From the IMG/VR virus record IMGVR_UViG_3300025168_016169, positions 1 through 36,039 of that record: a DNA stretch of 36,039 nucleotides; one strand, given 5' to 3'. Position numbers and translations under genes: made by a program. Under the pieces are notes generated by a model. The model saw only the letters and a list, made by a program, of their open reading frames with translations. It searched no databases and was not told the DNA's origin. Each line of letters begins with the position of its first letter. Position 1 is the first letter of the stretch. This document shows positions 1 to 36,039 of the stretch, one piece after another. This stretch comes from a virus.

Positions 1-284
1 AATCGTTTAAAATTAGCTATAACTTGATCAAATAACTCCATTGCTTTATCTTCACCACAATATTTTGATAAGTGACCTCCAATTGAGGTATGATAAGTTA
101 ATTTACCATCACTCCAACCACCTGCTCCCAAAAAACCTGTCATTACTTCTTCAGGTTTACGTTCATGGGGTGATTTTCCCATATCAATTATAGTGATTTT
201 ATCACCAGGATACCCATTATCTACTAATTTGGTTGCAGCATTAACACCTGCTACACCTGCTCCTACAATTACTATTTTATCCAT
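1..284 (-). CDS. FAD-dependent dehydrogenase, COG2509-like (partial, cut by left edge)
   Basis: The first 94 residues are visible; the rest lies beyond the left edge. A Rossmann FAD-binding start is clear: strand KIVIVGAGVAG with glycines at 8, 10 and 13, then an acidic residue after the second strand (IIDMG, D34). Residues 54-69 read AGGWSDGKLTYHTSIG, which resembles the 'GAFSDGKL' segment of uncharacterised COG2509 FAD-dependent dehydrogenases. The expected role is a soluble flavin oxidoreductase of unknown substrate. It begins 28 bases after a strong terminator, so it probably has its own promoter and belongs to a different transcript from the virion genes. The ATG is preceded by AT-rich sequence with no Shine-Dalgarno. 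The FAD fold is secure; the subfamily is from remembered motif similarity. Confidence 0.75.
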   Translation of the reverse strand, partial: MDKIVIVGAGVAGVNAATKLVDNGYPGDKITIIDMGKSPHERKPEEVMTGFLGAGGWSDGKLTYHTSIGGHLSKYCGEDKAMELFDQVIANFKR

Positions 285-311
285 TTGTAAATTTTAATAC
301 GTTAATATAAT

Positions 312-344
312 AAAAAAAGTGACCTAATCCAAAGATTAGGCCAC
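312..344 (-). terminator. Rho-independent terminator for the leftward virion transcript
   Basis: On the minus strand an 11-bp stem with one mismatch (GTGGCCTAATC / GATTAGGTCAC) closes a TTTG loop and is followed directly by seven T residues. It lies between the stop of the gene at 402-989 and the start of the FAD gene. It is the only textbook intrinsic terminator I found in the window. Confidence 0.88.
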
Positions 345-401
345 AGCTCTAAAAAAAATTATTTAAATTCGACTGGCTAATGAATCAGTCTATATTTTAT
401 T

Positions 402-989
402 TTATCCAGCTATACTAGATATAAATGCTTTTACTTCACCTCCTTTAACAGCAGTTAAAGCAGCTTCTAATGTAGTCAAAGATAAGTTTTTAGCTTGAAG
501 TGCTTTTACAGCAGTTGCTCCTGAAATTACTAAGAATGTAGCTACTATAACATGAAATATAGCACTTGATATTTTATCAGCTTTAGCTTTATCTTTAATA
601 AATTTACTTACTATTCCTTTAATTGGAGCCATGTATAAATGATGTAAATCATCTGCTATACCTCCTAATTTTACCATCCATTTTTGGTATTCACTTTCAT
701 CTGTTGGCTTTTTACCTAAAACTTTTCTTACAGTATTACCTGCGGCTTTACCAAACTTAGCAACTAATCCCATTATAGCAGGAAGAGCAAGAGCAATACC
801 TGCTACTGTTAAAAGACCTTCATTTTGAGTTTTAGATTTTTTTTCTAATTCATCATCTAATGCTTTTAAAACACTACTCATTTCGTCTTTTAAATCATTT
901 ACTACTGCTTCTTCTTTAGCATCTTCTTCTTCACTTAAGATATTAACAATTTCTTCCTTAATAAGTTGTTTAAGTTTTAATTGTTTCAT
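402..989 (-). CDS. Tagged virion-type protein with two hydrophobic helices
   Basis: A 195-residue protein of unknown function. Residues 4-18 form an amphipathic tag (LKLKQLIKEEIVNIL) ending in I-K-E, similar to other proteins in this region. A charged, probably coiled-coil stretch follows (about 20-55), then a hydrophobic helix at about 59-78 (LLTVAGIALALPAIMGLVAK) and another at about 144-163 (FHVIVATFLVISGATAV). The start ATG overlaps the upstream stop as ATGA. It is the last gene before the terminator. The tag suggests head packaging and the helices suggest membrane contact, for example during DNA entry. A holin is possible but the long soluble parts argue against it. No family recognised with certainty. 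Confidence 0.7.
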   Translation of the reverse strand: MKQLKLKQLIKEEIVNILSEEEDAKEEAVVNDLKDEMSSVLKALDDELEKKSKTQNEGLLTVAGIALALPAIMGLVAKFGKAAGNTVRKVLGKKPTDESEYQKWMVKLGGIADDLHHLYMAPIKGIVSKFIKDKAKADKISSAIFHVIVATFLVISGATAVKALQAKNLSLTTLEAALTAVKGGEVKAFISSIAG

Positions 990-1246
990 TTTTTATATAT
1001 TTTTAATCTTAATTTATTATCTCCTTTTATAACACGATGAAAATGGTGTCTTGGTATAAATATAGGATCATTTAATGAAGTTGGCAATTCATTATCAAGT
1101 TGTATCTTCCAATTTGTTTCTCCAAGGATTTCTAAAGTTCGATCTTCATCATCACGATGCCATAACAATTCTATTGGATCTATATTTTCAGAAAATTCAC
1201 GAATAATATAGGAATCTGTAACTTTTATATCAGTGTAAGGTTTCAA
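986..1246 (-). CDS. Small cupin-like protein (TTG start)
   Basis: An 86-residue protein. Its second half has the proline-histidine pattern of a short cupin/RmlC-type beta-barrel: WHRDDEDR at about 29-36, then PIFIPRHHFHRVIKG at about 61-75. Similar small proteins are common in T4-like marine phages. No ATG exists in the frame, so the start is TTG at 1246, overlapping the upstream stop as TTGA; this points to translational coupling. The histidines could bind a metal, but no catalytic role can be assigned. Confidence 0.68.
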   Translation of the reverse strand: MKPYTDIKVTDSYIIREFSENIDPIELLWHRDDEDRTLEILGETNWKIQLDNELPTSLNDPIFIPRHHFHRVIKGDNKLRLKIYKK

Positions 1247-1677
1247 GACTTCTTTTTATATTGTGCTTTTTTAGTATTTTTTACAAACTGTTTACCTTTT
1301 TTACCTCCTCTAACTTTTTTAGCTACAGTTGATTTTCTTTCAGCTTTAGTTAAAGATTGTGCTTTAGCTTTAGGTAAACAACGAGTTGCAGCTTTACCTT
1401 TTTTCATTGTACCACAAGCTCCTGTTATATTACCTGAGGTATTGATACGTACCCATTTTTCTTTTTTAAACCAATCACGTAAAGATTCTTTAATTACATT
1501 ACGTATTTGTTCTTCTTTTAAACCTTTCCAAATAGATCCTTTTCTACATCTAACTACAGCACCTGATTTATAAGCAGAAGGTTTATCAAATTTACGATCA
1601 GCAATACGTAAACATCTGTCTCTCTTACTCTTTTTTTCAGTAAGAACTTCTTTAATTATTTTTTCTAATCTACCCAT
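1243..1677 (-). CDS. Basic two-module virion-type protein with N-terminal I-K-E tag
   Basis: The 144-residue protein starts at the ATG at 1677, which forms a TAATG overlap with the upstream stop; an ATG two codons earlier is less likely. It has three parts: a tag (MGRLEKIIKEVLTE, residues 1-14); a first module around residues 20-52 with two cysteines (22 and 44); and a second module from about 70 with cysteines 88 and 100 followed by a very basic tail (KKVRGGKKGKQF). The second module resembles a conserved phage domain I remember as DUF6321. An internal VIKESLRDWF (61-70) repeats the tag pattern exactly at the joint. The charge suggests nucleic-acid contact. Function unknown. Confidence 0.75.
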   Translation of the reverse strand: MGRLEKIIKEVLTEKKSKRDRCLRIADRKFDKPSAYKSGAVVRCRKGSIWKGLKEEQIRNVIKESLRDWFKKEKWVRINTSGNITGACGTMKKGKAATRCLPKAKAQSLTKAERKSTVAKKVRGGKKGKQFVKNTKKAQYKKKS

Positions 1678-3323
1678 TACCAAAACCCACTAAAGGATGA
1701 TTTTAAACCTAACAATTTAGCATAGCGAGGTAGTCTACAAGACCAATATCCTGCTTTTGTTCTATCTTTCTTTTGTGCACATTTATGTCTAGCGGCAAAT
1801 GCTCGTCTTGCTTTAGGATTATTAATTTTTGCTTTTAATCCACCAGAACCAAATGAAATTTTTTTTACTTTTTTAGTTTTAGGATCTCTAACATAAACAT
1901 AATATGCTTTAGAACCACCACGTTTTGGTTTTCCTATGGGTGGGTCCTTTTTCTTTTTCTTTTTAGCTTCTTGAAGAGAAAAATTTGATACTGATTTATA
2001 CCACTTTATTAGCTCACCATAAGTCATATCTAATGCTGGGTATTGGGGATTACTTTCAAGTTTAGCCAATTCTTTAGGATATTTTTTTAACATTTTTCTA
2101 ATAGCTTCTAATCTATATAAACCTTCTCCATCTCCATCCCATGTTCTTCTATCTATACCATAACTATAAGGCCCAGTGTATATGTTATCATCATCTTCCC
2201 AATCATCTTCTTCTTCCCAATCATCTTCCCAATCCAAATCTTCTGATTCATTCATAGATTTTCTATTTAAAAACTGTTGGAATCTTCTATTAACTTCTTG
2301 ATCTATAGATTTTTTTGTCCAACCTTTACCTGGAGAATTTTGGGCTATTTTTTCTACTTCTTTTCGAATTTTGTCTAAATCTTCTGATTCATTAACTGAT
2401 CTATCGATTACATACTCTTTATCCAATAAGTCGTCAGAGCTTGTATGCAAATGACGCTGGAGGTTTTCTTGGGCTTGGATATAAAGTTTATTTTGGGCTT
2501 TATTAATTCCTAAAGCCTCTACATGCCATTTATCACCATGTTTCATTTTGACATACTTTTCAGCAGCTGCGTAATCTTCTTTGGTTGGTTTAGTATCAAC
2601 AGCTTGACCAAATATTCTTTGAGCTTCTTTATATTCCCTGTCAATAATACGTTTCCAATCAATTTTTTCAATCCCCCAATCTAAATCTTCTGATTCATTC
2701 ATTAATCCTTTAGAAAACATTATAAAAGGATAATAAGCTCTATCATCATCATAATCTCTTTCATACTCAAAATTAGAAAGATCAGCATTTACTTTAAATC
2801 CTTTACTTTCAATAAAATCAACCATGTCATCAAACTCTTCATAAATATCTCCTTTGATTAATATAGATAATTTTTGATCACCAATTAATGAAGTTCTTAC
2901 ATTAAATTCTTTTTCAAATTCATTTTGTAATGTTTTTGGATCTACATTTTCATTTAACATAGGTAAATCTAAAGGTACTTTTTCACCTTCATACATTCCA
3001 TAATTACCTAAGTCAGTTTCTGATAGAATTTCTTTATCATCTTCATTTACATGAATAATTTCACGTAAATATAAATAACGTGCTTCTTGCCATAAATTAA
3101 GGAAAGATTCGGAACCATAACGAAATGTGTTTTCGGTTAGTGGGAGTTTATTTTGCACATGATATTGCAGATTTTCCGATAATATCATTTTAGGGGCTTT
3201 GCTTTCATTTAATAAGATACCTTCATTACCTACATTATCACAAGTATTGCAACCACAATTGCAATCTTTCTTTTTAGGTTGAGTAGATAATGCTTCTTTT
3301 ATTAAATTTGTTAAACGTGACAT
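1677..3323 (-). CDS. Modular tagged virion polyprotein-like protein with NESEDLD repeats
   Basis: A 548-residue protein built as a chain of short modules. It begins with MSRLTNLIKEAL (1-12), then a cysteine cluster CNCGCNTC (21-28). Joints of the form L/V/M-N-E lie at 38-40, 92-94, 123-125, 208-210, 310-312 and 357-359, and NESEDLD occurs three times (209-215, 311-317, 358-364). A D/E/W-rich stretch occupies about 359-380. The C-terminal domain (about 471-548) is basic and ends in an ARHKC...GYWSCR motif that I recall from other T4-like phages. The next gene starts in a TAATG overlap. I infer a head-packaged precursor that may be cut at the N-E joints; no enzyme activity is recognised. Confidence 0.75.
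   Translation of the reverse strand: MSRLTNLIKEALSTQPKKKDCNCGCNTCDNVGNEGILLNESKAPKMILSENLQYHVQNKLPLTENTFRYGSESFLNLWQEARYLYLREIIHVNEDDKEILSETDLGNYGMYEGEKVPLDLPMLNENVDPKTLQNEFEKEFNVRTSLIGDQKLSILIKGDIYEEFDDMVDFIESKGFKVNADLSNFEYERDYDDDRAYYPFIMFSKGLMNESEDLDWGIEKIDWKRIIDREYKEAQRIFGQAVDTKPTKEDYAAAEKYVKMKHGDKWHVEALGINKAQNKLYIQAQENLQRHLHTSSDDLLDKEYVIDRSVNESEDLDKIRKEVEKIAQNSPGKGWTKKSIDQEVNRRFQQFLNRKSMNESEDLDWEDDWEEEDDWEDDDNIYTGPYSYGIDRRTWDGDGEGLYRLEAIRKMLKKYPKELAKLESNPQYPALDMTYGELIKWYKSVSNFSLQEAKKKKKKDPPIGKPKRGGSKAYYVYVRDPKTKKVKKISFGSGGLKAKINNPKARRAFAARHKCAQKKDRTKAGYWSCRLPRYAKLLGLKSSFSGFW
2232..2699 (-). repeat. Three dispersed NESEDLD-coding repeats
   Basis: The heptapeptide NESEDLD is encoded at 2679-2699, 2373-2393 and 2232-2252 by nearly identical 21-base stretches. 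Each copy follows a hydrophobic residue (M, V, M), giving [M/V]-N-E-S-E-D-L-D, and each sits between modules of different sequence. The repeats look like duplicated linkers rather than repeats within a domain. Confidence 0.85.
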
Positions 3324-3325
3324 AT

Positions 3326-3335
3326 TAATAAATAT
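3326..3335 (-). promoter_or_regulatory. ATATTTATTA element upstream of the 548-residue protein gene
   Basis: The coding strand reads ATATTTATTA ending only 2 bases before the ATG at 3323. It is a one-base variant of the element at 7066, 24422, 27045, 31126 and 34121. The very short spacing would give a leaderless or missing 5' end, so this copy is a weaker promoter candidate. Confidence 0.3.
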
Positions 3336-3338
3336 TAT

Positions 3339-4502
3339 TTAAATATTAAATTTTTCTTTCCAAACAGGATTAATTATCCAATTATTATCTTCCATAATAT
3401 AACAAGCAGAATTTCCTCCTTTACCATATCCTCTAAGATGTAAACCTATATCAGCATCTAACTCATTAATAGGTTTTAAGTTATTTATAAAATTTTCAAT
3501 ACTATTAGGAACTTCTCCTTTAAAATAACAATTAGCTGTAGCTTCAGAGTCTTTACCAAATTTATTTGCGCCTGAGTATGCTTCATATTCTTGTTCAGGG
3601 GTTAATTCATAATTTGAGTTATAGGGTTTGGTTTTAATAAACCAATGCATATAAGGACTTCTTGTTCCTATTTTATTATCTTGTAATTTTTGATAAAAAT
3701 CAAGAATTATTTTTTTGCTATCTTCTAACCCTAATATTTGTTCAAATCTTGCAGGTAACATCCAGTTTTCTACAAAAGTAGCATTAGCAGCCTTTAAACT
3801 AATTTTTAAATCACCCCCATAAGGACTAATAGGTTTATTTAGTTTAACAAATACATCTGTTTTTGGATTACCTTTACCTTTAAATGTTGGGGCCCCAAGT
3901 CTTTCTATTTCATATTGTTTTTTGTCATAACTAAACTCATAATTTTTTCCAGATGTGTCAAATAAAAGTTTTACTATATCTTTTTCTTGTCCATGTCCTG
4001 CTTTAAAATTATTAAAAACATTTTCTTTAGTTTTACTATCTGGGTTAACATCTATAAATTCTATTTGTTTTCCTGATGGTTTTAAGATGTCTGTTAATCT
4101 AATTAAATATTCTTTATCTTTATAATTTATGCGTGTATAATATGAGGATCCCTTTTTAGTTAAATTAGATTCTTTATTATCTATAATTTTAAATTTTTCA
4201 CCTTTACCTAAATTGTCTACTATTTCAAAAGATTTAGGGTCAAATATAGGTGCATCCCTTTCAGTTTCAAAATCCATAGTATCAGAGCTATCATTTAACT
4301 CTATATATTTATAAAAAGCACCTGTTGGTTGACTATAATTTGTAGTTCTACCCCCTAAATTAGCTTCTTTTAAAGAAATAAATATTCCTCTTTCTTTTAA
4401 TAAACTTTCTAACATTAAAATATCCTGTTCATTTTCTATGTCAGGATATCCCTTAGGAAATTTGTATGCTATACCATGTAAAAATTTATCTAAAACGTCC
4501 AT
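3339..4502 (-). CDS. Possible PD-(D/E)XK-like nuclease in the virion-protein cluster
   Basis: A 387-residue protein. The middle resembles a restriction-endonuclease fold: GHGQEKDI (E173), PKTDVFVKL (D216) and DLKISLKAAN (S235-L236-K237). The spacing and the strand-strand-helix look fit a PD-(D/E)XK core with serine in place of the usual acidic residue before x-K. The N-terminus carries two L-K-E segments (ESLLKE 32-37, ISLKE 42-46) like the tags and joints of its neighbours. Its start is in a TAATG overlap with the gene at 4502-4975. It could be an injected or packaged nuclease; an inactive relative or unrelated fold remains possible. Confidence 0.5.
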   Translation of the reverse strand: MDVLDKFLHGIAYKFPKGYPDIENEQDILMLESLLKERGIFISLKEANLGGRTTNYSQPTGAFYKYIELNDSSDTMDFETERDAPIFDPKSFEIVDNLGKGEKFKIIDNKESNLTKKGSSYYTRINYKDKEYLIRLTDILKPSGKQIEFIDVNPDSKTKENVFNNFKAGHGQEKDIVKLLFDTSGKNYEFSYDKKQYEIERLGAPTFKGKGNPKTDVFVKLNKPISPYGGDLKISLKAANATFVENWMLPARFEQILGLEDSKKIILDFYQKLQDNKIGTRSPYMHWFIKTKPYNSNYELTPEQEYEAYSGANKFGKDSEATANCYFKGEVPNSIENFINNLKPINELDADIGLHLRGYGKGGNSACYIMEDNNWIINPVWKEKFNI

Positions 4503-4975
4503 TATGTTTCTGGTTCTTCAATTGGTGTTTCTTCTGTTGTAGGTTCTTCAGGTGGTGCTTCAGCACCTGCTTCAGGTTCAAATCCTTCTCCATCTTCTTC
4601 TCCTTCTTCAGTTTTAACTCCATATCTTAATATACGAGCTATTGACTCAGCAGCACGTTGTTCTTCTGGTAGATTTAATAAATAATATTTTTTGCCTTCA
4701 ACTTGGGCAATAAAACTTCTTTTGCCATAAATTAAATAAAATAGTTGATCATTTTTTAAATTAATTCGAAAAGTAGAAGGACGTGGTGCAACCCAATCAA
4801 TTGAAGCTACAAAACTATCATACTCAGGAGTTAAAAGATCTACAATAATAGCTTTTAATTCAGGAAATTTGGTTAATTCATCATATTGAACAGCTTCCTC
4901 AGGTGTAATAGTTCGATTAGAATATACCTGTTTAATTAAAATTTTTAATTTACTTTGTAGTGCTTCTCTAGTCAT
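4502..4975 (-). CDS. Small virion-type protein with acidic C-terminal tail
   Basis: A 157-residue protein. It starts with an amphipathic helix (ALQSKLKILIKQVY, 5-18) like the local tag but with Q in place of the final E. A globular middle follows (about 55-120: STFRINLKNDQLFYLI, then a strand-rich KRSFIAQVEGKKYYLLNLP). The last 35 residues are almost all E, P, T, A and G and should be disordered. Similar proteins occur in T4-like marine phages as putative structural proteins. Both ends are in TAATG overlaps, so it is translationally coupled to its neighbours. Function unknown. Confidence 0.65.
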   Translation of the reverse strand: MTREALQSKLKILIKQVYSNRTITPEEAVQYDELTKFPELKAIIVDLLTPEYDSFVASIDWVAPRPSTFRINLKNDQLFYLIYGKRSFIAQVEGKKYYLLNLPEEQRAAESIARILRYGVKTEEGEEDGEGFEPEAGAEAPPEEPTTEETPIEEPET

Positions 4976-6165
4976 TATCTAAGTTTAGAAAATATAGTTT
5001 CTGCTAATTTTTTTGATGGAGATACTAGTCTTCCATATGCTGATTGATCAGCAGATATTTTTAATGCACTATCTCCTGTAATAGCAGCTGATAAATAATC
5101 AATACTTTTATCTAATTCTTCAACATCTGCTTCAGTATCATCTTGACTTTTATCTACTTTTTCAGTAGCTTTAAGTATATCAAATAAAATAGGTTGTAAT
5201 TTTTCTATAGATTTTACTGTTTCAGGGTTTTCACTTAATTTTTTTACAACAGTTTCAACTACTTTTTTTTTGTTTTTTGCAGATAAATGACCCATAGATG
5301 GTTTAAGTTTTTCATTAATTACTCCTTCCTCACTTGCAACGTCTACCATTGCATCAATTTGAGGTTCTTTCATTTCAAAATCAAGATAGTGTTTTGCAGA
5401 AACTAACATACTTTTTGACTTAGTAATTTTTGTTTGCCACCAATGTGGAAAATCTACTTCACCATCCATTTCATCAAATTTATCAACCATTTTATAAAGC
5501 TCCATAGCATATTTTCCAATACGATATAAATCAGATTTTAACATTCCTGGTTCATCATCTGTATGGCCTATGTCAAGATCTTCATCTAATCCTTTAGCTT
5601 TTTTAAATCTTTCATAATCTGCTTGTCTTTTAGCATCTTCTTCTTTTCTTCTCTTTTCTAATGCCTTTCGATTTGCTCCAAAAGAATCTCCTAAATCTTT
5701 CATTAGTTGTCTCTCTTCATCACTCATCTTATCTTCTTCAGATATAGGTTCATCAGAAATTTCTTCAGATGGTGTTTCAAGTTCTTTTTGCATTGATTTT
5801 TCAATAGCAGCTCCTCTTTTCTTTTCATAATCAGAAAGCTTACCATCTTTATTTAAATCAGCTTTTTTAGGATTTTTTAAGGCATCTTTAACCATTTCTT
5901 TAAGTCTAATTAACATTGGACCAGCTGGTGTGTTTCCAATTTCTCCATCTACTCCATATCCACAAGTCCCTTCTTCGATTTCTTTTTCCATAGGTTTTTC
6001 TTCTGCTTGTTTTTTAACTTGTTTAACAGCTTTAGCGTATGCTACTTTTTCGGCTTCAGAGCCATATCTTTTAACCAATTTGTCTCTCCGAGTTCCAACT
6101 ATAGACAAAAAATTGTCATATATCTTTTTAGATTCCTCAGGAGAGAACGCTTCGGTTAGTTTCAT
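4975..6165 (-). CDS. Helical virion-type protein with one EF-hand loop
   Basis: A 396-residue, highly charged, mostly helical protein. Residues 103-114 (DLNKDGKLSDYE) are a perfect single EF-hand calcium loop: D1, N3, D5, G6, L8 and E12. A conserved aromatic segment lies in the middle (GHTDDEPGML from about 201, then EMDGEVDFPHWWQTKI), which I recall from other T4-like environmental phages. The C-terminal third is alpha-helical. The N-terminus (MKLTEAF) gives an early L-T-E. The setting among core-like and histone-like genes suggests a head-internal or structural protein, but the role is unknown. Confidence 0.65.
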   Translation of the reverse strand: MKLTEAFSPEESKKIYDNFLSIVGTRRDKLVKRYGSEAEKVAYAKAVKQVKKQAEEKPMEKEIEEGTCGYGVDGEIGNTPAGPMLIRLKEMVKDALKNPKKADLNKDGKLSDYEKKRGAAIEKSMQKELETPSEEISDEPISEEDKMSDEERQLMKDLGDSFGANRKALEKRRKEEDAKRQADYERFKKAKGLDEDLDIGHTDDEPGMLKSDLYRIGKYAMELYKMVDKFDEMDGEVDFPHWWQTKITKSKSMLVSAKHYLDFEMKEPQIDAMVDVASEEGVINEKLKPSMGHLSAKNKKKVVETVVKKLSENPETVKSIEKLQPILFDILKATEKVDKSQDDTEADVEELDKSIDYLSAAITGDSALKISADQSAYGRLVSPSKKLAETIFSKLR

Positions 6166-6168
6166 TTA

Positions 6169-6339
6169 TTAAGCTTTATCTTCAGCAGTTGATGTTCTTT
6201 TAAAATCAGCTGCTAGTTTTTTAATTTCATTAGCTGCTCTACGTGCACGCGTACGAGCTACTTTTGTTGTTTTTTCGTTTTCAGTTTCTAAAGTAACTAA
6301 TTGTTCTTTAACTGCTTCAATAATTTCATTTAAGTTCAT
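6169..6339 (-). CDS. Small Hc1/histone H1-like DNA-binding protein
   Basis: A 56-residue gene with ATG at 6339 and TAA at 6169. After a helical start (MNLNEIIEAVKEQL) comes TKVARTRARRAANEIKKLA, the basic 'TRARxAxxEIKKLA' pattern of Bacteroidota histone H1-like (Hc1 family) proteins. The usual family length is about 55-65 residues, so it looks complete. It should bind and compact DNA. It lies between the acidic core-like protein (6368) and the EF-hand protein (4975), four bases before the latter's ATG. This fits a DNA-packing role in the head or on host DNA. The family match is by remembered motif only. Confidence 0.65.
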   Translation of the reverse strand: MNLNEIIEAVKEQLVTLETENEKTTKVARTRARRAANEIKKLAADFKRTSTAEDKA

Positions 6340-6367
6340 AGTTTTTATTTTTTATAGATTTTATTAT

Positions 6368-7051
6368 TTATTCTTCTCCTCCAATGTATTCACCTACAAA
6401 GAATTTTAAGGTGTTTCCTATTTGAGTAGTAAGTTTTTCATTATCCATTGCTTTGGATACTTTTAAAGCTGAAATTAAATGATCCATTAGATCACCTTCA
6501 TCACCTTCCATATCAGCAGCAATATCTTCAATTCCACCTCCAGTTTCAGTTTCTTCTTCTGCTTCAACTTCAACCTCTTCTTCAGGTGCTTCTTCAGGTG
6601 CTTCTTCTTCTTTTTCTTCTTCTTCTTCTTCTTCCTTAGCTTCTTCTAAAGATTCTTCCTCACTTAATTCGTTAATAATCATTTCACGAATTTTTGATTT
6701 AAGGTCTTCTTTTTCATCTTTCATACCATCAAGATAACCTTCTTCTTCAGCATCAGTACGGGCATCTTCTTTTAAAATATAATCACCATGTCTATGTTTT
6801 TCAACAGATGACATTTTTTTAAGAACACCCATTAAATCTTTTTTTTCTGCTCCTAATTTTTTAGCAGCAGCTACTAATGGTTTTAAACCAGCAGCTCCAC
6901 CTTCTTTTTTAAGTACAGATTTAATAGTTTTTTCTAATTTGCTTTTATCAAATTTTTCTTTTTTTTCTTTTGCTTCTTTTAAAAAAGGATTTGAATTTTC
7001 AATGGTTTTATTATCCGTTAGAAATTTCTTTAAATTAAAGTTATCTTTCAT
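6368..7051 (-). CDS. Acidic prohead-core-like protein
   Basis: A 227-residue protein with a basic, helical first half (KSKLEKTIKSVLKKEGG; KPLVAAAKKLGAEKKDLMGVLKK) and a strongly acidic centre (about 125-172, runs of up to seven E). A C-terminal amphipathic domain follows (about 185-227, MDHLISALKVSKAMDNEKL...). It has several I/L-x-E sites, for example LKE at 24-26 and LSE at 128-130. T4 scaffold and core proteins have this low-complexity acidic, helical character and are cut by the prohead protease. I infer a core or internal head protein; there is no direct sequence match. A promoter-like element precedes it at 7066. Confidence 0.6.
   Translation of the reverse strand: MKDNFNLKKFLTDNKTIENSNPFLKEAKEKKEKFDKSKLEKTIKSVLKKEGGAAGLKPLVAAAKKLGAEKKDLMGVLKKMSSVEKHRHGDYILKEDARTDAEEEGYLDGMKDEKEDLKSKIREMIINELSEEESLEEAKEEEEEEEKEEEAPEEAPEEEVEVEAEEETETGGGIEDIAADMEGDEGDLMDHLISALKVSKAMDNEKLTTQIGNTLKFFVGEYIGGEE
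6550..6660 (-). repeat. Glu-coding GAA/GAG low-complexity tract
   Basis: A purine-rich microsatellite-like run on the coding strand (CTT repeats on the plus strand) encodes the poly-Glu centre of the acidic protein. Such tracts vary in length by slippage. The repeat keeps frame with codons throughout. Confidence 0.85.
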
Positions 7052-7065
7052 TTTAAAATATTTTG

Positions 7066-7075
7066 TTATAAATAT
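7066..7075 (-). promoter_or_regulatory. ATATTTATAA promoter-like element
   Basis: The coding strand reads ATATTTATAA, 14 bases before the ATG at 7051, in a 56-base gap between genes. It matches identical elements at 24422, 27045, 31126 and 34121. The proposed role is a late-promoter -10 element for the gp55-like sigma factor. Confidence 0.5.
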
Positions 7076-7107
7076 ATAAAGCTAATACATACTACAGGAA
7101 AGTAATA

Positions 7108-7680
7108 TTATTTTTTTAAATTTTTAAAGTATTCTATACCTTCTTCCATTGCTGCTTTAGCACGTTTTTTATCAATTCCACCTACCCATTTTTGGATATC
7201 ACCAGCTTCAGTAACATAATTATTATTACTTTCAGAAAGCATATCTTTCATAAAGTTTTTATATTCTTCAATATTAATATCTATTTCTTTATTAAATGTA
7301 GTTTTAATATATTCTTCCCATTTACCTTCAGTTTTTAATTTAGTTTCAGTAACAGCTCTACAATTAACACATTCTCCATAAGCTTTATAATAATAAGGAT
7401 CTAACTGCCCATCCATGTTTTCTTTACATTTAGGACAAAATATAGGAACAGCTACTTTTTTAAATTTATCTAATTTAGTAACATTTTCTTTTATACCATC
7501 ACGTATAGTCCATTTTTTTCCATTTTCTTCCCAAATATCACCTTCTTTATAGGAAATTGATTCTTCACCATTATAACCTATACCAGTAGTTATTTTTTTA
7601 TCTGTTTTACCTTTTATAAGGTTTCGAAGACGTTCTACATCTCGTTTTTGAAATTGTTTTTTTAAAACTGAATCTGACAT
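7108..7680 (-). CDS. Zinc-ribbon protein conserved in T4-like phages
   Basis: A 190-residue protein. It starts with a basic helix (LKKQFQKRDVERLRNLIKG), then a small beta region (EGDIWEENGKKWTIRDGIK), then a zinc ribbon with CPKC at about 82-85 and CVNC at about 98-101. The C-terminus reads VTEAGDIQKWVGGIDKKRA. The whole arrangement matches a family I remember from many T4-like environmental phages, with no assigned function. The I/L-x-E joint motif is absent from its first residues. The start is in a TAATG overlap with the HAD gene. It may bind nucleic acid through the ribbon. Confidence 0.72.
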   Translation of the reverse strand: MSDSVLKKQFQKRDVERLRNLIKGKTDKKITTGIGYNGEESISYKEGDIWEENGKKWTIRDGIKENVTKLDKFKKVAVPIFCPKCKENMDGQLDPYYYKAYGECVNCRAVTETKLKTEGKWEEYIKTTFNKEIDINIEEYKNFMKDMLSESNNNYVTEAGDIQKWVGGIDKKRAKAAMEEGIEYFKNLKK

Positions 7681-8225
7681 TATAATCCTAATTGTTTTAG
7701 TTGTTTAATTGAATCATCTGCTGATATGTATAAAATACCTGTTCCACCATTAGCATTCCAAGTGTCAATTGTACTTGCTTTATCGTCTATAAGTATATCT
7801 GTTTTAGTAAGAGACTGTTTTACTTGGTGTTTTTGTTTTGCAGGTTTAAAATTTACTTTTGGTGTATCAGGAAATAAATCAGAATGGATTTTACGTAACC
7901 ATATCATTTTTCCTAATCTAGATTGTTTTTTAATAGAAGGAGCAGTTAACATTTCATAGTCGTATTGTGAAACATAATCTATTAACTTTTTAGCTCCAGA
8001 CATTACAGGTATACCTGCCCAAAATTTTACTTTATTTTCTTCATCTATAAAGTCCCAAAATTTATTCATACCATATTTATCTCTATATTCATCTGGGGTT
8101 AGACCTGATAGGTCAATAAATCTTTGATCAAAATCAGCTATTACACCATCCATATCTAAATAGATAGTATACGCAGATACATCGTTTTCTTTAATTAGTT
8201 TATATAAATCAAATAAATTTGCCAT
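7680..8225 (-). CDS. HAD-family 5'-nucleotidase-like phosphatase with L-I-K-E tag
   Basis: A 181-residue protein from the ATG at 8225, two bases after the upstream stop; a longer frame from 8270 would run into the upstream gene. It starts with MANLFDLYKLIKENDV, an amphipathic tag ending L-I-K-E (10-13). HAD motif I follows: IYLDMDGVIADF with nucleophile D24 and acid D26. Motif II/III candidates are LTAPS and the late LIDDKASTIDTW. The size and sequence resemble 5'(3')-deoxyribonucleotidases. It should dephosphorylate a nucleotide or another small phosphate. The tag raises the possibility that it is carried in the head. Fold certain, substrate inferred. Confidence 0.78.
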   Translation of the reverse strand: MANLFDLYKLIKENDVSAYTIYLDMDGVIADFDQRFIDLSGLTPDEYRDKYGMNKFWDFIDEENKVKFWAGIPVMSGAKKLIDYVSQYDYEMLTAPSIKKQSRLGKMIWLRKIHSDLFPDTPKVNFKPAKQKHQVKQSLTKTDILIDDKASTIDTWNANGGTGILYISADDSIKQLKQLGL

Positions 8226-8227
8226 AA

Positions 8228-11035
8228 TTAAAATTGAGGTAAACTTAATGCCTTTCTTCTGCTTCTCCACAGATCTAGAATTTTTTCTTTTTCTTCAGGG
8301 GTGATTTCTTGGGCATCTAAATAAGTATTTATTACATCTCCAAAAGATCTTTTTTCTTTTTTAGCTCTAAAATACATTCCTTGTAAATTAGCATCTACTT
8401 CTTTTGGTAATTGAAAATATTCAGCTTGAGGTATAAGTTTAGCTTTAACTAAAGCTCTTATAAGAGAATCATCTTCAAATTTTTCTTTTTTTGTTTTTGA
8501 ATCTCCTGATTGTGTAATATGTTCAATTTCATGTCTTACAACATCTTTAAGATTCATAGATATTTCTTCCCAAAATTCAGGTAACATTTTAGGATCAATT
8601 TCAAAAGTTACTTCTAAATATCCTGGGAGTTTTTCTTTGGTTTTAGGATTAATTCGAGCTTCATCAGAACCACCATCTACTTTAAGTTGTTTTGATCCAG
8701 GTGTGAATTGTATTTGAGCTTTTACATCAATACCTCTTGGAGGGAAATCATAAGTATCTTCATATGTTGATAATTTATCTCCTTCTTCATAATCTTCTTT
8801 CCAATTTGAAAATATATCTCTTGAAATTTGATTTGATAAAGTATCATAACGGCCTTCTTTTAATTGAGGAGTATTATCATGATTACATTTATGACACATA
8901 TATAAATCATCTCCACCATCTTTTATTTTCCATTCCCATCCACAATTATCACATTTAATTTTATCTCCAATAATTATTTCTTCTAAACTAGCTAATTCTC
9001 TAGCATATTGGTTTAAACCAAAAGGATCTTTACCTAAATTTTTATTAAAACCGTGTTTATGTTTATATGGTTTTTCTTTTTCATTTAAACTAGTAACTTC
9101 TTCTCCATCAATACCATCTGTATAATTTCTAAAAAGCATATTACCTTTTGTGTATGCTTCTCTTTCTATATCATTTAAATAATCATCTTCCATTGTATTA
9201 GTAGTACTAATATCTTTTAATCTACCTTCTAAATTTTGAATATGATGAATCATTTCATGAGCATATGATCTTACTACATCTTTAGGATGTCTACCTTTAG
9301 TATATAATACTATTATCATATTATTAGGATCATAATATGCAGTTTTACCTAAAAAATCTTTAGCATTTTCTTCATCATTATGTTTAAATATTATTTTAGG
9401 TAAGGGTTTAATATTCATACCCTTTTTTAACATATGTTTAGTTAAATCTTTAACTTGTTGTTTATAATCTATATAATTAGAATATGTAGTATTTTCATTT
9501 AAAGGTTTGTATGCTGAACCAAAAGGAGATGATTTACCTTTATGTTTAGCTTGTGCTTTTGGATCAATATTTTCTTTTTCTAGTTCAGGGTGGAATTTCA
9601 TAGAAACTTCTTTAGCATCAGGTTTAATTGATTCACCATCTACTAATACTTCAACGGGATATATTTTAGCATCATTCCCATACCAATAATTCATTTTATA
9701 TCCACCTTCTTTAGTTAACTCAACAATTAATCCTCTATCATAATCTTCACTTTCAGCTTGTAAATATATTTTTTTACCCCTTGGTAAAACTAAAGATGTC
9801 TTTTCTAAAATATCTTCATTTACTTTTTGTTTTTTCATTCTTTCTGTTTTCTTCTTAGAGGCTTCTTTACGTTTTTTAATATATTCAAAAGCAGAACGTA
9901 ACTTAGCTTTCTTTTGAGGGTCTTTAGTTCTACTTAAAGCAGCTCTTACTCTTTGATGTATTAAATTAATAATTTGAGATTGACGAGCATGAGATTTAGA
10001 TTTAAATGAAGTTTTATTTAAAGTATTTATTATATCTTGTCTTGTAGAAAACTTAACTTTAACAGTGTCTGATGGGTCTTCATCTGTGTATAAACGTCTT
10101 TTTGATCCTTTGGGTTTTTTTCCTGTGCCTTTTTTAGGGTCAGCTTCATTTATTATTTCATATAAAAATGAAGTAGGAATTAATGATGATTTTAATGCAG
10201 GTATTCTAGATAAAAGTAAATAAATAAACCCACCTGGTAAGATAGAAGCTGCTGTAAATCCAGCTAATTTTAAAGTATTTTTTAATTGATTGCCAATTTC
10301 AATTTTTTCACTTTTAGTTAAAGTTTCACCAGTTCTTACAGCATGGGCTAATTTCCCAAATGCCTTTTGTATATCTTTACTTTGAGTTTTTAATTTTTCA
10401 ATAAAATTATCAAATTTACCTTTTAAATCTTTAAAATAGTCTTCTATTTTTCCTTCATCTAATGGTTGAGATGATAAAATGTTCCAAATTTCATCTTGAT
10501 TAACATTATTAGGCAGAAAACTATTAAAAGCTTCTTTATTATTATTTATTAATGCTTTACGAGCATTAGTTCCACTCATACCTCCGTCAGGAGTAATAAT
10601 AGTTTTTAAATTAAGATTAGGATACTTATTTATAGATATAGATCTTGATGATATATCTTGTAAATCATCTTCTCTACCTTCTCTAGATCCTATAATCCAA
10701 TATAAAGAATCTTCAGGATTATCTTTAGCATATCTATAAATATCTCCAATTGGAGAAACAGATTTTTCTATTCTAACTGGTTTGTCAAGTAATTGTTTAT
10801 AATATTCATCCCAAATTTTAAATGATTGATCTTGAGTAATACCATCTCTTACTTTACTACCAACAAAAATTATAATATTATCTATTTCAGGGTTGTTTTT
10901 TATAGCTTTTTGAAGAACTTCTAAATGTCCTGCTGTTGGTGGTTTAAAACCACCTCCAAATAAAGCAGTAACTTCTTTACCTCCTATACTTTCGGGTAAA
11001 AAATCTTTAATAAGTGATTTAGTTAAGGAATCCAT
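8228..11035 (-). CDS. Multidomain polyprotein-like protein: nucleotidyltransferase, LETM1-like segment, two HExxH metalloprotease modules
   Basis: A 935-residue protein with at least six parts. (1) Tag MDSLTKSLIKDFL (1-13). (2) Cytidylyltransferase/NMNAT-type nucleotidyltransferase: GGGFKPPTAGH (27-37) and MSGTNAR (153-159). (3) LETM1-like hydrophobic segment, about 195-292 (AASILPGGFIYLLL). (4) Very basic helical module, 300-402. (5) Beta region, 412-510. (6) Metalloprotease with HEMIH (593-597). (7) Zinc ribbon C695/C698/C714/C717. (8) Second HExxH, HEIEH (835-839). Joints carry LDE 192-194, INE 295-297, VNE 405-407, LNE 512-514, LNE 650-652 and LKE 725-727. Overlaps the kinase gene by 17 bases. 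The domains are visible; processing is inferred. Confidence 0.78.
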   Translation of the reverse strand: MDSLTKSLIKDFLPESIGGKEVTALFGGGFKPPTAGHLEVLQKAIKNNPEIDNIIIFVGSKVRDGITQDQSFKIWDEYYKQLLDKPVRIEKSVSPIGDIYRYAKDNPEDSLYWIIGSREGREDDLQDISSRSISINKYPNLNLKTIITPDGGMSGTNARKALINNNKEAFNSFLPNNVNQDEIWNILSSQPLDEGKIEDYFKDLKGKFDNFIEKLKTQSKDIQKAFGKLAHAVRTGETLTKSEKIEIGNQLKNTLKLAGFTAASILPGGFIYLLLSRIPALKSSLIPTSFLYEIINEADPKKGTGKKPKGSKRRLYTDEDPSDTVKVKFSTRQDIINTLNKTSFKSKSHARQSQIINLIHQRVRAALSRTKDPQKKAKLRSAFEYIKKRKEASKKKTERMKKQKVNEDILEKTSLVLPRGKKIYLQAESEDYDRGLIVELTKEGGYKMNYWYGNDAKIYPVEVLVDGESIKPDAKEVSMKFHPELEKENIDPKAQAKHKGKSSPFGSAYKPLNENTTYSNYIDYKQQVKDLTKHMLKKGMNIKPLPKIIFKHNDEENAKDFLGKTAYYDPNNMIIVLYTKGRHPKDVVRSYAHEMIHHIQNLEGRLKDISTTNTMEDDYLNDIEREAYTKGNMLFRNYTDGIDGEEVTSLNEKEKPYKHKHGFNKNLGKDPFGLNQYARELASLEEIIIGDKIKCDNCGWEWKIKDGGDDLYMCHKCNHDNTPQLKEGRYDTLSNQISRDIFSNWKEDYEEGDKLSTYEDTYDFPPRGIDVKAQIQFTPGSKQLKVDGGSDEARINPKTKEKLPGYLEVTFEIDPKMLPEFWEEISMNLKDVVRHEIEHITQSGDSKTKKEKFEDDSLIRALVKAKLIPQAEYFQLPKEVDANLQGMYFRAKKEKRSFGDVINTYLDAQEITPEEKEKILDLWRSRRKALSLPQF

Positions 11036-11780
11036 CTATTTTACTCTTGATTTGGTTTTGAGGGGTAAATTCTGGTAGGGATGAAAGTAGTTGTTTTATA
11101 GAATTTTCTAATTCTTTTTGTTCTTTAGCTTTTTGCAATTTTTCTTCATCACTATATTCTCTAGCTGCCGTTACTTGGTCAAAATATTTTTTTATTTCTT
11201 GTTCATTGTAAGTTTTATCAGCACCTTCGGGATCATTATTTACTAATATAAAATTATTTCCAAACATATTATTAAAAACATCAACATTTTTATTTACTTT
11301 TTCCCAAGTACGAACTATAATTGAAGGTCGAAGTGATCTATCTCCTGCTTCTCCTCTAGATCTATTACGTTCTAAAGATACAAGTGGTGAAACATATATC
11401 ATTACCATCATTGTATTATACCCTAAATCTTCTAATTGTGTTTTCTTTTTTAATATAGGATTTGATGCACCACCAGTACCATCGATTATAATACTTTCTC
11501 CTTCTTTTTGAGCAGATTGAAGTTTAGCTGTTGTTTCTTTACGAGCTCTACTCATTAATTTAGATGATTGAGATAATTCATCTGAAGTAAAGGTTGATTG
11601 GGGTTTATCTAATCCTGCCTGTTTAAGTAACTCTTCATATGTATCATCTACATTAATTACTTTTAAGTTAGGAATATTATTTTTAATAAAGGTTGATTTA
11701 CCACTTCCTGCGGGGCCTGCTAAAAAGATAGCTTTAGGACCATTTTGGATTTCTTTTAATAATTTTATTAGGCTTATCAT
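11019..11780 (-). CDS. P-loop kinase, polynucleotide-kinase/zeta-toxin-like, with L-L-K-E tag
   Basis: A 253-residue protein. After the tag MISLIKLLKEIQ (1-12) comes a Walker A GPAGSGKST (22-30), then VINVDDTYEE, a Walker B-like strand SIIIDGTGG at about 96-104, and an arginine-rich lid (ERNRSRGEAGDRSLRPS, about 135-151). This is the AAA_33 / polynucleotide kinase / zeta-toxin pattern, so it should transfer ATP phosphate to a nucleic acid end or small molecule. The C-terminal 50 residues are helical and charged. Similar tagged kinases occur in T4-like environmental phages. It lies just upstream of the nucleotidyltransferase-protease gene. The substrate cannot be read from the sequence. Confidence 0.78.
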   Translation of the reverse strand: MISLIKLLKEIQNGPKAIFLAGPAGSGKSTFIKNNIPNLKVINVDDTYEELLKQAGLDKPQSTFTSDELSQSSKLMSRARKETTAKLQSAQKEGESIIIDGTGGASNPILKKKTQLEDLGYNTMMVMIYVSPLVSLERNRSRGEAGDRSLRPSIIVRTWEKVNKNVDVFNNMFGNNFILVNNDPEGADKTYNEQEIKKYFDQVTAAREYSDEEKLQKAKEQKELENSIKQLLSSLPEFTPQNQIKSKIDGFLN

Positions 11781-11791
11781 ACTTATACATA

Positions 11792-12565
11792 TTATAATTT
11801 TCTTTTAGCATTTGTTCTAAATTCTGTAAAGATAGGAGAATGTCTAGGATTTTCTAAATCAAATAGTTTTTTAACTGTTAAAAATATATCAATATTTTCT
11901 TCTTGAGTACGTTTAGATTCATACATTTCCCAACCTTTACCTTGTATTTTACCTTCAGCAGGTTTACGTTTTGAAGATTTTAACCATAAAACTCCATATC
12001 GTTGTGGTTTTTTACCAAAACATTCTTCATAGCATTTTCCATAAGCTGCTGTTTGTAAATCATAAGTTGTTTGTAAATGGTTAGAAGTTTTAAAATCTAT
12101 AACCCACATTTCACCTTCAATTTCACACACCATATCACAAGTACCTGCTACTTTTAATTCATCTGAAAATAGGTGAACTTCTGTTTCAATTAAAGTTGGA
12201 TTATATTTTTCCCAAAAATCTACAAATCTTAAAAACATTTGCCATACATCTGGGTTAAATTGTGGGTGGTCATTTTTATCTAGAAAATTAAGTTCTTTAC
12301 CATTTAGATAATCTTCACACATTTCATGAACTTGGGTTCCTTCTTCTGATGCTTTTTTAACAATCCAATCTGCAGAATATCCTACTTTTTTTAACCAATC
12401 TTGGAAAAATTTACCTTTTGGGTAATAACTTAAAACATATGTTATTGAAGGATAATATTTACCATTTCTTCTATAATACCTAGAATCAGGAAGAGTAATT
12501 TGTTTAGCATCTTCTGAAATTTCTAAAATTCGATTGTAGGATTTTTTTATATTCCTTTTTTTCAT
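11792..12565 (-). CDS. RecB/Cas4-like PD-(D/E)XK exonuclease
   Basis: A 257-residue protein with the full RecB-family nuclease core: GTQVHEM (H80), VAGTCDMV (D144), WVIDFKTSN (D157-F-K159) and the QTAAY motif (171-175). It should be a metal-dependent DNA exonuclease, acting in phage recombination or repair. There is no Cas4 iron-sulphur cysteine set at the C-terminus. Its ATG overlaps the primase stop as ATGA, so the two are made together. Start choice is firm. Confidence 0.88.
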   Translation of the reverse strand: MKKRNIKKSYNRILEISEDAKQITLPDSRYYRRNGKYYPSITYVLSYYPKGKFFQDWLKKVGYSADWIVKKASEEGTQVHEMCEDYLNGKELNFLDKNDHPQFNPDVWQMFLRFVDFWEKYNPTLIETEVHLFSDELKVAGTCDMVCEIEGEMWVIDFKTSNHLQTTYDLQTAAYGKCYEECFGKKPQRYGVLWLKSSKRKPAEGKIQGKGWEMYESKRTQEENIDIFLTVKKLFDLENPRHSPIFTEFRTNAKRKL

Positions 12566-13491
12566 ATTATTGATAATTTTTTCTCCATTAAAGTATATTG
12601 TGTGAGAGGAGAAACTGTTTGGATTAATTGGGTGAATTTTTTAAAACCTAACTCACTAGGATCTTTTCCTTGTAATTCAACAAAATAAACTTCTTTTCCA
12701 ACATTTAAAAGTTGTTCACAAAATTTTAAAGCTTGTTGGATTGCATCATTATCTAAAGCTATGTATATTTTTTCTACTTTAGATTCAACTATCTTTTTCA
12801 TTAAAGAAGGTTGAATATTTTTACCAAATAATGGTATAACGTTACGTTTTATAGCCATAGCATCAAATGGTCCTTCGCATAATATAATGGGTAAATCCCA
12901 ATTAATAAATAATTCAAACGGTATAATATCGCGTGAAGCATCAGGATTACGGTATTTTATGTAAGGATCTTTTTCAAATGATCTTGCGGTAAAATAATTT
13001 AATTTACCATTATTATCATATGAAGGTATAATAACCATTTTAGAATATCGTCCATATTCACAATACCCTATATTATATTTTAAAATATCTTTTATTGTTA
13101 TATTTCTTTTTTTTAAATAAAAATAAGCATGTTTTGCTATAATATCTTTATTATTAGAAAAAGATTTAAATTCTTTTGGTAATTCTAACTGTTCTACTTT
13201 AATAGTAAAATCCTCATTACTAGATATATTCTTTACTAGTTTACTTAATTCTTGAAAAAATTCGGAAGAGGTTTTTAATTGTTTAAATAAACTTCTTATA
13301 GTTTTTCCTTTTTTACCACATACCCAACATTGCCAAAGATTAATTCCTTTTTTATTTTCTGTAAAATTAACTTCCAGTTTGGGTTTATGATGGTGGCAAA
13401 AAGGACAAGTATAGGCTTGGTTGCCTCTTGCAGTGCGTTTTCCTCGACCTAAAACTTTATTTACTAGATTAACCAGCAACTCATTTACCAT
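12562..13491 (-). CDS. DNA primase (CHC2 zinc finger plus Toprim)
   Basis: A 309-residue DnaG-type primase. The zinc finger is C29-P-F-C32-HHH and C55-W-V-C58. The Toprim domain begins with IILCEGPFDAMAIK (glutamate near 206) and continues to IYIALDNDAIQQ (the DxD pair near 248-250), then GKDPSE. It should make RNA primers for lagging-strand synthesis with a helicase not seen in this window. It is shorter than host DnaG (about 600 residues), as T4 gp61-type primases are. It is followed without a gap by the RecB-like nuclease. Replication genes sit here between the tail block and the head-cargo-like block. Confidence 0.9.
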   Translation of the reverse strand: MVNELLVNLVNKVLGRGKRTARGNQAYTCPFCHHHKPKLEVNFTENKKGINLWQCWVCGKKGKTIRSLFKQLKTSSEFFQELSKLVKNISSNEDFTIKVEQLELPKEFKSFSNNKDIIAKHAYFYLKKRNITIKDILKYNIGYCEYGRYSKMVIIPSYDNNGKLNYFTARSFEKDPYIKYRNPDASRDIIPFELFINWDLPIILCEGPFDAMAIKRNVIPLFGKNIQPSLMKKIVESKVEKIYIALDNDAIQQALKFCEQLLNVGKEVYFVELQGKDPSELGFKKFTQLIQTVSPLTQYTLMEKKLSII

Positions 13492-13514
13492 ATAAATAAT
13501 ATATGTAAAGAATT

Positions 13515-13964
13515 TTAAATTTCAAAGTCTCTTCTAAAAAACTTACCTAAAATATTATCATTAAAATACATTTCAGGTTCTTCTAATACTCTATAAATAA
13601 ATAAAAATTGTGTTTCGTAATAAGTTAATAGCTTTTTTGTTGGTGCTAATATTAAAATATCTTTAGTAAAATTAGATTTTGGTTCATCTTTTAAAACTTC
13701 TAATAGTGATTTACTAGACCCCCAATAATTATCCCAATTAGATTCTTTAATTGCTAATTTGTAAGCAGGTCTTCTACCAACAACCCCTTTATATTGAGCT
13801 AATTCTTTTTTGCCTAATTTTATTTTTCTTTGGTGGTAAAGAATCTTTTTACCTATATAAGATTTATTAGAAGGCGTATGAGTGATTTTATAAACAAACC
13901 CATATGTGTTGTCTGGGAATTGAGAGATATTCTCAATTGTTTCTTTATTATATATCCATTTCAT
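13515..13964 (-). CDS. GIY-YIG endonuclease
   Basis: A 149-residue protein with the GIY-YIG core: YGFVYKITHTPSNKSYIGKK (about 21-40), a YWGSSK element at about 79-84 and a late conserved glutamate in LLTYYETQFLF at about 112-122. It closes with NDNILGKFFRRDF, a tail I recall from T4-like phage members of this family. It is short and has no obvious extra DNA-binding domain. It could be a homing-type endonuclease or a DNA-degrading enzyme acting on host DNA. It is not inside an intron or splitting a gene, so a free-standing role is likely. Confidence 0.82.
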   Translation of the reverse strand: MKWIYNKETIENISQFPDNTYGFVYKITHTPSNKSYIGKKILYHQRKIKLGKKELAQYKGVVGRRPAYKLAIKESNWDNYWGSSKSLLEVLKDEPKSNFTKDILILAPTKKLLTYYETQFLFIYRVLEEPEMYFNDNILGKFFRRDFEI

Positions 13965-13968
13965 GATT

Positions 13969-14934
13969 TTATAAGTCTAAGTTAACAAGGATAGAAGTAT
14001 CTGTAACTTGTGATATTGGGAGTGGTTGAGCTAATTTTCCAACAGCAATCAATTGTTTAGCATTATTATACATTCCTACTGTAGTAATATATGGAGAAAA
14101 ATATGAACCTGTAGCAAAATCATACACAGTACTATTTAAAGAACTACCTGATATAATAGAGGGGTTTTGGGTGAAATTAAATTCATTTTGTAATAATGTA
14201 CATTTATATTGTGATTCATATATTGTAGTAGTACTTTCAAAAGAACAAGTAAAATTTGAAGATGTAATAAAACTATTAATAAAAGTAGTATCATCAGCAT
14301 CATATATAGCTGTACCATATGTTACAAACCCATATCCATTGTTATTACCAGGGAGAGGAGGGATACCATCATTAGTTAAAATAATTATTCCATGTTCATA
14401 TATTACATCTCCTACTTTTTCAGAACCAGAAAGCATATTTCCTAATCCATCATCTTTTGCTATAAAATTTTGACTTTGTAAAGTTAAAGAATTTAATTTA
14501 ATATGTTCTCCATATAAATTAGAAGGAATAGAAACTATACCTATAATTTCATTAGAACCTGTTGGGAAATATCTATTAGGTTGTAATGTTGTTGATAAGT
14601 AATTATAATAGTTTGGTGTATAAGCAGGACCTGTTATTGTTCCATCATTATTAAATGAAGCAGTATTTACAGGAGAACCATTTTTATTGTTTATATAGTT
14701 AGAATAATATAATTCTTTTATAGAATCATATAATAACTTTTTATCTTGAATTGTAATAAATCCTGTTGGGTTTGAACCAGGAATAAACAATGAAGAAGTT
14801 ATATTTTGACCTATATATCTATCTATTGAAACATTAGATCCTGTTAACTCATTTCCTTTGAAAGAAAAAGATTTATTTACTTCAAATGGAGTAACAATTA
14901 TATCGGATGTTGTAAAGGGTTTGTAAACACTCAT
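13969..14934 (-). CDS. Virion structural protein sharing a C-terminal domain with its upstream neighbour
   Basis: A 321-residue beta-rich, serine/threonine/asparagine-rich protein with several SGS and TGS turns typical of tail appendage proteins. The C-terminal part (YITTVGMYNNAKQLIAVGKLAQPLP, split in my reading at about 281-305, then ILVNLDL) is clearly paralogous to the C-terminus of the gene at 14940-15953. An NPSIISGSS stretch upstream is also shared. The N-terminal two-thirds differ. Probably part of the baseplate, tail or an appendage. No enzyme motif. Confidence 0.75.
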   Translation of the reverse strand: MSVYKPFTTSDIIVTPFEVNKSFSFKGNELTGSNVSIDRYIGQNITSSLFIPGSNPTGFITIQDKKLLYDSIKELYYSNYINNKNGSPVNTASFNNDGTITGPAYTPNYYNYLSTTLQPNRYFPTGSNEIIGIVSIPSNLYGEHIKLNSLTLQSQNFIAKDDGLGNMLSGSEKVGDVIYEHGIIILTNDGIPPLPGNNNGYGFVTYGTAIYDADDTTFINSFITSSNFTCSFESTTTIYESQYKCTLLQNEFNFTQNPSIISGSSLNSTVYDFATGSYFSPYITTVGMYNNAKQLIAVGKLAQPLPISQVTDTSILVNLDL

Positions 14935-14939
14935 TCATC

Positions 14940-15953
14940 TTAAAAATCTAATTTTACTCTAACTAGAGCTTCTTTTGTAAAGTCTTTTAATAAAGGTTTG
15001 GATAGCTTAGCTACAGCTACTAATTCATTAGTATTATTATACATTCCTATGGTAGTTGCATATACTTGAGGATGGTTTATAAATTCATTAAATATTACTT
15101 CTCCTGTTGATCCTGATATAAAGGAAGGATTTTCAGAATAGTTAAATTCACTGTTTCTTGCTCTAATGAATATATAATCTGAAGTTATAGTTTCTTCAGA
15201 GTTAATTTGCATTGAAGATCCTTTCTCTATAGCATTAAATAATGTTAAAGGATTATTATCATTACTATTAGAAGATCTAGCAGCATCAACATGAATTGAT
15301 TGAGATATAGCTTGTGGATTTAATATGATAGTTCCTAATTCAGGAAATACTAAACCATAAGAACCAGAATTAGCTACATACCCACTTTCTGATAAAGTAC
15401 CTGCAGTACCATTTGATCCTGAAATTAGTTGATAAAATTTTGAGGTTCCTAAAAATCTATTTATGGGGTTATCTTTTGAATCATCAGTTAAATTAATTGC
15501 ACCATTTGATCCTGAAAGTTTTAAATTTAAAGAACCAGCAAATAGTTGTTCTTTATACCTAGCCCTATCAAAATTAATTACCCAAAAATTTTCTGCTGTA
15601 AGAACATTATTACTAGATCCAAATATAAAATTAGAATTTTCATCTTCTAATATCATTGTTCTATATTGACCAAAAGTAGTAAGAGAAGGAGATTTTTGTG
15701 GGACTATAGTATTATATAGAACACTTCCACTTCCTTTAATATCTCCATAAGCTATTTCAAATTGAGTTTGTGATGTAGCTAAAGCAGAAGAAGTTTGATA
15801 AACAGATAAATAATATTTTCCTGAAGATCCTGCTAATTGTACTGAAGATGTGTGGAATTGGGTTAATGTAGGGGTTCCAGTTGACCATAAAGTAGAAGTG
15901 ATTGAATCACTACTTACTACAAAATCTTCAGGTTCTAAGTTTTTTAATGACAT
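14940..15953 (-). CDS. Virion structural protein, paralogous C-terminus with the gene at 13969
   Basis: A 337-residue protein, beta-rich and rich in S, G and N. It ends with ATTIGMYNNTNELVAVAKLS and then VRVKLDF, the same domain as its downstream neighbour, with NPSFISGS upstream of it. Similar C-termini occur in T4-like marine phage structural proteins. The gap to the next gene is 5 bases, so both are co-translated or closely coupled. The shared end could be a common docking domain onto the tail or baseplate. Function unknown. Confidence 0.76.
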   Translation of the reverse strand: MSLKNLEPEDFVVSSDSITSTLWSTGTPTLTQFHTSSVQLAGSSGKYYLSVYQTSSALATSQTQFEIAYGDIKGSGSVLYNTIVPQKSPSLTTFGQYRTMILEDENSNFIFGSSNNVLTAENFWVINFDRARYKEQLFAGSLNLKLSGSNGAINLTDDSKDNPINRFLGTSKFYQLISGSNGTAGTLSESGYVANSGSYGLVFPELGTIILNPQAISQSIHVDAARSSNSNDNNPLTLFNAIEKGSSMQINSEETITSDYIFIRARNSEFNYSENPSFISGSTGEVIFNEFINHPQVYATTIGMYNNTNELVAVAKLSKPLLKDFTKEALVRVKLDF

Positions 15954-15968
15954 TATTTTAAAATATTT

Positions 15969-16637
15969 TTATGTATTTATTTTTGTTATAGTTACAGGAA
16001 GTGTTAATCTAGCACCACTATCTATACCTACAAATACTATAGTTGCTGATAGAGTTGAATTAGCACCAAATAAGGTATTTACAGTAGTAGCTCTTAAATT
16101 AAATTGTGAACCTATTACTGTAGTTGAAACATTAGTTCCTAAAGTAGTAGTGCTAACACTATTGTTTGCTGTTGAAGCGGCGTCAGAATCAATTCCAATT
16201 CCTGTAAATGTAGACATTAATCTAACATCTGAAATAGTAGCTGTGTATCCACTTGTTTCAAATGCTGTTGCATTTCCTAAGAAATTTAATGTTTGAGGTG
16301 AAATTGCAAGTGATGATCCTTGTTTTAATGTAATTGAAGAATAGCCTAAATCAAGTACAGGTAGTTTAGCTGTTCCTCTAGGTAAAGTAGCTAATTTATA
16401 TTTCATGATTTGGGTTTCAATTGGAAATGCTTCAAGTAAAGGCATACCATCAATTGCTTCACCATAAAATGTTGACCCTGATGGGTGGGTTGGATTATAT
16501 AAGGTGTAGTCTATTTCATCATCTGAAAGAGCAAACTGTGTAATTTGAAAAGAACCATCATTTTTTGCTAGTAATTCTCTTCCTTTTTTTGTTAATATAG
16601 CGTCAACTGTTATGACTTGGTTATTTAAATATCCCAT
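15969..16637 (-). CDS. Virion structural protein (MGYLNNQVITVDAILTKKG family)
   Basis: A 222-residue protein. The first 110 residues are distinctive (VITVDAILTKKGRELL; FQITQFALSDDEIDYTLYNP; LPRGTAKLPVL) and match a family I remember among T4-like environmental phage structural proteins. The remaining half is a Thr/Ser/Ala-rich beta region ending in VTITKINT. No signal peptide, membrane helix or enzyme motif. Its place among tail genes supports a tail or appendage part. A promoter-like element (16667) lies 29 bases before the start. Confidence 0.75.
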   Translation of the reverse strand: MGYLNNQVITVDAILTKKGRELLAKNDGSFQITQFALSDDEIDYTLYNPTHPSGSTFYGEAIDGMPLLEAFPIETQIMKYKLATLPRGTAKLPVLDLGYSSITLKQGSSLAISPQTLNFLGNATAFETSGYTATISDVRLMSTFTGIGIDSDAASTANNSVSTTTLGTNVSTTVIGSQFNLRATTVNTLFGANSTLSATIVFVGIDSGARLTLPVTITKINT

Positions 16638-16666
16638 TTTATATTTTAATTATTATTGTAATATAC

Positions 16667-16676
16667 TAATAAATAT
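16667..16676 (-). promoter_or_regulatory. ATATTTATTA element between two structural genes
   Basis: The coding strand reads ATATTTATTA, 29 bases before the ATG at 16637 and touching the upstream stop codon. It is a one-base variant of the element at 7066 and elsewhere. This spacing would leave a short leader. Confidence 0.38.
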
Positions 16677-19138
16677 TATGAAAGCAAGTTTTTTTCAGTA
16701 AGAATTGTAATATATTCATCTATACTTTTATTTAGTTTAGCAACTGAATATTCAGGGGTTAAGATAAATGGGCCTGTTGAGTCAGTAGGTTTAAATCCTT
16801 CTATAATAATACTTGAAGCATCATCAACATATCTTCTAATAAGAAAATGATCTAAATTAAAGTTTGCTACACTTGCACTTATAGGTAAATTTTTATCAAA
16901 ATGGACTTCAATTGATCCTGTTTGTGATAATCTATCACCTCCACTTTCATTAGGTCCATAAGCTCTTTTTACCATATATACATTTTTTTCTTCTCCTTCA
17001 AATCTAAATTCATCTCCTGTTTTAATAGACCATGGTAATACTATAGTATTAAATCCTGAGCTAGTTATGTTTGTTTGTTTAACATTAGGATCACCATATA
17101 ATGCACCTAATGATCCAGAAACAGAGTTTGAAGACGTTATAACAGAAGGATTAGTAGATTTATTAAAATAACCCCATATATTGTTATTTCCTATTGTAAT
17201 AGGTATAGTAGGGAGAGGGGTTTGAGTAAAACTATAACTACCACCATCTATTATCATATCTTTAGGATCTAATGAACTTAAATTAATACTATCTAGTTTA
17301 AATTCAATAGATATTTCATCTCCTACAACTAAATTTTGTGGTTGAATTGAAAAATTAATTGAAGTATTTTGAAAAGAAAAGGGAAGTGAAGCAACAGTTC
17401 CACCTTGACCTTGATCTTGAAGATCTTGTGTAAAAGTTTCTTGATGAAGACCTATAGTATCATCGTTTTTCTTTAAAATTATACCTACTTGAAATGAACT
17501 TATACCAATATCTAGTTGGTTTACTCTTTTAGTAAAAGAAAGATTATTAATTTTTAGATTTAATATAACATTTTCATCTAAAACTCCTGAAGAAATGTTA
17601 TAATGATTATAACTATTTCCTGAGTTGGGAAATGTACTACTTCCTATAAGAGAAGAATTAAATGGGCCTGATGATAGTCTTAGCCTATCTCGTTCTTGAT
17701 AATTTGGACTACCGAGTATACTACCATTATTTTGGTAGTTAGCAGTTGCACTTCCTGAAGTTAATTCTATATCTTCTAGAAGAATAGATGAAGTCCATAA
17801 AACATTAGGTACTTTTCCTATTTGAGTATATAAAACAGGTTCAATTCTTGATCCTCCTCTAATTATGTTTCTAAAAGGTGTTGAAATACCACTCCCAATA
17901 GTTTTAGAGTTAAGTTCAACTCTTTCTCCTGTTTGAAATGTTCCTTGCACATCTTCAAGAGAATTTTCAGAAGTGTCGGGAATTTTAATATCTCCATTTT
18001 CATCAATTAAATATATAATATGTGCAGAAGAGGCATTCATTCTTTCAGGTGGCCACCCTCCTATAAAATCACAGTAGGCAACCATTCTTTTTAAACTTTC
18101 TACTGTAGGAGATTTACCATATGTTCCAATATCTCCTTTTGTAAAAGTATTTAATTTTTGAGAAGTTGATTTAGAACCTTCATAACGAGGTAAAATATGT
18201 CTTAATGTAGAATAATTAGATATTTGGACTTCTGCTCTAAGTGCACTCCCGCTTATTAATAATTCAAAATTTGTAGGTTCTGTTATGCCAGAAGAATAAT
18301 CTACATCCATAAATAAATTATGTCTTCTATTTATATCTACGTTGTTAAATAAAGGTTGACAATCAATATCTTTAAAGAAATTATTTAAACCAAAATAAGG
18401 TTCAGGTATAGTTTCTATATTAGGACCACTAGCAATTGAAGATGAAATTATAAATTTAGAATCCCCATGAAAAACATAACCCTTTAAAGGTTCACCAGTA
18501 GGATCATTTTTTAAGATTGAAATATAATATTTAGTATCTGGGGTTGATCCAGAGATTGAAAGTGTTACACCAGTATTCCAATGAATATCAAAAGATTGAG
18601 TTGCAGTTGAGGCAGGGGTCCAACTTTGAGCAGCTAAAGGAACTTGTGAACCATCACTTTCAACACCAACTAATGCAATAGAATGTTGATCACTACTTGC
18701 AGTCATAGCTGAAATTGAGCCTGTAGCACGAAAATTAATTAATTTTTGTGGATATGTTTGAATATTATATTGATTTAGTAATGAAGCAGTATACCCAGAG
18801 CGAGGGATTCTTTCCCAAAAATTTAAACTATCTTTTTCAATTACAACATCAACATAATCACCATTAGGAATCCCTTCAGATGGTACTGTAGGTCTAGAGA
18901 CTAAAGATCCTGTAAAATCATATTCTATATCTGCTCTATCTACCCATTCAACATTTGTATAAGGAACACTATATAAAAAGAATGTTGGTTTTTCAGTTAT
19001 AGAAATAACATTATAAGTAATATTACCAGTACTAAATGGTATAGTAATTTCTGTTAAAGATTGAAGAGTATTAGTTTGATTTATTCCATCCTTATCTTTT
19101 TTAGCTATTTTTATATATCTAATTCCTTCTTGAGGCAT
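16676..19138 (-). CDS. Large beta-rich virion structural protein
   Basis: An 820-residue protein, rich in S, T, N and G with SGS turns throughout, no membrane segments and no catalytic motif. It starts MPQEGIRYIKIAKKDKDG. The middle (about 345-370: SPTVESLKRMVAYCDFIGGW) is a more helical insert. Its position directly after the 1257-residue tail protein and before the 222-residue family protein places it in the tail/appendage set. It could be a fibre-connecting or baseplate protein. Not recognised beyond that. Confidence 0.72.
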   Translation of the reverse strand: MPQEGIRYIKIAKKDKDGINQTNTLQSLTEITIPFSTGNITYNVISITEKPTFFLYSVPYTNVEWVDRADIEYDFTGSLVSRPTVPSEGIPNGDYVDVVIEKDSLNFWERIPRSGYTASLLNQYNIQTYPQKLINFRATGSISAMTASSDQHSIALVGVESDGSQVPLAAQSWTPASTATQSFDIHWNTGVTLSISGSTPDTKYYISILKNDPTGEPLKGYVFHGDSKFIISSSIASGPNIETIPEPYFGLNNFFKDIDCQPLFNNVDINRRHNLFMDVDYSSGITEPTNFELLISGSALRAEVQISNYSTLRHILPRYEGSKSTSQKLNTFTKGDIGTYGKSPTVESLKRMVAYCDFIGGWPPERMNASSAHIIYLIDENGDIKIPDTSENSLEDVQGTFQTGERVELNSKTIGSGISTPFRNIIRGGSRIEPVLYTQIGKVPNVLWTSSILLEDIELTSGSATANYQNNGSILGSPNYQERDRLRLSSGPFNSSLIGSSTFPNSGNSYNHYNISSGVLDENVILNLKINNLSFTKRVNQLDIGISSFQVGIILKKNDDTIGLHQETFTQDLQDQGQGGTVASLPFSFQNTSINFSIQPQNLVVGDEISIEFKLDSINLSSLDPKDMIIDGGSYSFTQTPLPTIPITIGNNNIWGYFNKSTNPSVITSSNSVSGSLGALYGDPNVKQTNITSSGFNTIVLPWSIKTGDEFRFEGEEKNVYMVKRAYGPNESGGDRLSQTGSIEVHFDKNLPISASVANFNLDHFLIRRYVDDASSIIIEGFKPTDSTGPFILTPEYSVAKLNKSIDEYITILTEKNLLS

Positions 19139-19151
19139 AATTTAAGTTTTA

Positions 19152-22100
19152 TTATCTTTCTATATATTCTGATTGTCCATCATTTGGTGCAGATCCTCCT
19201 ACTCCTGGGCTAGGAGCAAAATCATCAATAGGTTCTATTGGAAGAAGAGGTACATTTATATTATTATTATCTTGATACCACATTGAAATATAACCATCTG
19301 TAGGTTTATTTTCTTCTTTACTCCATTCATTAAATAACCAATCACTTCCACTGTATATCCTTACACCATAATTTACACCCTTAGGGTTAATTTTTTTAAA
19401 CTTATCACAATGAGTATTTAGATCTTGGGTTGAAACAACTATTCCCGATCCACTAAATTCACCATTATAAAATTCATACTGTTGATCTCGAACCGTATCT
19501 AATGAACCTGTAAGATATTGAAATGATTCTGACCAACTTTGTGTTAAATTAAAGTTGTTGGTAGGACCTAATCCTAATGTCCCTAAAGGAGAAGTATTTA
19601 GTCCATTGTATCTTTCAAATGATCCACCAGTTCCTCCAATAGTATTAACTATTCTATTTTCTTCATAGTTATCCCATTGAGGTTTTAAAGTACCTGAGTA
19701 TTGTAAGTGTTGATAGGATAATTGGGTTTGTGGATATTTATTTCTTTCAAGTAAATGTTGTTTTATAACTATACCTGAGGCAAGACTTGTACGTGCGGGT
19801 ACAAAATCTTTAATCATTTTAAATAAAGAATTATCAAAAAACTTTATTAAACGTATAAAATCCTTTAAATTATAATTTTTAGTATACTTTTCAAAATAAT
19901 CGTCTCTTAAATTATCTAAATCAGGGTATGTTAAAGCAGAAGATGATCTTTGTCTTGGGTCACCAATATATTCTCCTATATTAAAATAACCTATTTGATC
20001 CATTATATCCTCATTTATTTCATTTGTAGGTGAAAATGCTACTTCTAAATAATTTATACCAGGGGTATAACTTTGGGATATGTTTGTCATTTGAGATAAT
20101 GAAGAAAATGGTGATAAAGTATTACCTTCAGGTATTACATTATTTTCAATTCTAATTTTATCTTTAATTATATTACGTAAACCAGCTATTGGTTGATCAG
20201 CAAAAAATGTTTCTACATTAGATACAAATGTTGGGGTTGAGTTATAATAAAAACTATTATTCCCACTTCCAAATGAAGAAGTAGGTATCCATGATCCTGT
20301 AACTTTAGGGTGAATTGAAATAGATTCTGTGTAAAGTTCTCCTCCTAAAGATGCTCTAAATGCTAATTCATTAGGTGAACTATTTATAGTATTACCCTCA
20401 ATTGAATGAGGATTCATTACATAGTCTTTAAATACACTTTCACTAATAGGAACAGCATAATATCTAATTTCTTGTAAAGATCCTGAAAATGGTTTATAAA
20501 GGTTAGATCCTAAAGTACTACTAGAAGCAAAAGTAGATATCCCACTATCTGTCCATTCTGAATCACTTCCTGCTTTTGTTGAGGAAGAAATAAATCCTAT
20601 TTGGGTTCCATTATTACCTTCTTCATATATTTTATTAGCTGATGTTAAAGTAAAAACACTACTATTTCTATTAACCATTACAGACCACCATCCTCCATCA
20701 AAGAAAGGTAAATATACACTACAAGATACACTAGGTTGTGAATTAAAGTCTGGGTATAAATCTAAATGAGCATATTGGTAGTAGGGGTCTTTAATTGAAC
20801 CAGAATAAGAAGCACTTGTATAAGCAGATCCTGTATATCTTAATACTAAATGAGTACCACTATCAGGGAATAAAACTGATTTTTTCCATAAACTTTGAGA
20901 ATAAGGAATATTTGAAGTAGGAAGCCCATTAGTTTTAAATCTAAAAATTACAGAACTAGGAACATCTTCATCCCCTGAAAATTTATTATTAATACCCCAA
21001 GAAGAAGTAATAAAATTATTTCCTTCTGTTTTAAAGGCATAATTAAATTCTCTTTGCCAATGATCCCAATCATTTACATTAATCTTATCTTTGCCCCCAT
21101 ACTCATTTATCCTTAATATTGTATCAGGAACACCATAAGAAGTTATAAGAGCACGCAAACCAGGTATAGTTCCTTTTGTTTTGAGTAAACGGGGTATGTT
21201 ATGATAAATTCGTTTATATAACGATTTATTTACATCATCTAACGGCATACTATCATTAGAAGCAGACACTAAGGTATCAACATATTCAAATCCTGGTAGG
21301 GTGGGTAAAGATCCTGTTATATTTGGAAATGGGAATAAACTACCATTAGGTGTTAAACCTAAAAATGCTGTGTATAGATCATTATTTGAAAAATTATTTT
21401 GATAAATTTTTAATCCAAATTCTTTAATAGCATCAGCAACTATATCTTTTGAAATACCAAAATTTAATCTATTATCAGCATTATATTTTTCAGAAACATC
21501 TCTATAATAAATCCATATATTATCATAATGTTGAGCAACCATATCAACAAATAATTTATAGGGATCATTTGTTGGGTCATTTCTTAAATATTCAGGTATA
21601 GCATAAAATAAACCATTTTGATTTTGTTCGTCAAATAGTGATGCAGATAAAATCTGCCCACCATATAAAGAACTATCGTAATTAATACTTCCTAACCATG
21701 TTAAAACTTTATTACTATCTGATTTAGCTAAAAGATAAGGCTTTTTAGATGTAGATTTTGGATATGAGTAAGAACCACTTTCGTAATATAAAAATTTATC
21801 ATACCCATCAAAATTATTTATAATATTATCTATTTTAGATTGAAATGAAGCTTTACTACCACTTAATGTGGAAATTGAACTTACAGTATTATCTAAAGAA
21901 GAAATTGAAGATGAGTATTGTTCAATTAAGCCTACTTTATAATAAAAATTTTCTAATCTTGTTTGGGCTGAGCTAAAATGGATAAAATTAGAATAAGTAT
22001 TATAGTCTATATTTATTCTTAATTCTTTTTCATTTAATAAACTTTGGATTTGATTAGAAGAACTTGATACTTTAGTTTTAATTAAATCAGAATAACTTAA

Positions 22101-22925
22101 ATTTTCAGTTGAATTATTAACTCTGTTTTTAATATCTAAATTAAAATTAGGCCCTTTAAGTTTTGGAAAAGAAGGTTGTGATGAGACTATTTCATCATCA
22201 AAAGAAACTTTATAAGATTGTGGAGCATCAAATTCTGTTACAATCCATAATGAGTCATTTATTTCATATTCTAAAGGAAGAGGAGTATTAAGTTTTATTA
22301 ATGCTGTTGGTTTATCAGGATTATTATCATCAAAAGCTATATTAATACCTAATAAAATTTTATAATTACCAAAATTTAAATAAAAATCTACAAAATCATT
22401 AGATTCTTCTCTTTTATTTATAAAAGTATTTATTTGATTAATAAAATCAACTATATTTATTCCTGCTGATCCTAATTTTAATTCTGTTCTGTCAGAAGAA
22501 ATTTGATTTATAAAAAGTTTTGAATTTGAGCTTCCTATTTCACGATTATAAAATTTATAACATGTTATATATTCTCCAGCAGTATAATTACCAGTAACAG
22601 GACCTATATCTCCAGCGTTAATAGGTGAACCATCTACTGGGGTAGGATTAATTAAATCATTTTCAGGGTTAATTGTTATTTTACTAATTTTCCCATCTAA
22701 AGAAGCTTTACCATCATTTGTAATTGTAAATCCTCTATAATTTAAATTAGATTCTAATACATTATAACTATTATTTAATATATGAAGCTCAATATAACTA
22801 TTTGTAGTAAAATTTGAAGGTTCAAATAAAGCAAATTCTTCACTAATTCCTAAAAGTTGGGATTGCTTATCAGTATATTTTGCTGAAATATTAGAAGGTA
22901 TAGATATTTGTGTAACTTTAGCCAT
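19152..22925 (-). CDS. Large tail protein: P2 gpI-like segment plus LamG-like domain
   Basis: A 1257-residue protein, the largest here. Residues 430-600 contain a helical region ending LLKTKGTIPGLRALITSYGV (580-599), which resembles the 'KGT...L...L' helix of P2 gpI-type tail proteins that link baseplate and fibres. Residues about 655-840 read like a LamG/concanavalin jellyroll (SSVIFRFKTNG; GGWWSVMVNRNSS; PFSGSLQEIRYYAVPIS). Helical and acidic regions follow. I infer a baseplate-peripheral protein carrying a carbohydrate-binding fold. The LamG resemblance echoes the two small LamG genes at the right edge. Confidence 0.72.
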   Translation of the reverse strand: MAKVTQISIPSNISAKYTDKQSQLLGISEEFALFEPSNFTTNSYIELHILNNSYNVLESNLNYRGFTITNDGKASLDGKISKITINPENDLINPTPVDGSPINAGDIGPVTGNYTAGEYITCYKFYNREIGSSNSKLFINQISSDRTELKLGSAGINIVDFINQINTFINKREESNDFVDFYLNFGNYKILLGINIAFDDNNPDKPTALIKLNTPLPLEYEINDSLWIVTEFDAPQSYKVSFDDEIVSSQPSFPKLKGPNFNLDIKNRVNNSTENLSYSDLIKTKVSSSSNQIQSLLNEKELRINIDYNTYSNFIHFSSAQTRLENFYYKVGLIEQYSSSISSLDNTVSSISTLSGSKASFQSKIDNIINNFDGYDKFLYYESGSYSYPKSTSKKPYLLAKSDSNKVLTWLGSINYDSSLYGGQILSASLFDEQNQNGLFYAIPEYLRNDPTNDPYKLFVDMVAQHYDNIWIYYRDVSEKYNADNRLNFGISKDIVADAIKEFGLKIYQNNFSNNDLYTAFLGLTPNGSLFPFPNITGSLPTLPGFEYVDTLVSASNDSMPLDDVNKSLYKRIYHNIPRLLKTKGTIPGLRALITSYGVPDTILRINEYGGKDKINVNDWDHWQREFNYAFKTEGNNFITSSWGINNKFSGDEDVPSSVIFRFKTNGLPTSNIPYSQSLWKKSVLFPDSGTHLVLRYTGSAYTSASYSGSIKDPYYQYAHLDLYPDFNSQPSVSCSVYLPFFDGGWWSVMVNRNSSVFTLTSANKIYEEGNNGTQIGFISSSTKAGSDSEWTDSGISTFASSSTLGSNLYKPFSGSLQEIRYYAVPISESVFKDYVMNPHSIEGNTINSSPNELAFRASLGGELYTESISIHPKVTGSWIPTSSFGSGNNSFYYNSTPTFVSNVETFFADQPIAGLRNIIKDKIRIENNVIPEGNTLSPFSSLSQMTNISQSYTPGINYLEVAFSPTNEINEDIMDQIGYFNIGEYIGDPRQRSSSALTYPDLDNLRDDYFEKYTKNYNLKDFIRLIKFFDNSLFKMIKDFVPARTSLASGIVIKQHLLERNKYPQTQLSYQHLQYSGTLKPQWDNYEENRIVNTIGGTGGSFERYNGLNTSPLGTLGLGPTNNFNLTQSWSESFQYLTGSLDTVRDQQYEFYNGEFSGSGIVVSTQDLNTHCDKFKKINPKGVNYGVRIYSGSDWLFNEWSKEENKPTDGYISMWYQDNNNINVPLLPIEPIDDFAPSPGVGGSAPNDGQSEYIER

Positions 22926-22927
22926 TA

Positions 22928-23284
22928 TTAACTATCTTGTGTTGGTGGAGGAGGGAGATTAATTAATTCTTTTTGTGTATCTAATAATTCTGTTCTTAGA
23001 TTAGCAATTTCATTTTGTAATGCTTCTATAATTTCATTATTTTTATTAAACCCAATATACTCACTACTTTTTTTTATTAAAAATTCATGAGAATTAACAA
23101 CCCCTTCTTCAGGAATATCATAAAACATATCATTATACATTTCAAAAAAATCACTTATTGTTGGTTGTTCTTCAACTGTTTCATTAGTAGACTGGATACC
23201 AAATTCTTTAAAAGAAGTATCTATAAGATTTTCAAATGAGGTTTTTGATTTTACTTGTTTTCTAAAGTTTATTTCTTCACTCAT
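22928..23284 (-). CDS. Small coiled-coil protein in baseplate block
   Basis: A 118-residue acidic protein. The N-terminal half is globular or disordered (KTSFENLIDTSFKEFGIQ); residues about 78-108 form a heptad coiled coil (EIIEALQNEIANLRTELLDTQ...), followed by a short PPPP tail. It lies in an ATGA overlap with the DNRLRE-like gene upstream and ends 3 bases before the ATG of the 1257-residue protein. A chaperone or bridging role in tail assembly is possible but not shown by any motif. Confidence 0.65.
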   Translation of the reverse strand: MSEEINFRKQVKSKTSFENLIDTSFKEFGIQSTNETVEEQPTISDFFEMYNDMFYDIPEEGVVNSHEFLIKKSSEYIGFNKNNEIIEALQNEIANLRTELLDTQKELINLPPPPTQDS

Positions 23285-24408
23285 CCATTAATAATTTTAA
23301 AATAATAATCATCATCTAGTATTAATGTAGAACCATTTATTAAAGTTTTTATTAATATTTTATAATACCTTTCAGGTTCTAATCCACTCATATAAACATC
23401 AAAATAGTTTCCTCTTTCATCTGAACTAATTTGGGTATATTGATCATCGAAGTTAATAACATATTCATTAGTATCCAAGTCTTTTATTGCATAATAGGAA
23501 GAGGTTGGAAGATAATTTTTATTAGTAAACAAAGAACTAGTTTGATATGTTCTTGTAGGATATAAAGGACTTACATTTATATAAAATCTATTTATGCTAC
23601 TAGGAAAAAATGCTTCAGGATTATCTTCTATTGAAAGCTTTAATTGAGAAGTTGTAACAAGGGAAGCTGTTGAGGGAGAATATAAAGAATAATCTCTCCA
23701 TCTAAATTCAAGTTGGGGAGGGTAGATTGTATTAGTATCAACACTGTAATATCTTAACATAGGTTGAACACTGCTAGTAGGGAAAAATTCAAAACTACTA
23801 CTTAATCTAGTTATAAACCCATAATTTGGAATAGAACCACTATACCATAAATTTGTTATAGATTTTACATTTAATTCTAAGTCTTTTTCAGATCTTAAAC
23901 CAAAAGACTCTGTTACTTCTGGGATTAGTAAAGAAGAAGTAAACCAATTACCTCCCCCTAAATTAGAATATGATGGGTTAAATGAACCTGTGTAACCATA
24001 CCCACTAACATTTCCACCCATACTCCAATTTCCAGATCCTGAAAAGAGTCTCCAACCCCAAGAACACCCATCTTCAGTTGCAGGAATATCTTCAAAATAT
24101 CCTGTTCCATTATTCCATGATTGAGCTATGGGATTAACAAATAGTTTTATGTTTTCATTTATTCCTGTAGCATTAGCTATATAATTTCTAAAGAAAACGT
24201 CAAAACTGCTACTAATTATTTTATTATCAATAACATCTTTAATTTCATTAGTGTCAAATTCTATTAAATATCTAGCTACCTTAGGAGTGTTAGAAATAGA
24301 ATCTATTATATTACTAACTTCTAATATAGCATCAATACCAGTATTAGCAGAAGGGATTTTAGAGTAAAGAGTTGCATCTTTAGTAGGAAATATTTTATAA
24401 ACAGCCAT
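23281..24408 (-). CDS. DNRLRE-like virion structural protein
   Basis: A 375-residue beta-rich protein. The start, YKIFPTKDATLYSKIPSANTG, has the 'DATLY...P..N.G' signature of DNRLRE-type beta-sandwich domains that bind surfaces or carbohydrate. RYLIEFDTNEI follows as the usual next strand. Similar proteins occur in T4-like environmental phages next to gp6. A promoter-like element at 24422 precedes it by 13 bases. Most likely a baseplate or fibre-attachment protein. Confidence 0.7.
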   Translation of the reverse strand: MAVYKIFPTKDATLYSKIPSANTGIDAILEVSNIIDSISNTPKVARYLIEFDTNEIKDVIDNKIISSSFDVFFRNYIANATGINENIKLFVNPIAQSWNNGTGYFEDIPATEDGCSWGWRLFSGSGNWSMGGNVSGYGYTGSFNPSYSNLGGGNWFTSSLLIPEVTESFGLRSEKDLELNVKSITNLWYSGSIPNYGFITRLSSSFEFFPTSSVQPMLRYYSVDTNTIYPPQLEFRWRDYSLYSPSTASLVTTSQLKLSIEDNPEAFFPSSINRFYINVSPLYPTRTYQTSSLFTNKNYLPTSSYYAIKDLDTNEYVINFDDQYTQISSDERGNYFDVYMSGLEPERYYKILIKTLINGSTLILDDDYYFKIING

Positions 24409-24421
24409 TTATAATATTTTA

Positions 24422-24431
24422 TTATAAATAT
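24422..24431 (-). promoter_or_regulatory. ATATTTATAA promoter-like element
   Basis: The coding strand reads ATATTTATAA, 13 bases before the ATG at 24408, in the 27-base gap after gp6. The copy shares an 18-base core, ATATTTATAATAAAATAT, with the copy at 34121, though the two genes are unrelated. Confidence 0.52.
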
Positions 24432-24435
24432 AATA

Positions 24436-26277
24436 CTATAAAGGAACTACTCTACCTTTAATATCTTCATTAGGATATCTAAGTTCAAATACACTAGGAT
24501 CTAAAGAAGGATAAATTACTTGATTTTGAGTAGCAGCATCTATATCATAAGCAAAACTAGAATAGTTTCCTCCTACTTTATTAGAAAGTATAACATTTTT
24601 TACGGTTTGTACTCCTTTTACTTTATCTAATAAAATAAAAACGTCTTTGATTAAAATAGGTTGGTTAAATTGAAAATTTTGAATATTAAAGTAACCTATT
24701 AATTCATTTATACAACTTATTAATACTTCACTATTATTATGATTAGGACTAACTATTATTTCAAAATCTATCCCAAAATTAACTATATATCCATCTTTTA
24801 TTTCAATACTATCTCCAATCATCCTATACTCAGATAAATAAGTTCTTAAATTATTTTTTAAAGTTGATGAAGCATAATTTAAATTTCCTTGAGAATCTTG
24901 AGATAAAACATATAAACATAAAGTTTCAATTGTAGAAATTTGGTTATCTGTTAATTTAGGTTTTTCAATATATGCTTTAGTAATTGATCCAAAATCTGAA
25001 GGCATACTTAAAGCTCTTATCAAATAATCATTAGGGGTAACAGAACGATGTTGTGAAAAAGAAGCTGCCATTGTATTTTGTTTAATTTCTTCTAAAGTAT
25101 CCCCATCACCACCACCTGTTGCTGGGACTGGATTGTTAATACTAAGAGAATCTATAACATAATTAGCAGTTGTTGAGTTTAAAGAATTAAAATTTGAAAA
25201 TCTTGCTGTTACAGTTGATAAATTAGTAATTGAGTTTGCCGTTACATTTGAACTAAGTCCCCCCCCAGTTAAGTATCTTACAGTTAAAGTAGTATTTGTA
25301 GGAGAAATACCATAAGTATTAGTAAATAAAAAATTAGTTGGGGAATAAGCTACTGAAAGTTTGTCTTTTTTAAATGGGAGCCCAATTCCAACATTATTAG
25401 GGTTAGGAATAATTTCTTCTACTATATCATTTGGAGATCCTGCTCCAAATTGAATTTGAAGATTATTTAAAGAAGTAAATCTAGTAGCAAATCTATAAGG
25501 TGCTTTTTTTAATTTTAATAAATAAGGAACATCTTTTCCACTATTAGGGTCATTAATATTAGTATTTTTAATTGAATTAAAAACTGTTTCTTGTCCTAAA
25601 CAATCTACTTCTTCCCAAATATTACCCTCTGAATCAGTTATGTCTAATATTTTTATAATATTAGATTCATTTATACTAACAGTTTGAAAAGGAGATGGGT
25701 CTCCAAAACTAAATTCTTGAGATTGAATAGTTGAAGATATTAATTTTCGTGTTTTTTTTAATAAATAGTATAGTGGGATTCCATTAGAAGTTTGATATAC
25801 AGTAGTTATTGTTGGATCTTGAGAACTAGAAACTGAAAAATCTACTAGATCTTCCATTATAAATCCAACATTATCTATAGTTGAAAATGTAGAGTTTTCT
25901 GGGATTTTAATAGAATAGTCAAAATCAGGAAAATAATTACCACTTATATTTTTTGAAGGTACTTGTTGAAAAATTTCAATTTCTGTTTGAGCTGTTGAAA
26001 CAACTTTTGGTTTATACCCAAACATATAGGCTAATTCAAAAATATTATTTGCTTGTTGGGCATATTGAATAAAATTTTCTTGAAATTGATTATCAAGATA
26101 GTAACTTAAAACATCTCCAACATAAGCAGCTTGTTCAATAATTAACATCCCTGGAGAGGATGGGGAAAAGTCTTGATAAGTATTAGGGAAATATGTTTTA
26201 GTGTATTCTATTAAACGCGATCTAAAACTATTAAAGTCACGATTTAAATATTTTATATCTCTATTTATTTCAGCCAT
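24436..26277 (-). CDS. gp6: Baseplate wedge protein gp6 (baseplate J-like)
   Basis: A 613-residue protein with the N-terminus typical of T4 gp6: IKYLNRDFNSFRSRLIEYTKT, then SPSSPGMLIIEQAAYVGDVLSYY, then ANNIFELAYMFGYKPK. A baseplate J-like middle and C-terminal part follows (SQHRSVTPNDYLIRAL near 405-420). It forms the baseplate wedge ring in myoviruses. Length is close to the T4 protein (660). It follows the gp25-like gene at 3 bases, the conserved T4-type order. Family match is strong. Confidence 0.9.
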   Translation of the reverse strand: MAEINRDIKYLNRDFNSFRSRLIEYTKTYFPNTYQDFSPSSPGMLIIEQAAYVGDVLSYYLDNQFQENFIQYAQQANNIFELAYMFGYKPKVVSTAQTEIEIFQQVPSKNISGNYFPDFDYSIKIPENSTFSTIDNVGFIMEDLVDFSVSSSQDPTITTVYQTSNGIPLYYLLKKTRKLISSTIQSQEFSFGDPSPFQTVSINESNIIKILDITDSEGNIWEEVDCLGQETVFNSIKNTNINDPNSGKDVPYLLKLKKAPYRFATRFTSLNNLQIQFGAGSPNDIVEEIIPNPNNVGIGLPFKKDKLSVAYSPTNFLFTNTYGISPTNTTLTVRYLTGGGLSSNVTANSITNLSTVTARFSNFNSLNSTTANYVIDSLSINNPVPATGGGDGDTLEEIKQNTMAASFSQHRSVTPNDYLIRALSMPSDFGSITKAYIEKPKLTDNQISTIETLCLYVLSQDSQGNLNYASSTLKNNLRTYLSEYRMIGDSIEIKDGYIVNFGIDFEIIVSPNHNNSEVLISCINELIGYFNIQNFQFNQPILIKDVFILLDKVKGVQTVKNVILSNKVGGNYSSFAYDIDAATQNQVIYPSLDPSVFELRYPNEDIKGRVVPL

Positions 26278-26280
26278 TTT

Positions 26281-26688
26281 TTAAATTTGTACAGTTATAG
26301 TAGAATTAATATTTGTATTAATAACAGAATAGTTAAGTTTTATTACTATTCTATTTGAGTCACTGTTATCAGCTAAAACATCTAAATTTAATATTTTTAC
26401 AGTAGGAAAAAATGCTCCTAATTTTATGTTTATAAATGATTTTAAATCATTATATGTTGGTTCATTAGATTGTTCAAATAAATACATCCTTAATCCACCT
26501 CCAAATGAAGGATTTAATGGGATTTCACCTGGGTTTGTAAGAAAAAAATTTAAAAGATTGTTTTTTATAGCTTCTTGTGTTGTATATGTAGAAGTAAAAA
26601 CTGAAGGATTATTAAATGGTATGTTTATTCCAAGTGCAACATTTGGATTTAAATCATTAGGATCAATATATTGTGGGTTAAATGCCAT
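26281..26688 (-). CDS. gp25: Baseplate wedge protein gp25 (GPW/gp25 family)
   Basis: A 135-residue protein. TTQEAIKNNLLNFFLTNPGEIPLNPSFGGGLRMYLFE (about 41-77) is the family hallmark: a helix, then the P-G-E...N-P-x-F-G-G-G-L turn. Length matches T4 gp25 (132). A wedge component that helps start sheath assembly. It sits directly upstream of gp6, the expected order, which supports both calls. Confidence 0.92.
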   Translation of the reverse strand: MAFNPQYIDPNDLNPNVALGINIPFNNPSVFTSTYTTQEAIKNNLLNFFLTNPGEIPLNPSFGGGLRMYLFEQSNEPTYNDLKSFINIKLGAFFPTVKILNLDVLADNSDSNRIVIKLNYSVINTNINSTITVQI

Positions 26689-26693
26689 TTAAA

Positions 26694-27038
26694 TTATTTA
26701 TTTAGTAATCCCATTATTGTATCCATCCCTACAGACCCTTCTCCTAAATTCCCATTTATTGGATCTGCTCCTTGTGGGTTAAAAGAAGAAACATCTTTAC
26801 TAGTCATACTTATAGCAGTTTCACCCATTATATCAGTATATTTTTGTTTAATATCCATAGTAGGTTCTGTATAAGAGGGTGGTGGTGGGGTAGAAGGAGT
26901 TATAGTAGGTTGAATTGATTCTCTTACAATTTGTGTTTTTGGAGCTTTTACAGCTTCCAGTAAAATATCCTTCAATTCATCTTGAATTGCTTCTTTTACT
27001 GCTTCTTTAATTAGTTTTTTAAGTATTTCGGTTTTCAT
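26694..27038 (-). CDS. Tagged small structural-type protein with Pro-rich middle
   Basis: A 114-residue protein. It starts MKTEILKKLIKEAVKEAIQDEL, an amphipathic helix ending L-I-K-E like the tags in the region left of 11780, here in the baseplate block. A Pro/Thr-rich linker follows (about 43-58), then an acidic and Gly-rich C-terminus. A promoter-like element at 27045 precedes the start by 6 bases. Its tag outside the head-cargo block is an exception to a pure head-packaging explanation. Function unknown. Confidence 0.68.
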   Translation of the reverse strand: MKTEILKKLIKEAVKEAIQDELKDILLEAVKAPKTQIVRESIQPTITPSTPPPPSYTEPTMDIKQKYTDIMGETAISMTSKDVSSFNPQGADPINGNLGEGSVGMDTIMGLLNK

Positions 27039-27044
27039 ATATGT

Positions 27045-27054
27045 TTATAAATAT
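27045..27054 (-). promoter_or_regulatory. ATATTTATAA promoter-like element
   Basis: The coding strand reads ATATTTATAA, 6 bases before the ATG at 27038, in a 20-base gap. With T4-type spacing (start site 5-6 bases downstream), transcription would begin at or next to the ATG, giving a nearly leaderless message. Confidence 0.48.
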
Positions 27055-27058
27055 AGGG

Positions 27059-28468
27059 TTAATCTGCTTTTAAATTATTTGTTTGAATATAAAAGGATAA
27101 CTCATCTATTAAAATTTGATCTATAGAACTATAAGAATATTCTCCTTTTAACATTACAATTCCTTGTTTATTTCGAGCTATTGCCCTTTTACGTTTTAAT
27201 GTACTAGTTGTTTTTTCATTTTCCACGCCCATTTCAAATCCATTTACATTTGTTACTAAAGGGGAGGTTGGTGATTGTTCTTTAGTTAATTCTAACAGTT
27301 CTGCTCTTAAATCTGATTGTTCTGCTTCAGGGTAACAATCTTGAATTAATCCATCTAACATTTTTAGTAAATCAAGAACTAACACCAAATTTTGTCTTAA
27401 TATAACTAAAATTGATAAAGTAGATGAGCTTATCTTTTTTGTTAACTCTAAAATCTTTTCTATTTTAGGTGTATTAATATTTTTTTGCTGGTTGATTATT
27501 CCTGTTGGATCAATAGGTGGTGGTATAGGGGTATTTTTAAGAAGTTTAACGGCTATATCAAGTGCAGTAATAACCCCTAGAGTAATTCCTGCTGCTTTTA
27601 AAGATGTTTCAACTATTTTTAAAATGTCATTTAATATTTTTACTAATTTGTTTTTTCGTTTTATAATTTCTTTTAATTTATTTTGATTAGGGCAAGACTT
27701 TAAATCATCTAGTTTTTCACCTAACATTTCAGTAGCTTTAGAAATACCAAATTCTGCTACTAAACCTATAACTACAGGAATTAAAGTTTTTTTAATGTTA
27801 ATTATTTGAGAATTAAGTTGATCTTGTAAAAAATATTTCCAATCCTTTTTTTCTAATGACATAAATTCTATTTCAGGAATAGAAAGTTGTGATAATTTTA
27901 GTTTATCTAATTTAAGTTGTTGTTGAGTAGGGGTTAATTTAATTACCCCTAAATTCTCTTTATAAGTACCATCCCCCTTTTGAATTGGAATTGATTCTGT
28001 TTTATATCCTTCTTTTTTTATTTTAATATTACTAGGATTCCCAAACAGAGGAATCTTTGTAGGATCATTATTTAAAGAACTATTATCTAATTTAAATTTT
28101 CCTTCATTACTAGTATTAACGGTGGTTGGTGGAGAAGGAGAAGGAACAACAGGTGGTGAGGGTAGAGGTAAAGTAGGATTTACTTCTGTAATAGAAGGTG
28201 GTGTTGGTAGTTCGTTTATTTTCGATAATGTAATAGGTTGAAATCCAAAACTTGCTCTTTGAGAATTATACCCTATAATTAGTTCTTCAGCTAAAATAGA
28301 AATATCTGATGTGAGTGATTGGGCTCCTTCTATTGTTTTCCCTTTAATTATTCCAAACGATTCATCTATTGTTTCACCGTATTTAAGTAAAGCAGAATTT
28401 TTTGGGCCTACTCTTTTAAATGTTACAATAGAACCATCAGAATAAATATATGTTGGGTCGTTAGCCAT
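27059..28468 (-). CDS. Baseplate-block structural protein with carboxypeptidase-regulatory-like segment and hydrophobic helices
   Basis: A 469-residue protein. Proline-rich linkers (89-115, PPVVPSPSPPTT) precede a short beta-sandwich-like segment at about 145-180 (IKIKKEGYKTESI...LGVIKLTP), the pattern of CarboxypepD_reg-like or PEGA-like domains. The C-terminal half is helical with hydrophobic segments at about 228-245, 288-312 and 350-372. It lies next to the transpeptidase-like and spike genes, so it may be part of the central baseplate or hub. It resembles no T4 protein I can name. Confidence 0.65.
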   Translation of the reverse strand: MANDPTYIYSDGSIVTFKRVGPKNSALLKYGETIDESFGIIKGKTIEGAQSLTSDISILAEELIIGYNSQRASFGFQPITLSKINELPTPPSITEVNPTLPLPSPPVVPSPSPPTTVNTSNEGKFKLDNSSLNNDPTKIPLFGNPSNIKIKKEGYKTESIPIQKGDGTYKENLGVIKLTPTQQQLKLDKLKLSQLSIPEIEFMSLEKKDWKYFLQDQLNSQIINIKKTLIPVVIGLVAEFGISKATEMLGEKLDDLKSCPNQNKLKEIIKRKNKLVKILNDILKIVETSLKAAGITLGVITALDIAVKLLKNTPIPPPIDPTGIINQQKNINTPKIEKILELTKKISSSTLSILVILRQNLVLVLDLLKMLDGLIQDCYPEAEQSDLRAELLELTKEQSPTSPLVTNVNGFEMGVENEKTTSTLKRKRAIARNKQGIVMLKGEYSYSSIDQILIDELSFYIQTNNLKAD

Positions 28469-28475
28469 AATTTAA

Positions 28476-29501
28476 TTATGTTTTAATAAAATTTAAAATA
28501 CTACCAGCAAACATCTTCAATTGAGATGCAGATAAAGGATTATTTGCATCCTTTAGTGCTTTTTTTCCTAATTTACTTAACTGTTCTTTTCCTTTACCTT
28601 CAAGTTCTTCTTGGGTTGGAACCCGTGGAGCAAGTTCATTAATTTTATTAACACCCGTATCTATTGGGGTTGCCGAGAGGACAGGTAAAGGATCAATCTT
28701 TACTTCTGTTCCAGGAACTGGTCTTCCAGTTTCGGCATCAATTATTTCACCTAACAAATTAGGAATATCTTTAGGAACTTCCCATAAATTAATTATTACT
28801 AAATTATTCAATTTTCCTTTTCCAACTACTCCCTGTTCTTGTAAATATTTATTTAATGCTTGAATTTCTCTAGCATTACTACTAACTTTACCATTATCTT
28901 TTCTTTGAACACCAAATATTATACACCCAGAAGAAGCGTTTTCACTCCCACCTTGATGAATAATAGCTCCATTAAAAGCCACACCATCACTACGATTTGC
29001 AAAATTTTCAGGAGCATCAACATCTTTACTAAAAATGTTAAACCCAAGAGGATCAGATAAAGAGCTTATTCTTAAAGCTTGACCATTATAGTAAGTTTTT
29101 GAAATATAATTACTTCCAGTTTTCCCTAAAACTATATTATATGCAGCAGGAGCTAAAGAGGATAATTTAGTTGGATCTTTAACAGTATCAGGGATTGATG
29201 TTACATCTTGTATTTTTTTATCTCTTACAGCATCTTCAACTGTAAAGCCTATTATATTATTTTTATACCACATAGTACCTGTGGTTCTTCCTCCTCCTAC
29301 TGTTCTAACTTTACCATCAGATCCTTTAACTTTTGAGTAATTAGCAGTACCAGAAGATTCTCTTACAAGAATAATTTTATTAGATTTTTTAATTAATTTT
29401 TTTAAACTATTAGGCATTTCATTTAAAGGTATATAACTACCATTAAGTTGAAAAGATCCAAGTGAACTTGCTATTGGTGATAATTGGTTTACGTATGCCA
29501 T
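28476..29501 (-). CDS. L,D-transpeptidase/DUF5675-like protein next to the spike gene
   Basis: A 341-residue protein. IILVRESS (43-50), then MWYKNNIIGFTVEDAVRD and AYNIVLGK precede the key motif IHQGGSENASSGCIIFG (181-197): H182 and S191-G192-C193. This H...S-x-G-C arrangement is that of YkuD L,D-transpeptidases and of DUF5675 proteins, whose C would be the catalytic nucleophile. A beta-strand tail (GEIIDAETGRPVPGTEVKID, 251-270) looks like a CarboxypepD_reg domain. Beside a spike that lacks a lysozyme domain, it is a candidate for the cell-wall-acting tip function. Activity is inferred. Confidence 0.68.
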   Translation of the reverse strand: MAYVNQLSPIASSLGSFQLNGSYIPLNEMPNSLKKLIKKSNKIILVRESSGTANYSKVKGSDGKVRTVGGGRTTGTMWYKNNIIGFTVEDAVRDKKIQDVTSIPDTVKDPTKLSSLAPAAYNIVLGKTGSNYISKTYYNGQALRISSLSDPLGFNIFSKDVDAPENFANRSDGVAFNGAIIHQGGSENASSGCIIFGVQRKDNGKVSSNAREIQALNKYLQEQGVVGKGKLNNLVIINLWEVPKDIPNLLGEIIDAETGRPVPGTEVKIDPLPVLSATPIDTGVNKINELAPRVPTQEELEGKGKEQLSKLGKKALKDANNPLSASQLKMFAGSILNFIKT

Positions 29502-29502
29502 A

Positions 29503-30777
29503 TTATATAGTTTTTACAAAATTTGATTTAATATCATCAAGTTGCTCTAATACTTCTTGTAAATTTTGGGCCGCTAATTTTGCAGGTCCTTGTATAGCAG
29601 CATCAGGAACACCAACAACATTAGGTCCTGTAAATGCTTGAATAGTTTTTAAAGCAGTTGCTAAATTAGCAATTTCTTTAACAATTATTTTTAAATATTC
29701 TACTGTTAAATCACCTTTTAAAACTGATTCTTTAGCATCTTTTGATCCTAATCTAACATCAGTACTATCTATACAAATTTTTTCTTTAGCTTCTAAATAA
29801 ACCCCATTATTAGAAGATAAACTAACAGATGAATTACCGCTAATTAAAACACTATCTGTTTTAGCATTTATTACAACTCTATTTGAATTTAAGGCTATTT
29901 GAGGTTTAGTGTAATTTGATGGTAATTGAGGTTTAGTCATGTATGAAATAAAATCTTCATTTGCTAAACTAAATGGGAGTTTTTGTGTAGATGTTAAATA
30001 TATAGAAGATAAATCATCTTTAATATTTTCTGTGGTTGGGACCCATCCTGCTTCATCAACATTAGGAGATTGACCATTTCTTAAAATTATAATAGGATCA
30101 CCATTATTTCCACTTTCAGACCAATTATTTTTTTTCTTACTATTAGATTTAGCAGTATGGCCTAATCTAATACTTTGTCCATATCTTCCTTCGATAATAT
30201 TATCCCCCATAAAAGGCATTAAAGGATAAATATTAGATTTTTCAACAAATGTATTTTGAGATGGGTTTTGAGTACTGTTTAAATTTACAATTGGATCAGT
30301 AGAAACATTTAAATTGGAAGATTTTGAATATTTATTTGGAGTAGTTGTTTTTTTAAACAATTCAGAAAAAGGTAAAGAATTAGGATTAGCATTATGATGG
30401 GGGTGATTCCATATTCCTATAGGACTAAAATAAAAAGTTTTACTATCAATTGTTTTTGAATCATAATCAATATTTTTTGGAATAGAAATCAGTATAATTT
30501 GTTCATTTATTAAAGGAAACACTTTTAATTGAGAAAAAAGGGGAAATGATTTTGATAACCCAGATGATGATGTATTATCAATAGGTTCTGTAAAAATAGC
30601 TCCTATGTCAGTCCATGATTCATATTTAGGATGGTTTTCATCTAAAATAATATCTGTTACTCTAGCAGCTGTTAAGTTAAATGGGGAAGAAGTACTTCCA
30701 CCTTCTCCAAGATTAAGATTACGATTATTTACTAGTGTATCTGTTCTATTACTTACTCCTGTTCTTAAAATAGCCAT
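29503..30777 (-). CDS. Baseplate spike/hub protein, gp5-like, without lysozyme domain
   Basis: A 424-residue protein. Residues 38-120 form an OB-like beta region (ARVTDIILDENHPKYES ... QLKVFPLINEQIILI); GRYGQSIRLG near 198-207 and GDPIIILRNGQ near 227-237 follow, a pattern remembered from gp5-like proteins of T4-like marine phages. Residues about 297-345 read as a repetitive beta-helix (VVINAKTDSVLISGNSSVSL) like a VgrG/gp5 needle. The T4 gp5 lysozyme domain is absent. A helical C-terminus ends the protein. It should form the trimeric cell-piercing spike. Confidence 0.75.
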   Translation of the reverse strand: MAILRTGVSNRTDTLVNNRNLNLGEGGSTSSPFNLTAARVTDIILDENHPKYESWTDIGAIFTEPIDNTSSSGLSKSFPLFSQLKVFPLINEQIILISIPKNIDYDSKTIDSKTFYFSPIGIWNHPHHNANPNSLPFSELFKKTTTPNKYSKSSNLNVSTDPIVNLNSTQNPSQNTFVEKSNIYPLMPFMGDNIIEGRYGQSIRLGHTAKSNSKKKNNWSESGNNGDPIIILRNGQSPNVDEAGWVPTTENIKDDLSSIYLTSTQKLPFSLANEDFISYMTKPQLPSNYTKPQIALNSNRVVINAKTDSVLISGNSSVSLSSNNGVYLEAKEKICIDSTDVRLGSKDAKESVLKGDLTVEYLKIIVKEIANLATALKTIQAFTGPNVVGVPDAAIQGPAKLAAQNLQEVLEQLDDIKSNFVKTI

Positions 30778-31115
30778 TAATCTTTTGGTTTAAATTTTTC
30801 TATTTCAGTTAAAAGTTGTTGTTTTTCTTCTTCTGTCATTCCAAATCCATCTTCTTCAGATTTATTAGATGCTAAGGTTCGTTGAACAATAGTAGCCATT
30901 TTTACTAATTGTTCATCATTTTTAATACCTAATTCCATATATTCTTTAATAAGAGGAACTACTAAAGTAGCATCCCCTAAATCATTAATTAGTGGTTTTA
31001 ATTCACCTATTAAAGTTGAAATTTGGGTTTCTTTCTTTTTTTGATTATCATAAATTTCCTTAAGTATATCAGAAAATTTTTTCTTACCAAAAACATTTGA
31101 GTCTAAACTTCCCAT
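30777..31115 (-). CDS. Small helical protein with internal I-L-K-E segment
   Basis: A 112-residue helical protein conserved among T4-like phages but without a known function, as far as I recall. Residues 14-22 read FSDILKEIY, then DATLVVPLIKEYMELGIKNDEQLVKMATIVQRTLA from about 48. Its ATG lies 10 bases after an ATATTTATAA element and its stop makes a TAATG overlap with the spike gene. This position, first after the sigma factor gene, suggests it opens the baseplate transcript. Confidence 0.68.
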   Translation of the reverse strand: MGSLDSNVFGKKKFSDILKEIYDNQKKKETQISTLIGELKPLINDLGDATLVVPLIKEYMELGIKNDEQLVKMATIVQRTLASNKSEEDGFGMTEEEKQQLLTEIEKFKPKD

Positions 31116-31125
31116 ATTGTTTTAT

Positions 31126-31135
31126 TTATAAATAT
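31126..31135 (-). promoter_or_regulatory. ATATTTATAA element with overlapping TATAAATA, before the baseplate block
   Basis: The coding strand reads ATATTTATAA and continues ATAAAAC, so an exact T4-type TATAAATA (31123-31130) overlaps it. It lies 10 bases before the ATG at 31115 in the 35-base gap after the sigma factor gene. It is the best candidate start for the baseplate/tail transcript. Confidence 0.58.
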
Positions 31136-31150
31136 GAGAATATAAAAGAA

Positions 31151-32026
31151 TTAGAAATTAGTATATCCGTTTTCTATATAGAATATATAGTGTTTTTTAA
31201 AAATTTTATATAAACTTCCAGCAATTTTAGTGATTTTTGGAGTTTTAACACCAGGAAGCATTTCATGTATATAAATGTATAAAGCTTTTTTATTGAATAC
31301 ATCTATTTGGTCTCTTTTTCTAAATAGCTCTAATATTGAATCTGCAATTTGTGCGTCAATATTTTTAGGGTATAAATCAAATATGTTTTCTGATATGTAA
31401 TTTGTAAATTGGTCTATAAAATATGATAATCTTTCATCTGAAGATGGTTCATTTGAGTAAGAGTGGTTATCATCTTTTTCTAATTCACCAACAGGTACAG
31501 TACTGATTTTTTTCTTATAATTTTTTTCATTGTATAATATACACCATCTTTTTACAATAGTACCAAAATATGAAAAAGCTTTAGCAGGAGTAATTTTTTT
31601 AAGTTTTTCATGACATTTATCAGATACAATAATTGTATTAACAAACCCTTGGATGTCTTGAGTACTACATTTAAGTTCATTTTTAGGCATATAGTCTATA
31701 AAGCTACCACTATACTCTTCTAAAAATTCTTTTGTTATTATTTTTCTTATTTTATTATCTGCACTTTTTACTGGGTGGAAGAGATACATTTTATCTAATA
31801 AAAATACTTCAATTTCATGTTGAAGATGTTCTAAATTTTCTACTTCTGTATGGTAGAATTTAAATGTATGAATAATATTTTGGGTTAATTTAAAAAAAGG
31901 ATAATGTATTTCCTTTTCATATACTTTACTTCTTTCATGAGGACAAGAAGTACTATTATATAACATAATAGCATTCTCTGTTTCTTTTGTAAAGTAGTTT
32001 TTACTTTTAGCTTTACGTGGAGCCAT
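31151..32026 (-). CDS. gp55: gp55-like late sigma factor
   Basis: A 291-residue protein. The N-terminus matches phage late sigma proteins of T4-like marine viruses as I remember them: YFTKETENAIMLYNS (11-25), SKVYEKEIHYPFFKLTQNII (33-52), then helical NLEHLQHEIEVFLLDK. A second core segment reads PAKAFSYFGTIVKRWCILYNEKNYKK (about 147-172), resembling sigma region 2 in its AFSYF...K-x-Y pattern. It would direct host RNA polymerase to late promoters. An extra insertion between the two segments (about 80-145) and a longer C-terminus make it bigger than T4 gp55 (185). Confidence is moderate because the match is by motif memory. Confidence 0.7.
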   Translation of the reverse strand: MAPRKAKSKNYFTKETENAIMLYNSTSCPHERSKVYEKEIHYPFFKLTQNIIHTFKFYHTEVENLEHLQHEIEVFLLDKMYLFHPVKSADNKIRKIITKEFLEEYSGSFIDYMPKNELKCSTQDIQGFVNTIIVSDKCHEKLKKITPAKAFSYFGTIVKRWCILYNEKNYKKKISTVPVGELEKDDNHSYSNEPSSDERLSYFIDQFTNYISENIFDLYPKNIDAQIADSILELFRKRDQIDVFNKKALYIYIHEMLPGVKTPKITKIAGSLYKIFKKHYIFYIENGYTNF

Positions 32027-32029
32027 AAA

Positions 32030-32317
32030 TTATTTTACTTTTTTCACAGTAAATTCGTTTAGAATTTCTTGGATTTTTAAAATTGATGAAAATATAACAC
32101 CTACCTCATCATCGTTTTCAAATATTCTTTTATTGTCTACTTCTTTTAACTTTTTATTAGAAGCTTCAATTACCCTGGAGAATTTATCTAAATACTCCAT
32201 ATAACCTAAAAGTATATCTTCGGATTTTTCTTGTTTTTTCATTAAATTGTAAGTTGTCCATCCTAAAATGACAACTCCTACTGAAAGGGTGCAAACTGCT
32301 ATTATTAAAGATATCAT
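32030..32317 (-). CDS. One-helix membrane protein with coiled coil
   Basis: A 95-residue protein. An N-terminal membrane anchor (about 2-22: SLIIAVCTLSVGVVILGWTTY) leads into a charged helix (YLDKFSRVIEASNKKLKEVDNK) and a short acidic C-terminal helix. The pattern is an inner-membrane protein with its soluble domain on one side. Similar proteins occur in T4-like environmental phages with no known role. The start overlaps the HD gene's stop as ATGA. A lysis part (spanin-like) is conceivable but there is no lipobox. Confidence 0.7.
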   Translation of the reverse strand: MISLIIAVCTLSVGVVILGWTTYNLMKKQEKSEDILLGYMEYLDKFSRVIEASNKKLKEVDNKRIFENDDEVGVIFSSILKIQEILNEFTVKKVK

Positions 32318-33108
32318 AAGTTTTCTAACATATTTTTTAAACCATCACTTTTTATCGAACCTAAAGCTTTTGTTTTAGTAGACATTTTCTTTGATGAATT
32401 AGGTGTTGTACCTAATGTATAATTTTCTTTTAGCTTATCCAAGGATCCTTGTTCTCCTTTTAATTTAGGTAACCATTCACGTTCAAATTCAATACGAGCT
32501 GCCATTAAATCTGCCTGATGTAAGATAAAAGGTAAACAAGTACGTGGTTTCTGTTCTGGCATATATGCTTTTAGGTATTTGGTATTAGCCTCATCATATA
32601 AACCATCATGAGTTTGAATAGCAAGCATTTCATTAAATGTATATTGAATACCATGAGATTGAAGCATAAATAAACCTCTATCAGGAACTGAAGCAAATGG
32701 TACTTTTTTATTAAACATATAATCCTCACCTAACTTATCACGTCTCCATTTATCTGTCTGGGGTATGTATGATTCATTATCTTCATCACCCATTTTACCT
32801 AAATCATGATTAATAGCAGAAAATACTAATTCTTCTTCTGTAAATGTATCTATATCAGCACCTTCTTCTTTCCATAATGTATATTGTTTTAATGCACACC
32901 GTACTACGCGATTAACATGTTCAACATATCCACCTGGGAATGAATTATGGTATTCTTTTTTATGGGCAGCAGGCATTAACATAATACGCTCCTCATATTT
33001 TTTGTAGAAACTTAACATTGTTTCTTTACGATTACTTGTAATATGAACTTCAATATTGTTAAGGAATATTGACCAATTATCTTGGATTTGTTTTGGGGTT
33101 AATTTCAT
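32314..33108 (-). CDS. HD-domain metal-dependent phosphohydrolase
   Basis: A 264-residue protein with HD motifs in order: GGYVEHVNRVV (H at about 63), the HD pair in FSAINHDLGKMGDE (H-D near 100-101), QTHDGLYD at about 165-172 and a late aspartate in LHQADLMAARIEFE at about 197-210. It should hydrolyse a nucleotide or nucleotide-derived signal; phage members of this group may degrade dNTPs or guanosine messengers. The C-terminal 45 residues are charged and disordered. Family sure, substrate unknown. Confidence 0.82.
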   Translation of the reverse strand: MKLTPKQIQDNWSIFLNNIEVHITSNRKETMLSFYKKYEERIMLMPAAHKKEYHNSFPGGYVEHVNRVVRCALKQYTLWKEEGADIDTFTEEELVFSAINHDLGKMGDEDNESYIPQTDKWRRDKLGEDYMFNKKVPFASVPDRGLFMLQSHGIQYTFNEMLAIQTHDGLYDEANTKYLKAYMPEQKPRTCLPFILHQADLMAARIEFEREWLPKLKGEQGSLDKLKENYTLGTTPNSSKKMSTKTKALGSIKSDGLKNMLENL

Positions 33109-33124
33109 AACTTTTATTTAAATT

Positions 33125-33292
33125 TTAATTTTCTCTTTCTATTATTGATTCTATGTCTTGTCTTAATTCAAGAATATCTTCTATAATTTTTTTTGCTCTA
33201 TGAGTATCATTTTCACTAAGGGCTAAACGAGTCTGTTTAAGTTTACCTTCCAAAGTTTGCATGCGTCTCAATAATAACTCTTTATTTTTCAT
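33125..33292 (-). CDS. Small coiled-coil protein
   Basis: A 55-residue gene with ATG at 33292 and TAA at 33125. The protein is one long charged helix (KNKELLLRRMQTLEGKLKQT, then RAKKIIEDILELRQDIESII). It lies 17 bases before the ATG of the HD gene and after a 92-base AT-rich gap. Helical coiled-coil proteins of this size are common in phages; function unknown. The codon use resembles neighbours. Confidence 0.6.
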   Translation of the reverse strand: MKNKELLLRRMQTLEGKLKQTRLALSENDTHRAKKIIEDILELRQDIESIIEREN

Positions 33293-33384
33293 TTTTATTT
33301 TTATTTATTTAATTTTAATTTTAATTTTTAAATAATCAATAATATGATAAAGGTAATGAAAATATATTAGGAAACCTAGTATTT

Positions 33385-33867
33385 TTAAAGTAAGTTTAAA
33401 ACAAATTTCTTTTTTAAATAATCTTGGATATTTTTTAAGAAAGCACATTTTTCATATTCTTCAACTTCCTCAAAATATTTAATAGACAGGATAAAACACT
33501 TAATTAAGTCGTTTTTTTCATAGTCTTTAACTTCAAAACCTTCTTTTTTTAAATAGTGTTTTAAACCATTTTCCCATTCTTCATCTTTTAAATCACATTC
33601 TTGTATCCAATAATATGCTCTAGTATACATCATGTAATCTCCAACTTCTTCTAAACCTAAATCTAAATCTTCAGAGGTGGATTTTTCAAAAAATTTTACT
33701 ATTTGACTTCGAAATTGAATCCCATTAGATATCATTTTATAAAACATTCCAACTTTATATGTTGGTGTTAATTTAAATTCATCAATTTCTTTTTTATATG
33801 AATCTTTATTTAATTTATCGTCGTTTTTATCAAACCCAAATAAACTAAATATGTTGTCTAAGTCCAT
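33385..33867 (-). CDS. Unrecognised helical protein
   Basis: A 160-residue acidic, alpha-helical protein with several aromatic residues (YMMYTRAYYWIQECDLKDEEW at about 88-108 in my reading, split by D/E turns). No catalytic motif, signal or membrane segment. It lies between a coiled-coil gene and the small gene at 33889. The 92-base gap on its downstream side has no gene, only AT-rich sequence with a weak hairpin. Confidence 0.6.
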   Translation of the reverse strand: MDLDNIFSLFGFDKNDDKLNKDSYKKEIDEFKLTPTYKVGMFYKMISNGIQFRSQIVKFFEKSTSEDLDLGLEEVGDYMMYTRAYYWIQECDLKDEEWENGLKHYLKKEGFEVKDYEKNDLIKCFILSIKYFEEVEEYEKCAFLKNIQDYLKKKFVLNLL

Positions 33868-33888
33868 ATTATATAATTGTATATACGA

Positions 33889-34107
33889 TTAATTAGCTGA
33901 TTTTAAATGTAAGATTTTAAGTTCCATTTCACTTATATCTTTTTCAATTTCTAAAATTCTTCCTGAAATTTCTTCATATTCTTTAATAGGGTTTGTGAAG
34001 TTTTCATTACTTGGGTGATATCTCCAAATATCATCTTTAATGTTATAGTATTCTATTGTAAGATTTTGTAAGTTTATTAACTTATCTTCCATTTCCTGAA
34101 GTTCCAT
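33889..34107 (-). CDS. Small coiled-coil protein; start moved to the internal ATG
   Basis: A 72-residue protein from the ATG at 34107 (MELQEMEDKL). The frame is open to an upstream ATG at 34137, but that 10-codon extension is exactly the ATATTTATAATAAAATAT element shared with the promoter-like copy at 24422, so I take it as non-coding. The protein is a coiled coil (ISGRILEIEKDISEMELKIL at the end) with a polar middle. Function unknown. Confidence 0.6.
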   Translation of the reverse strand: MELQEMEDKLINLQNLTIEYYNIKDDIWRYHPSNENFTNPIKEYEEISGRILEIEKDISEMELKILHLKSAN

Positions 34108-34120
34108 TTCGTATATTTTA

Positions 34121-34130
34121 TTATAAATAT
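34121..34130 (-). promoter_or_regulatory. ATATTTATAA promoter-like element, overlapping a possible longer start
   Basis: The coding strand reads ATATTTATAA, 13 bases before the ATG at 34107. Its 18-base core ATATTTATAATAAAATAT is identical to that at 24422, with the same 13-base spacing to the ATG. This identity is the main reason for the shorter gene model. Confidence 0.55.
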
Positions 34131-34143
34131 TATTCATTTGTAA

Positions 34144-34389
34144 TTAAAATCTTGATTTTGCACTTGAACCCTTATACCATGGTAGACCTTCACGTCTTCT
34201 TAAGGCTTCTTTATATTCTGTTTCGGAGTGTTTAATACCATTTAAATAGTATTCACGTTTTCTATTATTTCCTTCTGGAATTAATGCTGGTCCTTCCCAA
34301 TTATGTAGTTTTCCATCAAAAGTATACATAATAGTTCCATCAGAAGTAGTAATCTTTTTTGATTTAAAATTGTTTTTATCTCCTTTCAT
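34144..34389 (-). CDS. Small MORN-like phage protein
   Basis: An 81-residue protein. YTFDGKLHNWEGPALIPEGN then REYYLNGIKHSETEYKEAL are the 'G...HNWEGPAL...G...EYYLNGI' pattern of short MORN-like repeats found in T4-like phage hypothetical proteins. The C-terminus is basic (KGSSAKSRF). The start overlaps the small membrane gene upstream by 14 bases. Function unknown. Confidence 0.65.
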   Translation of the reverse strand: MKGDKNNFKSKKITTSDGTIMYTFDGKLHNWEGPALIPEGNNRKREYYLNGIKHSETEYKEALRRREGLPWYKGSSAKSRF

Positions 34390-34558
34390 CTTTAAAAATT
34401 AGAGGGTTAATAAATCTTTTTCCAATAAATACCCCAGCTAAAAGAGGTAATACCCATAAATAGATATTGAATTGGATAATAATGTAAACATATGAAATAC
34501 AAAACAATATTGATAAAAATATAATCAAAATATTGAATTTAAGGTTGGGATTTAACAT
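34376..34558 (-). CDS. Small two-helix membrane protein (holin-like size)
   Basis: A 60-residue protein with two hydrophobic helices, about 8-29 (FNILIIFLSILFCISYVYIII) and 33-46 (YLWVLPLLAGVFIG), joined by a short turn, then a charged tail (KDERR). This is the size and layout of some small holins, but many unrelated phage membrane proteins look the same and no lysis enzyme lies beside it. It overlaps the next gene by 14 bases. Confidence 0.55.
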   Translation of the reverse strand: MLNPNLKFNILIIFLSILFCISYVYIIIQFNIYLWVLPLLAGVFIGKRFINPLIFKDERR

Positions 34559-34620
34559 AACTTTTATTTTTTAAATTTATACTATAATATACGAAATATT
34601 TTTTTAATATCCAAGGATTT

Positions 34621-35433
34621 TTAACTTGGTACATCTGTTGAATATGTAGGTCCACCTGTAAGGGTTCCATCATTACCACCTGTTCCACTATCAGTAGCAG
34701 TTGTTCCTGAACCTTCTTCAAATCTCCACCAAGAAAGTGGGCTTAAATCTGTTATATTGTTTGGTACTCCTGTTCCGTATATTGCAGTTACATCGCTTGC
34801 TGAAAGTTCTGAATTAAAGACTGCAACCTCATCTATAATTGTATCAGCAGGGTTAAGCGGCGCAGTTGACATTGCACCTATCAAAAAAGGCGCAGTGTTT
34901 TCTATGGTTGCAGATAAAGCTCCACCCGAAGCGGCATCAAGGTTGTTAACTACTCCATCAATATAAATTTTACCGCCATTTATTGTGCTTGAACCATCAT
35001 AAGTAAAAACCAAATGATACCAATTTGAATCGGTTATTGTTCCAGTGCTTTTCCAAAGTAGCCTTTGGCTTGTAGTACTTGTGTCTGTCCTTAACATAAT
35101 AACAATAGCGTTGCTGGTATTCAAATTAAAGAACATACCTCTGCGGTTTCCTGTTGGATTCATTTTACTAAGCACAATATGATTAGTCCCAAATGAATTT
35201 CTTTTTACCCATAAGCTATATGAAAAAGCATCTGTCCTTTCAAAGTTTAAATTTGAATTAGTACCACAGTTTATATAATCATCTGTACCATCAAATGATA
35301 ATGAAAAAACATTAGGAAAAGCATTACCTGCAGCAGGTAACTCAAATGTGTTTAAAATTCCTTCTACTTTTTCTCCATTTCGTAGTGTTGCTTTTTCTCT
35401 TAGTTGCTTTCGTGTAATTACATTTACCCCCAT
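34621..35433 (-). CDS. LamG/concanavalin-type adhesin-like protein
   Basis: A 270-residue protein. After a helical N-terminal part (ITRKQLREKATLRNGEKVEG, 6-25) comes a LamG-3-type jellyroll: SLSFDGTDDYINCG (about 44-57), SYSLWVKRNSF, NWYHLVFTYDGSS, GKIYIDGVV, IDEVAVFNSELSASDV. It ends with SWWRFEEGSG and a polar tail. It should bind surface glycans as a fibre or adhesin part. The DNA is slightly richer in G and C and uses more GCG/CGG-type codons than its neighbours, possibly a recent acquisition. A second LamG gene lies upstream. Confidence 0.75.
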   Translation of the reverse strand: MGVNVITRKQLREKATLRNGEKVEGILNTFELPAAGNAFPNVFSLSFDGTDDYINCGTNSNLNFERTDAFSYSLWVKRNSFGTNHIVLSKMNPTGNRRGMFFNLNTSNAIVIMLRTDTSTTSQRLLWKSTGTITDSNWYHLVFTYDGSSTINGGKIYIDGVVNNLDAASGGALSATIENTAPFLIGAMSTAPLNPADTIIDEVAVFNSELSASDVTAIYGTGVPNNITDLSPLSWWRFEEGSGTTATDSGTGGNDGTLTGGPTYSTDVPS

Positions 35434-35483
35434 AATTTAGTTCTAATTTCCATTTTTCCCCCGCTCCAAGTATTTTTAATCTA

Positions 35484-36039
35484 TTATGGTACAATTGATA
35501 TAAAGGAAGGACCATTTATTAGAGTTAAATTATGACTTCCTGCTGCATCAGTTATTGTTGTTCCTGTTCCACTATCACTATCTCCACATCTCCACCAGTT
35601 AGCTAATCCAGAATGTCCAGTTAAATCAGTTGGAGTACCTGAATTATAAATGTCTTCTATTTCACTTGTTGATAATTGTTTAGTAAATACTGCTACTTCA
35701 TCTATATAACCATTTAACTCATTTCCGGTGTATCCTCCTCTCTTACCTATAGTAAAAGGAGTTGAAGGGCTTGATGGTAAACTTGCTGGAGATCCGTATC
35801 CAACACTTTGAATATATTTTGTTCCGTTAATATATACTAATGTTTCTTGTGCTGCAGTACTTGTTGCGTCGTTGTATGTTGTAACTATATGATACCATTC
35901 ACCAGTATTAAGCGATAGTGATGTGTGTCTATAGCTTATGTTTGGTCCCCAATATACATCCACTCGAGTGTTAAAGGGACTCAACATCATAGCAAATACT
36001 CTAGAAGTTCCATCTGTTTGACTCCACTGACTAGCAACG
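35484..36039 (-). CDS. LamG-type adhesin-like protein (partial, start beyond right edge)
   Basis: The frame runs open to the right edge; the visible 184 codons are the C-terminal part, so no start is claimed at the ATG near 35990. The stretch before it (VASQWSQTDGTSRVFA) continues the fold. LamG motifs follow: LNTGEWYHIVTTYND, LVYINGTKYI, FTIGKRGG, GYIDEVAVFTKQLSTSEI and then WWRCGDSDSG. It is a paralogue of the next gene. Likely a tail-fibre or surface-binding part; the number of upstream domains is unknown. Confidence 0.75.
   Translation of the reverse strand, partial: VASQWSQTDGTSRVFAMMLSPFNTRVDVYWGPNISYRHTSLSLNTGEWYHIVTTYNDATSTAAQETLVYINGTKYIQSVGYGSPASLPSSPSTPFTIGKRGGYTGNELNGYIDEVAVFTKQLSTSEIEDIYNSGTPTDLTGHSGLANWWRCGDSDSGTGTTITDAAGSHNLTLINGPSFISIVP

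Follow-up and report, generated by a model that had tools for sequence, protein, structure and literature searches.

An N-terminal tag shared by unrelated proteins of a T4-like phage fragment resembles the capsid-targeting sequence of phage T4

A number of unrelated proteins encoded in the analyzed DNA, and in many marine relatives, begin with a short common element. With a probability of roughly 76%, this tag is a T4-type capsid-targeting leader according to the full model, which includes docking, a protease cut and injection. What was observed is the element with its register and modularity; in addition, close relatives have protease genes, and in one T4-like cyanophage the tag is statistically linked to presence in the virion. 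Head targeting is a strong inference, and cleavage is plausible without having been shown. The claim of the sequence-only reading that the tag is a head-targeting sequence is supported by the T4 register, the protease of the relatives, the leaders of homologues and the virion link in the phage S-CREM2. The support reaches as far as a tag that works like the capsid-targeting sequence (CTS) of T4.

The analyzed stretch (hereafter, the window) is a linear fragment of 36,039 bases taken from a virus record and belonging to an uncultured T4-like phage. Homologues of the baseplate proteins gp6 and gp25 are present in the window and the gp20-gp21-gp23 head genes were found in relatives, which met the criterion for a T4-like myovirus. 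A DNA-level search of the window against phage records gave no match. Among annotated phages, those closest to it are Flavobacterium phage immuto and Microcystis phage Mel-JY01 (gp6 identity of about 43%). In immuto, the counterparts of the region 402-11780 are located between the primase/exonuclease genes and those for terL, portal, prohead protease, scaffold and major capsid protein (MCP). The window is a fragment, and the capsid and protease genes are absent from it.

Seven tagged N-termini had been claimed, and all of them were found on the minus strand after the correction of two starts: as in relatives, the ORF at 7680 begins at an internal ATG (8225; MANLFDLYKLIKEND) and the ORF at 1243 begins at an ATG near 1677 (MGRLEKIIKE). 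The list of tagged proteins was incomplete, as the protein at 6368 with a leader of a second class had been missed; its relatives have E where the window has D. The near match proposed at 4502 (LIKQ) exists but lacks the Glu. The candidate genes are as follows (a slash marks the putative end of a leader).

402..989, minus strand: 195-aa protein with the long-class tag MKQLKLKQLIKEEIVNILSE/EED; the same body in relatives carries a long (L350) or short (L210, L222) tag
1243..1677, minus strand: DUF5872-like basic protein (Pfam PF19197), tag MGRLEKIIKEVLTE/KK, start corrected; tag conserved in immuto and relatives
1677..3323, minus strand: 548-aa protein with the short-class tag MSRLTNLIKE/ALS (phrog_7595)
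6368..7051, minus strand: acidic protein with a leader of the second class, MKDNFNLKKFLTDNK..NPFLKE; relatives have FLTEN
7680..8225, minus strand: 5'(3')-deoxyribonucleotidase-like HAD phosphatase, tag MANLFDLYKLIKEND preceding the fold (phrog_2643, E 3.9e-25; alignment of 38)
8228..11035, minus strand: 935-aa NMNAT/cytidylyltransferase-like protein, tag MDSLTKSLIKD, then FLPE/S (phrog_3041 and phrog_395)
11019..11780, minus strand: P-loop kinase (AAA_33/zeta-toxin-like family), short tag MISLIKLLKE/IQNGPKAIFLAGPAGSGKS; alignment of 35 homologues
26694..27038, minus strand: 114-aa protein adjoining gp25 in the baseplate cluster, tag MKTEILKKLIKEAVKEAIQDELKDILLE; immuto homologue, 43%
30777..31115, minus strand: small tail-cluster protein with a possible late heptad FSDILKE (E20), a weaker candidate; conserved in the relatives G001 and G002

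Further LxE sites (LLNES, ILSEN, PLTEN) are found in the body of the 548-aa protein. The Mel-JY01 homologue of the 195-aa protein is encoded one gene after the MCP. The protein at 26694 has at least 80 viral relatives, and in its immuto homologue (43%) the segment LKKLIKEAVKEA is identical. In the ORF at 8228-11035, the NMNAT-like domain is fused to a later HEMIHH metallopeptidase-like (HExxH-like) stretch and a zinc-ribbon-like CxxC pair. In the ORF at 3339-4502 (MDVLDKFLHGIAYKFPKGYPD), the heptad Glu is lost, while relatives have the heptad with E or D at this place (FIRD, FIRE, ILTE, VLLE).

The tags share the register hydrophobic-x-x-hydrophobic-hydrophobic-x-E, which occurs in two main classes: a short one with Glu at residue 10, for example MIKLIDILKE, and a long one, MKKSELKQLIKEEIxxxLNE, with Glu at residue 12. 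This register is that of known T4 leaders, as IPII and IPIII begin with MKTYQEFIAE/A and gp24 with MAKINELLRE/S; the first 10 residues of gp24 are lost in T4 (PMC9958956). Mutants of the T4 CTS have shown that residues 4 and 7 serve targeting and residues 8 and 10 processing (PMC9026906). Hydrophobic residues 4 and 7 with [I/L]-x-E at 8-10 are found exactly in the short class and shifted by two in the long class, and so this criterion for a CTS was met. A T4 leader has also been reported to be sufficient for packaging a foreign protein (Mullaney and Black 1996, cited in PMC9026906).

Other recurrent leaders were noted. The second class, MxNFxLKKFLxENKLTxNSxLLxE, has the same heptad and occurs on several acidic or small proteins (window 6368-7051, where D stands in place of E; L004 17631-18931; L091, L165, L203). 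A third element, RMQKLAGIITE or LAGIIK, fits L-x-x-I-I-x-E and is located at N-termini (L004 11675-12139; L122 2629) and at the C-termini of scaffold proteins (immuto, Mel-JY01). A fourth, MKLLFENWRxYLxE, is found on large proteins encoded in related T4-like contigs from the sea (L564-L569; G030, G035).

As the sequence-only reading had proposed, the N-termini were aligned with those of homologues. A leader-like extension is kept in the kinase family (35/35) and in the deoxynucleotidase family (alignment of 38). The claim would have been refuted if most homologues of the kinase and phosphatase lacked the tag, and this was not the case. The kinase homologues share 26-88% identity with the window copy. 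In the alignment of 35, Glu10 is invariant, like the lysine of the P-loop, and Leu4 is nearly so, while residue 9 varies (K, R, L, V, M, T); this is the pattern that an [I/L]-x-E site would give. In AlphaFold 2 models, the tag is outside the confidently predicted fold: in the kinase, residues 1-10 have a pLDDT of 52 and the body one of about 90, and in the HAD phosphatase, residues 1-20 have 65-67 while most of the body exceeds 90.

The same features bear on the possibility that the tag is a scaffold-docking helix which targets the protein to the prohead core but is normally uncut and stays on the mature protein. When residue 10 of the T4 CTS is Asp, targeting is retained and processing is lost (PMC9026906), and the protein at 8228 has D; moreover, the residue after E10 in short tags is most often Ile (25/63), whereas the sites of proteases and MCPs are mostly followed by Ser or Ala. 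Against an uncut helix stands the invariant E10 beside a variable residue 9 in the kinases. The second [LIVM]xE of the long tags also speaks against it: no search demanded such a site, and in 46 of the 82 dereplicated cases residue 20 is precisely its last. In ADP-ribosyltransferase (ART)-like proteins, the body begins E/[GAS]KQ, and [GAS]KQ[VIA]G directly follows LNE, ITE, INE or LRE, so that these junctions always come after [IL]xE. Permanent retention of the helix is therefore considered unlikely, but it cannot be set aside.

For the CTS reading, the abundance of the tag was estimated by counting [LIF][LIV][KR][ED] at residues 5-14, with the expectation taken from the internal frequency of the motif. 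It was found in 7 of the 37 window ORFs against 0.21 expected (p about 2e-9). The motif had been chosen from these same data, and for this reason independent genomes were used. Two 156-kb relatives contained it in 15/198 (G001; 1.0 expected) and 18/220 ORFs (G002; 1.35 expected), and 240 dereplicated loci in 135/1385 (11 expected). The excess in the loci of relatives is 10- to 20-fold, and there are about 15-18 motif-bearing ORFs per genome. Note that these loci were selected via tagged families, so their excess is greater than that of phages at large; random viral contigs showed none (4/814 against 4.7 expected). When the DNA was scanned for LKxLIKEEI without requiring ATG, 82 matches were obtained, the great majority of them N-terminal and on unrelated proteins, with peaks at Met+5 and Met+7. 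A 24-position weight matrix built from these matches was too strict and position counts were used instead, while tblastn with the short tag peptide gave no match because the query was too short.

The tag is also modular. In 108 dereplicated tagged proteins, conserved columns are confined to the tag (E10 partly by selection) and the bodies are unrelated; a short N-terminal element common to unrelated proteins is itself a criterion for a CTS, and it was met. Homologous bodies carry the short or the long class interchangeably, and in one relative MK[HP]S[QE]LK[QK]LIKEE stands at the start of four ORFs in a row and of a fifth close by. Pfam matches among the tagged proteins include zeta-toxin/AAA_33 kinases, NT5C, Fe/Mn superoxide dismutase, PD-(D/E)XK nuclease and one Tox-ART-HYD1. 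A family of small ART-like proteins (YHFT...) lies beside other tagged genes (L104 1478, L114 7919, L134 6421, L207 17545). At G002 97666-100793 (L274, L275), neighbouring ORFs have near-identical leaders and unrelated bodies, which resembles the variable internal-protein locus of T-even phages.

Could the tag be a coincidence, a product of base composition or a recent duplication of one gene start, with no shared function? The genome is AT-rich, the proteome is rich in Lys, Glu and Ile, and some tandem copies, such as those in G002, are very alike. However, neither the internal rates nor the random contigs give an excess and the positional statistics contradict chance, the bodies of the 108 dereplicated proteins are unrelated, and E10 is conserved across divergent kinases. 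This explanation can practically be dismissed.

The CTS reading requires a prohead protease, and it had been suggested to search for its gene elsewhere in the genome. Near-complete genomes of close relatives (122-156 kb) encode a T4-type enzyme, and the criterion of a gp21-type (S77) protease was met there; the window itself is a fragment without head genes. In immuto, the protease gene follows the last counterpart of the 402-11780 genes at a distance of about 8 kb. The protease was found in all 14 tag-bearing contigs of at least 100 kb, which were picked regardless of it, though this count is confounded by shared ancestry. Six tag contigs had no S77 match: G027, G030, G035 and G039 are apparent T4-like fragments (PhoH or gp6/gp25 matches), and G024 and G026 had no marker match either. 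The missing protease is uninformative, since these contigs are fragment-like or markerless. Each of the 75 distinct proteases itself carries [LIVM]xE close to its N-terminus, mostly as LTE, LRE, LKE or LNE, and the heptad was found at the N-termini of 26/38 MCPs against a background of 1.6%. A small tag-like ORF lies between portal and protease, near the position of T4 genes 67/68, in 26/28 immuto-like loci and in only 3/44 loci of the other protease clade.

No proteomics data were found for the window phage or a flavobacterial relative. For the T4-like cyanophage S-CREM2, the virion proteins are listed in Table 3 of PMC10665884. Of the 27 proteins in this list without a known structural role, 5 have hydrophobic residues 4, 7 and 8 with Glu10, namely SAM hydrolase, ORF13, APH-like kinase, cytidylyltransferase and ORF136; among the ORFs that were not detected, the count is 1/164 (Fisher p=2e-4). 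The comparison excludes three genes that were incomplete in the sequence pieces used. Over all virion proteins, the fixed E10 register gave p=0.003, and a looser pattern tried first, the heptad anywhere in the first 22 residues, discriminated more weakly (p=0.03). This result rests on five proteins of one phage, the choice of pattern followed T4 and an initial inspection of these very data, and virion preparations can carry contaminants. The virion-detected cytidylyltransferase shares PHROG 395 and 3041 with the protein at 8228, and NMNATs were detected in the virions of S-SCSM1 and S-CBWM1 (PMC9602691). Cyanophage NMNAT homologues start with MKKFSAFLTE/A, MKSFFQFLSE/A or MRFLDFIKE/A; the S-PM2 piece does not show such a leader. 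The virion-detected gp12 of S-CREM2 (L576 7704-10313), annotated as Cas9-like, has RFASFMAEAA near residue 25, which would be CTS-like if translation starts downstream.

These data also limit the idea that the helix directs the protein somewhere other than the head. Such a destination could be the host membrane, the baseplate or tail, or, within the infected cell, a complex of phage or host proteins. The 114-aa protein at 26694, encoded beside gp25 in the baseplate cluster, would suit such an address. The register, however, is that of verified T4 head leaders, the heptad stands at MCP N-termini and on the small portal-protease ORF, and the link to virion presence holds among non-structural proteins. 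A non-head address is thus improbable.

In the proposed CTS mechanism, the leader would be an amphipathic helix of 10-20 residues with hydrophobic P7, P4 and P3 and Glu at P1. This Glu is E10 in the short class; in the long class it is E12, and another [IL]xE is present at residue 20. The helix would dock the protein onto the scaffolding core during prohead building, and a gp21-type prohead protease would most likely cut after an [I/L]-x-E that is located inside the leader or terminates it. The freed enzyme may then stay in the DNA-filled head and be injected at infection. Core docking, the cleavage site, injection and an early function in the host are all inferred. Against the CTS reading stand Ile after E10 of short tags, the K-D at 8228, the loss of Glu at 3339, the location of 26694 among baseplate genes and the scarcity of the portal-protease ORF in the other clade.

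Searches of the literature on capsid targeting together with marine phages, cyanophages and genome surveys found no description of the tag, and searches for the motif strings returned only irrelevant papers. The leader family is wide, modular and undescribed in the literature searched; the T4 CTS itself is already known. We lean slightly towards a broader interpretation, in which marine and freshwater T4-like phages share a general head-loading code readable from sequence and interchangeable leaders load a large, fast-evolving set of injected effectors, comparable to a secretion-system repertoire. The proposed cargo would include kinases, nucleotidases, NMNAT, ART-like proteins, superoxide dismutase and many unknowns. 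If this is true, the proteins injected by many uncultured T4-like phages could be read from sequence alone, more than 100 unannotated families would become candidate early host-takeover or anti-defence proteins, and the question of cargo could be tested by one virion proteomics experiment.

Compared with known systems, the tag is most similar to the CTS of T4 IPII and IPIII: both are N-terminal decapeptides on unrelated bodies, with hydrophobic residues 4, 7 and 8, Glu10 and [I/L]-x-E, and a T4-type protease is encoded in the relatives. However, residue identity is low, the tag usually has K or R before Glu, it has an additional long class with two sites, and its cleavage is unproved; about 15-18 motif-bearing ORFs per genome compare with the three internal proteins plus Alt of T4. 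The propeptide of T4 gp24 matches the pattern very closely, including the basic residue before Glu, but gp24 is a shell protein and the tag is found mainly on enzymes and small proteins. Like the head-loaded ADP-ribosyltransferase Alt of T4, ART-like bodies recur among the tagged proteins; unlike Alt, they are small, weakly matched (one Tox-ART-HYD1) and putative, with no activity data. Finally, the inner-body propeptides of the giant phages SPN3US and phiKZ are likewise N-terminal leaders removed by a protease from ejected proteins, although those of SPN3US mostly exceed 100 residues and have AxE or SxE sites (PMC5694885).

Follow-up and report, generated by a model that had tools for sequence, protein, structure and literature searches.

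The question raised by this locus is why a single phage protein repeats the same seven residues, NESEDLD, between its parts. The DNA analysed (the window) is the whole of a 36,039-base virus record, IMGVR_UViG_3300025168_016169. The window bears tail and baseplate genes, and relatives with the same gene order carry gp21, gp22, and gp23; judged by this gene content, its source is an aquatic phage related to T4. The repeats lie in a 548-aa protein (Table 1). A sequence-only reading had placed them at residues 209-215, 311-317, and 358-364, each after M or V, and had ascribed them to linker duplication or to module insertion by recombination between linkers. The three copies were found exactly there, and the preceding residues were M, V, and M.

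Table 1. Positions of the features discussed. A slash marks a proposed cut; pI and pLDDT are given where they were obtained.
Feature	Position	Strand	Remarks
548-aa protein ORF	1677-3323	(-)	
N-terminal tag (aa 1-10) MSRLTNLIKE/, a putative capsid-targeting signal with I-K-E at its end	3294..3323	(-)	LIKE- or IIKE-type N-termini on unrelated ORFs
Conserved N domain (aa 41-125), end ...VPLDLPMLNE/	2949..3203	(-)	Kept in relatives; pLDDT ~80-90
Module 1 (aa 126-210)	2694..2948	(-)	Also a stand-alone ORF elsewhere
Linker 1 NESEDLD (aa 209-215), proposed cut after MNE	2679..2699	(-)	pLDDT <50
Module 2 (aa 211-312), between MNE/ and VNE/	2388..2693	(-)	
Linker 2 NESEDLD (aa 311-317), proposed cut after VNE	2373..2393	(-)	Left breakpoint of the L004 cassette
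Module 3 (aa 313-359), helical hairpin, pI 9.6	2247..2387	(-)	L004 cassette; pLDDT ~90-95
Linker 3 NESEDLD (aa 358-364), proposed cut after MNE	2232..2252	(-)	L002 junction here
Module 4 (aa 360-452), acidic in its N-terminal part, last residues SLQE/	1968..2246	(-)	Behind the N domain in L002, behind a KOW-like piece in L003
Conserved basic C domain (aa 453-548), pI 10.8	1680..1967	(-)	phrog_7595, E 1.9e-9; sole PHROGs match in the protein
227-aa acidic protein	6368..7051	(-)	Module also inside the L006 polyprotein
935-aa protein, putative second polyprotein of the same type	8228..11035	(-)	[LIVM]NE count, site-to-site indels, permuted modules

The frequency of the residues around the repeats was compared with that in shuffled sequences. 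The tripeptide [LIVM]NE occurred six times in the 548-aa protein and four times in the 935-aa protein, as had been counted by hand, compared with 0.6 (p=0.001) and 0.9 (p=0.005) in the shuffles, respectively. The supposed enrichment thus held for both proteins, and most other proteins of the window were at expectation. The widened motif [LIVM]-x-E-[ASGN] reached 10 in the 548-aa protein vs. 2.2 in the shuffles (p=0.001). Since the motif is short, [LIVM]-x-E by itself showed no significant enrichment here (14 vs. 9.9, p=0.09). The proteome control was a long relative of 156 kb (G001), with 4 head, 29 tagged, and 178 other proteins. In this control, [LIVM]NE was approximately 4-fold enriched in the head proteins (9 vs. 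2.3) and in the tagged proteins (25 vs. 6.6), but just 1.5-fold in the other 178 (66 vs. 45). The tagged class was set by an N-terminal motif, and past residue 25 the count was still 15 vs. 5.4.

The viral-contig scan gave 218 relatives, of which 80 were kept. They share the N domain (approximately aa 1-125) and the basic C domain (approximately aa 453-548), and the variable middle region changes between them by whole modules. With M1 to M4 for the modules, the window protein reads N-LNE/M1-MNE/M2-VNE/M3-MNE/M4-LQE/C. In L002, module 4 directly follows the N domain (N-VNE/M4-LSE/C). L003 reads N-VNE/KOW-like-LAE/M4-LQE/C, as does the G001 gene, and L004 reads N-VNE/KOW-like-LAE/M3-MDE/SEDLDE/C, where the name "KOW-like" comes from inspecting the sequence and not from a database hit. 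Short members such as L076, L077, Melnitz, and immuto have one or two sites between N and C and are without the inserted module; the joint in immuto reads VDE/ELDE/GEYRGK, and those in Melnitz read LIE/S and MME/SEYQG. Module order and content were thus not fixed among the relatives. In the long relative, a 608-aa ORF adjoining gp21 (L102, 12296-14122; also L087 and L088) has five [LIVM]NE and differs by modules between relatives, with a KOW-like piece present or absent.

The exchange could be followed at the DNA level. Module 3 of the window and of L004 was 98.1% identical across 160 bp, from the linker GAATCAGAAGATTTAGA to the next linker, whereas the gene outside this cassette was 88-93% identical, its immediate flanks were unrelated, and the surrounding loci were approximately 77-94% identical. 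L003 and L004 were identical through the linker GAATCAGAAGATTT and carried different modules beyond it. The joints in L003, L004, and L002 were LAE/SEDLD, MDE/SEDLD, or VNE/SEDLD, in which P2 varies and E is constant. The data support that modules are gained, lost, and swapped by recombination at the linkers. Protein BLAST match ends near the sites were also counted (55 vs. 42 of 128), a weak enrichment. The match ends are fuzzy, and enrichment was seen for a control motif, [LIVM].[ST], too; this breakpoint test was superseded by two fixed-boundary tests and by the DNA junctions.

Of the two origins first proposed for the linkers, recombination holds, given the module 3 cassette, the divergence of L003 and L004, and the indels and varied order of the 935-aa protein described below. 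Duplication within the gene fared otherwise. The 21-nt DNA copies are nearly identical, as had been noted, the second and the third each being one base off the first. However, given the codon usage of the genome, all seven codons would agree in approximately 6% of independent pairs. The near-identity alone is therefore weak evidence of duplication and was rejected as a stand-alone proof; the strong evidence comes from the comparison between genomes. Moreover, modules 3 and 4 bring the SEDLD prefix with them when they move between phages, so three duplications within one gene are unnecessary.

The joints were then compared with the sites of the T4 prohead protease gp21, which cuts after E in L/I-X-E (PMC9026906). 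In 42/42 relatives, [LIVM]-x-E was found just before the C domain, with L or I at P3 in 39/42, A following in 28/42, and a free P2 (P, N, D, E, L, Q, and others). This pre-C-domain site was present in all 24 non-redundant upstream sequences, compared with 11.9 in the shuffles. At the end of the N domain, [LIVM]-x-E lay <=12 aa after VPLD.P in 23 of the 24 non-redundant relatives (9.7 expected). gp21 was not detected in the 36-kb window fragment; since relatives with the same gene order carry both gp21 and gp23, the window phage presumably has them as well. These two genes (PF03420 and PF07068, respectively) were present in 8 of 12 related contigs bearing the polyprotein gene, and also in three cultured phages bearing a gene of this family.

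In the alignments, the capsid site FLTE/A of T4 gp23 corresponded to QLVTE/A or QLVVE/[SAT] of the relatives, and the C-terminal ITE/S of T4 gp21 corresponded to LNE/S, MNE/S, LAE/S, LSE/G, and LNE/G. In Flavobacterium phage vB_FspM_immuto, the gp23 site is QIVSE/A and the gp21 self-site is LNE/G. Therefore, the polyprotein joints LMNE/S and LLNE/S are nearly the same as the putative self-cleavage site of the protease. The L/I-x-E motif was found at the joints, the NESEDLD ones having a relaxed form of it with M or V, not L or I, at P3; L083 and L084 likewise have M there in their gp21 self-site (MNE/S). Since the joints match the recognition site of a T4-type prohead protease, they are probably cut, with the linker as the processing signal, and the linkers are probable cut sites of the phage's own head-assembly protease. 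This match, which the sequence-only reading had missed, would probably explain why the linkers look as they do.

Searches of Pfam, NCBIfam, and PDB sequences found no domain in the 548-aa protein, and the only PHROGs match is that of the C domain. Modules 1, 2, and 4 are acidic (pI 4.2-5.6), in contrast to the basic module 3 and C domain. An AlphaFold model from 25 sequences had a mean pLDDT of 66 and a pTM of 0.29. The N domain, module 3, module 4, and the C domain were predicted as separate folded pieces (pLDDT ~70-95), the confidence was low at 204-220, 360-382, and 449-457, and no folded domain was modelled across the joints. Separable modules are consistent with this model, itself weak. 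A fold search with the model gave nothing significant. When module 2 alone was used for the viral-contig scan, no locus and no relative of it was found; module 1 alone gave one locus, which was already known.

Several ORFs of the window have N-termini like MSRLTNLIKE, of the LIKE, IIKE, LLKE, and LPE types, and MKHSQLKQLIKEEI is a further such tag. The N-terminus of T4 IPII and IPIII is MKTYQEFIAE/A. In the long relative, an array at 97.7-102.5 kb (L107, 97666-102496) contains approximately ten small ORFs with unrelated bodies behind shared tags, MKHSQLKQLIKEEIRSxLNE or MxNFNLKKYLAENKLLNE, many of which end in LNE; these ORFs are probably head cargo genes. A shared N-terminal tag ending at a gp21-type site is thus found on otherwise unrelated proteins, and its putative role is targeting. 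Module 1 was found as a free ORF behind its own tag, MKPSELKQLIKEEIVSILSE/, in L007, and as a free ORF also in L063, L070, L073, and L077. The 227-aa protein was 49% identical over 51 aa to a module of the L006 polyprotein (E 1.7e-12). Adjoining the polyprotein gene, a DUF5872 Lys-rich protein is encoded at 1243-1683 (-) and has an IIKE/VLTE/ tag. An NT5C-like nucleotidase at 7680-8270 (-) and a P-loop kinase-like gene at 11019-11780 (-) have the tag-like N-termini KLIKE/N and LLKE/I, respectively, which suggests that their products may be packaged enzymes.

The 935-aa protein appears to be built in the same way. It has a weak nucleotidyltransferase-like N-terminal domain (a related gene is annotated NMN adenylyltransferase), the metalloprotease-like stretches HEMIHH and HEIEH, and a zinc-ribbon-like insert. 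Compared with its 855-aa relative in G001, it differs by three large indels of 103, 41, and 66 aa, each running from x-x-E to x-x-E. The borders are LDE/G...INE/A, LEE/...LKE/G (zinc-ribbon-like), and TNE...NLNE/D, with T in TNE where L, I, V, or M is expected. The module order of this protein is different in L068 and L072. In Methylophilales phage Melnitz (L101 13519-15471), a single 650-aa protein combines a member of the polyprotein family with a nucleotidyltransferase-like domain; in Pelagibacter phage HTVC008M (L116 1019-3210), the corresponding genes are separate and neighboring.

We consider, with a probability of roughly 0.8, that the 548-aa chain is an internal-head polyprotein that gp21 splits into several modules and whose diversity stems from cassettes being exchanged where it is cut. 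This reading starts from the motif enrichment, the module exchange at the sites in the DNA, and the agreement with the capsid and gp21 self-sites of the relatives, and from it we infer how the protein would be cut, packaged, and ejected and what its modules may do. The N-terminal tag would carry the precursor into the prohead, and the gp21-type (S77) prohead protease would cut it after E at [LIVM]-x-E, here mostly [LIVM]-N-E. The cutting would free, each as a protein of its own inside the head, the tag, the N domain, approximately four different modules, and the strongly basic C domain. These pieces would stay in the head, and some would probably be ejected with the DNA into the host. By analogy with T4 Alt and IPI, the modules may serve early take-over or counter-defence. 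Each module is a self-contained unit, and the cut sites at its two ends have a short stretch of DNA in common, so recombination there would let phages gain, lose, and exchange modules in frame.

The linkers could also serve recombination alone, in a multidomain chain that stays uncut and in which a shared DNA word aids in-frame exchange, the likeness to protease sites being coincidental. Such linkers would account for breakpoints that fall in linker DNA and for the SEDLD part, which a protease site would not need, and disordered linkers are normal between domains. However, distant relatives keep [LIVM]-x-E with a free P2 at the joints and not the DNA word. This motif also stands at the end of the N-terminal tags and of the capsid propeptide and at the gp21 self-cleavage site, and it is mainly in head and tagged proteins that the enrichment is seen. 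We thus regard a purely recombinational role as improbable. Still less credible, to the point that we hardly consider it, is a functionless product of chance clustering and recent tandem linker duplication. One gene does hold three near-identical 21-nt copies, but the same linker borders different modules in other phages, which is cassette exchange and contradicts such an origin, and the motif enrichment is far above the shuffles.

If the protein is cut, it could be a scaffold or core protein, whose gp21 fragments are mostly degraded and expelled like those of gp22, gp67, and gp68, and whose modules are prohead-shaping filler. The sites lie between the folded modules of the predicted structure, not inside them, and module 1 exists as a separate tagged gene too. 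Furthermore, the 935-aa sister polyprotein has enzyme-like domains, and tag-like N-termini are found on the nucleotidase and the kinase-like gene of the same cluster. These points make a core protein unlikely, even though several modules are acidic, the gp22 of relatives is site-rich as well (15 vs. 6.4), and cutting of the T4 core proteins yields many pieces that are mostly removed (PMC9026906). The internal-head polyprotein remains the reading that we prefer.

T4-type internal proteins are already known, and those of T4 itself are basic, whereas modules 1, 2, and 4 here are acidic. T4 IPI, IPII, IPIII, and Alt (PMC9026906, PMC3012670) likewise have a short N-terminal tag ending in [LI]-x-E and variable bodies behind a conserved tag, and they are packaged with the DNA, as the modules here would be. 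Alt is cut at both ends, at ITE-6 and LTE-619 (PMC5694885). T4 obtains one mature protein per gene, whereas the modules here are chained with cut sites and move between chains. The T4 core proteins gp22, gp67, and gp68 are cut by gp21 into multiple fragments, as is proposed here, and the 227-aa and gp22-like proteins are similarly acidic; however, the fragments of the T4 core proteins are mostly expelled, and the literature covered describes no module exchange at their cut sites. The ejection proteins of phiKZ and SPN3US, processed by S80 prohead proteases, are packaged in the head and cut after E at a short motif, with several sites per propeptide (PMC5694885, PMC10052503). Nevertheless, their multiple cuts remove propeptides, the motif is S/A-x-E or A-x-E, and the excerpts consulted contain no multi-module polyprotein. 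Polyvalent proteins (PMC5512222) also combine many unrelated domains in one packaged chain, with modular evolution and a proposed proteolytic release, but their release is attributed to embedded peptidase domains, while here the head-assembly protease would act at a short repeated site. Known polyvalent or conflict-related domains were not found in the 548-aa chain, in which Pfam and NCBIfam searches detected no domain. A search of open-access literature returned no phage polyprotein of the internal head whose cassettes are delimited by cleavage sites, which does not prove that none exists.

More broadly, a widely distributed set of aquatic phages related to T4 may carry injected effectors as protease-cut polyproteins in which the codons of the cut sites double as recombination sites; we give this extension about an even chance. 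If true, the head cargo of these phages would be made of combinatorial cassettes, and any module bounded by [LIVM]-x-E could be added in frame and would be automatically packaged and released. Many uncharacterised hypervariable proteins of T4-related aquatic phages would then be explained as head cargo, and the tag together with the [LIVM]-x-E borders would provide a simple rule by which candidate injected effectors, with the borders of their domains, could be listed. It would be a bacteriophage polyprotein strategy in which the site of the maturation protease is the border of the evolutionary unit.
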